Source of the DNA: Pyrococcus horikoshii OT3
GTDB lineage: Archaea; Methanobacteriota_B; Thermococci; Thermococcales; Thermococcaceae
Reading direction: 5' to 3'
Assembly (NCBI RefSeq): GCF_000011105.1
Contig: NC_000961.1
Coordinates: forward strand, 606,662-670,661
Length of the DNA: 64,000 bases
Part shown: positions 1-64,000 of the stretch, in pieces
How the letters are laid out: every line of letters starts with the position of its first letter
Position numbering within the stretch: position 1 is the first letter of the stretch
Position numbers and translations under genes: made by a program
Notes under the pieces: model-generated
Told to the model about the DNA's origin: nothing
Database searches by the model: none
The model's input: the letters and a program-made list of their open reading frames with translations, nothing else

Positions 1-90
1 TACATGACAAAGGAGGATGTTGAAGCTCTACAAAAGTGGGTGCTCGAAGAATGGGAAAGGTTAAAGAAGCTTGCTGAGGTATTTGGTTGA
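1..90 (+). CDS. vorB: C-terminal end of 2-ketoisovalerate:ferredoxin oxidoreductase beta subunit (partial)
   Basis: The first 29 codons, ending in TGA at 88-90, are open and end in EERW-like acidic and basic helix residues with a terminal VFG. Only the tail is present, so no catalytic motif is visible. The assignment rests on context: in Pyrococcus the order porG-vorDAB-porDAB is conserved, and the gene just upstream of porD is vorB, the thiamine-pyrophosphate-binding subunit of the branched-chain keto-acid oxidoreductase. The porG gamma subunit is a less likely alternative. Confidence 0.6.
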   Translation, partial: YMTKEDVEALQKWVLEEWERLKKLAEVFG

Positions 91-120
91 ATTTATTACC
101 CTTTTTGAGAGGTGATGGAT

Positions 121-438
121 ATGGCCGAAAGCCCATTTAAAGCCGATATTGAGAGGGCGCAAAAAGAATTAACGGAAAAAATGACTCCTGGAGCAATAGC
201 CTACATCCCAGGAAGTAGCGTAATTAACAAGACAGGCTCTTGGAGAGTCTTCAAGCCGGAATTCCATAAGGACAAATGTGTAAGATGCTTCCTATGCTAC
301 ATATATTGTCCTGAACCGGCAATATACCTAGACGAGGAGGGTTACCCAGTCTTCGACTATGATTATTGTAAGGGTTGTGGTATATGTGCAAATGAGTGTC
401 CAACAAAAGCAATTGAAATGGTTAGGGAAGTTAAGTGA
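121..438 (+). CDS. porD: Pyruvate:ferredoxin oxidoreductase delta subunit
   Basis: This is the small ferredoxin-like subunit that passes electrons from the catalytic core of pyruvate:ferredoxin oxidoreductase to ferredoxin in the cytoplasm. The 105-residue protein carries two classical 2[4Fe-4S] motifs, CVRCFLCYIYCPEP and CKGCGICANECPTKA. GTG (112) and ATG (115) codons lie just upstream in frame, but ATG 121 follows the ribosome site GAGGTGAT and gives the family start MAESPFK. It is the first gene of porDAB, followed by porA after 15 bases. Length and motifs are standard, with nothing unusual. Confidence 0.95.
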   Translation: MAESPFKADIERAQKELTEKMTPGAIAYIPGSSVINKTGSWRVFKPEFHKDKCVRCFLCYIYCPEPAIYLDEEGYPVFDYDYCKGCGICANECPTKAIEMVREVK

Positions 439-453
439 AAGGGGGTGTTTTTT

Positions 454-1641
454 ATGCCAATTAGAACTGTTATGAAGGCTAACGAGGCCGCCGCATGGGC
501 GGCTAAGCTTGCAAAGCCTAAGGTAATAGCTGCATTCCCAATTACACCATCAACTCTAGTTCCCGAAAAGATTAGTGAATTCGTCGCAAATGGAGAACTC
601 GATGCTGAATTCATAAAGGTTGAAAGTGAACACTCAGCAATCTCCGCAGTGGTGGGGGCTAGTGCGGCTGGAGTTAGAACCTTCACGGCTACAGCTTCTC
701 AAGGTTTAGCCCTTATGCATGAAGTCCTATTCATAGCGGCTGGAATGAGGTTACCTATCGTAATGGCAATTGGTAACAGATCGTTAAGTGCTCCAATTAA
801 CATTTGGAACGACTGGCAGGACTCAATAAGTCAGAGAGATACCGGTTGGATCCAATTCTATGCTGAGAACAACCAAGAGGCCTTAGACTTAATCCTCCTA
901 GCCTATAAGGTTGCCGAGGATGAAAGAGTTCTCCTTCCAGCAATGGTAGGCTTTGATGCATTCATCCTAACGCACACCGTCGAGCCGGTTGAGATTCCAG
1001 ATCAGGAAGTCGTAGATGAATTCCTGGGAGAATATGAGCCCAAGCATGCATACCTTGATCCAAAGAGGCCCATAACCCAGGGTACACTAGCCTTCCCGGC
1101 CCACTATATGGAGGCCAAATACCTAGTCTGGGATGCTATGGAGAAGGCTAGGAAGGTAATAGATGAGGCCTTTGCAGAGTTCGAGAAGAGGTTCGGAAGG
1201 AAGTACCAGAAGATAGAGGAATACAAAACTGATGATGCCGAGATAATTTTCGTCACAATGGGTTCACTAGCCGGAACCCTTAAAGACTGGGTAGATAAGA
1301 AGAGGGAAGAGGGATACAAGGTTGGAGCAGCTAAAATGACAGTTTACAGGCCCTTCCCAGTTGAGGAAATAAGGGCCCTCGCTAAGAAGGCGAAGGTTCT
1401 TGGATTCATAGAGAAGGATATAAGCATAGGTCTCTACGGTGCAGTCTTCATAGATGCCTCCGCGGCTTTAGTAAATGAAAGCGAGAGGCCACTAATGCTG
1501 GACTTCATAGCTGGCCTTGGTGGAAGGGATGTCACCTTCGGCCAGTTAGACGATGCACTAAGGATTGCAGAAGAGGCCCTTGAGAAGGGTGAAGTTGAGA
1601 AGCCAATTCACTGGATCGGATTGAGGAAGGAATTATTGTGA
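454..1641 (+). CDS. porA: Pyruvate:ferredoxin oxidoreductase alpha subunit
   Basis: This is the large catalytic subunit that, with PorB, converts pyruvate and CoA to acetyl-CoA and CO2. The 395-residue protein starts [17 protein letters not shown] and has the conserved PITPST segment and the SEHSAI and TATASQGL stretches of the pyrimidine-binding domain, followed by a domain II-like region with MGSLAGT. An in-frame GTG at 445 belongs to the ribosome site GGGGGTG; ATG 454 is well spaced from it. It is very close to the P. furiosus protein as I remember it, and the stop lies 10 bases before porB. Confidence 0.96.
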
Positions 1642-1651
1642 GGTGATTAAT

Positions 1652-2647
1652 ATGGCCGTTAGAAAGCCTCCCATTACTACTCGTGAATATTGGGCTCCTG
1701 GTCATGCTGCATGTGCTGGTTGTGGATGTGCTATAGCCCTAAAGTTGGCAACCAAAGCATTCAGCGAAGCTATGGAAGAGAAGTATGGTGATCCAAATGC
1801 ATTCGCAATCGCTCAAGCCACTGGTTGTATGGAAGTCGTCTCAGCTGTATTCCCATACACCGCTTGGAAAGTTCCATGGATTCATGTTGCATTTGAAAAT
1901 GCCGCTGCAGCAGCTTCTGGAGTTGAAGCTGCATGGAAAAAGCTTGGTATAAAGGGTAAGATACTAGCCATAGGTGGAGACGGAGGTACCGCAGATATAG
2001 GATTGCAGGCACTTTCCGGAATGCTTGAGAGAGGCCACAACGTCGTTTACCTCATGTACGATAATGAGGCTTACATGAATACTGGAATTCAGAGGTCTTC
2101 ATCAACACCCTACGGAGCATGGACAACGACTTCACCCCCAGGAAAGTATTCCATTGGTGAGGATAGACCAAAGAAGTGGGTTGCGTTAATAGCTGCGGCC
2201 CACCAGATACCTTATGCTGCAACTGCTAGCATTGGTAATCCATTCGATCTAGTGAAGAAAGTTAAAAAAGCTGCTAAGGTTGACGGTCCAGCCTTTATAC
2301 AAGTTCACTGTACCTGTCCAACAGGATGGAGAACCCCACTTGAGAAGGGAGTTGAGATAGCTAGGTTAGCTATTGAAACCGGAATGTGGCCACTCTTTGA
2401 GATTGAAAACGGAGATATATGGAACATAAAGATACAGCCCCCAGGAGGAGGGGCCAAGGTTTACAAGGAAGGAGGAAGGGTTGTAAGGATAGAGTTCAAG
2501 AAACCCATAGAGGAGTACCTCAAGTACCAGGGAAGATTCAAGCACCTCTTCAAGAGACCGGAAGCAATTGAAGAACTCAGGAATCAAATAAAGGCCATGT
2601 GGAAAGTCCTTGGAGTTGAGGCCATTCTCCCAAGGCCTGAGGAGTGA
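1652..2647 (+). CDS. porB: Pyruvate:ferredoxin oxidoreductase beta subunit
   Basis: This is the thiamine-diphosphate and iron-sulfur subunit of the complex. The 331-residue protein has the N-terminal cysteine group CAGCGC (Cys21, 24 and 26), a later ATGCMEV cysteine, the cofactor motif [10 protein letters not shown] followed by NEAYMNTG, and a CTCPTGW segment. These are the usual cluster and TPP ligands. ATG 1652 is preferred over GTG 1643 because AGGTGATT precedes it with normal spacing. It closes the porDAB operon; a T-rich stretch and a new TATA-like box follow. Confidence 0.96.
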
Positions 2648-2649
2648 GG

Positions 2650-2657
2650 TTTTTAAT
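2650..2657 (+). promoter_or_regulatory. TATA box for the 2678 gene and cdc48
   Basis: TTTTTAAT lies 24-28 bases upstream of the ATG at 2678, directly after porB. There is no ribosome binding site before that ATG, which fits an archaeal promoter giving a leaderless transcript. The same T-run may also help end the por transcript. Confidence 0.5.
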
Positions 2658-2677
2658 CTTTCTCCTTCTTTTCTCCT

Positions 2678-5972
<3,295 letters not shown>

Positions 5973-5996
5973 CTTTTTTATCCTTTTACTTTTTAT
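5973..5996 (+). terminator. T-rich candidate terminator after cdc48
   Basis: Runs of six, four and five T residues follow the cdc48 stop directly. Oligo-T tracts are the usual archaeal intrinsic termination signal. No hairpin is needed and none is evident. Confidence 0.4.
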
Positions 5997-6000
5997 ACAG

Positions 6001-6165
6001 AAATTCTTACTGATAAGTGGAACAGTAAGCGCAATAGGTGAAATTATAAATTCAACATACATAGACCCAGGCACGGGTAGTGGAGGTGTTGTATACCTCG
6101 GAGTTTACAAAAAGTTGACTTATTCTGAACATGGAAACACGGAAGTTGAAGACTATATCGGTTAG
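6001..6165 (+). pseudogene. Gene remnant, C-terminal fragment of unknown protein
   Basis: An open frame reads through about 54 codons to TAG at 6163-6165 with protein-like composition, for example STYIDPGTGSGGVVYLG and a terminal EVEDYIG. It has no start codon with a ribosome site and begins inside the T-rich tail of cdc48. It is best read as a decayed gene end. The family is not recognised. Confidence 0.35.
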
Positions 6166-6172
6166 GAGCTTC

Positions 6173-6300
6173 TCAGAAAGTATCTATATCACTTGGCTTT
6201 CCAAACTCAATAAATATACCCATAACTCTCTCTGTTAGAATTGCCCCAACAATTGGAGGAATAATAAGTTTCCATAGACTTTGCAAAGAAAGTTGCAGAC
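6173..6300 (-). pseudogene. Gene remnant, membrane-protein-like C-terminal fragment
   Basis: On the minus strand an open frame ends at 6173 and encodes a hydrophobic stretch (PPIVGAILTERVMGIF) and then a polar tail ending PSDIDTF. It has no start in its short frame. It looks like the last part of an integral membrane protein, lying tail to tail with the remnant at 6001-6165. Function is unknown. Confidence 0.35.
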
Positions 6301-6343
6301 AAAATTCCCAGGAAAAGTAAGTTTTTGAATTGCTAAGAAAATC

Positions 6344-6421
6344 TGGTGGGCCCGCGGGGATTTGAACCCCGGACCTCCACCTTGTCAGGGTGGCGTCATA
6401 ACCAGTCTAGACCACGGGCCC
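6344..6421 (-). tRNA. tRNA-Val (GAC)
   Basis: Read on the minus strand, a full cloverleaf is present: acceptor stem GGGCCCG paired with CGGGCCC, anticodon stem CCACC/GGTGG around loop CTGACAA (anticodon GAC), T-arm CGGGGTTCAAATCCCCG, discriminator A, and an encoded CCA at 6344-6346. It lies 12 bases downstream of the tRNA-Ala gene on the same strand and is probably co-transcribed with it. Confidence 0.95.
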
Positions 6422-6433
6422 GCCCAAAATTTG

Positions 6434-6511
<78 letters not shown>

Positions 6512-6542
6512 ACCTTAAGACCATTTACGTATCCTAAAGTTG

Positions 6543-6552
6543 GCCTTAAAAA
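6543..6552 (-). promoter_or_regulatory. TATA-like box for the tRNA-Ala/tRNA-Val unit
   Basis: On the minus strand GTTTTTAAGG lies about 32-41 bases upstream of the first base of tRNA-Ala, the place expected for an archaeal TATA element. No other promoter-like sequence is seen closer. Confidence 0.4.
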
Positions 6553-6614
6553 CTTTACGCCAAACTCTTTTAAAACTCACGAATTGCAGAAAAGCTTTCA
6601 TTTAGGAATTTACT

Positions 6615-6829
6615 TTGAATAAAGAGTTTGCTAATATCAATGTCTTAGCAGGATTATTGGGAATGAAGCTGCAAGAATGGATGGCCGTTATACTCTTCAA
6701 TAAGTTCCGACTTAAGGCAGTTGGAGGCATGGTTACGGAGAACGCTACGACATTAAGGGGATTGGTTACTCAGAGAGAAGGGGAAGAAAAGTTAATAATC
6801 TTCTCTAAATCCTCGTTTAGGTGTTGGGC
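6615..6829 (+). other. Stretch without a recognisable gene; weak ORF remnant
   Basis: A TTG-started frame of about 70 codons (residues such as TENATTLRGLVTQREGEEK) covers this stretch. It has no ribosome site and runs into the decayed antitoxin region. It may be a further remnant, but I cannot name a family and do not support it as an intact gene. Confidence 0.2.
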
Positions 6830-7133
6830 ATGGTTGTAAATGTGAAGGATTCTGAGGGTGTGAAACTCCTCATTGAGAAGGTTGCGAGAGCTATTTGAGT
6901 TCCACCAAAGGAGCTTATTGAATATTACGAGTGGAAGGCTAACCGAGAGAAGCTCAAAAAGAGTCGAAAGAGGATGACGGAGGCCGAAGTGAGAAAAATA
7001 ATAGTGGAGTGGAAGAAAGAGAAACCCCGTATGAGCGAGGAGAAAGCTGTTAAACTCTACTATGAAGCTGGGGAGGAAATTTAAAAAATGGGAGAGAATT
7101 GAAAGAAAACTAAAGAAGCTCGGCTTAGAGTAG
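6830..7133 (+). pseudogene. Decayed antitoxin gene (stop codon plus frameshift)
   Basis: From ATG 6830 a frame encodes a hydrophilic, helical, antitoxin-like protein, interrupted by TGA at 6896-6898 and closed by TAA at 7082-7084. A neighbouring frame then continues KKWERIERKLKKLGLE to TAG 7131-7133, so a frameshift near 7080 is likely. The end overlaps the start of a PIN-domain fragment, the usual arrangement of an antitoxin-VapC pair. The exact antitoxin family is not recognised. Confidence 0.55.
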
Positions 7134-7320
7134 TCATTGATACCTCCGTGTTGTTTTCTGGTGCAATCTCCACCAAAGGTTATGCCTTTAGAGTCCTTGA
7201 ACTTCTCTTTGGGGGATCATAAATTACTATTCCACTTCAACCAAAGCCGAGTACTATGAGGTTATCAGCTACCCCAAACTCATAAAGAAGATTCCGTTTG
7301 AAGTTTCTATGAAACAACAG
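7127..7320 (+). pseudogene. Decayed PIN-domain toxin (VapC-like)
   Basis: The frame from 7127 reads RVVIDTSVLFSGAIS, a typical PIN-domain first strand with its catalytic Asp. It stops at TAA near 7220. A second frame continues with TKAEYYEVISYPKLIKK, the usual second PIN segment, so at least one frameshift and a truncation are present. It follows the decayed antitoxin directly. The toxin cannot be functional as written. Confidence 0.6.
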
Positions 7321-7323
7321 TGT

Positions 7324-7638
7324 TTAAACAATAATTCCTTCTTCTACTGCTTTCCTAACTATTCCATAAGCCCTCTTCTTTCTCTCAAACTCCTCTGGAG
7401 TGTAGCATAGCACTTCAAAATCTCCTATGATACCATCGTTCCACAAAACTCTCAAGATCTCACTTGATCTTTCAGTAAAATGTTTCCCTCTAAAGGCTTC
7501 AGACACAACAATAATATCATAATCACTGTCTTTAAGGTAATCTCCTCTAACTCGAGAACCAAAAAATATTATTTTCGCATCTGGATAACGTTTCCTTATA
7601 GCTCTCACGATTCTCAAAGTCCAAGCTTCTGTCTGCAA
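7324..7638 (-). CDS. MNT-type nucleotidyltransferase, antitoxin of a HEPN/MNT pair
   Basis: This 104-residue protein is a minimal nucleotidyltransferase with the motif FFGSRVRGDY followed by SDYDIIVV, giving the GS and paired Asp residues of the fold. MNT proteins of this size pair with HEPN proteins and, in characterised systems, neutralise the HEPN RNase by AMPylation or by binding. The HEPN gene lies upstream on the same strand and overlaps by 25 bases. Several basic residues follow the motif. Length is standard. Confidence 0.85.
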   Translation of the reverse strand: MQTEAWTLRIVRAIRKRYPDAKIIFFGSRVRGDYLKDSDYDIIVVSEAFRGKHFTERSSEILRVLWNDGIIGDFEVLCYTPEEFERKKRAYGIVRKAVEEGIIV

Positions 7639-8000
7639 AACTCAATCACCTTCTTAGCTTTTTCGAGATGTTCAACGGCTATTCTCTCATTGTAAATCTT
7701 TGCTGGAACTTCATTTGCAGCATCGGGATACCTGGTAACTATATATTCAGGATTCAAGTCCAAAACTGCATCGATTATCTCCTCGTCCTTGATTCCTAGT
7801 TCATTTGATAGTCTCAATAAGCTATGAGTTTTGGGAGGAAATTCTCTCTTCACTTCAATATACAGGGCTTTTAAGGCCTTCTCAGCAGCTTGTTGAGAAA
7901 AGAATACGCTTGCATAGTATCTTTTAACTTCAATTAGAACTTCGGCAGTTTTTAGATCCTCTAGTGCCTGTTCCCACAGTAGTCTAGCTTCCTCTCTCAT
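7614..8000 (-). CDS. HEPN-domain protein, toxin of a HEPN/MNT pair
   Basis: The protein from ATG 8000 is about 128 residues and all-helical, with RYYASVFFSQQAAEKALKAL in its first half and THSLLRL and TRYPDAA further on, all typical of MNT-associated HEPN proteins. An open frame extends upstream to 8117, but ATG 8000 gives the family start MREEARLLWEQ. It overlaps the nucleotidyltransferase gene downstream, so the two form one transcript. It is divergent from the AAA ATPase gene. The toxin role is from family knowledge. Confidence 0.82.
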   Translation of the reverse strand: MREEARLLWEQALEDLKTAEVLIEVKRYYASVFFSQQAAEKALKALYIEVKREFPPKTHSLLRLSNELGIKDEEIIDAVLDLNPEYIVTRYPDAANEVPAKIYNERIAVEHLEKAKKVIEFCRQKLGL

Positions 8001-8128
8001 TTCTATGACATTTGTATGAACAATAGTTTTAACTCTTTTCTTAATGAGTATATGATATCCAAATGTTTTACCTTGATGATACAAAAATTTAAAATATGTC
8101 CTACTATAATAGTACAAATGGTGAACGC

Positions 8129-9415
8129 ATGAACCTCGAAGAGGTAATAGTGGAATTTCATAAACTTGGTATTCCAGAAGTTAGAATTCGGGAATTAAAA
8201 CTTCCAACGAATTTAAGTCAGGCAATAGTTGTTTATGGACTCAGAAGAACGGGAAAGACATATCTTCTATATCAAACAATGCTGAAACTTATGAAAGAAG
8301 GATTGCCCATAGAAAGGTTGTTTTACATTAATTTTGAAGATGAAAGACTTGAAGATATAACGGGAAAAGACCTCTCAAAAATTGTTGAGCTATACTATAA
8401 ATATAATCCAGATGCTTCCCTTATGTATCTGTTTTTTGATGAAGTTCAAAATGTTCCTAGTTGGGAGAAATTTGTAAGGAGGATCTTAGAGAGAAAAAAT
8501 GCTAGAATCTTTATTACTGGTTCTTCCTCAAACCTTCTCTCGAAGGAGATAGCAACAGCACTTAGAGGCAGAAGTTTAAGCTTTAGGCTTTTCCCGTTAT
8601 CCTTCCGAGAGTTCCTTACTTTTAAAGGTTCAAAATTTAAAGAACCCCTTATTGAAGCTGAAAGGGGCAAAATAAAACGTTACTTAGAAGAATACGTCGA
8701 ATACGGAGGTTTTCCTGAGATAGTGGACTATCCTCCACTACTCAAGATAAAAACACTCCAGGAATATCTTGACTTAATAATCTATAAGGATCTTATTGAG
8801 AGATATGGAATTGAAAAAATCCATGCAATGAAGGGCCTTATACGAGTCATAACAAGGAACTTTGCAAGAAGAAGTTCAATAAGAAAACTCCATAACATGT
8901 TATCCTCTCTTGGCTTGAACCTTAGTAAAAGTAAAATCTACGAGTACTTCTCTTACCTCGAGGATATAGGTTTCATTATTCCAGTAAGACGACTTCACTT
9001 TAGTGAAGTCGAGTCCTTAAGGAGCATTCCAAAGCTCTACGTTGCAGATGTCGGTTTTCCAACAGTTCTAGGGGTTAAAGACATAGGTCATCGAATTGAG
9101 AACATTGTAGCCCTTGAACTCCTAAGAAGGAAGTACTATCAAGAACCAAGGCTTGAAATCAGATACTGGATGGATTCTAAAGGAGAAGTAGATTTTGTCG
9201 TCTTAACAGGATTTAAAGTAAAAGAACTGATCCAGGTAAGTTATAGTATCGAGGACATCGAGACAAAGCAGCGAGAAGTAGAGGCACTTTTAAGAGCTTC
9301 TAGACTTTTAAAGTGTAACAATTTAACGGTTGTAACATGGGATTATGAAGGAACTGAGGTTTACAAAGGAAAAAGAGTTAGATTTGTCCCCTTATGGAAG
9401 TGGCTCTTAGGATAA
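8129..9415 (+). CDS. Archaeal AAA_14/DUF4143-type ATPase
   Basis: This is a 428-residue member of the expanded archaeal ATPase group whose cellular role is unclear. It has a Walker A motif YGLRRTGKTYLL, a Walker B with LFFDEVQNVPSWE, a sensor segment ITGSSSNLLS, and the LFPLSFREF motif of the family. The C-terminal part (IRYWMDSKGEVDFVV) resembles a nuclease-like DUF4143/DUF234 domain with an Asp and Glu pair. ATG 8129 is chosen because GGTGAAC precedes it; the frame opens 33 bases earlier. An AATTTAAAATAT box lies near 8090. Such ATPases are often in mobile or variable regions, as here. Confidence 0.85.
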   Translation: MNLEEVIVEFHKLGIPEVRIRELKLPTNLSQAIVVYGLRRTGKTYLLYQTMLKLMKEGLPIERLFYINFEDERLEDITGKDLSKIVELYYKYNPDASLMYLFFDEVQNVPSWEKFVRRILERKNARIFITGSSSNLLSKEIATALRGRSLSFRLFPLSFREFLTFKGSKFKEPLIEAERGKIKRYLEEYVEYGGFPEIVDYPPLLKIKTLQEYLDLIIYKDLIERYGIEKIHAMKGLIRVITRNFARRSSIRKLHNMLSSLGLNLSKSKIYEYFSYLEDIGFIIPVRRLHFSEVESLRSIPKLYVADVGFPTVLGVKDIGHRIENIVALELLRRKYYQEPRLEIRYWMDSKGEVDFVVLTGFKVKELIQVSYSIEDIETKQREVEALLRASRLLKCNNLTVVTWDYEGTEVYKGKRVRFVPLWKWLLG

Positions 9416-9541
9416 CTTAACAATTAGAACAAAGTAAAGTATTTACGTTGATTTAATAGCAAAAATTTTAAATATTTTACAATATTATAACTATAGGTAA
9501 ATTATAAATCATAAAAATTGATTAAAAAATTATCAATACTA

Positions 9542-9658
9542 ATGCTTTGTATATTTGTTTTTAGATATTTAGGAAATACAACTGCTATGGAGAATAGGGA
9601 AATCCCTCCACAGCTGGCTTTGCAAGGTGCAGATATCATAAAGATAATAACAACATAA
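9542..9658 (+). other. Possible 38-residue ORF or gene remnant
   Basis: An AT-rich spacer (9416-9673) holds a frame from ATG 9542 to TAA 9656-9658 whose second half (NREIPPQLALQGADIIKI) has protein-like composition. It has no ribosome site, and its first residues are hydrophobic. It may be the end of a lost gene or a tiny protein encoded ahead of the 9674 gene. No family is recognised. Confidence 0.25.
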
Positions 9659-9673
9659 ACTTGGTGATGTCAA

Positions 9674-10534
9674 ATGAGAAAAGTAATTATTCTCCTTCTA
9701 CTTGTTATTTTGGCAATATTTGGATATGCATACAAACTCCATACATCCCAAATCAACCTTAACGTAAGCTTATCCCCACACTGCAACTATTCAAATGGTT
9801 CTGAAGCCCTAAGGATTTTTCTTGAGGGAGCGAGATACCTATACAAAGTGGAAGAGGCACCACTCAACATTGTTTCACCTCATAATTATTTGAAAAAATT
9901 CAGTGGAAAGGCTAATGAAACTGAGTTTGGACTTTACACTTACTATTCATCCGATTCATGCGAGAAAGAGAAAAACAGAATAACCAATGAATTAGAGCAG
10001 AGAGGATTTAGCATCTACAAAAATAACATATGGGTAAAAGACAAGAAGGGATATTACGTTAATTGTAAATTCATGGGGGATGCATACATACTTGTTGTTG
10101 CTCGAGGAGGGCGTGAGGATGTAACAAATTTTGCAGAGGCTGTGACTCCTTTGTACTATGGGCCTTCGCCAGAAAAAGTCATCTTTTACACATTGCTTGA
10201 GAAAAATATATCAACTATGTTAGAGGAAGATATTCAAGTCAAGGAAGAGAACTGGACAGCTGGAGTAGGAGTAAAGATAGGGGGTTACATGGCCAAACTT
10301 GAAGGAAGCGTGAAGCCAAACCTGAATGTGGCAATTTATGTTTACCCCAAAGGTTGCGGGAGGGAAGTGTACCTTGAGATTATTAAAGCATTAGCAAAGA
10401 GCTGGAAAGACATCACTCCAGTAAATGCGACTGGGAAGATGTTTAAGAAGGATAACACCCGCTTTTATGTTGAGTATTCCCAGGTGATGGGGTTTGATAG
10501 AGTGGTAATATTGCTATATAACTCTCCAAGTTAG
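9674..10534 (+). CDS. Membrane-anchored protein of unknown function
   Basis: I do not recognise this 286-residue protein. It begins with a hydrophobic segment (residues 4-20, VIILLLLVILAIFGYAY) after MRK, with no clear signal-peptidase or lipobox site, so an uncleaved N-terminal anchor with the rest outside the cell is likely. Several cysteines (for example in SPHCNYSNGS and SDSCEKEK) could form disulfides. N-glycosylation-like NxS/T sites are frequent. ATG 9674 follows GGTGAT. It stands alone between AT-rich spacers in a variable region. Confidence 0.7.
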   Translation: MRKVIILLLLVILAIFGYAYKLHTSQINLNVSLSPHCNYSNGSEALRIFLEGARYLYKVEEAPLNIVSPHNYLKKFSGKANETEFGLYTYYSSDSCEKEKNRITNELEQRGFSIYKNNIWVKDKKGYYVNCKFMGDAYILVVARGGREDVTNFAEAVTPLYYGPSPEKVIFYTLLEKNISTMLEEDIQVKEENWTAGVGVKIGGYMAKLEGSVKPNLNVAIYVYPKGCGREVYLEIIKALAKSWKDITPVNATGKMFKKDNTRFYVEYSQVMGFDRVVILLYNSPS

Positions 10535-11055
10535 TTCTTCCACTACCCACTCTCATTGCTGTGCATGTTTGTCATGATTCATTAGAAAATTAATTTTATG
10601 ACGAAGTGCTTAAGTAATGCTTTGGATGCTCTTCAAAAATCTCTTTTATTCACTAATCTCCTTTGGAATTAAAAAAAGATCTAGGGATTAGTCTTATGTA
10701 CTAAATGTAATCGATGCTAGCCGGGTATGAGCAGATATCTTGGACGCAGGAATGCTCAAAATTTGTAGAATACCTTACTCCACGGGATTCCCCATCTATT
10801 GGAAAATACTTTAGACTTAAGAGGAAATAGATCTTTAACCTCATTGGATGCCTCTATGAAGATGGAGTACTCCCTCTGCTTATATTTCCGACCTTTAAGT
10901 TGTGTTAAAAGTTGAAGGCGAAGAAAGTAGGGGAGATATAAACAAGAAAATAAAAATTACAATAAGCCCTTAAAGGCTTTAATTCCAGCCCTCTTGGATA
11001 TTTTTAGAGACAAAAGCATAAATCTCAAAGCCTCCAACATACTATCAGGTGAACC
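10535..11055. other. Gene-poor spacer with a minus-strand coding remnant
   Basis: No intact gene is seen in these 520 bases. On the minus strand, 10756 to about 10915 is open and encodes a fragment with protein-like composition (REYSIFIEASNEVKDLF and a terminal WSKVFYKF). It lacks a start codon and is probably the end of a lost gene. The remainder is AT-rich and unremarkable. Confidence 0.35.
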
Positions 11056-11874
11056 ATGATGAAACCCATAATCCGCGAGGCTAAACCCCAGGATAAACCC
11101 TCTATCGAGGAAATAGCTCGCCTCACCTGGGATGGTGAGGACTACCTTGCCTGCGTATTTGACGAATGGATTAAGGATGGAAACTTCTACGTTCTCGAGC
11201 TTAATGGGAAGGTCATTGGCACTGTCAAATTGACTTTTCTTCCCAATAGAGTTGGATGGATGGAGGGACTTAGAGTACATCCCAACTACCATGGTAGAGG
11301 ATTTGGTAAAATGCTTCACGACTTTATTGTAGAGAAAGGGATGGTACTAGCAAATGAGGGTAAAATAGAAGCCCTTGAGTTCTCTACTTACTTCCTTAAC
11401 AAAAAGACAATAGCCATGGCAGAAAAGGATGGTTTCTGGGTTAAAGCACGGTTCTTTGTTGCTAGCGTAAGGGTTAGCGATTTTGAAGCTGAGGAGCCAA
11501 CAAGGATAGAACCAAGAATTGAGGATCTAACTTTAGGCATCATTCCGGTTGGGTGGAGATTCATAAAAAGGAGTGAGGAAGCCTTGGAGTGGATAAGAAG
11601 GAATGCCGAAGTTTATGAGTACAACGGTCTACACTTCCTGGGACCAAAAAATGGGACTACATTTACTCCCCTTGAACCTGGCCCTGCCGTCCTGAGGGTA
11701 CTTCTACCGGCAATGGCATGGGTTGCAAAAGAAAAGAATAGAGAGGAGTTTTCACTTATGTTACCTAGTTCAGTAAAACCAGTTCTTCCAGTTTTTAGGA
11801 GGATAGGAGTCCATATATGGGACAATGCTAAGGAACCGAATGTTTTCGTTTTTAGAAAGAAGTTAGGAGTCTAA
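11056..11874 (+). CDS. GNAT-family N-acetyltransferase
   Basis: The 272-residue protein has an N-terminal GNAT domain (about 1-140) with the acetyl-CoA loop RVHPNYHGRGFGKML and a preceding EGL strand. A C-terminal half of about 120 residues does not show a second clear acetyl-CoA motif and may be a degenerate repeat. The acceptor substrate is unknown. Two ATG codons (11056 and 11059) follow AGGTGA; either fits. It is isolated from its neighbours by gene-poor spacers on both sides. Confidence 0.88.
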   Translation: MMKPIIREAKPQDKPSIEEIARLTWDGEDYLACVFDEWIKDGNFYVLELNGKVIGTVKLTFLPNRVGWMEGLRVHPNYHGRGFGKMLHDFIVEKGMVLANEGKIEALEFSTYFLNKKTIAMAEKDGFWVKARFFVASVRVSDFEAEEPTRIEPRIEDLTLGIIPVGWRFIKRSEEALEWIRRNAEVYEYNGLHFLGPKNGTTFTPLEPGPAVLRVLLPAMAWVAKEKNREEFSLMLPSSVKPVLPVFRRIGVHIWDNAKEPNVFVFRKKLGV

Positions 11875-12010
11875 TGTAAGAGCATTGGCTTTATTAATTC
11901 ATAAATAATTTTTTCTTCAGCTTATGGAGAGTTGTTGTATAGTGTTTTTAATAGGTAATGGGAACACCTACCTGAACCTTTTTCCTGAAATAGATCCAAA
12001 GACATAAAAC

Positions 12011-12139
12011 TCAAGATTTTAACTTTACCTTCCCTCCAGGAGATGAGATGTCGTTCTTGTCGGCCGTTATTTTGAGGCGTCGCGACCTTTCAAATGCCTC
12101 AAAAAGTTCCTGATAAATTAATCTATTACTCTCAGTCAA
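12011..12139 (-). CDS. Possible 42-residue small protein
   Basis: In the spacer 11875-12177 a minus-strand frame runs from TTG 12139 to TGA 12011-12013. It encodes a highly charged peptide with ELFEAFERSRRLKITADK and a terminal KVKLKS. A TATA-like CTTTAAATAA lies just upstream on the minus strand, near 12145-12155, but the gap to the start is short. It could equally be the 3-prime end of a lost gene. No family is recognised. Confidence 0.3.
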   Translation of the reverse strand: MTESNRLIYQELFEAFERSRRLKITADKNDISSPGGKVKLKS

Positions 12140-12177
12140 AAATTATTTAAAGGTTTTTCCACACGAGAGTGATCTTT

Positions 12178-13335
12178 ATGCGCTGGAACGAGATTCCCAG
12201 GGAAGCCAAGGCTTACATGCTCTACCACACCCTGATAGCTCCTGGGCTTATAGTGTGGACGCTCTTTCCCCTTTACCTCATGAAAACTGGTTATTCCGTT
12301 TTAGAGGTTGGGGCGTTCTTCACGGCGATTAACATAGCGTCAATACCCCTCACCTACATTTTTGGCAGGTTATTCAACAACTGGGATATCAAGAAAGGGC
12401 TAATAACAATTGATGTACTTGATGGTGTAGCCTATGTTATGTACGGCCTTGCAAAAGGTGCGATTGCACCTCTAATGCTTTTTGCAGGCAGAATTGTGGA
12501 AAAGCTATCAACTCTTCTTTATCCCCTTTATCAAGCTTATGAGCAGATAATTTATCCCGAGGATAAGTATGAGGAGATATTCGCCTGGCATCTTCGCCTT
12601 CCAGAAATAGCAACCCTCGTGAGCTTTCCCATAATGGGCTATCTCCTTGGGTATGTCTATAATAAGCCGGAGCACTACCGCTTAACCTTCCTCTTTTTTG
12701 GCCTTTTCTCAGTTGTAACTGTCACGTATCTTTGGCTCTTTCTACCTCCTGTAGGCAAGGAGGAGAGGATAAACCCTGAAGGTTTTACATTCAAAGTTGG
12801 AGAATTTAAACGTTTACTTGTGTTTGAGACTCTCTTAACCCTTGCTTGGGGGCTTGCACCGGAGTTTATCCTTATAAACTACGTCGTGTTCGTGTTGAAA
12901 AAGACAATCTTCGAGATAACGCTCATAGCGGTCGCGTGTAGCGTGATGAGGATAGCTGGTACTTATGTGAGTGAGCGTGTTCCTAAGGAGAAGGGTTTTT
13001 ATGCAATATCCCTTGGAATGTTTCTCAATGCTCTCTATGCTCTCGTAATGGCCCTAGCCCCACCTTTCTGGCTTGCATTAGTTGTTTACGCTATTGGAGA
13101 CTTCGGTAATGCTCTATGGTTCCCCTTCTATCGTTCTTGGCTCTTCAAGCTCATTCCAAAGGAGAGAACAACTGAATTCCACGCAGCCCTTTCGAGTTAC
13201 CAGAGAGTTCTTGGACTTATAACGCCAATAACGGCCGGAGCTCTGGCTAGCATTCATCCGACGCTACCTTATGCAGCAAGTTTAGTAGCATTTATATTAG
13301 CAGGAGTGTTTCTCTTGTGGATTGCAAAGAAATAG
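12178..13335 (+). CDS. MFS transporter, unknown substrate
   Basis: A 385-residue integral membrane protein with about 12 predicted hydrophobic segments in two halves and the loop FGRLFNNWDIKKG after the second or third helix, which resembles the MFS signature loop. ATG 12178 is preferred over GTG 12169 because GAGTGAT precedes it. A TATA-like TTATTTAAAGG lies near 12143-12153. Substrate is not predictable from the sequence. Its stop codon abuts the stop of the minus-strand nucleotidyltransferase at 13336. Confidence 0.87.
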   Translation: MRWNEIPREAKAYMLYHTLIAPGLIVWTLFPLYLMKTGYSVLEVGAFFTAINIASIPLTYIFGRLFNNWDIKKGLITIDVLDGVAYVMYGLAKGAIAPLMLFAGRIVEKLSTLLYPLYQAYEQIIYPEDKYEEIFAWHLRLPEIATLVSFPIMGYLLGYVYNKPEHYRLTFLFFGLFSVVTVTYLWLFLPPVGKEERINPEGFTFKVGEFKRLLVFETLLTLAWGLAPEFILINYVVFVLKKTIFEITLIAVACSVMRIAGTYVSERVPKEKGFYAISLGMFLNALYALVMALAPPFWLALVVYAIGDFGNALWFPFYRSWLFKLIPKERTTEFHAALSSYQRVLGLITPITAGALASIHPTLPYAASLVAFILAGVFLLWIAKK

Positions 13336-13710
13336 CTACATTACTCTCTTTAGCTTTTCCACATACCATTTGAAGCCTTCCTCATCAACTATGTGGAACT
13401 TAAAGGGATGATAGTCCGGCAAACCTGCGAGTTCCTCTATTTTGGCTTCGACTTTGGCCCTCTCCTGTAAGCTTTTCGGAGGGTTAGGAACTTTTATCAG
13501 TAGATCAACGTCACTTTCTAATGTGAACTTTCCTGTTAGTACACTCCCAAATACGCAGACCTCACAACTATCAAAAACTTTCTCACAGGCTCTCCTTATT
13601 GATAGTAGATAAAAATGATAGCTTTTTATCATAAGGCATCTCTTTCTTCCCCGTTCAATAGCTGTTTCAAGCACCTTTTCTCTCGAATTTATTTGCAAGT
13701 TCCTCCACAA
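13336..13710 (-). CDS. Nucleotidyltransferase-domain protein (MNT-like)
   Basis: The protein of up to 124 residues has the nucleotidyltransferase motif VFGSVLTGKF followed by SDVDLLI, with the GS and Asp-x-Asp residues present. The start is uncertain: TTG 13710 opens the frame, TTG 13698 follows GGAGGAAC, and GTG 13674 is also possible. It overlaps the end of a broken HEPN gene upstream on the same strand, so it is the surviving half of a HEPN/MNT pair. Whether it still has a role without an intact partner cannot be seen. Confidence 0.75.
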   Translation of the reverse strand: MWRNLQINSREKVLETAIERGRKRCLMIKSYHFYLLSIRRACEKVFDSCEVCVFGSVLTGKFTLESDVDLLIKVPNPPKSLQERAKVEAKIEELAGLPDYHPFKFHIVDEEGFKWYVEKLKRVM

Positions 13711-14043
13711 AGGCTATTGCCCTTTTAGCAAATTCAATAATATCTTCTGCATCCTCACGAGAGTATAGCTTTGCTTCGTATCCCACATCAACACATGCAT
13801 CTTCGAAGCATTACTCGATTGGACTTCTATCTTTCATCTCAAATACCTTCCCAATACTCATATTGAGTAAGTCTTCAATCTTAGATCAGCATATTTAATG
13901 AGAAGGGCCTTTAGATAAAGCTGAAGCCTTTGCTCTGCAAGAAAAATTGCTATGTCATACTTTCCTTCTTTAAAAGCAACGTTTGCAAGATGTGTATAGT
14001 CTTTTGACCTCCTGAGGAGAATTTCAACTTCTTCATAGTGCAT
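13667..14043 (-). pseudogene. Broken HEPN-domain gene
   Basis: From ATG 14043 the frame encodes a good HEPN N-terminus (MHYEEVEILLRRSKDY, then AIFLAEQRLQLYLKALL) but stops at 13858 after 61 residues. A shifted frame continues with LSIGKVFEMKDRSP, meets an in-frame TAA near 13813, and then resumes with YSREDAEDIIEFAKRAIAF to TGA 13667. So one frameshift and one nonsense codon disrupt it. The downstream nucleotidyltransferase overlaps its end, as in intact pairs. Confidence 0.7.
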
Positions 14044-14124
14044 TATCTCACCATATAATATCTCTGGTCGAATAGTAATCGGTAGGTTTTTAGCCTTGGA
14101 ATTTAATTAAAAACTCCGAGAGAA

Positions 14125-16050
14125 ATGGAGGAGCTTCAGTACTTCCCATATGAAAAGTTCAGGCCGAATCAGAGGGAATTTATCGAAATAGTTAAGGAAG
14201 CCGTAAAAAGAGGAGAGAACCTTATTGTTGAGGCTCCAACTGGATTTGGAAAGACAATAAGCGTTTTAGCTGGGGTGCTTCCCTATGCTATCTCGCTGGG
14301 CTATAAAGTAGTGTATTTAGCTAGAACTCATAAGCAGATGGATAGGGTGATAGAGGAGCTCAGAAAGATCGGGGAGAAAAGCGAAGTTAGTGGAATAGAG
14401 TTTAGGAGTAGAAAAGATTTATGCCTTCACGCCTATATTCAGACCTTTGCCCAGGATGCTTACACTAGTATGATAGTGTGTAAGAGTCTAAGAAAGCTTG
14501 GAAAGTGCAAGTATTATGAAAACTTAAAGGAGAAGAGGGATAGGGTTGATGAAATTGTAAAATTCTTCTTAAGCTTTCCCCCCTTTCCTCGTGAAGTTAT
14601 TGAGTATAGCGAATTACTTGAGCTCTGTCCTTATGAGATTACAAAGAAGGTTGGTGAGAAAGCCAACGTCGTTGTGGCTAGTTACTTATACATGATAAGC
14701 CCCCCAATAAGGCAGGCATTCTTGGAAAACCTAGGTGTTGATTATTCAGATTTGATAGTGATATTCGATGAAGCTCACAACTTGCCCGATCAGGCTATTT
14801 CTGCACTTAGCGATAGATTAAGCGTGAGAAGTATAGAAAGGGCCATTAAAGAAGCCGAAGAGTACGGGGAAAAAGATATCGAAAACTTCCTCTCGATATT
14901 ACTAAGGGGTCTAGAAATCTTATATAAAGAAAAGTTAGAGAACTATGAAAGTGAAGAGATCCCCATAAGGCCAGAGGAGGTGTTTCTTCACCCAGCTTCC
15001 ATCCTGGGGTGGAGGGGAAGAGATATTGGAATGATGCTAGAGGATATGATCGAGGTTGGTGATGCCATTAGGGAGGATAGAATAGAAAGGAATCTTCCTC
15101 CTAGGAGTTACGTTGGAAGAGTTGGAGAGTTTCTGTGGAATTGGCTTTCCCTTCGAGATAGGGAAGACTACTTACACCTATTCACAAAAGAAAAAGGCTT
15201 AGCCTTGGAGTTAGTGGCCCTCGATCCTTCCGTTGCCCTTGACTTCCTTGAGGAGGTTCACTCTGCAATATTTATGTCCGGAACTCTCAGCCCCCTAGAG
15301 GCATTTAGGGATATAATTGGTGTTAATGCTAGACTAAAGAAGTTTCCCAGAATTGTAAAGAGGGAAAATGCTATCGTCCTTGTGGCGAGAGATGTATCAA
15401 CCAGAGGGATAGAGAGAAGTCCTCCTCTGTATAAAAGGATCGCGGAATACATATTTGAAGCCGTCAAAAATACTCCAAAAAATGTTGGAGTATTTACGGC
15501 TTCCTATGAGGTTCTTGAGGGAGTTCTAAGTACTAATGTTCACATAAAGATTGAGGAAGAAGTCGGAAAGAAAGTCTTCATAGAGAAAAAAGATGCTCCT
15601 TCCAGGGAAAACGATGAGATGATTAGGGAATTCAAGGAAGAATCTAAAGGAAAAGGTGCGGTACTATTTGGTGTTATGGGAGGGAGGAACAGTGAAGGTC
15701 AGGACTATTCGGGGGATGAAATGAATGGAGTCATCTTGGTTGGGATCCCTTATGCAAGGCCAACTCCCAGGGTTCAAGCTCAGACAAGGTACTTTGAAAA
15801 GAAATTTCCTGGGAAAGGGAGGTATTATGGATATATCCTACCAGCCCATAGAAAGCTAGCTCAAGCTGCAGGTAGGGTTCATAGGTCTGAAAATGAAAAG
15901 GGTAGTATAGTGATCTTAGACTACAGAGTCCTATGGAAAAACGTTAAGAAAGACCTCCCCGACTGGATGGTAGAAACCATGATTCCCGTAACATTACCCA
16001 CCCTAAGGATTAAGCTTAGGAGATTTTGGAGGGAGAGGTTAAATGAGTAA
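14125..16050 (+). CDS. XPD/Rad3-family DNA helicase
   Basis: This is a 5-prime to 3-prime superfamily 2 helicase with an iron-sulfur domain, linked to DNA repair and related to XPD and DinG. The 641-residue protein has Walker A EAPTGFGKT at 36-44, a DEAH box at 215-218, and four cysteines at 100, 119, 128 and 168 that would hold a [4Fe-4S] cluster. The C-terminal helicase half has GGRNSEGQDYSGDE and QAAGRVHRS motifs. An ATTTAATTAAAAAC box lies just upstream of ATG 14125 and no ribosome site is seen, so a short leader is likely. The next gene overlaps by 8 bases. Confidence 0.94.
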   Translation: MEELQYFPYEKFRPNQREFIEIVKEAVKRGENLIVEAPTGFGKTISVLAGVLPYAISLGYKVVYLARTHKQMDRVIEELRKIGEKSEVSGIEFRSRKDLCLHAYIQTFAQDAYTSMIVCKSLRKLGKCKYYENLKEKRDRVDEIVKFFLSFPPFPREVIEYSELLELCPYEITKKVGEKANVVVASYLYMISPPIRQAFLENLGVDYSDLIVIFDEAHNLPDQAISALSDRLSVRSIERAIKEAEEYGEKDIENFLSILLRGLEILYKEKLENYESEEIPIRPEEVFLHPASILGWRGRDIGMMLEDMIEVGDAIREDRIERNLPPRSYVGRVGEFLWNWLSLRDREDYLHLFTKEKGLALELVALDPSVALDFLEEVHSAIFMSGTLSPLEAFRDIIGVNARLKKFPRIVKRENAIVLVARDVSTRGIERSPPLYKRIAEYIFEAVKNTPKNVGVFTASYEVLEGVLSTNVHIKIEEEVGKKVFIEKKDAPSRENDEMIREFKEESKGKGAVLFGVMGGRNSEGQDYSGDEMNGVILVGIPYARPTPRVQAQTRYFEKKFPGKGRYYGYILPAHRKLAQAAGRVHRSENEKGSIVILDYRVLWKNVKKDLPDWMVETMIPVTLPTLRIKLRRFWRERLNE

Positions 16051-16261
16051 GGTCAGCGATGCAATAATCTTAGCGTTAGAGGTGGTCTTTATCTCCTGGT
16101 TTACTTATGCTTTTCTTTATCAGAACTACCTCCTTTATAGGTGGCACAGGGGATTACCCCTACCCTCAAAGACTCCCTTTGTTCTTGCCGGGATCTTTAC
16201 TGGAGGGGTATTCTTATTATGGAAGGTTAGGAACTTACTTAAACCTTCAAGGGGAAGATAA
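16043..16261 (+). CDS. Small two-helix membrane protein
   Basis: This 72-residue protein has two hydrophobic segments, residues about 7-30 and 45-60, with a basic tail ([10 protein letters not shown]). I do not recognise a family. It starts within the end of the helicase gene (TAAATGAG arrangement reversed: ATG precedes the TAA) and is 14 bases before ndk, so it sits in one transcription unit with them. Its conservation elsewhere is unknown to me. Confidence 0.7.
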
Positions 16262-16275
16262 TAGGGGTGTTTCAG

Positions 16276-16749
16276 ATGAGTGAAACTGAAAGAACCCTGG
16301 TAATTATAAAGCCTGATGCCGTCGTTAGGGGCCTTATAGGTGAAATAATAAGTAGATTTGAGAAAAAAGGCCTCAAGATTGTAGGAATGAAGATGATATG
16401 GATCGACAGGGAGCTAGCTGAGAAACATTATGAAGAGCACAGGGAGAAGCCCTTCTTCAAGGCCTTAATCGATTACATAACAAAAACCCCTGTTGTAGTT
16501 ATGGTACTCGAGGGAAGGTATGCCGTGGAAGTTGTGAGAAAAATGGCCGGAGCAACGGATCCAAAGGATGCTGCACCTGGAACGATAAGAGGGGATTTTG
16601 GTCTTGAGGTCAGCGATGCTATATGTAACGTTATACATGCCAGTGACTCCAAGGAGAGCGCTGAGAGGGAAATAAGTCTATTCTTCAAACCTGAGGAATT
16701 ATTTGAATATCCTAGGGCGGCCGATTGGTTCTATAAGAAAGGTATTTAA
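16276..16749 (+). CDS. ndk: Nucleoside diphosphate kinase
   Basis: Ndk moves the gamma phosphate between nucleoside triphosphates and diphosphates through a phosphohistidine. The 157-residue protein has the active-site segment NVIHASDS with its His, the early KPDAVVRG motif, and the PGTIRGDFG loop. ATG 16276 follows GGGGTG; GTG 16267 is an in-frame alternative that gives three more residues. The protein appears identical to the P. horikoshii enzyme as I recall it. It ends 34 bases before thrS and may share its transcript. Confidence 0.96.
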
Positions 16750-16783
16750 ACGATGCTTGTTTTAGGTTAAGGAAGGTGGTAGG

Positions 16784-18661
16784 ATGAGGATACTACTTAT
16801 CCATAGTGACTACATCGAGTACGAGGTTAAGGATAAGGCCATAAAGAACCCCGAGCCGATAAGTGAAGAAGAGAAGAAGGGTAGGATGGATGAAGTTCTA
16901 GTCGCTTTTATAAGCGTTGAGAAGGTTGATGAGACTAATCCTGAAGAAGTTGTAAGTAAGGCCGTTGAGGAAATAATAAACGTCGCGAGCCAAGTAAAGG
17001 CCGAGAATGTCTTCGTTTATCCATTTGCCCACTTAAGCAGTGAACTTGCAAAACCTTCAGTAGCCCAGGAGATCCTCAGGAAGGTCTATGAGGGCTTAAA
17101 AGAAAAGGGGTATAACGTTGGAAAAGCACCCTTCGGTTATTATAAGGCCTTTAAGATAAGCTGTAAAGGTCATCCGCTAGCTGAGCTCAGCAGGACGATA
17201 ATTCCAGAGGGAGCGAAGGAGGAGGAAGTTCCAGAGGCCCTGAAGAAGGAAGAGACTGAGTTGGTCAGCTACTGGTACATCTTAACCCCGGAGGGAGAAT
17301 TGATCGAGGTTGACAAGTTCGACTTCACTGGCTATGAAAACTTGAGGAAATTCGCTAATTATGAGATAAGCAAGAGCAGGATTGCTGAAAAAGAACCACC
17401 ACATGTGAAATTAATGCTGGAGCACGAGCTCGTTGATTACGAACCAGGGAGCGACCCAGGAAATTTAAGGTACTATCCAAAGGGAAGGTTGATCAAATCC
17501 CTTTTGGAGCAGTATGTGACCGAGAAAGTAATAGAGTATGGAGCTATGGAAGTTGAGACTCCCGTTATGTATGACTTTGAGCACCCGGCCCTAGAGAAAT
17601 ACCTCAACAGGTTCCCTGCAAGGCAATATATAGTGCTGAGTGGAGATAAAAAGTACTTCCTAAGGTTTGCAGCATGTTTTGGACAGTTCCTTATAAGTAA
17701 GGATGCGGTCATAAGTTACAGGCATCTACCACTAAGAATGTATGAACTAACTAGGTACTCCTTTAGAAGAGAGAAGAGGGGAGAACTCTCTGGGCTGAGG
17801 AGGCTTAGGGCCTTCACAATGCCCGACATGCATACACTTGCTAAGGATCTTGAGCAGGCTAAGGATGAGTTTAAGAAGCAGTTCAAGCTTAGTATGGAGG
17901 TTCTTAAAGGAGTTGGACTGACTCCAGAGGATTATGAAGTAGCTATAAGGTTCACCGAAGACTTCTGGAAGGAGAACAGAGATTTCATAGTTGAATTAGT
18001 TAAAATAATTGGAAAACCTGTGCTAATTGAAATGTGGAAGCAGAGATTCTTCTACTTCATACTCAAGTTCGAATTCAACTTCGTTGACAACCTCGACAAA
18101 GCAGCGGCCTTAAGCACGGTACAGATTGACGTTGAGAACGCTGAAAGGTTTGGGATTAAGTACTATGATGAGAACGGTGAGGAAAAGTATCCCCTAATCC
18201 TTCACTGCTCTCCGAGCGGAGCTATCGAGAGGGTTATGTACGCTATACTTGAAAAGCAAGCTAAGTTAATGCAGGAAGGAAAGAAGCCCATGCTTCCTCT
18301 TTGGCTCAGTCCGATTCAGGTTAGGGTAATTCCAGTTAGTGAGGAATACCTAGACTATGCCCTTTACATAGCGGGTAAGCTTGAGGGGGCTAGGATTAGG
18401 GTTGACGTTGATGACGAGGATGAAAGGTTGAACAAGAAGATAAGAAGGGCCGAGAAGGAGTGGATTCCCTACATAGTTGTCGTTGGTGCCAAGGAGAAGG
18501 AAAGTGGAACGATAACTGTAAGAAGAAGGGAAGATGGAAAGCAGTATGAGACGAGATTAGAAGAGCTGATAAAGGAGATAAAAGAAAAGGTAGAAGGGTT
18601 CCCCTACAAGCCAAGACCTTTGCCACTTCTCCTTAGCAAAAGGCCAAAGTTTAGAGGCTGA
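16784..18661 (+). CDS. thrS: Threonyl-tRNA synthetase, archaeal type
   Basis: The 625-residue enzyme charges tRNA-Thr. The first ~145 residues form the archaeal-specific editing domain related to D-aminoacyl-tRNA deacylase ([14 protein letters not shown] start). The class II catalytic core follows with motif 2 [10 protein letters not shown] and a motif 3 region around [13 protein letters not shown], then the anticodon-binding domain at the C-terminus. Zinc ligands are likely in the AACFGQ region and core histidines. AAGGTGG precedes ATG 16784. Its last 58 bases overlap the convergent MFS gene. Confidence 0.96.
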
Positions 18662-19923
18662 CCCTCCCTTCTTAAAATTTTTGAGCTCATGTATATTCCA
18701 GGTAATATAAGCCAAAGCCCAATCATAAAGTCCACTTGAATTCCCATTTTATTTATAAGGTAGCCACTTCCTAAGCTTCCAATTATCGCTCCGCTGGAAC
18801 AAATAAAATTGTACGAGCCAAATATTCTTCCCCTTTTATTCTCTGGGGTTCTGGAGGAGATTATCGAGGAAGTTGAGATGCTCACTATGGCCCAGCTGTA
18901 TCCTAAAATTGAGTACATTAACATGGATGCGGGGAGGAACATATTGGAGGGAAGGAGGGTTGAAAACAGCAGACCCATCAATCCAAGGCCCCTCAAGATT
19001 AAACCCTCGACATAGTTTAGCATTCCACTCCCAATTATCGAGTTCGCAACCCTCTGGTACATTAGGGCCGAGGTTACTGAGCTTGAGATGCTCACTAAAT
19101 ACAGGGCTTTCCCATCAAAGCCTTTACTTTTAGCAATTATAGGGTACTGGGTAAGCACGAGCATTGATCCCAGCCAGAATAAAAAGGATGAAACAAACAT
19201 CGTTTTTAGCATCCCATCTTGGACTTGGGGTCTCGTTAATGATACCCTCCTCGGATGAAATGTAAAGATGGAGGGGGTACCGTTGATCTTAATTCCTTTG
19301 ATGTGGATCGGTACCTCCTTTATCTTGCTTCTCATAAAGACCGCAGATAAAACTCCAAGCAAACCCAGGGTTAAGGTGGTGATCCTGGGGTTGACAAGGG
19401 TTATTAACGTGAATCCAAGTATCAATCCGACTACCCATCCCCATCCTCCAAGTTCGTTGAATCTTCCTATAGCTTTGTTAATTTCGTACCTTCTAAATTC
19501 TCTTGAGATTAAGGATAATGGTAGTGGGATCGTAGCGGCTAAGAAGAACATGTAGAAGATGTTTAGAATTATTGTCCATTTAATTGAGAGGGAAATTCCC
19601 ATTAGCAATACAGAGATGGAGCTTCCAAAGATTCCTAGTATCATGAGGATTTTTCTTCTCCCTAGACGATCGCTAAGTCTCCCCCAGATCATACCCCCTA
19701 CCATCGAGGCCAAACTACCAAATCCGCTTGCGTATCCAACTTCAGTTGAGCCCCCTCCTTCATTTACGATGAGGCTTGGAATTAGTGGGGCCATACCACC
19801 GGAGAATACTTTAAATAGGATGAATGGATAAAACCACTCCCCTCTTTTCTTAATACTTGATGAGTACTTTGCCTTTTCCCGTGATTTTAGCGCGATTAAT
19901 TCTTGCTTCTTCAACCTTCTCAC
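18604..19923 (-). CDS. MFS transporter with basic N-terminus
   Basis: A 439-residue transporter with about 12 hydrophobic segments. It has an MFS signature loop [13 protein letters not shown] after the second helix and a second basic loop in the C-terminal half. A 25-residue basic cytoplasmic head precedes the first helix. The start is GTG 19923; a TATA-like CTTTATATACC at about 19951-19961 on the minus strand lies 28-38 bases upstream, so the leader is very short. The 3-prime end overlaps the end of thrS. The substrate is not known. Confidence 0.87.
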
Positions 19924-19950
19924 CGTTGCGAGGGCTTAGCGTTAGAAACG

Positions 19951-19961
19951 GGTATATAAAG
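19951..19961 (-). promoter_or_regulatory. TATA box of the MFS gene at 19923
   Basis: CTTTATATACC on the minus strand is a near-ideal archaeal TATA element. Its centre lies about 33 bases before the GTG start, which implies a leader of only a few bases and fits the absence of a ribosome site. Confidence 0.5.
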
Positions 19962-20032
19962 TCTTCGAAAGGAGGTTTAAAACAGAATTTGGTTATAAAG
20001 AAAAGGAGGAACTGATAACTCCAAAAATGGAA

Positions 20033-20743
20033 TTAAATTGATTGAAGATGTTTTTGGAAATCCTGAACTTTAATCCTTATCTCTTCCCCATACTCATTGA
20101 AGTGTAGAGATTTCTTAATCCTAAATGCTAGCTCTCTCCCTATCCCCACTTCTCCTATGAGCTTTATCTCAAATACCCTGCTCGCGAGTTCCTCTAGTTC
20201 AATAACCGTCTTCTTATCTAGGAGAGATTTATTTAGGAAGATAATTCTTGAAAGTCTCTTATCTCCAAGCATAGCCCTCCCTATTAAGGCGAAGAAGTAT
20301 TCAAATTCCATTGGATCTCTCTCATATATTCTTACCATCTTTTCAGCTCCTATTCCTATGAGTATCACGTGTTCCCTGTTTTTAGTTAACTCCTGTATCG
20401 TTCTTAGGAACTTATCTCTCAATATCATAATATCCTTGTGAACGTCGATCCTCTCTATCACCTTTCCAGTTTTCAGAAAGCCCCCTAATTTTATAACTTC
20501 ACTCTCGTCAATGATCTCTGGTTTTATTCCCGAGAGTTCTAGAAGGGTTCGAATAACGTGGAGCTGATCCAGTATATCTAGAATTATAATCGGCGAGTTT
20601 CTCTCCTTTAGTCTTTTGACTATAAGATAAAACAAAAAGGGAGTAAGCTCGGGAGATTCATATTCTATAATATCTATTCCCCCAGGAAATATCCGAGAAA
20701 TATGCTCAAGCATTTTTGCTTCAAACTGCTTCGTCTCCTCCAC
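20033..20743 (-). CDS. DUF257-family protein, RecA-like
   Basis: This 236-residue protein belongs, by its overall pattern, to DUF257, a family of RecA-like proteins restricted largely to Thermococcales and of unknown function. Alternating strands such as SPIIILDILDQ and HVILIGIG, and a basic C-terminal tail, fit that fold, but no complete Walker A is seen. It overlaps the end of mtnA by 23 bases, so it is translated from the same message. The family call comes from memory of related proteins. Confidence 0.7.
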   Translation of the reverse strand: MEETKQFEAKMLEHISRIFPGGIDIIEYESPELTPFLFYLIVKRLKERNSPIIILDILDQLHVIRTLLELSGIKPEIIDESEVIKLGGFLKTGKVIERIDVHKDIMILRDKFLRTIQELTKNREHVILIGIGAEKMVRIYERDPMEFEYFFALIGRAMLGDKRLSRIIFLNKSLLDKKTVIELEELASRVFEIKLIGEVGIGRELAFRIKKSLHFNEYGEEIRIKVQDFQKHLQSI

Positions 20744-21815
20744 TCTTATTCACCTCGAATAATTTCTTCAGATTTCTCTTGAATGGGGGCCATACCACCC
20801 CTCTATCGGTTATTATCCCTGTAAGGTACTTATGAGGTGTTACATCAAACGCTGGGTTATAAACTGGAACGTCTGGGGCTATTCTGCATCCTCCACATGT
20901 TAGAACTTCTTCTGGAGATCTCTCTTCTATTGGAATATCTTTTCCACTCTTTAGCTCCATATCGATTGAGGATAGCGGGGCCACGGCGAAGAATGGTATT
21001 CCATGCTCTCTAGCAAGAACAGCAAGCATGTACGTCCCTATCTTATTTGCAAAGTCACCATTGGCCACTATTCTGTCTGCTCCCACTATTATAGCATCTA
21101 CGAATCCCTGTTGCATAACGAAAGCTGCTGCATTATCAGCTATCAACTTCACATTCAGTCCATCGTAACTGTACTCCCAAGCTGAGAGCCTCGCTCCTTG
21201 GAGAACTGGCCTAGTCTCATCCAGCCATAACAGCTTAAGGCTCCCATCTTTGTGCATAACCCTAACCACGGATCCTACGGTTCCCAGGTGAACTGTGGCC
21301 AAGCTTCCAGCATTGCAGTGAGTTAATATATTTCCTTCTGGGAGAACCTCAGCTCCGTAATGGCCCATTCTTAAGTTCGCTTCTACATCTTCATCGGCTA
21401 TCTTGTAGGCTTCTTGCACAATAAGTCTCTTTATTTCATCTAAAGGATCTTCTGAATGTTCCTCAACCAGCTTCTTTATTCTGTTTAAAGCCCAGAATAA
21501 GTTTACCGCCGTTGGTCTGGTATTCTTGAGGATCTCATATGCTTTTTCAAATCCATCCAGAAATTCCTCTTTGGTTTTAGCTTTAGATGTTTCAGCATAC
21601 AATGCTAAACCAAAACCCGCTGCAGCTCCTATAGCTGGTGCTCCCCTTACAGTCATATTCTTTATTGCTTCCGCGACTTCTTCAACCTTGCTAAACTTCT
21701 CGACTTTAAATTCCTTTGGTAATAACCTTTGATTTATCATGTAGACACTCTTATTCTTATACTCTACGGTTCTTGGAAGTTTCGTGAGCTCCTTTGGAGT
21801 GTATCTTATCTCCAT
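20721..21815 (-). CDS. mtnA: 5-methylthioribose-1-phosphate isomerase
   Basis: MtnA converts 5-methylthioribose-1-phosphate to the ribulose form in methionine salvage. The 364-residue protein belongs to the eIF2B-alpha/MtnA fold and is distinguished by MtnA-type motifs: TVRGAPAIG, the HCNAG segment with Cys167, and GADRIVANGDFANKIGTY with Asp247, the two catalytic residues. The tail AFDVTPHKY and ITDRGV is also typical. Older annotation often calls such proteins initiation factor 2B; the catalytic Cys and Asp argue against that. ATG 21815 is followed by the usual MEIRYTPKEL start. Confidence 0.92.
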   Translation of the reverse strand: MEIRYTPKELTKLPRTVEYKNKSVYMINQRLLPKEFKVEKFSKVEEVAEAIKNMTVRGAPAIGAAAGFGLALYAETSKAKTKEEFLDGFEKAYEILKNTRPTAVNLFWALNRIKKLVEEHSEDPLDEIKRLIVQEAYKIADEDVEANLRMGHYGAEVLPEGNILTHCNAGSLATVHLGTVGSVVRVMHKDGSLKLLWLDETRPVLQGARLSAWEYSYDGLNVKLIADNAAAFVMQQGFVDAIIVGADRIVANGDFANKIGTYMLAVLAREHGIPFFAVAPLSSIDMELKSGKDIPIEERSPEEVLTCGGCRIAPDVPVYNPAFDVTPHKYLTGIITDRGVVWPPFKRNLKKLFEVNKSGGDEAV

Positions 21816-21861
21816 AGTTCCACCTATTTAGATCTCTACCCTCTTTCCCTTAAACTTTTCT

Positions 21862-23046
21862 TTAAGATATTAAATGGGCTAAAAGGACTATGAAGAGCGT
21901 CGAAAATATATCTGAAAGTGTAGTTATCGTGGGAACCGTTACATTATCGGGATCTAAATTTGCCCTTTCGGCAAGAATCGCAATGAAATATGCCATCCAC
22001 ATAACTCCAAACGTGAAGAGTGGGTATAAAATGATGAAAGTAGGCATTACCGTTGCTTCAACACTTAGGATGACTCGAGTAATTCCGGCCCCTATAACGT
22101 TCCCCACGAGGGCTAGCGGAAGTGCCAGTAGGGAGTATACTAGAATTTCTTTAAACGTTTCAATGTTGATTATTTTTTCAATTCCTTCGAGATGAAGCTT
22201 TGTTGATGTTTTTGCTCCAATTATCGCTCCTAAATTCCCAGTCGTGTCTAGAATCATTGGATACATTATACTCAGTATGGCCACCTTCTCTATGAGCTTA
22301 CTGTAGCTCTCCAATATAGTACCGGCAATGCTTGAGAAGAGAGCTAAAGCTATGAGAATGCTTAGTAATTCTCTAAAAGTTTTTATGTCACTCTTTTCAA
22401 GTTTGGAGTTTAACTTCAGGAACACAAGAATTGCGAGGGAAACCAGTCCCACTCCCATAAAAGCCATTCTATTAGAATATAGAAGTATAAAGCCCACTAG
22501 GAGTGGTATCGTTACAAGATCAGCTATAGATGTTATTACAGGGGCCGCTATGGCATCAGGATCGGCCCCTTTCTTATAGGGGAGTATCGTAGCAAGGGCT
22601 GTTGCGGATCCTAGGAGGAAACTTGTGTAGATCGTTGAGACAAAAACTATCAACAATACGGCTATGGCAACCTCTAATTCTCTAACCTTTATGGCCCCTA
22701 TAATCCATAGCATCGTCATAGGAACTAAGGATAGCATTATGCTCAAGAATACATTTTTTAAAACGGTTCTATCCATTAATTTCGGCTCGATTTCTCCCAG
22801 ATATAGTAAAGTTGAAAGCCTGGAGGCCATCGCCCCAAATATGTTCCCTCTCATGCCCATCAAACCTGGAAGCATTACAAGAATTATCGGATAATTCCTC
22901 CTTATTAAACTGAAGAATTTGCCTAAGAATGCCCCTGCAAAGAAATCAAGCAATATACAGAATAACAAAGCTGGAAATGAAACTAAGAAGGCGTTTCTTA
23001 CTAATTCTGAATTTATAAACTTCTCTAATTTTATTTTGAGGTTCAT
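21862..23046 (-). CDS. MgtE/SLC41-like divalent cation transporter
   Basis: The ~394-residue protein is a duplicated membrane domain of the MgtE transporter type without the cytoplasmic CBS region. Each half carries the family pattern: PGLMGMRGNIFG and later DPDAIAAPVITSIADL in the first, TTGNLGAIIGAKTS and DPDNVTVPTITTLSDI in the second. The Asp residues in the paired DPD motifs are the likely cation ligands. ATG 23046 follows GGAAGGTGAT; ATG 23052 and GTG 23055 lie inside that site. Magnesium is the likely substrate by family. It is divergent from the KH gene. Confidence 0.88.
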   Translation of the reverse strand: MNLKIKLEKFINSELVRNAFLVSFPALLFCILLDFFAGAFLGKFFSLIRRNYPIILVMLPGLMGMRGNIFGAMASRLSTLLYLGEIEPKLMDRTVLKNVFLSIMLSLVPMTMLWIIGAIKVRELEVAIAVLLIVFVSTIYTSFLLGSATALATILPYKKGADPDAIAAPVITSIADLVTIPLLVGFILLYSNRMAFMGVGLVSLAILVFLKLNSKLEKSDIKTFRELLSILIALALFSSIAGTILESYSKLIEKVAILSIMYPMILDTTGNLGAIIGAKTSTKLHLEGIEKIINIETFKEILVYSLLALPLALVGNVIGAGITRVILSVEATVMPTFIILYPLFTFGVMWMAYFIAILAERANLDPDNVTVPTITTLSDIFSTLFIVLLAHLIS

Positions 23047-23224
23047 CCTCATCACCTTCCATCTTTAAAGCCCCCCGCAATCTCATGATAAAGGATAGGT
23101 TTTAATACTTTCTTCATCCTTCTTTTCTAACCTCTGGTTATTGAGTTGAAAGGAAAGGTTTTTAAGTGCTCTCTGTGTAGTGGTTTTAGCTTTCATTTTG
23201 ATTCTTGGAGTGGGGGGTGAGAAC

Positions 23225-23737
23225 ATGAAGGCGCCGATCTGTGAGGTTTGTCTAAAAACTGATGGAATTCTATGTCCTGCTGATGAAAAAAAGCTAGAAG
23301 AAGGTATTATAACTGAGCTAGATGTTAAAATCTCAAGAATGTTATACAAACTACTTGGAGATGCAGACATAGAGTTCAAAAAGGCCGTGGAGGCAGGTGA
23401 TCTCGTCGTTCTTATAGTTGGAGAGGGAGACGTTCCCATAGTGATCGGGAAGGGAGGAAAGAATATAAAGTATCTTACAAGGGAGTTAGGTAAGAGGGTC
23501 AGGGTAATAGAGGGAAGGGATATTAAGAGCACGGAAGATGTGAAAAAGCTGGCAATAGATCTCCTATACCCAGCAGGGGTTTTCGGCGTTAACATAGTTT
23601 ACAGGCCAGATGGGGAGAAATACTACAAGATCCTAGTCTTCAGTAGGGATAAGAATAAGCTACCCGAAAAAGCTGAGGTTCTCGAGAGCATACTAACTCA
23701 GATAACTGGAGTCGAAGCTAAGATATTCTTTATTTAA
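23225..23737 (+). CDS. NusA-like KH-domain RNA-binding protein with N-terminal zinc-ribbon cysteines
   Basis: The 170-residue protein starts MKAPICEVCLKTDGILCP, giving Cys pairs that could bind zinc, and carries a KH motif VIGKGGKNIKYLTREL at about residues 78-93. It resembles the archaeal NusA-like or KH-domain proteins related to transcription and translation. The second half (residues 110-170) lacks another GxxG loop. The frame opens upstream at 23180, but ATG 23225 follows GGGGGGTGAG. The exact RNA target is unknown. Confidence 0.85.
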   Translation: MKAPICEVCLKTDGILCPADEKKLEEGIITELDVKISRMLYKLLGDADIEFKKAVEAGDLVVLIVGEGDVPIVIGKGGKNIKYLTRELGKRVRVIEGRDIKSTEDVKKLAIDLLYPAGVFGVNIVYRPDGEKYYKILVFSRDKNKLPEKAEVLESILTQITGVEAKIFFI

Positions 23738-23760
23738 ATTCTTTAACATTTCTCAGGATC

Positions 23761-24162
23761 ATGAAGGTAACAATAAAACCAGATAAAGGGTTTGGTAAGA
23801 TAACATTTGAGCTAGACGATTATATTGCAAATGAAATCCTTAAATTAGGAGAGGAATTCAAAGTCCCTATTGAGAGAATTCTCCAGATTATAATATTTAG
23901 TGAATTTAAGAAGCCATCCTCTTCAAATATTGAAAAGGCTGAAGAAGAGATAAAAAAGCTGGAGAAGAAAGTTTGGAATCTTGAAATGGAGTTTGCTCCC
24001 TTAAAATTTAAGGCCTACAACGTAACCCAAGAAAATAAACTCCTGGCGATAGAAGTATCCGGTCTTTTGGCTGAGAACGTTCAACTAAAAAGATTTTTGA
24101 AGATGAAAATAGATCGTAATGTTGAATTAAGGAAAATAATCTCGTATTACATGGGTGTATGA
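23761..24162 (+). CDS. Coiled-coil protein of unknown function
   Basis: The 133-residue protein is not recognised. It has a short beta-rich head (residues 1-20), a helix with a hydrophobic patch (NEILKLGEEF), and a long charged heptad-like segment at about 58-105 (EKAEEEIKKLEKKVWNLE). It begins 23 bases after the KH gene, with no ribosome site, and may be read from its own leaderless start. Nothing else points to a role. Confidence 0.6.
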   Translation: MKVTIKPDKGFGKITFELDDYIANEILKLGEEFKVPIERILQIIIFSEFKKPSSSNIEKAEEEIKKLEKKVWNLEMEFAPLKFKAYNVTQENKLLAIEVSGLLAENVQLKRFLKMKIDRNVELRKIISYYMGV

Positions 24163-24378
24163 TAATTGAAGGCGGATGATGAAGGCTAATTTCGGATTGG
24201 TGAAGAGCCCTATGAGCGCTGACGCTATGATTTGGTGTAAAGATAGTATGCTATGTAGTCAACTTAATCACGAAGGAAAGGATACCGAGGGAAAAGAGCG
24301 TGTCAGTGTTTAAGGATATAGTAGCCAATAATGGTATAACGAAGAGAATTGAGGAAGAGTTGTTAAAGGGGATGAAAT
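24163..24378 (+). pseudogene. Gene remnant upstream of vapBC
   Basis: Two frames over this stretch look coding but are broken: ATG 24180 opens MKANFGLVKSPMSADAMIW, and a different frame from about 24231 continues with VVNLITKERIPREKS and KRIEEELLKGMKYE, ending at TGA 24396-24398. The shared composition suggests one gene damaged by a frameshift. The end overlaps the start of the antitoxin gene. Its family is not recognised. Confidence 0.4.
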
Positions 24379-24636
24379 ATGAAAACAATAGCGGTTGATG
24401 AGGAAACATGGGAAGCCATTAAAAAGCTCAAGGCTAGATTAGATGCAAAATCATACGATGAAGTACTAAAAAAATTAATACAGGCATGGCACACCTTGGA
24501 GTTGGAAACAAAAGCTGAGAGTATATCATTGGATGACGAAGAGGCCGAACTTGTGCTTTCAGTAATTAAAGAAAGGGGCAGATTTGTCCAGGAGGGAAAT
24601 AAGAATGACTCCAATGCTTCGAAAAATTTGCTTTGA
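24379..24636 (+). CDS. VapB-type antitoxin
   Basis: The 85-residue protein has an N-terminal ribbon-helix-helix pattern, MKTIAVDEETWEAIKKL then SYDEVLKKLI, followed by an acidic region that would contact the toxin. GGGGATGAAAT precedes ATG 24379. Its 3-prime end overlaps the start of the PIN toxin gene by 32 bases. VapB antitoxins block the toxin and repress their own promoter. The pair looks intact, unlike the decayed pair at 6.8-7.3 kb. Confidence 0.82.
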   Translation: MKTIAVDEETWEAIKKLKARLDAKSYDEVLKKLIQAWHTLELETKAESISLDDEEAELVLSVIKERGRFVQEGNKNDSNASKNLL

Positions 24637-25075
24637 TCCTTCTTCTTTTATTCAACTTACGAGAAAGCAAAATAAGGAGCTTTTAGAATTTGTCTTAGCG
24701 GAATTCGAGATATATCTCCCGATAACGACAGTTCATGCCTACCTCCTGGCGAAATCCTTTAAGGGGAAGGATCCAAAAAAAGAGGTTCAAAAGTTGAGGG
24801 GAATAGTTAGAATAGTCGACTTGACGGATGATCTACTAGGGGAAATAGCTGAGATAGATGCCTCCTTAATTAAAGATGGTTACTTCCTCTCCCTGGAAGA
24901 TTTAATAACCGCTGTCTCTGCTATAGCATCTAAATCCCTGTTGGTTGTCAGTGGTAATGCGGAAAAGTACTCCCCTTTAAGGAAATACGGACTTGATTGC
25001 GTAAACTATGACAAGTTTTTAGAGGAAGTTGAGGTTCTTGCTAGGGAAGAGGCAAAGAGAGAAAAGTTAATCTAG
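24605..25075 (+). CDS. VapC-type PIN-domain ribonuclease toxin
   Basis: The 156-residue protein opens with [11 protein letters not shown], a PIN-type first strand with its Asp, and has further acidic positions at [10 protein letters not shown] and EDLITAVSA and in the terminal SGNAEKYS region. VapC toxins cut tRNA or rRNA. Start ATG 24605 follows AGGAGGG; the frame opens at TTG 24584. It lies next to VapB and overlaps it. Its stop overlaps the convergent nob1 gene by 4 bases. Confidence 0.82.
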
Positions 25076-25557
25076 CGCTTTCTAGGAATCAACTTTACCT
25101 TACTTCCACAATCCGGGCATACCCCTCCAGGAGGAAGGGTTGAGAACTTTCTTCCACAGCCTATGCATACGTATCTCCACTTTATGACCTTTTTGATTCC
25201 CCTTTTAAGGGTTCTAAACCTAAGCCCGAGGAGCGAGGCGATATTTTGAACGTTATAATCGTCACTGAAGATCTCTCCCTTGAGCTCATAGGCCAAAGCT
25301 AGAACCTCTATATCGGCTTTACTAAGTTCGTTTACCTCACCAGTCTCTTTAGCTACTTGGATTATTCTATCGATGGACTCCTTTGAAGGTTCTGCAATCT
25401 TCACTTTTCCTGCTGATATCAGAGATTCCAGGAAGATCTTAGATTCTCTATCCTTTATTTCCTCAACTACACTAGGGGTTGTGTATCCTTCAATATCAAT
25501 CCCCTGAATGAAAACTGAAGAGTCAAGGACTAAGGTTTTTTTCAAGTTGCGCAACAC
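25072..25557 (-). CDS. nob1: Nob1 endoribonuclease (rRNA 3-prime processing)
   Basis: Nob1 cuts at the 3-prime end of 16S rRNA during small-subunit maturation. The 161-residue protein has a PIN domain ([10 protein letters not shown]; then [13 protein letters not shown] and FSDDYNVQ) and a C-terminal zinc ribbon with CIGC and CPDC. The start is uncertain: the frame opens at GTG 25557, which is part of GGAGAGGTG, while TTG 25545 is 9 bases beyond that site and gives MKKTLVLDS. It overlaps the end of serS by 16 bases and is read with it. Confidence 0.9.
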
Positions 25558-26909
25558 CTCTCCTTCTTTTCTACTGGAACTATCTCCTTAAACCCTGTGT
25601 ATTTCCACAGAACCTTTGGGATCCTAACGGTTCCATCTTCCTCCTGATGGTTTTCCAGGATTGCAACTATCGCTCTAGAAGTAGCTATTGCCGTTGAATT
25701 TAGAGTGTGAACGTACCTGGGCTTTTCATCAGTCCTATCCCTAAACCTTATGTTAAGCCTCCTAGCCTGCCAATCAGTACAATTGCTTGCTGAGACTACT
25801 TCCCTAAATTTACCTTGTCCTGGCATCCAGGCTTCTATGTCGTACTTCTTAGCTGCGACGTAACCTAAATCTCCGGTACAGATGTTTACAACTCTGTATG
25901 GTATCTCTAACTCCTGGAATAGCTCTTCAGCGTTCCTTATTATTTTCTCATGCCACTCCCAGCTTTCTTCAGGTCTTGAGTAGACGAACTGTTCTACCTT
26001 ATGGAATTGGTGAACCCTAAATATTCCCTTAGTATCCTTTCCAGCTGTTCCTGCTTCTTTTCTAAAGCATGGTGAAACACCGACGTAGAGGAGGGGTAAA
26101 TCTTTTCCATCTAATATCTCGTTCGCGTGCATTCCAGCTAAGGGGTGTTCAGCGGTCGGAATTAGATATAGATCCTCATCTTCAACCTTGTATATAACAT
26201 CCTCAAAGTCCTCAAAGCTAGTAGATCCTTCCTCAACGAACCTTCTAACCATATAAGGAGGAATTACCGGCGTAAAGCCCTTCTCTATGAGCCTGTCAAG
26301 GGCGAACCTAATTAGGGCTAGATCAAGTATCACTATCTCGTTGAGGAGGTAATAGAACCTGGAACCGCTGACCTTCGCGGCCCTTGCGAAGTCTGCTCCT
26401 CCTAGGATTTCTAAGAGGTCAACGTGCAGTTTTGGTTTCCATTCAAGAATTTCATACTCCATCTTCCCTTGGCTCTGCTCCAGGAATCTTTCAAGGTGGC
26501 CTTTCCAAACTCTGGCTTTTCCCCAGAATCTTATGGGGACGTTATCATTTTCATCCTTCCCAACTGGGACGCTTGGATGGGTAATGTTTGGAAGTCTCCA
26601 TAGGTAATAATCGATCTTTTTCTTTAGTTCCTCAACTTCATTTTCGAGTTCTCCTATTCTTTTGACGATCTCTCTGCTTTTTGCTAAAAGTTCATCAACG
26701 GGTTCTCCTTTTTTTCTTCTCTTTCCAATTTCTACTGCGATCTTGTTTCTCTCATGCCTAAGTCTGTTTATCTCCTTAAGCTTAGTCCTCCATTCTGTGT
26801 CGAGCTTTAGAATCTCATCTACCCACTTAACTTTCTCTAGCTCTCCCCTTTTTATCAAGTCGTTTTTAACTAATTCGGGGTTTTCACGGATCAGCTTTAT
26901 ATCCAGCAT
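25542..26909 (-). CDS. serS: Seryl-tRNA synthetase
   Basis: The 455-residue class II synthetase charges tRNA-Ser. It has the N-terminal coiled-coil arm (about residues 30-105, rich in [16 protein letters not shown]-type heptads), motif 2 [15 protein letters not shown] and [10 protein letters not shown], and motif 3 [19 protein letters not shown] 26909 follows GGAGGGG; the frame opens 15 bases upstream. The C-terminus ends in KERCCAT. It appears to be the P. horikoshii enzyme as I recall it. It is followed by nob1 in the same message. Confidence 0.96.
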
Positions 26910-26956
26910 ATCTATCCCCTCCATACTTGAGCATTCATCTAAAAATTGTTTGCGGT

Positions 26957-28066
26957 TTAATAATTATAGCAAAGTAGCGCTGCTCTCTTTAGCAGTATAA
27001 CCCTCTTACCGCCGTTTCTATCGGGCCTGTATGTGGATATCTTATTCAAACGATGTATTCTCCTCCTTTCCAGGGCGATTATACCAGTTTCCCTTAAAAC
27101 CTTAACAAAATCTTCCCACCTTATATTTAACCACCCTTTAAGCTCATCAAAAAGCTCCTTCTCAACAACTAAGTAAAGTTTTCCATCTATCAAATACCTA
27201 ATTTTCCTCTTCGGAATCTCCCTCCTCAACCTCCATCTAGCGTGAGTTGGAGCTTGGACAGCTAAAATAGCCCTTTCCATTGGTTCACCGTAGAGCATTC
27301 TTATCAGGATCTCGGTGATATGATTTATCCTATCTGGAACTCCAATTACGTCTCCCCTTAGCACTATTTTTCTCCTGAGAACTTCTATTCCTTCTTTCTT
27401 AAGAACCTCACCAATCTTTGCTGTCGTTCCCTTCTTGTCCCCCTTCATATCGACAATTCCGCCAATTATAAAGGCTTTCTCCTCTAAATCCTTCTCGCTG
27501 AGAGCTTCATCAGCATTTGGATCTAGGAGGACTACCCTGTTAATTCCCCTCTCCTTTAGGAACTCTGCAGTTGTACCTTCATAGCTCACAATTTTTTCGA
27601 GGGGTAACTTGTTCTTCTTTTTATATTCCTCGTTTATCCAAGTTATTGCGAATTTCCTCGGGTAGTACATCCTCCTCATAACTGCGTAGGTTTCTCTTAC
27701 CTGTAGGGTAATCTTATCCTTCTCTTTTGGAATGTGCTTATCCCACAGCATTAGGTCAACTATTATCCATGGATAATCTGGGAGACGTCTGGCTATTTCA
27801 TCCCCATCAACGACAACTTTAAACTTCTCTACTAGGCAGGGCCTAACGTATGCATATTTTGAGGGACCTACCTTTTTTCCGTTTAAGTCCCAGGATTCGG
27901 AAGTTTCCTCTTCAAGTTCAACTATGGCCCCATCCCCTTCTAACAGGAGGAGGGCTAGTTCTTGATATATATCCCTACCTGACGGCCACTTCCTTGAGAG
28001 GGTTCCAACGGAAATAATTCCCTTCTCTTGGAGTATCTCCCTAAGTACATCTCCTGGCTTCTTCAT
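26957..28066 (-). CDS. trm10: tRNA (purine-9 N1) methyltransferase, Trm10 family
   Basis: Archaeal Trm10 methylates N1 of the purine at tRNA position 9 and is a SPOUT-type enzyme. The 369-residue protein has the family core VLLDPNADEALSEKDLE, then FIIGGIVDMKGDKKGTT and GDVIGVPDRINHIT, which hold the SAM-binding knot, flanked by N- and C-terminal RNA-contact regions that are basic. ATG 28066 is likely a leaderless start: TTTAAATTTT lies 25-34 bases upstream and no ribosome site is seen. A longer frame to 28216 would run into the divergent gene. Base specificity (G or A) cannot be read from the sequence. Confidence 0.88.
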   Translation of the reverse strand: MKKPGDVLREILQEKGIISVGTLSRKWPSGRDIYQELALLLLEGDGAIVELEEETSESWDLNGKKVGPSKYAYVRPCLVEKFKVVVDGDEIARRLPDYPWIIVDLMLWDKHIPKEKDKITLQVRETYAVMRRMYYPRKFAITWINEEYKKKNKLPLEKIVSYEGTTAEFLKERGINRVVLLDPNADEALSEKDLEEKAFIIGGIVDMKGDKKGTTAKIGEVLKKEGIEVLRRKIVLRGDVIGVPDRINHITEILIRMLYGEPMERAILAVQAPTHARWRLRREIPKRKIRYLIDGKLYLVVEKELFDELKGWLNIRWEDFVKVLRETGIIALERRRIHRLNKISTYRPDRNGGKRVILLKRAALLCYNY

Positions 28067-28090
28067 CGGGCACAAACTCGAAGGAACTTT

Positions 28091-28100
28091 TTTAAATTTT
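28091..28100. promoter_or_regulatory. Shared TATA element between trm10 and the SprT-like gene
   Basis: TTTAAATTTT lies between the two divergent starts at 28066 (minus) and 28117 (plus). It is almost self-complementary, so it can serve as TATA box in both directions. Its distance to each start is about 21-29 bases, so both transcripts would be nearly leaderless. Bidirectional use is an inference. Confidence 0.45.
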
Positions 28101-28116
28101 CCTCTCCCTCTATTTG

Positions 28117-28809
28117 ATGATACATGAGATAACCCTTGACGGAAAAATCGTAAGGTATAAGGTTGTTGAAAAGCCCGTGAAGTACGTAACTTTAAGATTC
28201 CTTGAAGACGGTACACTACTTGTAGTTACCCCCTCCAAGGAAATAGTTCGAGAAGTTTTAATTAAGAAGAGGAATTGGATACTCTCAAAGCTCTCCATAA
28301 TTGAGGAGGCGAAAGAGCTGGCAGGAGAAGGATTTCCCTTATTTGGTAGATTTTATTCCCTGGAGATAGGAGAAAAATTTGAGATAGACGATAAAAACCG
28401 AATAATTATTTACCCAGGGATAGATGTCTTGAGGGATTGGATTAAGAAGGAAGTAAAAAGAAGAGCACAGGAGATATCCAAGGAATTTGGGGTAGCTCCG
28501 AAGAGGATTTACGTAAGGGTAATGAAAACTAAATGGGGAAGTACAACTTGGAGAAAATCGGTTACACTTAACTTGTCTTCCGTGGCACTTCCAGAGGAAC
28601 TTTTCCACTATTTAGTCATCCACGAGTTAGCTCACTTAATCGAGCTTAACCACAGCAAGAGGTTTTGGAGTATAGTTGCAAGGTACCACCCAGATTACAA
28701 GGAAAAGAGGAGAGAGCTCAAGAAATGGTGGTTTATCGTTCATTTAAATGAAACGTGGAGGGCTATTCTCCAATGGCCTGGAGGAGGATCCTCCTCTTCC
28801 TGGGCCTAG
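28117..28809 (+). CDS. SprT/YgjP-like zinc metallopeptidase (DUF45)
   Basis: The 230-residue protein has the zinc-protease motif HELAHLIELNHSKRFW with two His ligands and the catalytic Glu, and a downstream HPDYKE segment, matching the YgjP/DUF45 family (M48-like). The N-terminal half (1-100) is the family's beta-rich region (VTLRFLEDGTLLVV). ATG 28117 is preferred over TTG 28114. The stop overlaps the convergent YjbQ gene by 47 bases. The substrate is unknown. Confidence 0.88.
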   Translation: MIHEITLDGKIVRYKVVEKPVKYVTLRFLEDGTLLVVTPSKEIVREVLIKKRNWILSKLSIIEEAKELAGEGFPLFGRFYSLEIGEKFEIDDKNRIIIYPGIDVLRDWIKKEVKRRAQEISKEFGVAPKRIYVRVMKTKWGSTTWRKSVTLNLSSVALPEELFHYLVIHELAHLIELNHSKRFWSIVARYHPDYKEKRRELKKWWFIVHLNETWRAILQWPGGGSSSSWA

Positions 28810-29176
28810 TATCTAGCTCAACGAAGAATATCTGTTGCCATGTTCCCCTTACTAATTCTCCATCAACTATGGGAAACACAAGGCTTGGGCCTAAGAGCGT
28901 GGCCCTTATATGGGAGTGCGCATTGTCGTCGAACCTGTTGTGGAGGTAAGGCTTCTCCTTTGGAACAATCTCCTTTAATATTTTCTTAAAGTCCTCTAAT
29001 AATCCTTCCTCATGCTCTATAGCTACAACAGCTCCCGTAGCTCCTGGAACAAAGATTAACACTTGCCCCTTGGATATTCCACTCTCGGCCACGAAGAGCT
29101 CAACTTCCCTTGTTATATCAACTAGGTCAATTTCACCCTTTGTAGAGAAGTGTAGCTCTTTTTTTACAACTTTCAT
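28763..29176 (-). CDS. YjbQ/UPF0047-family protein
   Basis: The ~137-residue protein is of the YjbQ family (UPF0047), trimeric and with reported thiamine-phosphate-synthase-like activity. It shows the family's segments: VPGATGAVVAIEHE, NRFDDNAHSHIRATLLG, and GTWQQIFFVELD. His and Asp residues in the second segment form the presumed metal site. ATG 29176 follows AGGGAGATG; ATG 29182 and an upstream TTG are alternatives. Its physiological role remains open. Confidence 0.86.
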   Translation of the reverse strand: MKVVKKELHFSTKGEIDLVDITREVELFVAESGISKGQVLIFVPGATGAVVAIEHEEGLLEDFKKILKEIVPKEKPYLHNRFDDNAHSHIRATLLGPSLVFPIVDGELVRGTWQQIFFVELDTRPRKRRILLQAIGE

Positions 29177-29370
29177 AGGCATCTCCCTATGTAACTCTAA
29201 TTTTTGCTCAAAAACTTTAATGGTACTCAGGTCCATTCATATTGTTTAGGTTAACTTAGCCAGGTTATTCTTATTTTTTACAATGTTCATACAGTGATAC
29301 TAGTATCTATTACAAAAAATTTTATAAATGCTAAAGCTTAAAATACCAGTACGTTATTGGAGTAGTCCAC

Positions 29371-29639
29371 ATGGTATATAGGATTCATTATATTATGATG
29401 TACTTGGGAAAGGCGGCGGAATAAGTGCCCACATGATCTACACGCACACATATGGGAATGCAAGACTTGTGGATACGATCAGTAGGATTTCGTCATATGT
29501 GGCTGGAAAAGTCGTAAAATATCCTGGGCTTGACTATATAGCAGGAGTTGCGATCTCATATGCAATACACAAGTTTGAGGAAAGTGGCACGTGGAGGAGT
29601 GCACCAATAGATAAATACATCCAGCTTCCAAGGGAGTGA
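29371..29639 (+). CDS. Small protein with possible -1 frameshift, unknown function
   Basis: From ATG 29371, GGAG lies 8 bases upstream and a 17-codon frame reads MVYRIHYIMMYLGKAAE and stops at TAA 29422-29424. A -1 slip at GGGAAAG (29406-29412), in the correct phase, would continue KGGGISAHMIYTHTYG and 60 more residues to the stop at 29637, giving about 89 residues. Alternatively ATG 29433 starts a separate 68-residue protein (hydrophobic middle: DYIAGVAISYAIH), or the gene is simply broken. It is six bases before a membrane-protein gene on the same strand. No family is recognised. Confidence 0.45.
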
Positions 29640-29645
29640 TAAACT

Positions 29646-30059
29646 ATGAGAATATTCAAACTCAGTCCTGACGAAGAGGAAAGATTTTTTGATAACCTTC
29701 CTCGTTTTTTGTTCTACTACTTATTTCTCTTTACGATTTTTTGGTTTGGATTGACTCAGAAATCAGCAGAGGAAATTAGAGAAAGTATTTTGAGCGGAAA
29801 CGTCAGTCCCGACTTTTGGCGCTCTACATTGGTGGTTCTTCTATTGCTTGCGATTACAGATGCCTACCTAATGAGAAAAGGAGATACCAACTGGAACACA
29901 CCGGGAGCGGCACTTTTCATGCTTTTCGGATTCTTTATAATGCTCCTCGTGGTAATGTATGTGGGAAGGGCCTCCATACTGTTTGTTGTATCTCTCTTTC
30001 TGATTTACATTAACACACTTATAAAAACTAAGGAAGAGCTACGAAAGAAGAATCACTAG
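29646..30059 (+). CDS. Three-helix membrane protein of unknown function
   Basis: The 137-residue protein has an acidic head (LSPDEEERFFDNLP), then three hydrophobic segments at about residues 20-40, 60-72 and 92-127, and a basic tail (TKEELRKKNH). It is not recognised. GGGAGTGATAA precedes ATG 29646. It is paralogous to the protein read from 30091: both have LSP followed by acidic residues, LP-x-FL-x-YY and FW-x-GL. With the small protein upstream it forms a compact cassette, as in toxin-immunity or signal-receptor units, but no function can be assigned. Confidence 0.65.
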   Translation: MRIFKLSPDEEERFFDNLPRFLFYYLFLFTIFWFGLTQKSAEEIRESILSGNVSPDFWRSTLVVLLLLAITDAYLMRKGDTNWNTPGAALFMLFGFFIMLLVVMYVGRASILFVVSLFLIYINTLIKTKEELRKKNH

Positions 30060-30090
30060 GGGCCACATCAACTAACAGCTAAGGGAGAGC

Positions 30091-30345
30091 GTGCTTAAGT
30101 TGTCTCCTAAGGAAAAAGAGATGCTCATGAAGGATCTTCCCATTTTCCTCATCTACTACTTCATTCTATTTTTATTCTTTTGGTATGGACTTTCACACAA
30201 AATTCATGAAGAAATTAGGGAAATGGGCATTCCAAAGTTCACTTCGCCCTCCACGATCTCAGTAATAATTCTCCTCGTAGTTTTTTACTTGCGGTGCAGA
30301 GATAACCAAAAAATGTTTCAGGGAAAAGTCGGGTTTATCCTATGG
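30091..30345 (+). pseudogene. Truncated second copy of the membrane protein
   Basis: From GTG 30091 (AAGGGAGAGC upstream) the frame gives a paralogue of the 29646 product through two hydrophobic segments (LPIFLIYYFILFLFFWYGL and later ISVIILLVVFYL). After about residue 85 (WLSS) the similarity is lost, and the frame runs on into unrelated sequence to 30438. The sequence after about 30345 is coding-like on the opposite strand, so a deletion or rearrangement has probably removed the end of this gene. Confidence 0.55.
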
Positions 30346-30370
30346 CTAAGCTCAACCATAGATACTACCC

Positions 30371-30535
30371 TCACTCCTCCCAATCTACAAGCTCCCAATA
30401 CGAAGGATCAAAATCTTCAAAGGGATCCTCAATGTTGACATCATATTCATCCAAATCCTCAAATCTCAGACTAAGCACGCTTTCAACTATGTCTTCCTCG
30501 ATAACTTCAATAGGAGTATCTGATAATGAAGTACT
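30371..30535 (-). pseudogene. Acidic C-terminal gene fragment
   Basis: On the minus strand 54 codons are open between a TAA (30536-30538) and the stop at 30371. The composition is strongly coding and very acidic: EVIEEDIVESVLSLRFEDLD then DPFEDFDPSYWEL, ending DWEE. No start codon with a ribosome site is present. It is the tail of an otherwise lost gene, lying against the truncated membrane-protein copy. The family is not recognised. Confidence 0.45.
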
Positions 30536-30545
30536 TTATGAGTGA

Positions 30546-31076
30546 AGATTTTTCGGTACACGATATTTGGGCTTATTTTTTGCTTTTTAATTTTGTTTGA
30601 GCTTAATTTTTGAAATAAAGTCCTTTGAGGAGTTAGGGTTTGATTTAGTAACCCAAAGTTACTATTTACTTTGTGTTACAATTTTGTTGTTAAATTGTGA
30701 CGAAGATTTTTCGAAAATTCTTGAATAGAATGCTAAAGATAAATTTTTAGAGAAGGTTTGAGAGATTCTGTTGGATTCTTGCAAAAAGTTAGAAGTCTGA
30801 TTAGTTAAGCTAGTTAAGTCTTTTCCTGGGATAGGGTGTGATAAGGATAAATTTTTCCCAGGGTGCTCTTGGGAGTATTATTAATTTAAAGCTCTAGGTA
30901 GGGTTAAATTTGTTTATAAAGTAGGTTCCTTGGTCTGACGTTGAAGCCAACGTGATAGTCGAGACCGAGAAATTTGTTTATAAAGTAGGTTCCTTGATAA
31001 GTCTAACACCCCGTAAGCCTTATAAATTCGAGTGATGTAGTCACTCCGTAGGAGAATTAGGACGAAAAAGCTCCCT
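30546..31076 (+). promoter_or_regulatory. CRISPR leader
   Basis: These 530 bases immediately upstream of the first repeat are AT-rich and hold no gene, as expected of a leader that directs spacer insertion and transcription. A clear TATA box, CTTATAAAT, lies at 31019-31027, about 50 bases before repeat 1, so the array is read on the plus strand. The leader also carries a 27-bp direct duplication (30906-30932 and 30970-30996), described separately. Confidence 0.75.
30906..30996 (+). repeat. 27-bp direct repeat flanking 37 bp inside the CRISPR leader
   Basis: Two identical 27-base copies (begin AAATTTGTTTATAAAG, end GTTCCTTG) lie at 30906-30932 and 30970-30996. They enclose 37 bases (30933-30969) that are about 54 percent G+C, richer than the surrounding leader. 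The 37-base length equals the commonest spacer length in the array. The unit therefore has the shape of one repeat-spacer-repeat module with a repeat unrelated overall to the array repeat. Its origin is inferred, not shown. Confidence 0.8.
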
Positions 31077-32257
31077 GTTCCAATAAGACTATAAGAGAAT
31101 TGAAAGTAACCTTAAGCGGGAGGGAACTTGTTGAGTTCATAAGGGGTTCCAATAAGACTATAAGAGAATTGAAAGACGACGTAATCAACCTCGAAAAGGG
31201 TTCCGCACCTGTTGTTCCAATAAGACTATAAGAGAATTGAAAGCGTGCTCTGGGTACGCTGTTGCTACGATGTGTGCAGGGGTTCCAATAAGACTATAAG
31301 AGAATTGAAAGTATAGATGTCGTCAAATCTATATAGATGCCGGTGGACGTTCCAATAAGACTATAAGAGAATTGAAAGGAGAGAAACGACAGGCTTACCT
31401 CCACTTTCAAGCCATGTTCCAATAAGACTATAAGAGAATTGAAAGTCAAGTTGATAAAATCATTGCCTGCTCAATATCTTTTGTTCCAATAAGACTATAA
31501 GAGAATTGAAAGAGCTCGGAAGAGGGCAGGATAGGAAAGTATGACGCAAGTTCCAATAAGACTATAAGAGAATTGAAAGTGTGTTGCATCGGACATGTTC
31601 AGGTATGAAATCCTTCGTTCCAATAAGACTATAAGAGAATTGAAAGTTCTTCCTTTCCAGCTCGTAACCCAGGGATTCGAGCCGTTCCAATAAGACTATA
31701 AGAGAATTGAAAGCGGCGAGCTAGATAAGAGGGAGGAGGACGCATTTAGAGGTTCCAATAAGACTATAAGAGAATTGAAAGACGCTAACGTCAGCATGGA
31801 AGACGTTTTGAAGGCTATAGTTCCAATAAGACTATAAGAGAATTGAAAGAACTTCGTACTCGACTAGCTCCTCCTCATCGTCCTCGTTCCAATAAGACTA
31901 TAAGAGAATTGAAAGATTTAAGATAGACGGGAGAGTACCCATGTAGCTGTCAAGTTCCAATAAGACTATAAGAGAATTGAAAGGAGTTCTATGTCGACTT
32001 TCACACTTGGGTTCCTTCTGTGTTCCAATAAGACTATAAGAGAATTGAAAGAAGCTTGAGGTTGTTCATTATAACGTGAAATGGGATGATGTTGTTCCAA
32101 TAAGACTATAAGAGAATTGAAAGTCTGGAAGGAAGGCAATACCAAAATCAGAGGTTGAGGTTCCAATAAGACTATAAGAGAATTGAAAGGAGGTTATCGG
32201 ACCAGGAGTCAAGCACCCAGGAGTTTGGTTCCAACAAGACTAAAATAGAATTGAAAG
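31077..32257 (+). CRISPR. CRISPR array, 18 repeats and 17 spacers
   Basis: Eighteen copies of a 30-base repeat (begins GTTCCAATAAG, ends GAATTGAAAG) start at 31077, 31146, 31214, 31282, 31349, 31416, 31483, 31550, 31617, 31684, 31752, 31820, 31886, 31954, 32022, 32094, 32160 and 32228. The first 17 are identical; the last differs at positions 8, 16 and 19. Spacers are 36-39 bases, mostly 37-38, except spacer 15, which is 42. The leader lies upstream, so new spacers enter at 31077. No cas gene is in the window; the proteins must act from elsewhere. The repeat is the type used by Pyrococcus Cas6-based systems. Confidence 0.99.
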
Positions 32258-32369
32258 AAGCATATCAAGGCTTGAAATGCTGATTACAACCTCTTCATGC
32301 TTCTTTATTGTTGAAGATTGTTACTCAATCTACTGTCATAATATTAGCTTTCTTTTCCAAAACAAGATT

Positions 32370-33260
32370 TCATAAATATTTCTCTACAACTCTAAGCTTC
32401 CTTATAACATCCCAGGGATTTTCACCAAAAACGTAAACGCAGGGTTCCACGCCATGCCTTCCTGGATCGATAACTATGTCAGGTTCTCCCATCCCAAAAA
32501 TTTTAGCTATCTCATTTTCAACCTCCTCTATTGACTTTAAGTTCCTGGGAAGGTAGATAACTCTTAATCCAGCCTTTTTTACCGCCTCCTCAACGTCTTT
32601 CCCGAATCTAATGTTAATGACTGACCTAATCTTTGGGTTGTATCTTGATATCTTTATGAGCAACTTAGCGGTGTGCTTGCTAGCTCCGAACTCAGGTGGC
32701 ATAGCGTAGGGCTTATCCTTAATCACGGTGATCCTCCCAGGAACTGCAGCAACATCGTTAAGATCCCTGGGATTTGATATTGAATATGCAAAATTGCTCC
32801 TTATCTCCGGAATTAACCTAGCAAACTTCTCATCCTTGAGCAATATCTCTAGGGCCTTGGTTAATTCGTCAATTACTTCCTTTCTCTCTGAACTGGTTAT
32901 TATATCTTTACATACCTTTCCTGAGATCCCTGAATACATTTCATAAGCTCTGCAGAATTTCTCGTCGCTTAAAAACTTGAGAAAGCTCCTTTCTATTGTT
33001 TTTATTATTTCCTCTTTTTTCGTATCATTTTTTATCATTTCAGCTACTAACACGGCTAAGGTGTCTATCTCCTCCATTATTTGGTTAAGGATCTCCGGTG
33101 GGTTATATTTAGACAAGTATTTGCTAACCATAGCCTGAGTTACCCCTAGTTCTTTGGCTATCTTCATCTGGGAGAATCCTTCAGAGCTTAATATCTTCGC
33201 TACTTTTGCCCTTATTGCGGGTAAGATTACCTCTGCCCAAAACGTCGTTGGAGTTTTCAC
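32370..33260 (-). CDS. thiR: ThiR-like transcriptional regulator (HTH plus ThiN domain)
   Basis: The 296-residue protein has an N-terminal helix-turn-helix (KIAKELGVTQAMVSKYLS, about residues 32-49) and a C-terminal ThiN domain, related to the archaeal thiamine-phosphate synthase domain (IRSVINIRFG, then DIVIDPGRHGVEP and FGENPWDVI). Such fusions act as regulators of thiamine genes that sense thiamine phosphate. GTG 33260 follows GGAGGG with seven bases between; the longer TTG 33284 frame is less likely. The gene overlaps the end of the CGP-CTERM gene upstream by 80 bases, so the two are probably co-transcribed. No thi genes are in the window. Confidence 0.85.
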   Translation of the reverse strand: MKTPTTFWAEVILPAIRAKVAKILSSEGFSQMKIAKELGVTQAMVSKYLSKYNPPEILNQIMEEIDTLAVLVAEMIKNDTKKEEIIKTIERSFLKFLSDEKFCRAYEMYSGISGKVCKDIITSSERKEVIDELTKALEILLKDEKFARLIPEIRSNFAYSISNPRDLNDVAAVPGRITVIKDKPYAMPPEFGASKHTAKLLIKISRYNPKIRSVINIRFGKDVEEAVKKAGLRVIYLPRNLKSIEEVENEIAKIFGMGEPDIVIDPGRHGVEPCVYVFGENPWDVIRKLRVVEKYL

Positions 33261-34368
33261 GTCTTTTCCCTCCGAGTATTCCAATTAAAGTTAGCAAGAT
33301 CATAACAGCGGGCCCGCACGTGCCCCTCTCAATGGTTGGGGGATCTTTGGGTAATTCCTCCTGGTAATCTTTGAATCCATTTCCAACGCACCTTATCAGT
33401 TCAGCGTTCGAGGCATTAAAATACGGCTTCCATTCCCCGTCGTAGAAGCCTATGTGCGCGTTGTATCCTGAGTATCCCCACTTGGCTATTTCACTAATCT
33501 TTTTGATATCTTCATCTTTTATCTTTATTACCCCAACTTCCCTAAGCCATCTCAATTCGCTTTCAATTGCAGTTCCCGCATTAACGATCCTAGGATCTAT
33601 AGTTGGAACTATCGAGGTTTTATCAATTTCATTGAAATTCCTGGGTATCTTACATTCGAGTAAATATTCAATTTCTCTTATGATTTTATCATTTATCTCT
33701 CCTTTAATTTCAATTCTTATTTGAGTCTTAGCCTTTATTATTTTCTCTATACTAACGTTGTATTTTTTGAGACATTCCATAAAGAGGGGGTTTGGCTTCC
33801 AAGTGCAAAATCCATTATAGCATCCGCACTTCGTCAACTTTAGGCATTCGTACCATTCCCTATATATGCACGTAGAGAAAGCCGTTTCATTTTTCTTTAA
33901 GCATAATTCCCCAGAACATCCCCCAGTTTTGCAGTCTGAATCGCTTTTACACTCTTTACCGACTTTGGGGGTTAGGTATATCGTTATGTTGTCTTTTTTC
34001 AGATAATACTCTTTAACATCCCATCCACTTTCCTTCGCCCTCTCAACAATCGTCTGAGCTGGAATAACTCCCGTAAATTCCTCAGTAAATATCTTTTCCT
34101 CTACGGATTTCGTTGGTATTTGAACCCTAACGTGGAGTTTTGAGTCGTTCCATATCATAACTATTAACCTTGGATCATAGTGGGAGCGGTAGATGATCTT
34201 GTGATCCTCAATTACTATGTTCCTGGCCTTTAGGAGGGGATTGAGGTTGTAATCTTTAAGTTCAACTTCCACAGCGTAAAGATCCTGAGGAAAGAAGCAT
34301 GCTCTCGCAAAGGGAATTAAAAATAGGAGGATAATTAAAATTGCGGCTTTCTTCAAATCGCCCACCAT
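33181..34368 (-). CDS. Secreted Cys-rich protein with CGP-CTERM anchor
   Basis: The ~395-residue protein has an N-terminal signal-like helix (KKAAILIILLFLIPFARAC), a cysteine-rich middle (CKSDSDCKTGGCSGELC and GCYNGFC) and near its end CGPAVMILLTLIGILGGKRR, the CGP-CTERM sorting signal of Thermococcales, which suggests removal and lipid-linked surface anchoring. Unusually, 24 residues follow the basic stretch, ending EDIKL, where family members stop. Start ATG 34368 gives MVGDLKK; the frame opens 42 bases earlier. Its end overlaps thiR. Confidence 0.82.
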   Translation of the reverse strand: MVGDLKKAAILIILLFLIPFARACFFPQDLYAVEVELKDYNLNPLLKARNIVIEDHKIIYRSHYDPRLIVMIWNDSKLHVRVQIPTKSVEEKIFTEEFTGVIPAQTIVERAKESGWDVKEYYLKKDNITIYLTPKVGKECKSDSDCKTGGCSGELCLKKNETAFSTCIYREWYECLKLTKCGCYNGFCTWKPNPLFMECLKKYNVSIEKIIKAKTQIRIEIKGEINDKIIREIEYLLECKIPRNFNEIDKTSIVPTIDPRIVNAGTAIESELRWLREVGVIKIKDEDIKKISEIAKWGYSGYNAHIGFYDGEWKPYFNASNAELIRCVGNGFKDYQEELPKDPPTIERGTCGPAVMILLTLIGILGGKRRENSNDVLGRGNLTRNKGKSSEDIKL

Positions 34369-34387
34369 AATTTCTAGTACTTTAACC

Positions 34388-35575
34388 TTAATTAGCCTTT
34401 TCTTTAACAAAGGTTCCCATGAGGATCATCGCTATGAAGTTCATTACCGAGGCATAGAGGAACCCTATCTCCAGGGAGTACGTCTGCCAAAGGTAGCCAA
34501 CGATTATGGATGCTGGAAATACAAAGATTCCAAATACTGTGTGATACATACCTATTATTGTTCCCTTCTCGTACTCTTTCGCTAAATCGGCCATATATGC
34601 CCTTGGAATAGTGTCTTCAATTGCCATGTACACACCATAGAGGATGAATGCTAACATTAGCATTGCTAAGCTCTTTGAATAAGCGAAGAGTAACGATGCC
34701 AATCCAGCTATTCCAAATCCTGTAGTTATGATCTTTTTCTTTCCTACCTTATCGGAATAGGATCCTATCGGGTAAGCCGCTAACGCATATATGACGTTAA
34801 AGAGAGCGTAGAATTCGAGTCCCTGAAAGATTGAGTAACCCAGCTCCTTAACCTTCCAAAGGGTAAATGCATAGCTATATCTTCCCAGTGCTGCTATTGC
34901 GACTACGGCCAGGAACGCCCTTAGGTGGGGGCTTTTGAGTGATGATATTTCCTTGATCTTTTTCTTGACGATCCCTCCGCGGTCTTTTACCAGGAAAATT
35001 ACTATTAGGACACCTATTGCCCCGGGAATTGCAGAGATTAAGAATATATACCTATAAGCTAGCTCCTTTGGGTATTTACTCAAGAGCGCTAAAAGTCCGA
35101 CAGCAACGAGGGGTCCTGTTACGGCCCCCAGGGTATCCATCATCCTATGGAAACCGAAGGATTTTCCGCTTTTCCCCTTTTCGCTAGATTCAGCGATAAG
35201 GGCATCTCTTGGAGCCGTTCTAATTCCTTTTCCAATCCTGTCAAGTATCCTTAGGGTTAAGAAGTCCCACCATGAGTGGGTGAGTGCTAAAGCGCCTTTC
35301 GCTATCGTGGATAATAGATAACCGAGAGCAACGAACGTTTTTCTTTTTCTAAATACGTCGCTGATATATCCGAATATCACCTTAAACAGGGAGCTGAGGC
35401 TTTCTATGAGTCCCATTATTGAACCGCTAGCGAGTTTTCCCATCTTTAGGATGTCTGTAAGGTAAGTGGGAACTATGGGAGCTATCATTTCGCTACTCAT
35501 GTCGTTTAAAAAACTGACGAGACCTAGCAAAAATACGTTCCAGCTTATACCTGCTATTTTCCTCTCTTTTTCCAT
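34388..35575 (-). CDS. MFS transporter, PadR-linked
   Basis: The 395-residue protein has 12 hydrophobic segments and an MFS signature region (GYISDVFRKRKTF), with a second basic loop (SDKVGKKKIITTG) at about residue 265. The start SFLNDMSSEMIAPIVP is typical of the group that includes drug and metabolite exporters. ATG 35575 follows AGGTGATT and is one base from the PadR stop. Expression with a PadR regulator and a palindromic operator suggests an inducible exporter. The substrate is not predictable. Confidence 0.88.
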   Translation of the reverse strand: MEKERKIAGISWNVFLLGLVSFLNDMSSEMIAPIVPTYLTDILKMGKLASGSIMGLIESLSSLFKVIFGYISDVFRKRKTFVALGYLLSTIAKGALALTHSWWDFLTLRILDRIGKGIRTAPRDALIAESSEKGKSGKSFGFHRMMDTLGAVTGPLVAVGLLALLSKYPKELAYRYIFLISAIPGAIGVLIVIFLVKDRGGIVKKKIKEISSLKSPHLRAFLAVVAIAALGRYSYAFTLWKVKELGYSIFQGLEFYALFNVIYALAAYPIGSYSDKVGKKKIITTGFGIAGLASLLFAYSKSLAMLMLAFILYGVYMAIEDTIPRAYMADLAKEYEKGTIIGMYHTVFGIFVFPASIIVGYLWQTYSLEIGFLYASVMNFIAMILMGTFVKEKAN

Positions 35576-35576
35576 T

Positions 35577-35876
35577 TTAATCACCTAAAATTTCTTTACA
35601 AAGTTCTCTAACCTTCTCTTTTCCTTCCTTCAACACTTCAAGCCCCTTTTCAGTTATCTCGTAAAGTCTAACCCTTCTTCCATTTACCACATCCCACCTG
35701 CTCTTTAGTAAGCCTAGATCCTCCATTTTCCTGAGAAGTGGGTATATCGTTCCTGGACTTACCTTATATCCATGTCTTTTGAGTTCCTCCATGATAAAGG
35801 CCCCTGTTACTGGTTCTTTACTTGCATGGTGTAAGATATGGAGGCCCATGAATCCGAGTATTATGCGCCTTATCAT
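35577..35876 (-). CDS. PadR-family transcriptional regulator
   Basis: The 99-residue protein has the PadR winged-helix pattern: GAFIMEELKRHGYKVSPGTIY and PLLRKMEDLGLLKSR, then the wing GRRVRLYEITEKG, and a C-terminal dimer helix. It lies first in a two-gene unit with the MFS exporter. PadR proteins are usually repressors released by small molecules. A near-perfect nested palindrome overlies its start codon and is a strong candidate for its own operator. Confidence 0.9.
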   Translation of the reverse strand: MIRRIILGFMGLHILHHASKEPVTGAFIMEELKRHGYKVSPGTIYPLLRKMEDLGLLKSRWDVVNGRRVRLYEITEKGLEVLKEGKEKVRELCKEILGD

Positions 35877-35904
35877 ATCGAATCACGATATCGGATTTCG
35901 ATAT
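35875..35904. promoter_or_regulatory. Nested palindromic operator of the PadR/MFS unit
   Basis: Outer arms ATATCGAA (35875-35882) and TTCGATAT (35897-35904) are exact complements. They share their centre with CGATATCG at 35886-35893, itself palindromic. The site overlies the first codon of the padR gene on the minus strand, just downstream of its expected TATA box, where a bound dimer would block transcription. It lies about 65 bases upstream of pyrB on the other strand. Confidence 0.65.
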
Positions 35905-35955
35905 CAATACTAAAAGTTTTTGGTAAACTTTAAATATCTCCTAATTATTGAATGA

Positions 35956-36894
<939 letters not shown>

Positions 36895-37353
36895 ATGCCT
36901 GAGCTTAAGGTTTCCGCAATTAAGGAGGGAACCGTTATAGATCACATCCCAGCTGGAAAGGGACTTAAGGTAATAGAAATACTTGGACTAAGTAAGCTTT
37001 CCAATGGGGGTTCTGTTTTATTAGCGATGAACGTTCCAAGCAAAAAGCTGGGGAGAAAGGATATAGTCAAAGTCGAGGGAAAGTTCCTTAGTGAAGAGGA
37101 GGTTAATAAGATAGCACTCGTAGCTCCTACAGCTACGGTGAACATAATCAGGAATTACAAAGTCGTTGAGAAGTTTAAGGTTGAAGTTCCCGAAGTCATT
37201 GAGGGGATATTGAAGTGTGGAAATCCCAACTGCATAACCAACTATGAATACGTTACGACAAAATTCTACGTGATAAGCAAAAACCCATTGAAGGTTCGGT
37301 GTCACTATTGTGAAAGAACGATGGAAGAAGAGGAGATCTTGGCTAACCTTTGA
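36895..37353 (+). CDS. pyrI: Aspartate carbamoyltransferase regulatory subunit
   Basis: PyrI binds nucleotides and controls PyrB. The 152-residue protein has the nucleotide-binding N-terminal domain (AIKEGTVIDHIPAGKG start) and a C-terminal zinc domain with four cysteines (CGNPNC and CHYC). ATG 36895 follows GGGGTGATTTG. Its end overlaps the convergent amidohydrolase gene by 11 bases. Length is standard. Confidence 0.97.
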   Translation: MPELKVSAIKEGTVIDHIPAGKGLKVIEILGLSKLSNGGSVLLAMNVPSKKLGRKDIVKVEGKFLSEEEVNKIALVAPTATVNIIRNYKVVEKFKVEVPEVIEGILKCGNPNCITNYEYVTTKFYVISKNPLKVRCHYCERTMEEEEILANL

Positions 37354-38494
37354 AGTTGAAAGCTAATGCAACCTCAAGCGCTGTGCCTAAGTAGAGGACA
37401 TCTTCATCTACGTCAAACTTCGGATGATGATGGGGGTAAATTATTCCCTTCTCTTCATTTCTTATTCCCAGTGCTATGAATGCTCCTGGAACTTTCTCTA
37501 GGTAATAAGCGAAGTCCTCTCCACCAAGTGTCTTCCTGACTTCCCCGACTTTAAGCCCCAATGCCTTTGCCGTTTCCGCAACGAACTTAACCATCTTCTC
37601 GTCGTTTATCGTGGGTGGCCCTAAGATTTCCGTATTAACCTCGGCCTTACAATTGTGGGCTTTTGCTGTATTTTCGATGATCTCCCTAATTCTTCTCTCT
37701 AGGAACTTTCCTAGTTCCTGGGTAAAGAATCTGAATGTCCCTTCGAGCTCAACGTATTGGGGAATTACATTAAATGCCGTTCCTCCTTGAATCTTTCCCA
37801 CCGTAACTACAGCACTTTCTAGGGGGTCTACTTCTCTGGCTACAATTCTCTGCAGGGCTAACACGGCATCTGCAGCAGCTGGTATTGGATCTATCGAGAA
37901 GTGAGGTGCTGCTCCGTGACCTCCCTTCCCTATTATCTTCGCGATAAACTTTCCAACCCCTGCAAGGAACGGCCCTTCTCTTATCCCTACAATGCCTGAA
38001 GGTAGCTCGGCCCACACGTGGATCCCAAAGATGGCATCAACTCCTTCTAATGCTCCGGCCTCTATCATCTTTAGGGCTCCATTTCCTCCCTCTTCAGCAG
38101 GCTGGAATATTAGCCTAACCTTATTTTCAAGCTCGCTTGAGTGCTCGGCAATTATCTTTGCTGCTCCTAGTAGCATTGCTGTGTGGGCGTCGTGACCACA
38201 AGCATGCATCTTCCCAGGAACCCTAGACTTATAAGGAACATCATTCTCCTCCTGAATAGGCAAAGCATCCATATCAGCTCTCAACGCGATCGTTTTACCT
38301 CCATCTCCAATGTCCGCTATTATCCCAGTTCCAGCTCTTTTTATCTTGTAGCCCCATTCCCTCAAATGCTCCTCAACTATCTTAGACGTCCTTTCCTCCT
38401 CAAAGCCAAGTTCTGGATGCATGTGAAAGTCTCTTCTCCAGGATATTATCTCGTCCTTTATTTTCTCAGCTTCCTTAAGCGGATCGAAGTTCAT
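37343..38494 (-). CDS. M20D-family amidohydrolase/carboxypeptidase
   Basis: The 383-residue protein is a two-domain zinc peptidase-like hydrolase of the M20D group that removes acyl groups from amino acids or acts as a carboxypeptidase. Metal and catalytic positions are visible: MHACGHDAHTAML, QPAEEGGNGA, the lid-domain GGHGAAPH, and HHHPKFDVDE at the end. ATG 38494 follows GGTGAAG; the frame opens 15 bases earlier. Substrate specificity (N-acyl or peptide) cannot be set from sequence alone. Confidence 0.9.
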   Translation of the reverse strand: MNFDPLKEAEKIKDEIISWRRDFHMHPELGFEEERTSKIVEEHLREWGYKIKRAGTGIIADIGDGGKTIALRADMDALPIQEENDVPYKSRVPGKMHACGHDAHTAMLLGAAKIIAEHSSELENKVRLIFQPAEEGGNGALKMIEAGALEGVDAIFGIHVWAELPSGIVGIREGPFLAGVGKFIAKIIGKGGHGAAPHFSIDPIPAAADAVLALQRIVAREVDPLESAVVTVGKIQGGTAFNVIPQYVELEGTFRFFTQELGKFLERRIREIIENTAKAHNCKAEVNTEILGPPTINDEKMVKFVAETAKALGLKVGEVRKTLGGEDFAYYLEKVPGAFIALGIRNEEKGIIYPHHHPKFDVDEDVLYLGTALEVALAFNFKG

Positions 38495-38541
38495 GGACTT
38501 CACCAACATCTATTTATCCTTGAACCTTTATCTTTATTTTG

Positions 38542-39366
38542 ATGAGGATCTTAACGCTAGGACTAGATGGAAGTGGAGAATTCGCATTCCAGTCGCATGC
38601 ACATACTGACCACTTCGCGAATGGTAGGTTAATATTCGCAACGAGACCTACTATCTTTTTAAGCCATTTAAGAAATTCAAGATATTACATCCCCGTAGAT
38701 TTTGGCAAGAAATTTTATATCGGCGATTTTAAGGCTAAGTTGTATCCTTCTGGTCATATACTCGGTTCTTCTGGGATTAAGATATGGCTCGATGAGGGAA
38801 CCTTATACTACACTGGAGATGTAAAGGTTAAGAAGCTTAGAACGGTTGAAAGGGCTAAGCTTCCAAAGGCCGACTTTTTGATAATCGAGTCAACTTTTGG
38901 GCTCCCGAGGTTTACCTTTCCGGATCCCAGGGAGAGCGAGAAAGTAATCATAGGAATAGTTGAGGATCTCATTGACAGGGGAAAAGTTCCCACTTTTATG
39001 GCCAATCCCTATGGGAAGGCCCAGGAGATAATAAAGATCCTTAACGTACATGGCTACTCGGTCAGCGTTGATAGGGAAATAGCGAAGGTTTCAAAGTTTT
39101 ATATGAAGTTTGGGGTTAGGCTTAAATTTGAGAAGGAAGGAGAAGTAAAAGTTTCATCCTCTAAGGGAATTTCAGTTTCTGGTTTTGGGAGAATTAAGCT
39201 AAGTAACCACGCTGACTTCTGGGAACTCTTGGAGATAGTTGAACGCGTGAATCCAGAAAAGGTTTTTACGGTATATGGGCATGCCGAAGCGTTCGCTAAG
39301 ATACTTAATGGATTAGGATACGAGGCAAAATCGATTAGAAGAAATCAGAAGCTGGAGGTGTGGTAG
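38542..39366 (+). CDS. Metallo-beta-lactamase-fold exonuclease-like protein
   Basis: The 274-residue protein has the MBL metal motif SHAHTDHFANG at its start, then PSGHILGSS, YYTGDVK and a C-terminal VYGHAEAF, as in beta-CASP-type RNA-processing enzymes, but it lacks a typical CASP insert, being short. It is likely a nuclease-like MBL protein of unknown target. ATG 38542 lies after TTTATCTTTATTTT, so it is probably leaderless. The next gene starts on the base after its stop. Confidence 0.82.
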   Translation: MRILTLGLDGSGEFAFQSHAHTDHFANGRLIFATRPTIFLSHLRNSRYYIPVDFGKKFYIGDFKAKLYPSGHILGSSGIKIWLDEGTLYYTGDVKVKKLRTVERAKLPKADFLIIESTFGLPRFTFPDPRESEKVIIGIVEDLIDRGKVPTFMANPYGKAQEIIKILNVHGYSVSVDREIAKVSKFYMKFGVRLKFEKEGEVKVSSSKGISVSGFGRIKLSNHADFWELLEIVERVNPEKVFTVYGHAEAFAKILNGLGYEAKSIRRNQKLEVW

Positions 39367-40164
39367 ATGGTTTTGTACTTTATTGGATTGGGGCTCTACG
39401 ATGAGAGGGATATAACCGTTAAAGGTCTTGAGATAGCTAAGAAGTGCGACTATGTGTTTGCAGAATTTTATACCTCTCTAATGGCGGGAACTACGCTTGG
39501 AAGGATCCAAAAATTAATAGGTAAGGAGATAAGGGTGCTAAGTAGAGAAGATGTTGAGTTAAACTTTGAGAACATAGTTTTACCCTTGGCAAAGGAAAAT
39601 GATGTAGCCTTCTTGACTCCTGGAGATCCCCTCGTTGCCACAACCCATGCGGAGCTCAGGATAAGGGCGAAGAGGGCTGGTGTTGAAAGCTATGTAATTC
39701 ATGCTCCAAGCATATACTCGGCGGTAGGTATCACTGGACTTCATATATATAAGTTTGGTAAAAGTGCTACGGTTGCTTATCCGGAAGGTAATTGGTTCCC
39801 GACAAGTTACTATGATGTTATAAAAGAGAACGCTGAGAGGGGACTTCATACCCTATTGTTCCTTGATATAAAGGCCGAAAAAAGGATGTATATGACCGCT
39901 AATGAAGCTATGGAATTATTGCTGAAGGTTGAAGATATGAAGAAGGGAGGGGTATTCACAGATGATACTCTGGTAGTTGTCCTAGCTAGGGCCGGTTCGT
40001 TAAATCCTACTATAAGGGCCGGATACGTAAAGGATTTGATAAGGGAAGATTTTGGGGATCCTCCTCATATTCTAATAGTTCCTGGGAAGTTGCATATAGT
40101 TGAAGCTGAATACCTCGTTGAAATCGCTGGGGCCCCCAGGGAGATATTAAGGGTTAATGTTTAA
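39367..40164 (+). CDS. dphB: Diphthine synthase (DphB)
   Basis: DphB transfers methyl groups from S-adenosylmethionine onto the modified histidine of elongation factor 2. The 265-residue protein starts MVLYFIGLGLYDERDIT and has the tetrapyrrole-methylase-type SAM site TPGDPLVATTH plus later family motifs (GLHIYKFGKSA). It is identical in length to the archaeal enzyme. It begins immediately after the MBL stop and is co-transcribed with it. Confidence 0.95.
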   Translation: MVLYFIGLGLYDERDITVKGLEIAKKCDYVFAEFYTSLMAGTTLGRIQKLIGKEIRVLSREDVELNFENIVLPLAKENDVAFLTPGDPLVATTHAELRIRAKRAGVESYVIHAPSIYSAVGITGLHIYKFGKSATVAYPEGNWFPTSYYDVIKENAERGLHTLLFLDIKAEKRMYMTANEAMELLLKVEDMKKGGVFTDDTLVVVLARAGSLNPTIRAGYVKDLIREDFGDPPHILIVPGKLHIVEAEYLVEIAGAPREILRVNV

Positions 40165-40293
40165 AATACTCAATCCCCTCCGAAACTTTTTAACTTATTA
40201 AAACTTCATACCTGAGCTTTTTCTAATCCAAGTTTACTTATGTCGCAGAAACGATTATTAAAACTCAAGCCTAAGTGGTTACGGTGATTGGTC

Positions 40294-41247
40294 ATGGTAG
40301 TTAGCTTAAAGGGTAGGGATCTTCTCTGCCTCCAGGATTATACTCCTGAAGAAATATGGACAATCCTCGAGACGGCTAAGATGTTCAAGATCTGGCAGAA
40401 GATAGGAAAGCCCCACAGACTTCTTGAAGGGAAGACTTTAGCCATGATATTCCAAAAGCCCTCAACTAGAACAAGGGTTAGCTTTGAGGTTGCAATGGCC
40501 CACTTGGGCGGTCACGCTCTCTACCTAAACGCCCAAGACCTTCAGCTTAGGAGGGGAGAGACAATAGCTGATACCGCTAGAGTTCTCAGCAGGTACGTCG
40601 ACGCTATAATGGCTAGGGTTTATGCCCATAAGGATGTTGAAGATTTAGCTAAGTATGCAAGCGTCCCGGTTATAAATGGTTTGAGTGACTTCTCTCATCC
40701 ATGCCAGGCTTTAGCTGATTACATGACAATTTGGGAGAAGAAGGGAACGATAAAGGGAGTTAAAGTCGTATACGTTGGCGATGGAAACAACGTCTGCCAC
40801 TCCCTAATGATAGCTGGGACAAAGCTTGGTGCTGATGTTGTAGTGGCAACTCCAGAGGGTTATGAGCCAGATAAAAAAGTGATTAAATGGGCCGAGCAGA
40901 ATGCAGCTGAAAGCGGAGGAAGCTTTGAGCTTCTTCACGATCCAGTTAAAGCCGTCAAAGATGCCGATGTGATATACACTGATGTGTGGGCTTCAATGGG
41001 CCAAGAAGCTGAGGCAGAAGAGAGAAGAAAGATTTTCAGACCGTTCCAGGTTAACAAGGATCTTGTCAAGCACGCTAAGTCTGACTACATGTTCATGCAC
41101 TGCTTACCAGCCCATAGGGGAGAAGAAGTTACTGACGATGTCATAGACTCACCAAACAGCGTCGTTTGGGATGAAGCAGAAAATAGGTTGCATGCACAGA
41201 AAGCAGTCTTAGCCTTATTGTTGGGAGGAGTTAAGACTGGCTTCTGA
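40294..41247 (+). CDS. argF: Ornithine carbamoyltransferase
   Basis: ArgF makes citrulline from ornithine and carbamoyl phosphate. The 317-residue protein has STRTRVSFE for carbamoyl phosphate, DFSHPCQALADYMT, and the ornithine-binding MHCLPAHRGEEV. It is close to the P. furiosus enzyme as remembered. GGTGAT precedes ATG 40294; the upstream TTG at 40288 is not needed. It is alone here, without other arginine genes, so its partners lie elsewhere. Confidence 0.96.
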   Translation: MVVSLKGRDLLCLQDYTPEEIWTILETAKMFKIWQKIGKPHRLLEGKTLAMIFQKPSTRTRVSFEVAMAHLGGHALYLNAQDLQLRRGETIADTARVLSRYVDAIMARVYAHKDVEDLAKYASVPVINGLSDFSHPCQALADYMTIWEKKGTIKGVKVVYVGDGNNVCHSLMIAGTKLGADVVVATPEGYEPDKKVIKWAEQNAAESGGSFELLHDPVKAVKDADVIYTDVWASMGQEAEAEERRKIFRPFQVNKDLVKHAKSDYMFMHCLPAHRGEEVTDDVIDSPNSVVWDEAENRLHAQKAVLALLLGGVKTGF

Positions 41248-41271
41248 TTTTAAAATTTTTTGAAAGCGAAA

Positions 41272-42108
41272 ATGGTGTCGGTTTTAATAGTTGGTGCTCT
41301 CCCTTACGATTCCGGAAAGACTACATTTGCCCTTAATTTGATTAGGGAAGCTATAGAGGAAGGATTTGATGTTGGAGTTTCAAAGCCAGTTGGGGGTTTT
41401 AACGGCTGGTATCAATATGAGTTCTTAAAGAAGAGCATTGAATTTGGATTGTTAATAGGGGAAGATGCCTATAAACTTCACAATGCGGCAAAAAGTATTG
41501 ACAGAATAGAGCTGGAAAGCCCAGTAACAGTCCTTCTCCTCCCCCCAGATCCGGAGAGGGTTGGATGGAGGGTTAGCTCTTACATGGGTATAAGCTTTCA
41601 GAATCAGGTAGTTATCGTTAGGATTAGTGGATTGCACAGGACAATTCACTATTATATTCCCGAAAATTTGAATAAATTAACTAAACCTCTGAGAGGGGAA
41701 GTTGGAAAGCTCATATCAGTTTTAAACCCGAAGCCCTTGTCGGTTGGTAAGTTGGATGATATCCTATCAGAATCGAGAAAGATAGCTGACGAAGTTCTCC
41801 GGTACTTAGAGCACTATCATGACTTAATGGTCATAGAATCTTATGCGAACTATGCCGCTCCAACGTTTGGCTCCCTAGACGTTGATGTTGTAGTTGTCGT
41901 TGCCCCAAGTAAAGCGGTAATCTTCGATGGAGAGCAGTACAAAAGAGCAGTTTCTCTGTACTTTAACTTGAAAAGCCCATGGATCGTGACGACCGAGGAT
42001 GTTCTACCTCTTCTACGTCCAAGAAAAATAGTAGAATTCGGGCCCGAGGGACCTAAAAATTCTCTCGAGAAAGTGCTTCAAGTTGTTGATGCTTCTTCGT
42101 CGTTGTAA
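41272..42108 (+). CDS. P-loop ATPase of the dethiobiotin-synthase-like fold, unknown role
   Basis: The 278-residue protein begins SVLIVGALPYDSGKTTFA, a P-loop resembling those of dethiobiotin synthase and CobB/CobQ (G-x4-GKT form). A later ESYANYAAP motif and a VVVVAPS strand fit that fold. No partner gene points to a pathway. A TATA-like GATTTTAAAATTTT precedes ATG 41272 closely, so it is probably leaderless. The 3-prime end overlaps bpsA by 31 bases. The function is not known. Confidence 0.72.
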   Translation: MVSVLIVGALPYDSGKTTFALNLIREAIEEGFDVGVSKPVGGFNGWYQYEFLKKSIEFGLLIGEDAYKLHNAAKSIDRIELESPVTVLLLPPDPERVGWRVSSYMGISFQNQVVIVRISGLHRTIHYYIPENLNKLTKPLRGEVGKLISVLNPKPLSVGKLDDILSESRKIADEVLRYLEHYHDLMVIESYANYAAPTFGSLDVDVVVVVAPSKAVIFDGEQYKRAVSLYFNLKSPWIVTTEDVLPLLRPRKIVEFGPEGPKNSLEKVLQVVDASSSL

Positions 42109-43127
42109 ATGTCCTCTTCAGTTATTTCTTCCTCATATCCCTTTGATCCTTCTAAAGTTTCAATTCTGAACATGTAACTCTTATACCAGTTGTATTCAGG
42201 AAGCTTCTTTATGGGTATTAGCCTCCAAGCCTTCGTCTCCTCAACGTATCCCCAATTCACGTACTCATTAAAGTTCCTTATTATGTCAGTTATTACAACA
42301 TTAAATTCATTGATGAGCATTCTTTGAATCTCCCTCCACTTATCGAGAGAGCTCTCTCTCCTTGTAATTCCAAAATATCCAGCACATCTAGGACCTTTAA
42401 GCGTTGCAATTCCCCTTCCAACGAATGCCCTTATCGCTTTAATCGTTTCAGGTGGATCCGTTATAAACGTGTCAAACTTGTGGAGGGCATACTCAGGCAG
42501 GGGTTTTCTAAGATCAAAGGTAAATATTTCTATGTCATTGTACCCTATTTCATCCGCGGTTTTCTCTATGAACTTTATCAGCCTCTCATCTATATCCAGA
42601 ACGGCTATCCTCTTGGGTAGTCCTGAAAGCATTAAGGCTATGCTCGTTAAATCATCATCCCCCAGGACAAATACCTCCTTGTTCTCTAAGTCCCCTCTTG
42701 TGTGCATTAAGATTACCCTAGCAACTGTGGTTTCCGGGGTTACATAACCTTGATCGTACTCATGTAAAGGCTCTGGTCTCTCCTTTACTATCTCTCTAAA
42801 CTGCTCAAGCAGATCAGCAAAGGCTTGAAGATCAACGGTCTTACCCTGACAGTGTGGGCAGGTATAGTCATATCTCTTTCCAATTCCGTATTCAGCTACT
42901 AACTCTTCTCCCTTTTCTGTAAGCTTAACTCCCTTATCAAAAGTTACGTATCCAAGCTCGTTAAGGGTTTCTAAAATCGAGACAACGAGTGGGAGGGGTT
43001 CTTCACTTAGATCTACAATCCTCCATATATCACTACTCGCTAAAACTGCTGATAAAACGTTTTCTACACTTCTCTCATAAACGGGAATCTTAGTCTTTGT
43101 TTTTACCCTCTCAACAATCTCTTTCAT
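42078..43127 (-). CDS. bpsA: Branched-chain polyamine synthase
   Basis: BpsA adds aminopropyl groups to spermidine to make branched polyamines that protect nucleic acids at high temperature. The 349-residue protein has a winged-helix-like N-terminus, a Cys pair CPHC, the cofactor-site motif LGDDDLTS, and DPPET, followed by a C-terminal acidic tail, all matching the BpsA/DUF43 family. GGAGGTG precedes ATG 43127. The convergent P-loop gene overlaps the last 31 bases. Confidence 0.92.
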   Translation of the reverse strand: MKEIVERVKTKTKIPVYERSVENVLSAVLASSDIWRIVDLSEEPLPLVVSILETLNELGYVTFDKGVKLTEKGEELVAEYGIGKRYDYTCPHCQGKTVDLQAFADLLEQFREIVKERPEPLHEYDQGYVTPETTVARVILMHTRGDLENKEVFVLGDDDLTSIALMLSGLPKRIAVLDIDERLIKFIEKTADEIGYNDIEIFTFDLRKPLPEYALHKFDTFITDPPETIKAIRAFVGRGIATLKGPRCAGYFGITRRESSLDKWREIQRMLINEFNVVITDIIRNFNEYVNWGYVEETKAWRLIPIKKLPEYNWYKSYMFRIETLEGSKGYEEEITEEDIYNDEEASTT

Positions 43128-43305
43128 CCTTAAACACCTCCAAAAATGCTTTTTTTATTCTACTCTTTTCTTTTCTTTTTAAAGGTTTCTAATGGCCTAC
43201 TGAAATTACACAATGACCTCTGTATCTTTTTAAAGTTTCCCAGGAACAATTAGGATTTAGGCTAGGATAGGAAAAGCCGTTTAATGTAAACATTCTAAAC
43301 CTAGC

Positions 43306-44115
43306 TTAACTTTCCTTGTAGGTAAATTCCCCGTTACAGTATTCTCCTCTTCCATTATAAAGTCCAAACACTGCACATCCATTCCGGTTTATTCTGCCCC
43401 AACCAGGTATGATATAACAGAGACAGGAGGGATCTTTCATGAAGAAGGACTTTCTAAAGATAACTTCAGTCCTGTTCAAGATTATAACTTCTCCAGAACC
43501 TGGAGAACCATCCAGTTGAGGCTTCTCAAATCCTACTAGTACATAATCGCCATTAGATGTTAAAAAGACATTTCTAATGGGAACAACATTACTACCTAAG
43601 TCAATCGCCTTAACAGTTCCATTCTCTCCTAAAATGTAAAGATAGTCATTTGGAGCTTCTACCCTAAAGTCTTGAATTGTGTGCGGGGCAGTTTGGTATA
43701 CAAGAGCGTAGAGGTAACTATCGGTGTGAGTTATTAGAACACTCGGAACTGCAGTTCCATTCTCTTTCCTGTAGTTATCCTCATAAACCCATATATAGCT
43801 CGTAAATTCCACCCTCCATAGAAACTTTCTATCGCGACTACAGGCACTTAAAACAACAATTGGCACTTTAGCTGTTACATTTTTAACTGTGATGTTTGTC
43901 CTGCCTTGGGAATCAACACTGAATTTCACTAAGGAAACATTTTTAACTTCGCTTACCTTTTGAAGGGTGATTAAACCCCAATCAAGTGTGAAAACTTGGG
44001 AATCTGAGCTTATGGAACACAGGGTAGATGGAGTATTTTGATGTGAGTTGATAAAAAATGCGTAGATTAAGATTACTATCATGAGAACAGCAGAGAGTAA
44101 GTGGAAATACCTCAT
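43306..44115 (-). CDS. Anchored extracytoplasmic protein of unknown function
   Basis: The 269-residue protein has an N-terminal hydrophobic segment (LLSAVLMIVILIYAFFI) and then a beta-rich exterior domain with many N-glycosylation-like sites and six or so cysteines (for example CLCY). There is no family I recognise; repeated short beta motifs with Tyr and Asn suggest a propeller-like or sandwich domain, but this is speculative. GGAGGAAGTAATC precedes ATG 44115. It stands alone between bpsA and the DUF4443 gene. Confidence 0.65.
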   Translation of the reverse strand: MRYFHLLSAVLMIVILIYAFFINSHQNTPSTLCSISSDSQVFTLDWGLITLQKVSEVKNVSLVKFSVDSQGRTNITVKNVTAKVPIVVLSACSRDRKFLWRVEFTSYIWVYEDNYRKENGTAVPSVLITHTDSYLYALVYQTAPHTIQDFRVEAPNDYLYILGENGTVKAIDLGSNVVPIRNVFLTSNGDYVLVGFEKPQLDGSPGSGEVIILNRTEVIFRKSFFMKDPSCLCYIIPGWGRINRNGCAVFGLYNGRGEYCNGEFTYKES

Positions 44116-44325
44116 GATTACTTCCTCCTTCCCTGAATAATTGTTTCTACGTCGATACTATGTTATATAAAATTCCAACTAATAAATTTTGCTCCTTTCC
44201 TATGTAGTGTAATTTATAAGGGCCAGGTCTTTATGAGAAGTAGTTTCGCAAACCTCCGTTGAAGACTGGACAATCCTAAGATAGTGCTACTTAAAGTTTA
44301 TTTAGCTTTAAAGCAAAGGAAGATT

Positions 44326-44928
44326 ATGGTGGGGCAAGTGATTAGGAAGAGAGGGGCTTACCCGGAATATACAGTAGAGGATGTTCTAGCAGTTATCTTC
44401 CTTCTTAAGGAACCACTTGGAAGGAAACAGATTTCTGAAAGGCTCGAGCTGGGAGAGGGAAGTGTAAGAACCCTTCTTAGGAAGCTTTCTCATCTTGATA
44501 TTATAAGATCGAAGCAAAGGGGTCACTTCTTAACTTTAAAAGGGAAAGAAATCAGGGATAAACTTCTTAGCATGTTTTCCGAACCGATTGGTGTTTCTGT
44601 AGATGGTTATCCTGGAATAGCAATTGTAGTTAAGAATCCCCCCGAATTTAAGTCAATAGAGCTTAGGGATGAAGCAATTAAATTTGATGCAAAGGGGGCC
44701 ATGATACTTACAGTTAAGGACAACGAGATAGTGTTTCCTGAAGATTTTAGACCTCTGAAGGAGATGTATCCAGAGGTAGCTAAGAAGATCGTGGATTACG
44801 AGGATGGAGATGCGGTTATTATAACATGGGCCGAAACCCCAGCGAAAGCCCTCAAGAGTGCAATTCACGTGGCCTATATCCTAAAGAAAGAGGAGATAAC
44901 GCCCGAAATACTGGAGGTGGTCAAGTGA
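44326..44928 (+). CDS. Winged-helix DUF4443 protein
   Basis: The ~200-residue protein has an N-terminal winged helix (GRKQISERLELGEGSVRTLLR, about residues 43-63 of the long form, shown here in part) and a C-terminal DUF4443 domain (EDFRPLKEMYPEVAKK). Family members are thought to be regulators. The long frame begins at GTG 44284; ATG 44326 follows AAGGAAG and is a plausible start, though the longer 214-residue form cannot be excluded. It overlaps the pyrF start by 4 bases, so it may regulate or simply be co-transcribed with pyrF. Confidence 0.75.
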   Translation: MVGQVIRKRGAYPEYTVEDVLAVIFLLKEPLGRKQISERLELGEGSVRTLLRKLSHLDIIRSKQRGHFLTLKGKEIRDKLLSMFSEPIGVSVDGYPGIAIVVKNPPEFKSIELRDEAIKFDAKGAMILTVKDNEIVFPEDFRPLKEMYPEVAKKIVDYEDGDAVIITWAETPAKALKSAIHVAYILKKEEITPEILEVVK

Positions 44929-45551
44929 TAGTTTTGGCCTTAGATGTTTATGAAGGAGAAAGGGCCATTAAAATAGCTAAAAGTGTTAAGGATTACATTT
45001 CGATGATAAAGGTTAACTGGCCACTCATTCTTGGAAGTGGAGTGGATATAATAAGAAGACTTAAGGAGGAGACAGGAGTTGAGATAATAGCTGATCTTAA
45101 GCTTGCTGACATACCGAATACTAATAGGTTGATAGCAAGAAAGGTCTTTGGGGCTGGAGCGGACTATGTAATAGTGCATACCTTCGTTGGTAGGGATAGC
45201 GTAATGGCAGTGAAGGAGCTTGGGGAAATAATAATGGTGGTTGAAATGAGCCATCCTGGAGCACTCGAGTTCATTAATCCTTTAACAGATAGATTCATAG
45301 AAGTCGCAAATGAAATTGAGCCTTTTGGGGTTATAGCTCCTGGGACAAGGCCTGAGAGAATTGGATACATTAGGGATAGATTGAAGGAAGGGATAAAGAT
45401 TCTCGCCCCTGGGATAGGGGCCCAGGGTGGTAAAGCTAAGGATGCTGTTAAAGCTGGAGCGGATTATATAATAGTGGGAAGGGCAATATATAACGCTCCA
45501 AATCCAAGAGAAGCAGCAAAAGCGATATACGATGAAATAAGAGGTGTTTAG
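44925..45551 (+). CDS. pyrF: Orotidine-5-phosphate decarboxylase
   Basis: PyrF decarboxylates OMP to UMP. The 208-residue protein begins at GTG 44925 (MIVLALDVYEGERA), whose codon overlaps the stop of the preceding gene, and has the catalytic IADLKLADIPNT and the phosphate-binding APGIGAQGG. A longer upstream frame (44826) is only a run-on. It appears identical to the P. horikoshii enzyme I recall. The next gene follows by one base. Confidence 0.96.
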   Translation: MIVLALDVYEGERAIKIAKSVKDYISMIKVNWPLILGSGVDIIRRLKEETGVEIIADLKLADIPNTNRLIARKVFGAGADYVIVHTFVGRDSVMAVKELGEIIMVVEMSHPGALEFINPLTDRFIEVANEIEPFGVIAPGTRPERIGYIRDRLKEGIKILAPGIGAQGGKAKDAVKAGADYIIVGRAIYNAPNPREAAKAIYDEIRGV

Positions 45552-45552
45552 A

Positions 45553-46071
45553 ATGGAGTTAAAAATAAAGCATCCATTAAGCAAGAAAGATGTTAAGGAG
45601 ATAATAGCCCAGTTATCCCAAATGTTTGGGGAGGAAATAGCAAGAAAAATGCTCAATAAGAAAGACGAAGTTAAAGTTGCAGAGTTTGATAAAACAACTG
45701 AAATAATTCTAGTTAACGACAAACCGATGTTCATAAGGAGAAAAGATCTAATTTTCCCCCTGGTGATAGCCTTATATAATCTCTCAGATGAGGAGGATCT
45801 CAGAAAGTGGCCAAGAAGAGTAGTGGTTGATGAAGGGGCCGTTCCTCACATTCTAAACGGTGCTGATGTTATGGCCCCAGGAATAGTAGACGCCGATGAG
45901 GGGATAAAGGAGGGAGATTTCGTATTCGTCGTTGAGGAAAAGTATGGGAGACCTCTTGCAATTGGGATAGCCTTAATGAGTGGAAAAGTCATGAAGGAGA
46001 AGAATAGAGGTAAAGCAGTAAAAGTAATCCACCATGCGAGGGATAAAATATGGGAAGTGACCGCAAGATAA
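45553..46071 (+). CDS. PUA-domain RNA-binding protein
   Basis: The 172-residue protein has a C-terminal PUA domain ([20 protein letters not shown]) and an N-terminal region resembling the MCTS1/archaeal PUA-protein family, linked to translation or tRNA handling. AGGTGTTT precedes ATG 45553. It overlaps ribL by 22 bases and pyrF precedes it by one base, so the four genes are one unit. Confidence 0.85.
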
Positions 46072-46496
46072 GGGTAGTGGTTGGAGGTGTATTCGATATA
46101 ATACATGCAGGTCATGTTCACTTCTTAAAGATGGCCAAAGAATTAGGGGATGAACTCATAGTAATAGTTGCTCACGATGAAACCGTTAAAAAAAGAAAAG
46201 GTAGGCCTCCTATAAACCCAGCTGAGGATAGGGCCGAAGTTTTAAAGGCTATAAGGTACGTGGATGATGTTGTGATAGGCAAACCAGGAGAAATAAGCCT
46301 CGATTTAATAAAAAGGCTAAAGCCTGATGTTATAGCTTTAGGTCCAGATCAAGACTTTGACTGTGAGGATTTAAAGCGGAAATTAAAAAGTATTGGGTTA
46401 AACGTAGAGGTGATAAGGCTTCCCTATTTATATAAAAAAGATAGGGCAAAGACGAGCAAGATAATTGAAAGGATTACTGAAATTTTTTGTGATTAA
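46050..46496 (+). CDS. ribL: FAD synthetase (RibL)
   Basis: Archaeal RibL adenylylates FMN. The 148-residue protein is a HIGH-type nucleotidyltransferase with [24 protein letters not shown], and the C-terminal KTSKII, which in bacteria is usually an ISSTRI motif. A close relative, glycerol-3-phosphate cytidylyltransferase, cannot be fully excluded. Its end overlaps the convergent GNAT gene by 23 bases. Confidence 0.82.
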
Positions 46497-47022
46497 ACTT
46501 AAGAATGACAAATTCTTTGTACCTCATAATTTCTCTGAATCCTTTCTTCATATAATAGTAGCTGTAAGCTTCGAGGTTTGGAAATGTTACTACGTAGGGA
46601 TCTTTTCCAAGGGATCTAAGTCTCTTGACTGCGAATTCTAGGAGAGTTGAGCCGATTCCTTTTCCTTGGAATTCTGGATCAACAACGAAGAACTCTATTA
46701 ATCCTACCTTCTCGTTCATTAGCTCTTCTGGAACCCACCAAATCCCCTTCTCTTTAATTCTCTTGTATACGAGGGCTATTGTTCCAATAATTCTATTGTC
46801 TTTCTGGTAGGTATATAGCTCGTCAAACTCCTGAGAAAGCCTGAACTTCAGGAAAGGTTCATATACCTCTCTGAATCCATCGAAATCATTTGGGTTTGGT
46901 TTTCTCTTTACCCACTCAAGGGCCGGATATTTTCCATTTGTGCTCCTGTATATCCTGAACATTAACTCTAGTAGTTCATCCTTAACGGTTGAAGGATTCT
47001 TAATCTTTTTTACCCCTTCCAT
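46474..47022 (-). CDS. GNAT-family N-acetyltransferase
   Basis: The 182-residue protein has the GNAT acetyl-CoA motif [17 protein letters not shown] and a preceding LIEF strand, then [11 protein letters not shown] at the end. The acceptor is unknown. It overlaps the M42 peptidase gene upstream by 13 bases, and ATG 47022 follows directly in the M42 tail, so the two are co-translated. Confidence 0.87.
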
Positions 47023-48020
47023 TTTATGTAAGCCCTTATAAGCTCTTTAGTTGCCAACAATCCCTTAACGTGGGTTCTCTCCATTCCGTGGCTTGCGTGC
47101 ACACCTGGCCCAATTAGGGCAACCCTGAAATCCCATCCAGCTCTTAGTGCAGCTGAACCATCGGAACCATAGTAGGGGAACACGTCAACTACATATGGGA
47201 TATTGTTCTCTTCAGCAAGCTCTATTAACCTGTTCGTCATGTCATAGTCATAAGGCCCAGTTGTATCCTTGGCCGCTATAGATACGGCGGTTTCTTTTCC
47301 TGAAACACCTTCACCCACTACTCCCATATCAACCACGAGCAGTTCCTTAGTCGTTGGTGGGTAGCCAGCTGAGCCTCCGTGGCCAACTTCCTCATACGGT
47401 GAGAAGAAGAATGCAACTGGATACTTCTCGAGTTCATCCTTCATATCTATTATTAGATCGAGTATTGCAGCTACGCTAGCCTTGTCATCTAGGAAGTGTG
47501 ATTTAACAAAGCCGTTTACGTATTCAAATTTGGGATCAAAAGCTATGAAGTCTCCTGGCCTTATCCCCAGCTTTTCTGTATCCTCTCTCTTCTCCACGAG
47601 CTCGTCCAATCTTATATACATATTCTCCTCTTTTCTCTCCTTTTTACCTACTTCCCTATTTACATGAGCGCTCGGATTTCTAAGGAGGAGCGTTCCTCTA
47701 AACTTCTTTCCTTTTCTCGTTATTATAGTACAGTATTCGCCTTCAAACGTAGGTAGAACGAGCCCTCCTATCCTTGAAAATGCTAAGTGTCCGTCTGGTA
47801 GTATCTCCTTAACCATTGCCCCAAGCGTGTCTACGTGGGCTATAACAACGAGCTCAGGCTTTGGATGATTACCGGCTATTAGGGCCCCCTTGTTCGTATA
47901 GTAAAAGTTTACTTCATTTTCCTTTAGAAATTTTTCTAGGTAACTCATTACCTCCTTCGTGTAGCCCGTTGGAGAAGGTATCTCTAAGATTTCCCTTAAG
48001 ATCTTGACTATCCTTTCCAT
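47010..48020 (-). CDS. M42-family metallo-aminopeptidase
   Basis: The 336-residue protein has the M42 metal and catalytic motifs: AHVDTLG, SHFLDDKAS, SPYEEVGHGGS, VVDMG, and GVHASHGMERTH. Such enzymes form dodecamers that remove N-terminal residues from peptides. GGGGATCGAG precedes ATG 48020. It is divergent from the Mut7-C gene. Confidence 0.9.
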   Translation of the reverse strand: MERIVKILREILEIPSPTGYTKEVMSYLEKFLKENEVNFYYTNKGALIAGNHPKPELVVIAHVDTLGAMVKEILPDGHLAFSRIGGLVLPTFEGEYCTIITRKGKKFRGTLLLRNPSAHVNREVGKKERKEENMYIRLDELVEKREDTEKLGIRPGDFIAFDPKFEYVNGFVKSHFLDDKASVAAILDLIIDMKDELEKYPVAFFFSPYEEVGHGGSAGYPPTTKELLVVDMGVVGEGVSGKETAVSIAAKDTTGPYDYDMTNRLIELAEENNIPYVVDVFPYYGSDGSAALRAGWDFRVALIGPGVHASHGMERTHVKGLLATKELIRAYIKWKG

Positions 48021-48072
48021 CTCGATCCCCTTAGGTAAAGTATTTACGGAATTATAAAACTATGGTGTACTG

Positions 48073-48540
48073 ATGAAGTTTATAGCTGATATGATGCTCG
48101 GAAGATTAGCGAGGTGGCTTAGGCTTTATGGTTATGACACAAGGTATGGAGTAGAGGATGATGATGAGATAATCTCAATAGCTAAGAAAGAAGGAAGAAT
48201 TATCCTAACTAGAGATTTTGAGCTAGTTAAAAAGGCGAGAAAACTTGGAATTGATGCTATATATGTAGAGTCCAATTCTATTGAGGAGCAAATGGCCCAA
48301 CTTATGAAGGCTGGAATAAAGTTTGGTGAATTATTTCCGGAAGGAGCTAGATGCCCCAAGTGTAATGGTATCATAGTTAAAGTAAAAAAAGAGGAAGTCA
48401 AAGGAAAAGTTCCTGAAAAGATTTACAGGATGTATGATGAATTTTATGTTTGCACTAATTGTGGCCAAATTTACTGGCCTGGAAGACAATGGGAAGAGAT
48501 GCTTAAGATGGATAGGAAGTTCAAAGCTAACAAACCCTAG
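48073..48540 (+). CDS. Mut7-C PIN-like RNase-domain protein
   Basis: The 155-residue protein starts MKFIADMMLGRLARWLRLYG, the Mut7-C family start, with the PIN-like acidic residues (IADMM and LTRDFEL) and a C-terminal zinc ribbon CPKC and CTNC. It is presumed to be a nuclease of unknown target. A TATA-like ATTATAAAACTA lies about 20-25 bases upstream, so the transcript is probably leaderless. It overlaps the convergent hypE gene by 14 bases. Confidence 0.87.
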   Translation: MKFIADMMLGRLARWLRLYGYDTRYGVEDDDEIISIAKKEGRIILTRDFELVKKARKLGIDAIYVESNSIEEQMAQLMKAGIKFGELFPEGARCPKCNGIIVKVKKEEVKGKVPEKIYRMYDEFYVCTNCGQIYWPGRQWEEMLKMDRKFKANKP

Positions 48541-49537
48541 GAACTGGATCTCCAATTGGGGGTTCCAGGAATCTTCTCCCTCCAATACCGGTTTCTAGGA
48601 TAACTTTCCCAGGATAATCCTTTATTATCTCCCCAATTATAGCGGCATCTTTCCCTTTTTCCGTCTTTCTCATGGCCTCTAAGGCATCCTCTGCATATTC
48701 TCTATCTACTACCATGATTACCTTACCCTCATTTGCAACATCATATGGGCTTATTCCAAGCATATCACCAGCTGCTTTAACTTCCGGACGTATTGGAATG
48801 TCACTTTCTCTAACTAATATGCCAACATCGGCTTTCCTTGCCATCTCGTTCAGCGCGTTGCTTAATCCTCCTCTTGTTGGATCCTTCATTGCGTGGATAT
48901 TTTCCCACCCTATGGCGTCAGCGACGGTTTTAACTACATCCCAGATAGGGGCTACGTCGCTTTTGAGTTCCGTTTCAAAGCTTATTCCTTCTCTATGGCT
49001 CATCAAAGCTATTCCATGATCTCCTATTGTTCCGTTTACCAGAACGAGATCTCCAACTTTAGCCCCAGCATCACTTATAGGCTTCTCGGCAATTCCTATA
49101 CCAGCGGTTATCACAAATATCTCAATGTTATCTTCAACTACCTTGGTATCGCCAGTGATTATTGGAACTGGAACCTCTTTGGCAGTTCTATTCATAGATT
49201 TAAGGATCTCTTCTAATTTATCTGAATCAAAGCCTTCCCCTATTATTAGAGAGCTAGCGAGGGCTAGTGGTTTAGCTCCCATCACGGCGAGATCATTTAC
49301 CGTTCCGCTAACCGCTAGTCTACCTATGTCACCTCCAGGGAAGAAGAGGGGTCTAACGGTATGACCATCTATTGTGAAGACAAGGTGTTTACCTTCAAAG
49401 GGGATCGTTGCCCCATCATCGAGGGCTTCTAGGCCAATCCCTCCAGCAGAGTTTAAGGTTAAATTCTTTAATATAACATCTCTAATGAGTTCTTCCATTA
49501 GCTCTCCACCCGCACCATGCTCAAGCTTTATCTTCAC
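48527..49537 (-). CDS. hypE: Hydrogenase maturation protein HypE
   Basis: HypE dehydrates the carbamoyl group on its C-terminal cysteine to give cyanide for the NiFe hydrogenase site. The 336-residue protein has the PurM-like motifs HGAGGELMEELI, DGHTVRPLFFPGGDIGRLA and ITGDTKVV, and ends PRVC with the carbamoyl-accepting Cys. GTG 49537 follows GGGGGATTATAA. It stands alone, apart from other hyp genes. Confidence 0.95.
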   Translation of the reverse strand: MKIKLEHGAGGELMEELIRDVILKNLTLNSAGGIGLEALDDGATIPFEGKHLVFTIDGHTVRPLFFPGGDIGRLAVSGTVNDLAVMGAKPLALASSLIIGEGFDSDKLEEILKSMNRTAKEVPVPIITGDTKVVEDNIEIFVITAGIGIAEKPISDAGAKVGDLVLVNGTIGDHGIALMSHREGISFETELKSDVAPIWDVVKTVADAIGWENIHAMKDPTRGGLSNALNEMARKADVGILVRESDIPIRPEVKAAGDMLGISPYDVANEGKVIMVVDREYAEDALEAMRKTEKGKDAAIIGEIIKDYPGKVILETGIGGRRFLEPPIGDPVPRVC

Positions 49538-49659
49538 TTATAATCCCCCAAATGGAAGAGAAATCTTTGGGGTTAAAAACCCAACGACGATCTTACTGTT
49601 TAAAAGCTTTTTCGGGAACGTTTATTAGTTCTTTAAGGAATCATCCTAAAGGGATGCAT

Positions 49660-50322
49660 ATGAAGTTTGAAGAGCTTGATGAGAAAATGAAGAAGGTTTA
49701 TGCAAAAGTGAGAACCCTAGACGACTTCTATTGGTATATTGAGGATCACCAGATATTGGGAATTCATAAGAAAAGTGGAATGAGGATAAGAATAAGGATA
49801 GCGGGAAGCAGGGAAGAGGCCGATAAGTTGGCTCAAGAAAAAGATGTTGGAATAGACCTTTTTGTCATCCCTGGAAAAGGAACATTTTACGTCAACAATG
49901 GAGCATTTATTATGTCATTAAAATTTCTAAGGCCAACAATTCAAGATATTGCCGATCACATAGTGTGGGCAGGGTTTAAAGTTGTTGATGAAGATGGAAG
50001 ACTCAAGCAGGAGGATATCTACGAATATCTCGGCGGAAGGCTAATAGAGCATCTCAAGCAGGGAATGATAAATGGTAAAGATTACGTGTTCTGGCAGTTC
50101 TATAAATGTAAGTATTGTAATAAGTACATAGATATAGACAACTTCGCCAGGCACATGAGGAAGCATGGAGAGGATGTTAAAGAGTGGGGTGAGGAAAGGT
50201 ACGAAGTTTTAGAGATAAGCTTTGTCGATAAGAAGGTTTACAATAAGTTTGGGGAGGAGATTCCTTTAGATAACTTCACAGAGGAAGCTCAAGATTTCAT
50301 TAAGGATAGCTTTGAGGGGTGA
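49660..50322 (+). CDS. TBP-interacting-protein-like zinc-finger protein
   Basis: The 220-residue protein has an N-terminal alpha/beta domain (MKFEELDEKMKKVYAKV start) and a C2H2-type zinc finger, CKYCNKYIDIDNFARHMRKH, at about residues 148-167. It resembles the TBP-interacting protein TIP26 of Thermococcus, which blocks TBP-DNA binding; this is from memory and moderately sure. ATG 49660 follows AAAGGGATG; ATG 49654 is two codons earlier and the frame opens at 49552. The next gene begins within 10 bases of its stop. Confidence 0.7.
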   Translation: MKFEELDEKMKKVYAKVRTLDDFYWYIEDHQILGIHKKSGMRIRIRIAGSREEADKLAQEKDVGIDLFVIPGKGTFYVNNGAFIMSLKFLRPTIQDIADHIVWAGFKVVDEDGRLKQEDIYEYLGGRLIEHLKQGMINGKDYVFWQFYKCKYCNKYIDIDNFARHMRKHGEDVKEWGEERYEVLEISFVDKKVYNKFGEEIPLDNFTEEAQDFIKDSFEG

Positions 50323-50329
50323 TGATTGC

Positions 50330-51457
50330 ATGACATTCTTCCTAAAGACTACCATATTAATGGGTAGGGGATCCCTTGAAAATATAAAAAAGCTTGTATC
50401 TGAAGGTGAGAGGGTACTCGTCTTTTCTTCAAAGTCTATGGATAGGCTTGGCTTTTTAAAAGAGGTAATTGACTATTTAGACGAAGCAGGTGCAACCTAT
50501 GAAAGTATTACGGGATTACCTTCCGAGCCAAGCATTGAAAACGTTGAGGAATTGCTCCCAAAGGTCAAGGATTTCTCTCCGGAAACCTTCATAGCACTCG
50601 GTGGAGGGAGCGTGATAGATATCTCAAAAGCCCTGAAAGTTTTCTATGATGCTCCTGAACTTGATTTTGACAGTGTTGCAATATTTAGCAGATTTAAAAA
50701 AGCTCAACCTCTTCCAAAGCTTAAAACAAAGCTTATAGCCGTTCCTTCTACGAGTGGTGCAGGGAGTGAAGTATCCGCTGCGACCGTGATAAAGAAGGGG
50801 GATATCAAGTACACGATAGTGAGTCCAGAGCTTTGTCCAAATTATGCAATCTTGGATCCGAGACTCCCCGAGAACATGCCCAGGGAAGTAGCTAGGAACT
50901 CTGGATTAGATGTATTAGTTCATGCCATAGAAGCTTACGTTTCAAAGGCATCAACACCTTTTAGTGATGCTATGGCCGTAAAAGCAGCAAGGACAATTCT
51001 TGAAAAGCTTGAAGATAGCGTTAATGGCGATCCTACCGCTAGAGAAGAAGTTCATTATGCCGCCACTATGGCCGGAATAGCCTTCCTAAATGGTAGACTT
51101 GGACTCGTCCATGCAATGAGTCATAAAGCAGCGTGGATTGGCCCTCATGGATTGATTAATGCGATACTACTCCCATATGTAATGGAGTTCAATATGGAAA
51201 AAGCTAGAGAAAAGTACGATGCAATGGCCAAGGAACTTGGGCTTTCCAATGCTGAAGAACTTCTTCAGAAGGTTAAAGAGCTCAATGAAAGATTAAACGT
51301 TCCAAAGTTATCGGAAATAGTTAGCGAGGAAGATTTCACTTCAAGGCTTGATGAGATGAGCAGAAAGGCTTACGAAGATCCCCTGGTTAACTTCAATCCA
51401 GTGGAACCAAGCGTTGATGATATAAAGAACATCTATCTGAGGGCCTTCCATGATTGA
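50330..51457 (+). CDS. Iron-containing alcohol dehydrogenase-family protein
   Basis: The 375-residue protein is a group III-type dehydrogenase: nucleotide-binding [23 protein letters not shown], and metal ligands in [12 protein letters not shown] and [14 protein letters not shown]. It would reduce or oxidise short-chain alcohols or aldehydes with NAD(P)H. GAGGGGTGAT precedes ATG 50330; the frame opens 18 bases earlier, inside the preceding gene. The next gene overlaps by 8 bases. Confidence 0.9.
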
Positions 51458-51824
51458 TAAAGGGTTAGCGAAGTTCGGGGATTCTCTAATTAATTTCCTT
51501 TATTCTCTGGCCCTAACGGAATTCTTAGGAAAACCAACCGGAGATAGGGTGCCGAATGCATCTTTAGCTATAGCTTTAGATTTAGCTGGGTTGTCTAAAG
51601 GACTTAGAAGGATGGATAAGCATGCTAAGGGAGATTATGCTGAAGCCCTTATAGCCCAAGCTTGGCTTGAGGGAGTTATAAGTGAAAGGGAAGCCATTGA
51701 AATAATAAAGGCTAACTTAAGTGTTGACGTTCTTGACTTCTCCAAGAAGAAGGAAGCCATAGGGAAGGCTTTAGCTCCATTGCTTAGGGTCGTGGCTGAG
51801 AGGCTCACCTCTTCTCGAGTTTGA
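51450..51824 (+). CDS. RNase III-like domain protein (archaeal Ribonucleas_3_2 type)
   Basis: The 124-residue protein starts [20 protein letters not shown], the archaeal RNase III-like family signature, with acidic residues (GD and YAEALI) that could hold magnesium. It lacks a double-stranded-RNA-binding domain. Its target is unknown. It overlaps the dehydrogenase gene and, in the other direction, the convergent HTH gene by 20 bases. Confidence 0.82.
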
Positions 51825-52098
51825 ATCTTGGTTCCTCTATCCATTCACTTTTGCATCTTGGACATCTCGAAGGAATGTTTATCTCGGGCCTAAAAGTAAA
51901 GCCACACTTCTTACATCGAGCGGGTTTTACAAGGAGTATCATCCCTTCCCTCTTGGCGATCTTGGCGATAGCTTTCAAATCCTCCAATATCAGCTTCTTA
52001 GATCCCTTTCCTCTAATATCTAGCGCTCTTGCTAGCTCGCTAGGGCTGTAATCTCTCTCCAAGAGTAGTTCTATAATTTTCTCTCTTCTTGAGGGCAT
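51805..52098 (-). CDS. HTH/zinc-ribbon transcriptional regulator
   Basis: The 97-residue protein has a winged-helix start ([21 protein letters not shown]) and a C-terminal zinc ribbon CKKC and CPRC. The family is a small archaeal regulator group of unknown target. ATG 52098 has no strong ribosome site. It is divergent from the DUF763 gene. Confidence 0.82.
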
Positions 52099-52150
52099 GC
52101 TTTGAGTTAAGGAGGTAACTGATTTAAAGTTGTGGGTTGAAGGTTAGATG

Positions 52151-53290
52151 ATGAGAACTGGCATTGCTGAGCTCCCTCTTCATACGGGGCATGTCCCATT
52201 ATGGTTGGCCACTAGGATGAAGAAGCTCGCTGGGATAGTTCTTAAGTTACTTATTGAGGAGTACGGAACAAAAGGGTTACTCGAGAGATTAGCAGATCCT
52301 GTATGGTTTCAAGCCTTTAACAACTTGATTGGAATGGACTGGGACTCTTCTGGAAGCACAACGGTTACTACGGGTATAATAAAGGAGGCACTAAATGAGT
52401 TGGATCTTGGGGTAAAGGTTGCCGGAGGTAAGGGGAAGAATAGCAGAAAGACCCCTGAGGAAATTAAAGGGATAGCAGAGAAGTTTGAATTAGATCCAGG
52501 GGAGTACATAAAGGTATCTAGGCTCGTTGCTAAAGTGGACAATGTAGCCCTGCAAGCTGGATATCAGCTTTACCATCATACTTTCTTTCTAGATGAGGAA
52601 GGAAACTGGGCCGTTGTTCAGCAGGGGATGAACGTTAAAGAAAAGTTAGCTAGAAGGTATCATTGGTTTAACTCTGATCTTAAGGATTTAGAAAATCCTC
52701 ATTCTGGAATTTCCGGAATTAGAAGTGATTTCGCCCTAAATACTGTAGATAAAGACATGAGAGAATTTCAAAGGACAGTAGTGGAGATCGCCCAAGAGGG
52801 AAGAAGGGTTATGAGAGATTTAGAAACTGTAAAGGCAATGGTAAAGGGGTATGCAGTATTCTATAAGCCTAGGGATGTTGATGTGAAGGAGATATATGAG
52901 AGGTATGAAAGTCTCGGAAAGTTAGAACTTAACGCTAGGGCTTTGGAATTTATGAGAGAACTAGAAATAAAAGATTATTCCACATTCCTCCTTATTAAAG
53001 GGATTGGCCCAAGTACGTTGCGGGCTCTTTCTCTGGTTGCAGAGCTCATATATGATGTGAAACCGAGCTGGAGGGATCCCGTTACCCATCCTCCGGATCC
53101 CTTTAAATTTGCTTACGCCCTTGGAGGAAAGGACAGGGTTCCGTTTAGAGTTGAGAAGGAGACTTATGACGATCTTATAAACTTCCTTGGGAAGCTAAGC
53201 GAAAGTGGTAACAAGTATTTGCTAAAAGCCGTAAAAAGGATAAGCGAAAAGTGGAAGTTTCCAGAGAAAGAAAAGGTCCCTACATTTTAA
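52151..53290 (+). CDS. DUF763-family protein
   Basis: The 379-residue protein starts RTGIAELPLHTGHVPLWL, the DUF763 start, and has a possible helix-hairpin-helix-like stretch LLIKGIGPSTLRALSLVAEL at about residues 278-297. The pattern is one known in DUF763 proteins, whose role is unproven though a nucleic-acid link is suspected. ATG 52148 or 52151 both fit. Its stop overlaps the GH65 gene by 4 bases. Confidence 0.85.
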   Translation: MRTGIAELPLHTGHVPLWLATRMKKLAGIVLKLLIEEYGTKGLLERLADPVWFQAFNNLIGMDWDSSGSTTVTTGIIKEALNELDLGVKVAGGKGKNSRKTPEEIKGIAEKFELDPGEYIKVSRLVAKVDNVALQAGYQLYHHTFFLDEEGNWAVVQQGMNVKEKLARRYHWFNSDLKDLENPHSGISGIRSDFALNTVDKDMREFQRTVVEIAQEGRRVMRDLETVKAMVKGYAVFYKPRDVDVKEIYERYESLGKLELNARALEFMRELEIKDYSTFLLIKGIGPSTLRALSLVAELIYDVKPSWRDPVTHPPDPFKFAYALGGKDRVPFRVEKETYDDLINFLGKLSESGNKYLLKAVKRISEKWKFPEKEKVPTF

Positions 53291-55500
53291 TTAGCTACTA
53301 TTACAACCTCTTTTCCAGGATATAGATCTACTTCCTTTCCAAAGCTAGATATTTTGACTTTTCTCGATCCTTCAAGCATTCTAGCCCTAACTTTCTTCCT
53401 AGAAATTTTAAATTCTATCCATGAACCTTTGAAGAATATCCTGAACTTAACGTACTTCCATTTTTCAGGAAGATTAGGATTAAGCTCTATTTTGTTTCCT
53501 TTTACATTGAGGCCACAAAATCCTCTGACGAGTACTTGCCAGGTTCCTCCCGCCGTTGCTAAGTGAAATCCCTCTGCAGTGTTTCCGTACACGTTTTTGA
53601 GATCTATATTTGCACATCTCTTGAAGTACTCATATGCTATCTTTACCTCCCCTATCCAGGTTGCAATGATCGCGTATGGGGGCATGGAGAGTGATGAAGC
53701 ATGGGTAGTTCTCCTTATATAATAGTTAAAGTTACTCTTTATTTCCTCTGGAGAGAAGTAGTCCTTAAGGAGATATTGGGCCATGATGACATCGGCCTGC
53801 TTAACGAGTTTCGTTTTCCCTATGTTATTCCTGATTTCCTCGGGGAGTGTTTTTTCTCCAATATTGAAGGGATCAACTTCAAAATCCATCAATTCAAAGT
53901 AACCATCAAACTCTTCAAAAACTCCGTCTATCTTCCTGGGAATGTACATGTTTTTAGCTATCTCTTCCCATTTTTCAACCTCCTCCTCTCTTATGTTTAA
54001 TTTTTCGACAATCTTTTTCCACGGTTCCCTATTCTTTGACTCTCTAAAGTATCTTATTGCAAGTTCGAGATTATGCTTGGCCATTAAGTTTGTAAAGAAG
54101 TTGTTGTTAACGTGCTCATGGTATTCATCAGGTCCTATTACTTTTTTAATGACGTACCCTTTTCCTTCCTCGAACTCAACCCTACTAGCCCAAAATCGGG
54201 CCGTCTCAAAGATTATCTCAAGGCCACACCTGTTCATAAATTCGAGATCTCCAGAGACTTGGTAATAAAAATCAACTATATATGCTATATCCGCAGTTAT
54301 GTGATGTTCCTCCTCTCCGGTGTAAATTCTAACGATTTTCCTTCCCAACATATCCAATGGTATCTCAGAGGGGGTAGCCTCGCGTCCATCATCTGCCGAC
54401 TCCCAGGGAAATTGGACCCCTTGATATCCATTCATCTTTGCATTTTCTTTAGCGGCATCTAAGTTGTTGCATCTATAGAGGAGCAATCTCCTGGCCTCTT
54501 TTGGCATCGTGAATATGAAGAAAGGTAATGCATATATCTCTGTATCCCAGAATATATGTCCCCTATACCCAAACCCATGTATTCCCCTTGCTGGTAGCGA
54601 GACTTTATCTGTTGGTGGAAGGGATTGGATCAAGTGAAAAATGTTAAAGTTTAGGGCATTTTCAAGGTCTTTATCTCCTTCGATTTCCACTTTCACTTTC
54701 TCCCATATTCTCTTCCAGCTGTTTATATGCTCTTCATATAGCTTTTCAAATCCTAATCTCTTAACATCTTTTAACTCCTCTAAAGCTGCTCCTTTAGATA
54801 CTGTAACGTACTTTGTAAATTTGTACGTTTTTCCTGGTTTAAGTTTAACAATGTAAATTTCTCCAATTTCATTATCGGTTCTAAAGGTGCTCCTCGATGT
54901 ATATTCTGATGGAACCAAGCTACTTGCAATTTCCAACGTGTACTTATTGTCTAAAGTTTTCACCCTAGCGTATACTCCCTCCTCAGTCTCTTTTATCGAG
55001 TCCACTCTATAATGCTTGATCATTATCTCGTCTATAAACCCTGGATTTGCAGTATTGAATTCTATGGGATTAACTACAACTGCGATTCCTCCCTTGCTAG
55101 CTTTTAGCTCAAAATCTAGAAGGATTAGGTTTTTTCTTTTCATGTGGACTATCCTTGTACTTTTATATAAAATTTTATTTCCATTTTTTGTTTCAATCTC
55201 TAAGTGAGTTCTTAATAAGCCTTTTTCTATATCGAGCTCTCTCTGGAATTCCTTGACTTTTTGAGAGCTTGGATTTATTAGTTCTCCATCTATAATTATT
55301 ATCATCCCTATAGTCCTGGGACCATTTACCAATTCCCTGTAGAAGTAGGGAGTGTAATCATAGACCCCGCTAACGATCGTTCCATAAGGAGATCTCTCGA
55401 GTTCAAATTCTCCCCTAACTCCTAATTGTCCATTTCCGAGTGTTAGTATTGTGCCCAGCACCTGTTCATCTTCTTTGGAGAATCCGAATTGAAATCTCAT
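53287..55500 (-). CDS. GH65-family alpha-glucoside phosphorylase
   Basis: GH65 phosphorylases split maltose, trehalose, kojibiose or similar disaccharides with phosphate to give beta-glucose-1-phosphate and glucose. The 737-residue protein has an N-terminal beta domain, then an (alpha/alpha)6 barrel with FWDTEIYALPFF, DGREATPSE and the catalytic GPDEYHEHVNNNF, where Glu459 is the acid. The C-terminal domain is beta-rich. The four-base overlap with the HAD enzyme and TrmB gene supports one operon. The disaccharide cannot be read from sequence; trehalose or maltose-type sugars are likely, given the divergent transporter. Confidence 0.9.
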   Translation of the reverse strand: MRFQFGFSKEDEQVLGTILTLGNGQLGVRGEFELERSPYGTIVSGVYDYTPYFYRELVNGPRTIGMIIIIDGELINPSSQKVKEFQRELDIEKGLLRTHLEIETKNGNKILYKSTRIVHMKRKNLILLDFELKASKGGIAVVVNPIEFNTANPGFIDEIMIKHYRVDSIKETEEGVYARVKTLDNKYTLEIASSLVPSEYTSRSTFRTDNEIGEIYIVKLKPGKTYKFTKYVTVSKGAALEELKDVKRLGFEKLYEEHINSWKRIWEKVKVEIEGDKDLENALNFNIFHLIQSLPPTDKVSLPARGIHGFGYRGHIFWDTEIYALPFFIFTMPKEARRLLLYRCNNLDAAKENAKMNGYQGVQFPWESADDGREATPSEIPLDMLGRKIVRIYTGEEEHHITADIAYIVDFYYQVSGDLEFMNRCGLEIIFETARFWASRVEFEEGKGYVIKKVIGPDEYHEHVNNNFFTNLMAKHNLELAIRYFRESKNREPWKKIVEKLNIREEEVEKWEEIAKNMYIPRKIDGVFEEFDGYFELMDFEVDPFNIGEKTLPEEIRNNIGKTKLVKQADVIMAQYLLKDYFSPEEIKSNFNYYIRRTTHASSLSMPPYAIIATWIGEVKIAYEYFKRCANIDLKNVYGNTAEGFHLATAGGTWQVLVRGFCGLNVKGNKIELNPNLPEKWKYVKFRIFFKGSWIEFKISRKKVRARMLEGSRKVKISSFGKEVDLYPGKEVVIVAN

Positions 55501-56189
55501 ATCTTCCCCTCCTTACATAGTTCGAATATGACGGAAGGATTAAGCTCTTTAAAATCCCTAAATCTCATGTCTGCTTCCTCTAGGGTCGTATCCCTTTCAT
55601 ATCCCAGGACTAAGCTCCCTAGTTCCTTTCCTGCTTTAACTCCCGCTGGGGCGTCCTCAATTATTATGAAGCATGTTGGAGAAAATCTCCTCTTTAATTC
55701 TTCAATTGCTAGTCTAAAAACTTCCTTCTTTGTTGATGCCAGGCCACTTACATTTACGTCAAATAGCTCTACTAACCTTTTATCGTTGACGATGATCCTT
55801 GATGCTAGTTTAGATGCATTTCTTGAAGCCGAGGCTAGTGCATTTAATATTCCACTTTTCTTAGCATTTAATAAAAACTCTATGGCACCCCAATTTACCT
55901 CATACTCTCCCTTATCTATAAGCTCGTTAAGGATCTTATTCTTAAACTCCGCAAATTCTTTTAGTAGTCTCTCTTTCTCCTCTTCTGAATTCGCTCCATA
56001 CTTTTCATAGATCCCAGTTAACGTCAAGATATTATGGGCCCCTTCATACCTTGGTTTTCCAGATACATACTTAACGTAGAATTCATGGTCAATATCCCCA
56101 CCATACTTTCTAGTGGCTTCTCTCCACGCTTTTTCATGAGGAGTGTAAACCAGGACTCCATCAAAATCCCATATTAAGGCCGGCTTCAT
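55497..56189 (-). CDS. Beta-phosphoglucomutase-like HAD hydrolase
   Basis: The 230-residue protein has the HAD motif WDFDGVLVYTP, a Thr or Ser motif (ALASASRNASKLA), and CFIIEDAPAGVKAG with its acidic pair. Placed between GH65 and a TrmB regulator with four-base overlaps on both sides, it most likely turns beta-glucose-1-phosphate into glucose-6-phosphate. A simple phosphatase is the alternative. ATG 56189 gives MKPALIWDFDG. Confidence 0.85.
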   Translation of the reverse strand: MKPALIWDFDGVLVYTPHEKAWREATRKYGGDIDHEFYVKYVSGKPRYEGAHNILTLTGIYEKYGANSEEEKERLLKEFAEFKNKILNELIDKGEYEVNWGAIEFLLNAKKSGILNALASASRNASKLASRIIVNDKRLVELFDVNVSGLASTKKEVFRLAIEELKRRFSPTCFIIIEDAPAGVKAGKELGSLVLGYERDTTLEEADMRFRDFKELNPSVIFELCKEGKI

Positions 56190-57259
56190 GGTTTCTTTCC
56201 TCCTTCCCTTTCGACTTTCTCAATTATAACCCTCTGGGCTTCTATATCTTCAATTTCAGCGTCAAATCCTCCAACAGTAAACGTTCCCTCGTTACTCTCC
56301 AAGATGAAGTTGCTCACTATTCCTATCCTGTTAACGGCCCTAACCCTCCCGGAAACTTCAATCGGGTACTCACTTTTTACATCCCTTCCAAGCACCCTCA
56401 CTATTGGAGTATACCCTAGTCTAAGCAATGCTTCTAGCTCATTAAGGGCCATTGAGAAGTCTATAAACGTCTTCGGATACACCTCTGGTCCTGGGATCCA
56501 GCCTATGATCTCCTTGGCCTTGACCCATAAGTTGTTGTGTATGTTCAAGAGCCTTAAGAGGAGGTCCTTCTCATGAATTATGTAACCATAAACTTCATTT
56601 TCAGAAATTGGTAACTTATGGATCGTGAAGAACCTGCGCTTGGAATATACGGCCCTGTGGAGGTCTGATATTATTAGTAGGAAATTTCCCAATTCAGATG
56701 TCTTTACTTTTATCTGGTTTTTAAAATCGGCGAGCTCGATAAAACTCTTTGTAGTTGGATATACTAGAAGGTATAAGTTTATTCCTCTCCGAAGAGCGCT
56801 AACAAAATACGGTGAAAGCTCTTTATAGATTTGATATGGTAATTCGGCCCTTATTTCAACTTCCGCAGAGTTTATGGTTTCTATGGCACTCGCTAGAACT
56901 CCCTCTAAACTCCTTACATAAGATATATACGGCTCTTCACCTTCATTTTCCCTTATTTTTCCTAACTCTTCTTGGAGAATTCTCTTGAGGGAATCTAGCT
57001 TCATTTTTTGCACATCTATTAATGCTGTTATGTCGTTTGCTGTATACACTCTAGGTCTTCCTGCGGATGCCCTTATGAATCCCTTCCTTATGAGGCTTTG
57101 AATGATGTTGTAAAGTTGGGGCTGATGAACGTCAAGGGTCTCCAAGAGATCCTTTACAGTAGCTCCATTTTTCATGAGAATAGCTAAGTAAACCTCGGCC
57201 TCTCTCTTGGTCAGCCCTAATTCCTGGAGTTTCTCTACTATGAAGTTATACTCATCCAT
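56186..57259 (-). CDS. TrmB-family sugar-responsive regulator
   Basis: The 357-residue protein has the TrmB winged helix (LGLTKREAEVYLAILM, VKDLLETLDVHQPQLYNII, about residues 12-55) and a long C-terminal sugar-binding domain. TrmB proteins repress or activate sugar-uptake genes. ATG 57259 heads a three-gene operon that also encodes the phosphorylase and mutase. The intergenic region to the transporter operon carries repeated TATACTA half-sites. Confidence 0.9.
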   Translation of the reverse strand: MDEYNFIVEKLQELGLTKREAEVYLAILMKNGATVKDLLETLDVHQPQLYNIIQSLIRKGFIRASAGRPRVYTANDITALIDVQKMKLDSLKRILQEELGKIRENEGEEPYISYVRSLEGVLASAIETINSAEVEIRAELPYQIYKELSPYFVSALRRGINLYLLVYPTTKSFIELADFKNQIKVKTSELGNFLLIISDLHRAVYSKRRFFTIHKLPISENEVYGYIIHEKDLLLRLLNIHNNLWVKAKEIIGWIPGPEVYPKTFIDFSMALNELEALLRLGYTPIVRVLGRDVKSEYPIEVSGRVRAVNRIGIVSNFILESNEGTFTVGGFDAEIEDIEAQRVIIEKVEREGGKKP

Positions 57260-57291
57260 GCTGCTCCCTCCTTAGATAGATTATACGACTT

Positions 57292-57353
57292 TATACTATT
57301 TAAATATATTTGATACTAAGATAGCAAAATTTATATAATAGAACATTAGTATA
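57292..57353. promoter_or_regulatory. Candidate TrmB-type operator and divergent promoter region
   Basis: Three related half-sites lie here: TATACTA at 57292-57298, ATACTA at 57313-57318 and the inverse TAGTATA at 57347-57353. TATA boxes for both directions are also present: TTTATATAAT (57330-57339) for the transporter operon and the A/T stretch around 57298-57307 for the minus strand. The arrangement suggests one regulator controlling both operons. The site pattern has not been matched to a published one. Confidence 0.5.
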
Positions 57354-57395
57354 AATCTTTAAGGATCTCCCATCCATAGTCATGAGGTGAGTAAA

Positions 57396-58781
57396 ATGAG
57401 AAAGCCCCTCTTGGTTGGGTTTTTGATCCTTGCCCTGGTTTTGTCCACAATAGCTGCAGGATGCATAGGTGGAGGAACAACGCAAACAAGTCCAACACAG
57501 TCCCCAACTGGGACTCAATCTCCAACACCAACTCAGACGACTGAAACTATAACTAAGACGGAAACTAAGACAATGATACAAAATCAAGTATTCATTAGAT
57601 TTGCAGGTTGGAGTGCTGGAGAAACTGAAATGAAAAATTACCAGAGAATGATAGAACTCTTTGAGAAGGAAAATCCAAACATAAAAGTAAAGTACGAGGT
57701 TATAACTCAGATGTTCCATGAGAATATCCTAGCCTCCTTTGGAGCCGGTGTTGCGCCAGATGTTTTCTATGTTGATAGCTCCTGGGCTCCAATATTCATA
57801 GAGAAAGGGGCCTTATATCCAATTTCAGAGCTTGCAGATGAAAGCTTCATAAACAAGTTTTATCCATTCCTATTGGAGCCATTTAAAAAGAATGGAAAAC
57901 TCTATGGTCTTCCAAAGGACTGGAGCATGCTTGCGCTATTTTACAATAAAAAGCTCTTTGAACAAGCGGGCCTCACTAAGCCGCCCGAGACGTGGGATGA
58001 ATTGCTAGAGTACGCAAAGATAATAACAGAGAAAACTGGAAAGCCAGGGTTGGCTATATATCTAGGAGGATTTAATAGATACGTTCCTGTTGCCGTTAGC
58101 AATGGAGCACCTAAGCCGTGGTTTGAAAAACCGGAAGATGCTTCATGGTTCGATAACCCGGTCGTTAGGGAAACGTTAACTTGGTACATTAACTTATACA
58201 GAAAAGGAAAGGTGGAAAGAGAAAAGAAGGGCTTACCTCCCTACGTTGTAGCTCCGGAGGATGTTGGAGCTGGTTGGCTTGGTGATGCCTTTGGACAACA
58301 GAAAGTTGCCATGGTGATAAGTGGAAATTGGATGATTCCGTTTTTAGCAGATCAGTTCCCGAACTTTAAGTATGGAGAAGATTGGGACATAGCTCCACTA
58401 CCGGCTGGAAAGAATGGAAGAGTTACGATGGTCTATACGGTTATCCTTGGTATAAACTCAAAGACAAAGCATCCCAAGGAAGCATGGAAATTTGTTGAGT
58501 TCATCCTGGGACCAAGAGGTCAGAAAGAGCTAGTGGTTAAAGCTGGGCAGACATTACCAAGTATGAAAGGCTTTGAAAACGACCCTGATCTCTGGCCTCA
58601 GCACAGGAAAACACTATCCTTTAAGTATGATAAGATGATAGTATTCCTTTGGGGTCCAAAGTCAGGGCCCCTCGAAGCTAAGTTTAGCGATGCTATGGCC
58701 GCTGCAATGAGAGGTGATATGAGCATAGACGAGGCCATAGAGACTATGAAGCAGGTAGTTCAGGAAGAGCTAAGTCAATGA
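57396..58781 (+). CDS. Maltose/trehalose-type ABC substrate-binding lipoprotein
   Basis: The 461-residue protein has a signal peptide with lipobox STIAAGC, a Thr/Ser/Pro/Gln-rich linker (about residues 28-60), and a solute-binding domain of the MalE/cluster B type (FAGWSAGETEMKNY, then GLPKDWSMLALFYNK). It would sit on the membrane outside the cell and deliver sugar to the permeases. ATG 57396 follows GAGGTGAG. It starts the transporter operon, followed in 9 bases by the permease. Confidence 0.93.
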   Translation: MRKPLLVGFLILALVLSTIAAGCIGGGTTQTSPTQSPTGTQSPTPTQTTETITKTETKTMIQNQVFIRFAGWSAGETEMKNYQRMIELFEKENPNIKVKYEVITQMFHENILASFGAGVAPDVFYVDSSWAPIFIEKGALYPISELADESFINKFYPFLLEPFKKNGKLYGLPKDWSMLALFYNKKLFEQAGLTKPPETWDELLEYAKIITEKTGKPGLAIYLGGFNRYVPVAVSNGAPKPWFEKPEDASWFDNPVVRETLTWYINLYRKGKVEREKKGLPPYVVAPEDVGAGWLGDAFGQQKVAMVISGNWMIPFLADQFPNFKYGEDWDIAPLPAGKNGRVTMVYTVILGINSKTKHPKEAWKFVEFILGPRGQKELVVKAGQTLPSMKGFENDPDLWPQHRKTLSFKYDKMIVFLWGPKSGPLEAKFSDAMAAAMRGDMSIDEAIETMKQVVQEELSQ

Positions 58782-58790
58782 GGTGATATT

Positions 58791-59732
58791 ATGCCTTCAT
58801 TTCTTTCTAATTTTTATGAAAAGGCTAAAAATAAGGAAATCGTTGCTGGATACACACTAATATCTATGGCGGTTTTTCTGAACATTTTGTTTGGTTATTT
58901 TGCTATGATATTCGCCTTCTATCTAAGTTTCTTTGAATGGGACTACATAGGAAAAATGCATTTTGTTGGTTTGAGAAATTTTGAGATAATGTTCAGGGAT
59001 TTAATAAGGGGAATGAAAGGTGCTCCTTATCTTTTGTCTCCATTCTACACTGGCCTTAAAAACACGCTACTTTACACGCTTATCGTTGTTCCCACTCAAA
59101 CAATATTAGCGATAATATTAGCCGCATTTGCAAATCAGAAGATTAAAGGTCAGCAGTTTTTTAAGGTTTCCTACTTCCTTCCTGCAACGACATCCTCTGT
59201 GATAATATCCTTAATTTTCATCTGGTTATTTATGAGGAATGGCTTCATAAACTATGTTCTAGTTCATGTCATTCCAGGATTTCACCCAATAGATTGGATC
59301 CATGATAGGAGGTACCTACTGTACGCTATTTCTTTGGTTGCAATTTGGGGAACTAGTGGGCACTTTATGGTCTCGTTTTTAGCCGCTATGCAGGCCATCC
59401 CCAGGGAAATATATGAAGCTGCAATGCTTGATGGGGCCGGCCCCATTAGAAGGTTCATCTATATAACGATTCCAATGCTAAGGCCAATGATAGTCTACGT
59501 GGTCGTCATGGGATTAATAGGAGCTCTTCAAATGTTCGATCTAGCCTGGGTTATGGCGGGACCTAGTGGAGGCCCTGGGGGAGCTGGATATACCATTGCA
59601 ATGGATATATATAACGAAGCTTTTGCTCGCATAAGGCCTGGTGTCGCGGTCGCTAAAAGCTGGTTTCTCTTTGCGATAATTTTCACGACGACTTATCTCT
59701 TTCAAAGAAGGTTTGGGAGGGCAATAAGATGA
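58791..59732 (+). CDS. Sugar ABC permease, MalF-type
   Basis: The 313-residue protein has six or so membrane segments and the EAA loop EAAMLDGAGP that contacts the ATPase. Its gene overlaps the MalG-type permease by 4 bases (ATGA). AGGTGATATT precedes ATG 58791. It pairs with the second permease to form the channel. Confidence 0.93.
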   Translation: MPSFLSNFYEKAKNKEIVAGYTLISMAVFLNILFGYFAMIFAFYLSFFEWDYIGKMHFVGLRNFEIMFRDLIRGMKGAPYLLSPFYTGLKNTLLYTLIVVPTQTILAIILAAFANQKIKGQQFFKVSYFLPATTSSVIISLIFIWLFMRNGFINYVLVHVIPGFHPIDWIHDRRYLLYAISLVAIWGTSGHFMVSFLAAMQAIPREIYEAAMLDGAGPIRRFIYITIPMLRPMIVYVVVMGLIGALQMFDLAWVMAGPSGGPGGAGYTIAMDIYNEAFARIRPGVAVAKSWFLFAIIFTTTYLFQRRFGRAIR

Positions 59733-60568
59733 TTAGTGAGAAAACTATGAAGAAGTTATGGTTACTGCTTACGTATTCCGTCTTGATAATCTTTGCCTTA
59801 GTGTATTTAATGCCCTTCATAAGGTCGATAGTTGCATCCTTTATGGAGTGGGCCCAGGCATCTAAGTATCCACCAGAGTGGATTCCCCATCCCTTCACGT
59901 TAGAAAATTACAGAAAACTATTTAGACTCGAATTGTTCCCTAGATGGATACTCAACACATCCCTTTACGCTGGAATAACGGTTACCGGGAATATAATCTT
60001 TTCAAGCATGGCTGGTTACGCTTTTGCCAGATTAAAGTTTCCTGGAAGAGATGTGATATTCTCTAGTCTGTTATCTTTACTCATGATTCCAATGTTTGTA
60101 ACGTTAGTTCCTAACTACATCATAATTTACAAATTGGGGCTTGTTGATAACATATTTGGCCTTTCCCTCTTAAGCTTAGTGAGCGTATCTAGTATATTCT
60201 TGATGAGACAATACTTTACATCTCTACCTAACGAAATATTTGAAGCAGCCCGACTTGATGGATGTGGGCCAATAAAGTCTTTCTTTTACATAGCACTCCC
60301 ACTTGCCAAACCAGCTTTAGGTGCTGTCGCTGTTTATCAATTTTTAGGTGCTTGGAATGCATTCATTGGCCCACTGATATTCCTCCGTTCTCCTGAGAAT
60401 TTCACTTTACCCGTAGGTCTAAGCTTCGCGTTCCAAAGGAGCATGTGGACTGAGTACACTCCGATCATAGCTGGCTCGATAGTGGCGGCCGCTCCCACGA
60501 TTCTACTATTCGTAGCTCTAAATAAGTACCTAATTAGAGGAATAGTAGTTACGGGAGGGAAGGGATAA
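59729..60568 (+). CDS. Sugar ABC permease, MalG-type
   Basis: The 279-residue protein has six membrane segments and the EAA loop EAARLDGCGP. It overlaps both neighbours: four bases with the MalF-type gene and one with the ATPase gene. The tight coupling suggests equal expression of the pair. Confidence 0.93.
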   Translation: MISEKTMKKLWLLLTYSVLIIFALVYLMPFIRSIVASFMEWAQASKYPPEWIPHPFTLENYRKLFRLELFPRWILNTSLYAGITVTGNIIFSSMAGYAFARLKFPGRDVIFSSLLSLLMIPMFVTLVPNYIIIYKLGLVDNIFGLSLLSLVSVSSIFLMRQYFTSLPNEIFEAARLDGCGPIKSFFYIALPLAKPALGAVAVYQFLGAWNAFIGPLIFLRSPENFTLPVGLSFAFQRSMWTEYTPIIAGSIVAAAPTILLFVALNKYLIRGIVVTGGKG

Positions 60569-61641
60569 TGGCGAGGGTGCTATTAAAGAATGTTACCAAA
60601 GTATTTGGAGATGTTGTGGCTGTAAATAAGCTTAATCTAGAAGTTAAGGATGGAGAATTTATGGTTTTGCTCGGACCTAGTGGATGCGGTAAGTCAACGA
60701 CCCTAAGGTTAATAGCAGGTTTAGAAACACCTACTGAGGGAGAAATTTGGATAGGGGATAAACTCGTTAATGACATTGATCCTACAAAAAGGAACGTAGC
60801 TATGGTATTTCAGAATTATGCTCTCTATCCTCACATGACAGTTTTTGGTAACATAGAGTTTCCGCTGAAAATGGCAGGAGTTCCTAAGAGCGAGAGAATA
60901 AAAAAGGTAAAGGAAATTGCAGATTTCTTGGGTATTGGGGATTTGCTTAATAGAAAACCTAGTGAGCTCAGCGGAGGTCAACAACAGCGTGTTGCATTGG
61001 CTAGGGCCCTTGTTAGGGAGCCTGAAGTTTTCCTGCTCGATGAGCCTTTGAGCAATTTAGATGCAAAGATTAGAACTCAGATGAGGTTTGAATTAAAGAA
61101 GTTACTCAGCTATGACCTAAAAATAACTACGATATACGTTACCCATGATCAGGTTGAAGCCATGACAATGGCGGATAGGATAGCAGTCATGAATAAGGGG
61201 GTTATTCAGCAAGTTGGAACTCCTGATGAAATCTTTTATAAACCTAAGAATACATTTGTAGCAACGTTTGTTGGAAGTCCCCAGATGAACCTTATAGAGG
61301 GTGAAATAATTAAAAAAGATGGAAAAGTCATCTTTGATTGCGGTGAATTTTCTCTTAGGCTACCAGAGGATTTAAACATTGAAGGAAGGGTAATCCTGGG
61401 ATTCAGGCCTCAACATGTAGAGGTCTCGGAAATGCCAAGAGAGGATTTCATTGAAGGTAAACTGATAGGGATTGAGAAGCTCGGCGTCGAGAGCTATGCC
61501 CATCCAGCGTATGGTGATGTTGAAATAATAATTCGGGTGCCTGAGGAATTAAAAATTAAGGAAAGGAAAATATATTGGAGACCTAGTCTCACTAGGATTT
61601 ACCTCTTTGACCCAAGAACAGGTGAGCTCATTTACGGCTAA
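60568..61641 (+). CDS. Sugar ABC transporter ATPase, MalK-type
   Basis: The 357-residue protein has Walker A GPSGCGKST, signature LSGGQQQRV, Walker B with DEPLSNLDAK, and the H-loop VTHDQ. A C-terminal regulatory OB domain follows (about 240-357), typical of MalK. It powers uptake through the two permeases. It overlaps the MalG-type gene by one base and the convergent LigB gene by 14. Confidence 0.95.
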   Translation: MARVLLKNVTKVFGDVVAVNKLNLEVKDGEFMVLLGPSGCGKSTTLRLIAGLETPTEGEIWIGDKLVNDIDPTKRNVAMVFQNYALYPHMTVFGNIEFPLKMAGVPKSERIKKVKEIADFLGIGDLLNRKPSELSGGQQQRVALARALVREPEVFLLDEPLSNLDAKIRTQMRFELKKLLSYDLKITTIYVTHDQVEAMTMADRIAVMNKGVIQQVGTPDEIFYKPKNTFVATFVGSPQMNLIEGEIIKKDGKVIFDCGEFSLRLPEDLNIEGRVILGFRPQHVEVSEMPREDFIEGKLIGIEKLGVESYAHPAYGDVEIIIRVPEELKIKERKIYWRPSLTRIYLFDPRTGELIYG

Positions 61642-62416
61642 ACAATGCCGATGCCATTCCATAGTAAGTTGGACAAGCGTAAGTTACCAGGCTTGATTTC
61701 ATCGGTATCTCCTTTAGAACTCCAAGTCCTATCAAAAGGGACCAATAACTATCAGGCTTTGCTTTTGCTATGAATTCATCATCTAGGCTTAATAAAGTTT
61801 CGAGATTTGAACTCTTTAGTGCTTCCGTTATTATCTTATCGTACTCTTCAGATTCTTTAGCATACCCATAAGGCCCCTTTTCATCGTGGGCGTGCCCATG
61901 GTCAGCACTTATTATTAGCCCTATCTTTTTCTCCTCTTCCTCTAATAACTTCCCAAGGAACCTTCCAAATTCTACTAAGATGTTCCTATCTATCCTGGCT
62001 GGGGTTAGTAATACTATCTCCCTCTTCTCAAGGAAGTGGAGAGGAATTATTTCTCCCCAAGTTAGTGGAAATCTTGAGTATCTTCCCTTAGCACTTGCGA
62101 AGTTTATATCAACGATTGGAAACCTTCCTCTTGCTTCCTTGAATATCTTCTCGGCCAACATTCTATCTGTTTTATACTCGCTTTCACTTGGCACATGTAC
62201 ATCGTTAAAGGGAAGCCAGGGGATTAGGTATTCCGTCATAATTATTCCAAGTTTGTCGCTTATCCTGACGTTATGTGGGCTTATCAATACGTAGGTTTCT
62301 GAATCTTTTAACCTCCTTCCTATCTCCTTTAATGCTTCATTTAACTTTCTACTTTCATCGTCTGGGGGATAAACTGCTTCGTTTCCATGAGGCATTACGG
62401 CCATTCCAACTAGCAT
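61628..62416 (-). CDS. LigB-like class III extradiol dioxygenase-family protein
   Basis: The 262-residue protein shows SPHNVRIS near its start and SADHGHAHDEKGPYG at about residue 170, the paired His/Glu and His patterns of the LigB/MEMO fold. True dioxygenase activity is unproven in archaea of this type. GGTGGT precedes ATG 62416. It is divergent from fbp. The substrate is not known. Confidence 0.82.
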   Translation of the reverse strand: MLVGMAVMPHGNEAVYPPDDESRKLNEALKEIGRRLKDSETYVLISPHNVRISDKLGIIMTEYLIPWLPFNDVHVPSESEYKTDRMLAEKIFKEARGRFPIVDINFASAKGRYSRFPLTWGEIIPLHFLEKREIVLLTPARIDRNILVEFGRFLGKLLEEEEKKIGLIISADHGHAHDEKGPYGYAKESEEYDKIITEALKSSNLETLLSLDDEFIAKAKPDSYWSLLIGLGVLKEIPMKSSLVTYACPTYYGMASALFSRK

Positions 62417-62526
62417 AGCACCACCTTAAATGAATAAATCTTAGAGTATTAAAACAGTTTGGGGGAAGCAAATCTTTTTAAGTGGTTATAAATAGTATAA
62501 ATTGGCTTTTTTCAGAGGTGGTTGCG

Positions 62527-63654
62527 ATGGCCGTTGGTGAGAAGATAACTATAAGCGTTATAAAGGCTGATGTTGGTGGATGGCCGGGACACTCCAGAGT
62601 TCATCCAGCCCTAATTGAAAAGGCCAGGGAGGTTCTTTCTGAAGCCCAGAAGAACGGGACGATAATAGACTTCTACGTAACTTACGCTGGAGATGACCTT
62701 CAGCTGATCATGACCCATAAGAAGGGTGTAGACAGCCCCGAGGTTCACGGGTTAGCTTGGGAGGCATTTAAGAAGGCTACTGAGGTTGCTAAGGAGCTTG
62801 GTCTTTACGGAGCTGGTCAGGACTTGCTTAAAGATGCCTTTAGTGGTAACGTTAGAGGACTGGGACCAAGCGTTGCTGAGATGGAAATAACCTTAAGAAA
62901 GAGCGAGCCAATAGTTACCTTCCACTTAGATAAGACCGAGCCGGGAGCTTTCAACCTACCGATCTTTAGGATGTTTGCAGATCCCTTTAATACTGCAGGG
63001 TTAGTCATAGATCCAAAGATGCACATGGGATTCAGGTTTGAGATCTGGGATATTTTAGAGCACAAGAAGGTTATAATGAGCTCTCCAGAGGAAATGTACG
63101 ACATCTTAGCCTTAATAGGAGCCAAGAGCAGGTACGTTATCAAGAGGGTCTATCCAAAGGAGGGCCACCCAGTACCAAAGGATGAACCAGTTGCTGTAGT
63201 CTCAACTGAGAAGCTTTATGAAGTTGCAGGAGAGTACGTAGGAAAAGATGATCCTGTAGCAATAGTAAGAGCCCAAAGTGGCCTTCCAGCCCTGGGAGAA
63301 GTTCTAGAACCATTTGCATTCCCACACTTGGTTAGTGGATGGATGAGAGGTAGCCACAACGGCCCACTAATGCCAGTTCCTCTAAAGTATGCAACGCCAA
63401 CGAGATTCGATGGACCACCTAGGGCCGTAGCTCTAGGATGGCAGATAAGCCCGGAAGGAAAGCTTATCGGACCCGTTGACCTCTTCGATGATCCTGCATT
63501 TGATTGGGCGAGACAGAAGGCCCTAGAGATAACTGATTACATAAGAAGGCATGGGCCTTTCGAACCACACAGGCTACCATCTGAGGAAATGGAGTACACA
63601 ACCCTTCCAGGAGTTCTAGAAAAGTTAAAGGATAGATTTGAGCCGATAGAGTAG
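62527..63654 (+). CDS. fbp: Fructose-1,6-bisphosphatase, archaeal type (FBPase V)
   Basis: The archaeal enzyme combines FBP aldolase and phosphatase activities for gluconeogenesis. The 375-residue protein has VKADVGGWPGHS-like start motifs, DDLQLIMTH, GAGQDLLKDAFSGN, and the Lys and Tyr of the Schiff-base segment SRYVIKRVYPKEG. ATG 62527 follows GAGGTGG; the frame opens 45 bases earlier. Its stop abuts the MarC stop on the other strand. Confidence 0.95.
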   Translation: MAVGEKITISVIKADVGGWPGHSRVHPALIEKAREVLSEAQKNGTIIDFYVTYAGDDLQLIMTHKKGVDSPEVHGLAWEAFKKATEVAKELGLYGAGQDLLKDAFSGNVRGLGPSVAEMEITLRKSEPIVTFHLDKTEPGAFNLPIFRMFADPFNTAGLVIDPKMHMGFRFEIWDILEHKKVIMSSPEEMYDILALIGAKSRYVIKRVYPKEGHPVPKDEPVAVVSTEKLYEVAGEYVGKDDPVAIVRAQSGLPALGEVLEPFAFPHLVSGWMRGSHNGPLMPVPLKYATPTRFDGPPRAVALGWQISPEGKLIGPVDLFDDPAFDWARQKALEITDYIRRHGPFEPHRLPSEEMEYTTLPGVLEKLKDRFEPIE

Positions 63655-64000
63655 TTAAATTCCGAATGCTCCTTTTATTCCATTTATTATCATTTGCATG
63701 GCCATTGAAGTAAGAATTAGGCCCATCATTCTTGTTGTGACTTTAACTCCAACCCTTCCGAGCCTCTCTATTATCTTGTTACCTGAATATAAGATTCCAT
63801 AAGTTGTAAGCCCTATTGCAATTATCGTGAGGATTACGATCCCAGGGGACTCCTTAGTCATATATAGCATAACGGTTGTTATAGCTCCGGGCCCTGAGAT
63901 TAGTGGAATGGCTAGGGGTATTACAGCTACCTCTTCCAGTGTCACATCCTCTTCATCTATCTTAACGGAGGAAAGCTTTCCAGACAGCATTTCCATTCCC
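63655..64000 (-). CDS. MarC-family membrane protein (partial)
   Basis: The last ~115 residues of a MarC-type protein are present: PLAIPLISGPGAITTVML, further hydrophobic helices, and a terminal VTTRMMGLILTSMAMQMI. Family proteins are about 200 residues, so the start lies beyond the window end. The function is unproven in the family. Nothing is unusual in the visible part. Confidence 0.87.
   Translation of the reverse strand, partial: GMEMLSGKLSSVKIDEEDVTLEEVAVIPLAIPLISGPGAITTVMLYMTKESPGIVILTIIAIGLTTYGILYSGNKIIERLGRVGVKVTTRMMGLILTSMAMQMIINGIKGAFGI

Follow-up and report, generated by a model that had tools for sequence, protein, structure and literature searches.

A spacer-sized insertion flanked by a target duplication in a CRISPR leader of Pyrococcus horikoshii: a probable case of off-target integration

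In spacer integration, Cas1–Cas2 links each 3´ end of a prespacer to a different strand of the target, at points about 30 bp apart, and gap filling then produces a spacer flanked by the duplicated target. The inserted DNA is expected to come from a protospacer located next to a PAM. Natural cases in which this reaction took place off target were reportedly found by Nivala and colleagues in Yersinia pestis and Sulfolobus islandicus. Fully resolved natural products of off-target integration are rarely documented. The phenomenon itself has been published for living cells (Nivala et al. 2018, as cited in PMC9456107 and PMC11788318). In vitro, the type II-A Cas1–Cas2 complex also integrates off target, likely in half-site events and with a preference for leader-repeat-like sequences (PMC6895254). 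Furthermore, ectopic spacer acquisition has been described in S. thermophilus, where, to judge from the title of the report, integration occurs in the array (PMC5338259).

The locus analysed here lies in the leader of a CRISPR array (leader A and array A) of Pyrococcus horikoshii OT3. Like the cases of Nivala et al. (2018), it combines a spacer-sized insert, a duplicated target outside the array repeats and a genome with cas1 and cas2. Unlike them, it belongs to a Thermococcales archaeon and is placed within the leader of an array that looks live; its target is not repeat-like, its duplication is 27 bp rather than 29–31 bp, and its polarity can be read from an empty site in the same genome and from a conserved leader ruler. 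In comparison with canonical leader-end integration in Pyrococcus, the 37-bp spacer, a duplicated target about 30 bp long, the genome and, presumably, the enzymes are shared, whereas the site is about 80 bp upstream of the leader–repeat junction and the duplicated DNA is leader, not repeat. The S. thermophilus events are similar in the unusual position of acquisition, but the target in leader A is not a repeat. The parallel with the type II-A reactions is that Cas1–Cas2 would have acted on non-CRISPR DNA; here, however, the outcome would be a resolved full-site product in a genome, again at a target that is not repeat-like. With off-target integration already known, leader A offers a clear natural example for which the evidence on polarity is unusually good.

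The duplication, its insert and the empty site

The window analysed is a stretch of 64,000 nucleotides (NC_000961.1, positions 606,662–670,661) of the P. horikoshii genome, which consists of one contig of 1,738,505 bp. Coordinates are window positions unless a genome position is stated, and all window features are on the plus strand.

Leader A contains a 27-bp direct repeat, AAATTTGTTTATAAAGTAGGTTCCTTG, whose left copy (30906–30932, including a TATA-like TTTATAAA at 30913–30920) and right copy (30970–30996) are identical at 27/27 positions and cannot be extended on either side. The two copies enclose exactly 37 bp, GTCTGACGTTGAAGCCAACGTGATAGTCGAGACCGAG (30933–30969). A preliminary description of the sequence had reported this arrangement, and both the exact match and the positions were confirmed. 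A 30-bp duplication with later mutations was also considered, but it requires two changes among the three extra bases on either side, and 27 bp was therefore retained. The right copy is separated from repeat 1 of array A (31077) by 80 bp of intact proximal leader (30997–31076), which is conserved in the leaders of the family and carries a promoter-like TTATAAAT at 31020–31027.

The preliminary description had also noted an insert of about 54% G+C in an AT-rich leader, with one frame that reads as continuously coding-like. Both features stand: the G+C content is 54.1%, compared with 33% in the remaining leader A, and one frame is open throughout (SDVEANVIVETE). None of the 391 37-bp windows of leader A reaches the G+C content of the insert, which is inside the range of the genome's own spacers (mean 46%, SD 8), and the insert is thus spacer-like in composition. 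Its length also falls within the spacer length distribution of the genome. Array A (31077–32257) comprises 18 repeats, GTTCCAATAAGACTATAAGAGAATTGAAAG, the last one divergent, and 17 spacers of 36–42 bp. Although 37 bp had been described as the commonest length in this adjoining array, the most frequent spacer length there is 38 bp (7/17), with 37 bp in second place (6/17); pooling of arrays A, C and D, all of one repeat family, is needed for 37 bp to become modal (18/39).

The last repeat of array A, GTTCCAACAAGACTAAAATAGAATTGAAAG (32228–32257), has AAAATAG at its core, as is typical for arrays C and D, in place of the ATAAGAG of array A, a hint that array A changed its repeat type in the course of time. 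Genome positions 933791–938310 hold 67 repeats of a second CRISPR family, GTTTCCGTAGAACTAAATAGTGTGGAAAG, whose spacer lengths (36–58 bp) are more variable than those of the first family (33–42 bp).

A paralogous leader, leader B, is found at 974.3 kb of the genome on the minus strand, with a single copy of the 27 bp and without the insert. When leader A was compared with the genome by BLAST, two matches on leader B overlapped by exactly 27 bp (genome positions 974384–974410), and the reverse search with leader B as query gave the same 27-bp overlap (query 230–256), which means one copy in leader B and two in leader A. After removal of one copy and the insert, leader A gave a single 468-bp BLAST match to leader B with 74.6% identity. 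Global alignment of the two leaders, with the 64 bp removed from leader A, showed 350/463 identical bases (75.6%) and short gaps only. On these alignments, the 64 bp of leader A are a real insertion, the empty site being a paralogue in the same genome and one strain of the species being compared. A single-copy leader lacking the 37 bases, for which the preliminary description had recommended looking, is thus provided by leader B, in agreement with the genus-wide leader spacing described below. Array B, beside the empty leader (genome positions 974130–974301), is decayed, with three recognisable repeats and mutated ends; leader B is still 75% identical to leader A despite this decay.

With up to three mismatches allowed, the 37-bp insert is matched neither elsewhere in its own genome nor in 114 further genomes belonging to the class. 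Phage and plasmid records gave no source, plasmid matches at E-values of 1 or more being attributable to chance, and nothing was found in viral and genome contigs using degenerate peptide-coding patterns and exact 20–21-mers. With no source found in these searches, no PAM can be identified either. However, canonical array A spacers searched likewise gave no convincing match, and two 21-mers from these spacers had no match in viral contigs. Since true spacers are also unmatched, the missing source of the insert is uninformative. In another study, 33% of spacers had a match in a set of Thermococcales mobile elements from hydrothermal vents (PMC12934983).

Probable off-target integration and the choice of site

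The P. horikoshii genome encodes two Cas1b proteins, with genes at 152.2 and 1119.8 kb. Cas2 and Cas4 adjoin the first, the cas4 gene at 152 kb being intact, and a second Cas2, read by eye, is found near 1119.5 kb beside the second Cas1b. Another cas4, near 1120.7–1121.2 kb (L128:1182–1660) and beside the Cas1b of the repeat family of array A, forms one frame with a single in-frame stop codon, and represents either a decayed gene or a sequencing error.

The proposal that the adaptation machinery inserted a spacer-sized DNA at the wrong site and duplicated its target is strongly supported by the empty leader B, the leader spacing and the size of the insert. We consider it likely that leader A records a full-site off-target integration by Cas1–Cas2, the product of which is now an inert scar. 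According to this model, P. horikoshii Cas1–Cas2 loaded with a processed 37-bp prespacer, putatively of foreign origin, would have attacked the leader strands 27 bp apart, about 80–107 bp upstream of the leader–repeat junction. Gap filling would then have copied the 27-bp target to both sides, generating a one-spacer pseudo-array, and the resulting inert scar would widen the distance between the array and the distal elements of the leader by 64 bp. The length of the duplication counts against this reading: 27 bp is two to four shorter than the repeats of Thermococcales, which measure 29–31 nt (PMC12934983). Further points against it are a target that resembles the repeat no more than background does, in contrast to off-target sites of some systems such as type II-A (PMC6895254), the failure to find a protospacer or PAM, and an empty site that is a paralogue.

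The inertness of the product is suggested by its flanks. The 27-bp copies do not include ATTGAAAG, with which the true repeat ends on its 3´ side and from which the 5´ tag of the crRNA is formed, and the conserved promoter-like element of the leader is downstream of the insert. Both features make a processed crRNA unlikely, and the insert probably gives rise to none. It had been suggested that such an event could seed a new array, but no sign of this is seen; with one spacer only and flanks devoid of that repeat end, the locus is not classed as a functional (neo-)CRISPR array.

In canonical integration, the duplicated unit starts with GTTCC. The preliminary description had proposed that a sequence following the second copy, loosely similar to the start of the repeat, may explain the choice of site. 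This idea is not supported, because the similarity is at background level and GTTCC is located at the far, repeat-proximal end of the duplicated unit and not at its start, making the geometry wrong. The gapped match between GTTCCTTGATAAGTCTA and GTTCCAATAAGACTA is equalled or exceeded at 40% of the other leader positions and at 29% of genome positions. Comparison of the target with the repeats of both CRISPR families, ungapped and gapped, gave no signal, with 29–63% of background sites in the leader or genome scoring equal or better. A repeat-like target was therefore rejected as the reason for the site, and leader A suggests that a 27-bp target without resemblance to the repeat can be used.

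Alternative origins and the polarity of the event

The geometry of leader A was searched for in 464 kb of P. horikoshii, made up of the window and twenty stretches of 20 kb each, and in another 56 loci, most of them leaders of Thermococcaceae, adding up to 599 kb. Exact or near-exact direct repeats with a spacer-sized gap were limited to CRISPR repeats, duplicated repeat–spacer units, one in-frame repeat with a 60-base period and the leader A site; no other non-coding, non-array DNA with this geometry was detected in the 599 kb. In addition, the 27-mer was not found in a search of genome contigs. These scans bear on the alternative that fares best, in which the overhangs of a staggered break, 27 nt long, were filled in and a stray fragment of 37 bp became trapped between the ends as they were joined. 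Such a repair event is expected to leave the same flanking duplication around unrelated filler, and it would be in keeping with the absence of a detected protospacer. However, it needs a triple coincidence (a modal spacer length, proximity to a CRISPR array at about 80 bp, and a duplication of nearly repeat length), and no second insertion fossil of this kind was found either in the 464 kb of P. horikoshii or in the 56 further loci. We regard repair as improbable.

The polarity of the event can be assessed from the architecture of the leaders. The leaders of the family carry a distal element resembling ACGAAAATTTTTCGAAAATT, and its distance to repeat 1 was compared among leaders B, C and D of P. 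horikoshii and the Pyrococcus leaders of eight further genomes. In leaders B, C and D this distance is 319, 318 and 316 bp, respectively, and in those of the other genomes about 315–325 bp, with one (L105) at 328 bp, bearing in mind that several leaders have a weak match at this position, or a better-scoring one elsewhere, and that some leaders are near-identical copies. In leader A, the distal element ACGAAGATTTTTCGAAAATT (30700–30719) is 377 bp from repeat 1, and 313 bp once the 64 bp are subtracted. A second, farther element (30542–30561) is 535 bp from repeat 1, or 471 bp after subtraction, compared with mostly 469–488 bp elsewhere. Because the spacing of leader A fits that of the other leaders once 64 bp are subtracted, it points to a gain of 64 bp in leader A rather than a loss elsewhere. 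Moreover, the two 27-bp copies are identical while leaders A and B share 75.6% of their bases, which indicates that the event is recent compared with the divergence of A and B; had the duplication arisen at the time of that divergence, all 27 positions would still be identical with a probability of about 5e-4, barring gene conversion.

Both lines of evidence weigh on a second alternative, under which the longer leader, with its duplication and 64 additional bp, would be ancestral and leader B would have shed one copy when its two 27-bp repeats recombined. Direct repeats readily undergo such deletions, which would leave one copy behind. Nevertheless, the remaining Pyrococcus leaders examined, C and D of this genome among them, show the short spacing, and identical copies are hard to reconcile with leaders that differ at about 24% of positions, an objection that gene conversion could weaken. 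An ancestral long leader is therefore very improbable.

Transposase target duplications are usually shorter than 27 bp. The direct duplication would otherwise suit a small mobile element or a transposase by-product, to which we give hardly any weight, as 37 bp is too short for an element and no second copy (up to three mismatches) exists in the genome or in the 114 others of the class. An artefact of sequencing or assembly, conceivable insofar as the insert rests on one old genome of the species, is just as hard to credit, given perfect flanks around a unique, spacer-like DNA of modal length that is found nowhere else in the genome and is not expected from such errors.

Leader architecture and implications of a probable off-target integration

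Among the Thermococcaceae leaders checked, about three quarters have a TTTTCGAAAA-type element 310–325 bp upstream of repeat 1, and many have a second such element about 158 bp farther out. The constant spacing of these distal elements suggests a putative protein-bound leader architecture that would reach far beyond the promoter.

Off-target integration in leader A, the reading preferred here, has its own control in the empty paralogous leader B and a genus-wide ruler that polarises the gain, and it supplies a defined archaeal target sequence for in vitro tests. Products of this kind bear on the origin of new CRISPR arrays and on how tightly the integrase is restricted to its proper target. 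A broader and rather unlikely idea is that stray full-site integration in Thermococcales preferentially hits leader DNA, with the integrase brought there by the distal elements or by chromatin and not by the repeat. If so, insertions would seed new arrays or retune the leader by moving its distal elements, and a shift of 64 bp, about six helical turns, would keep these elements on the same face of the DNA.
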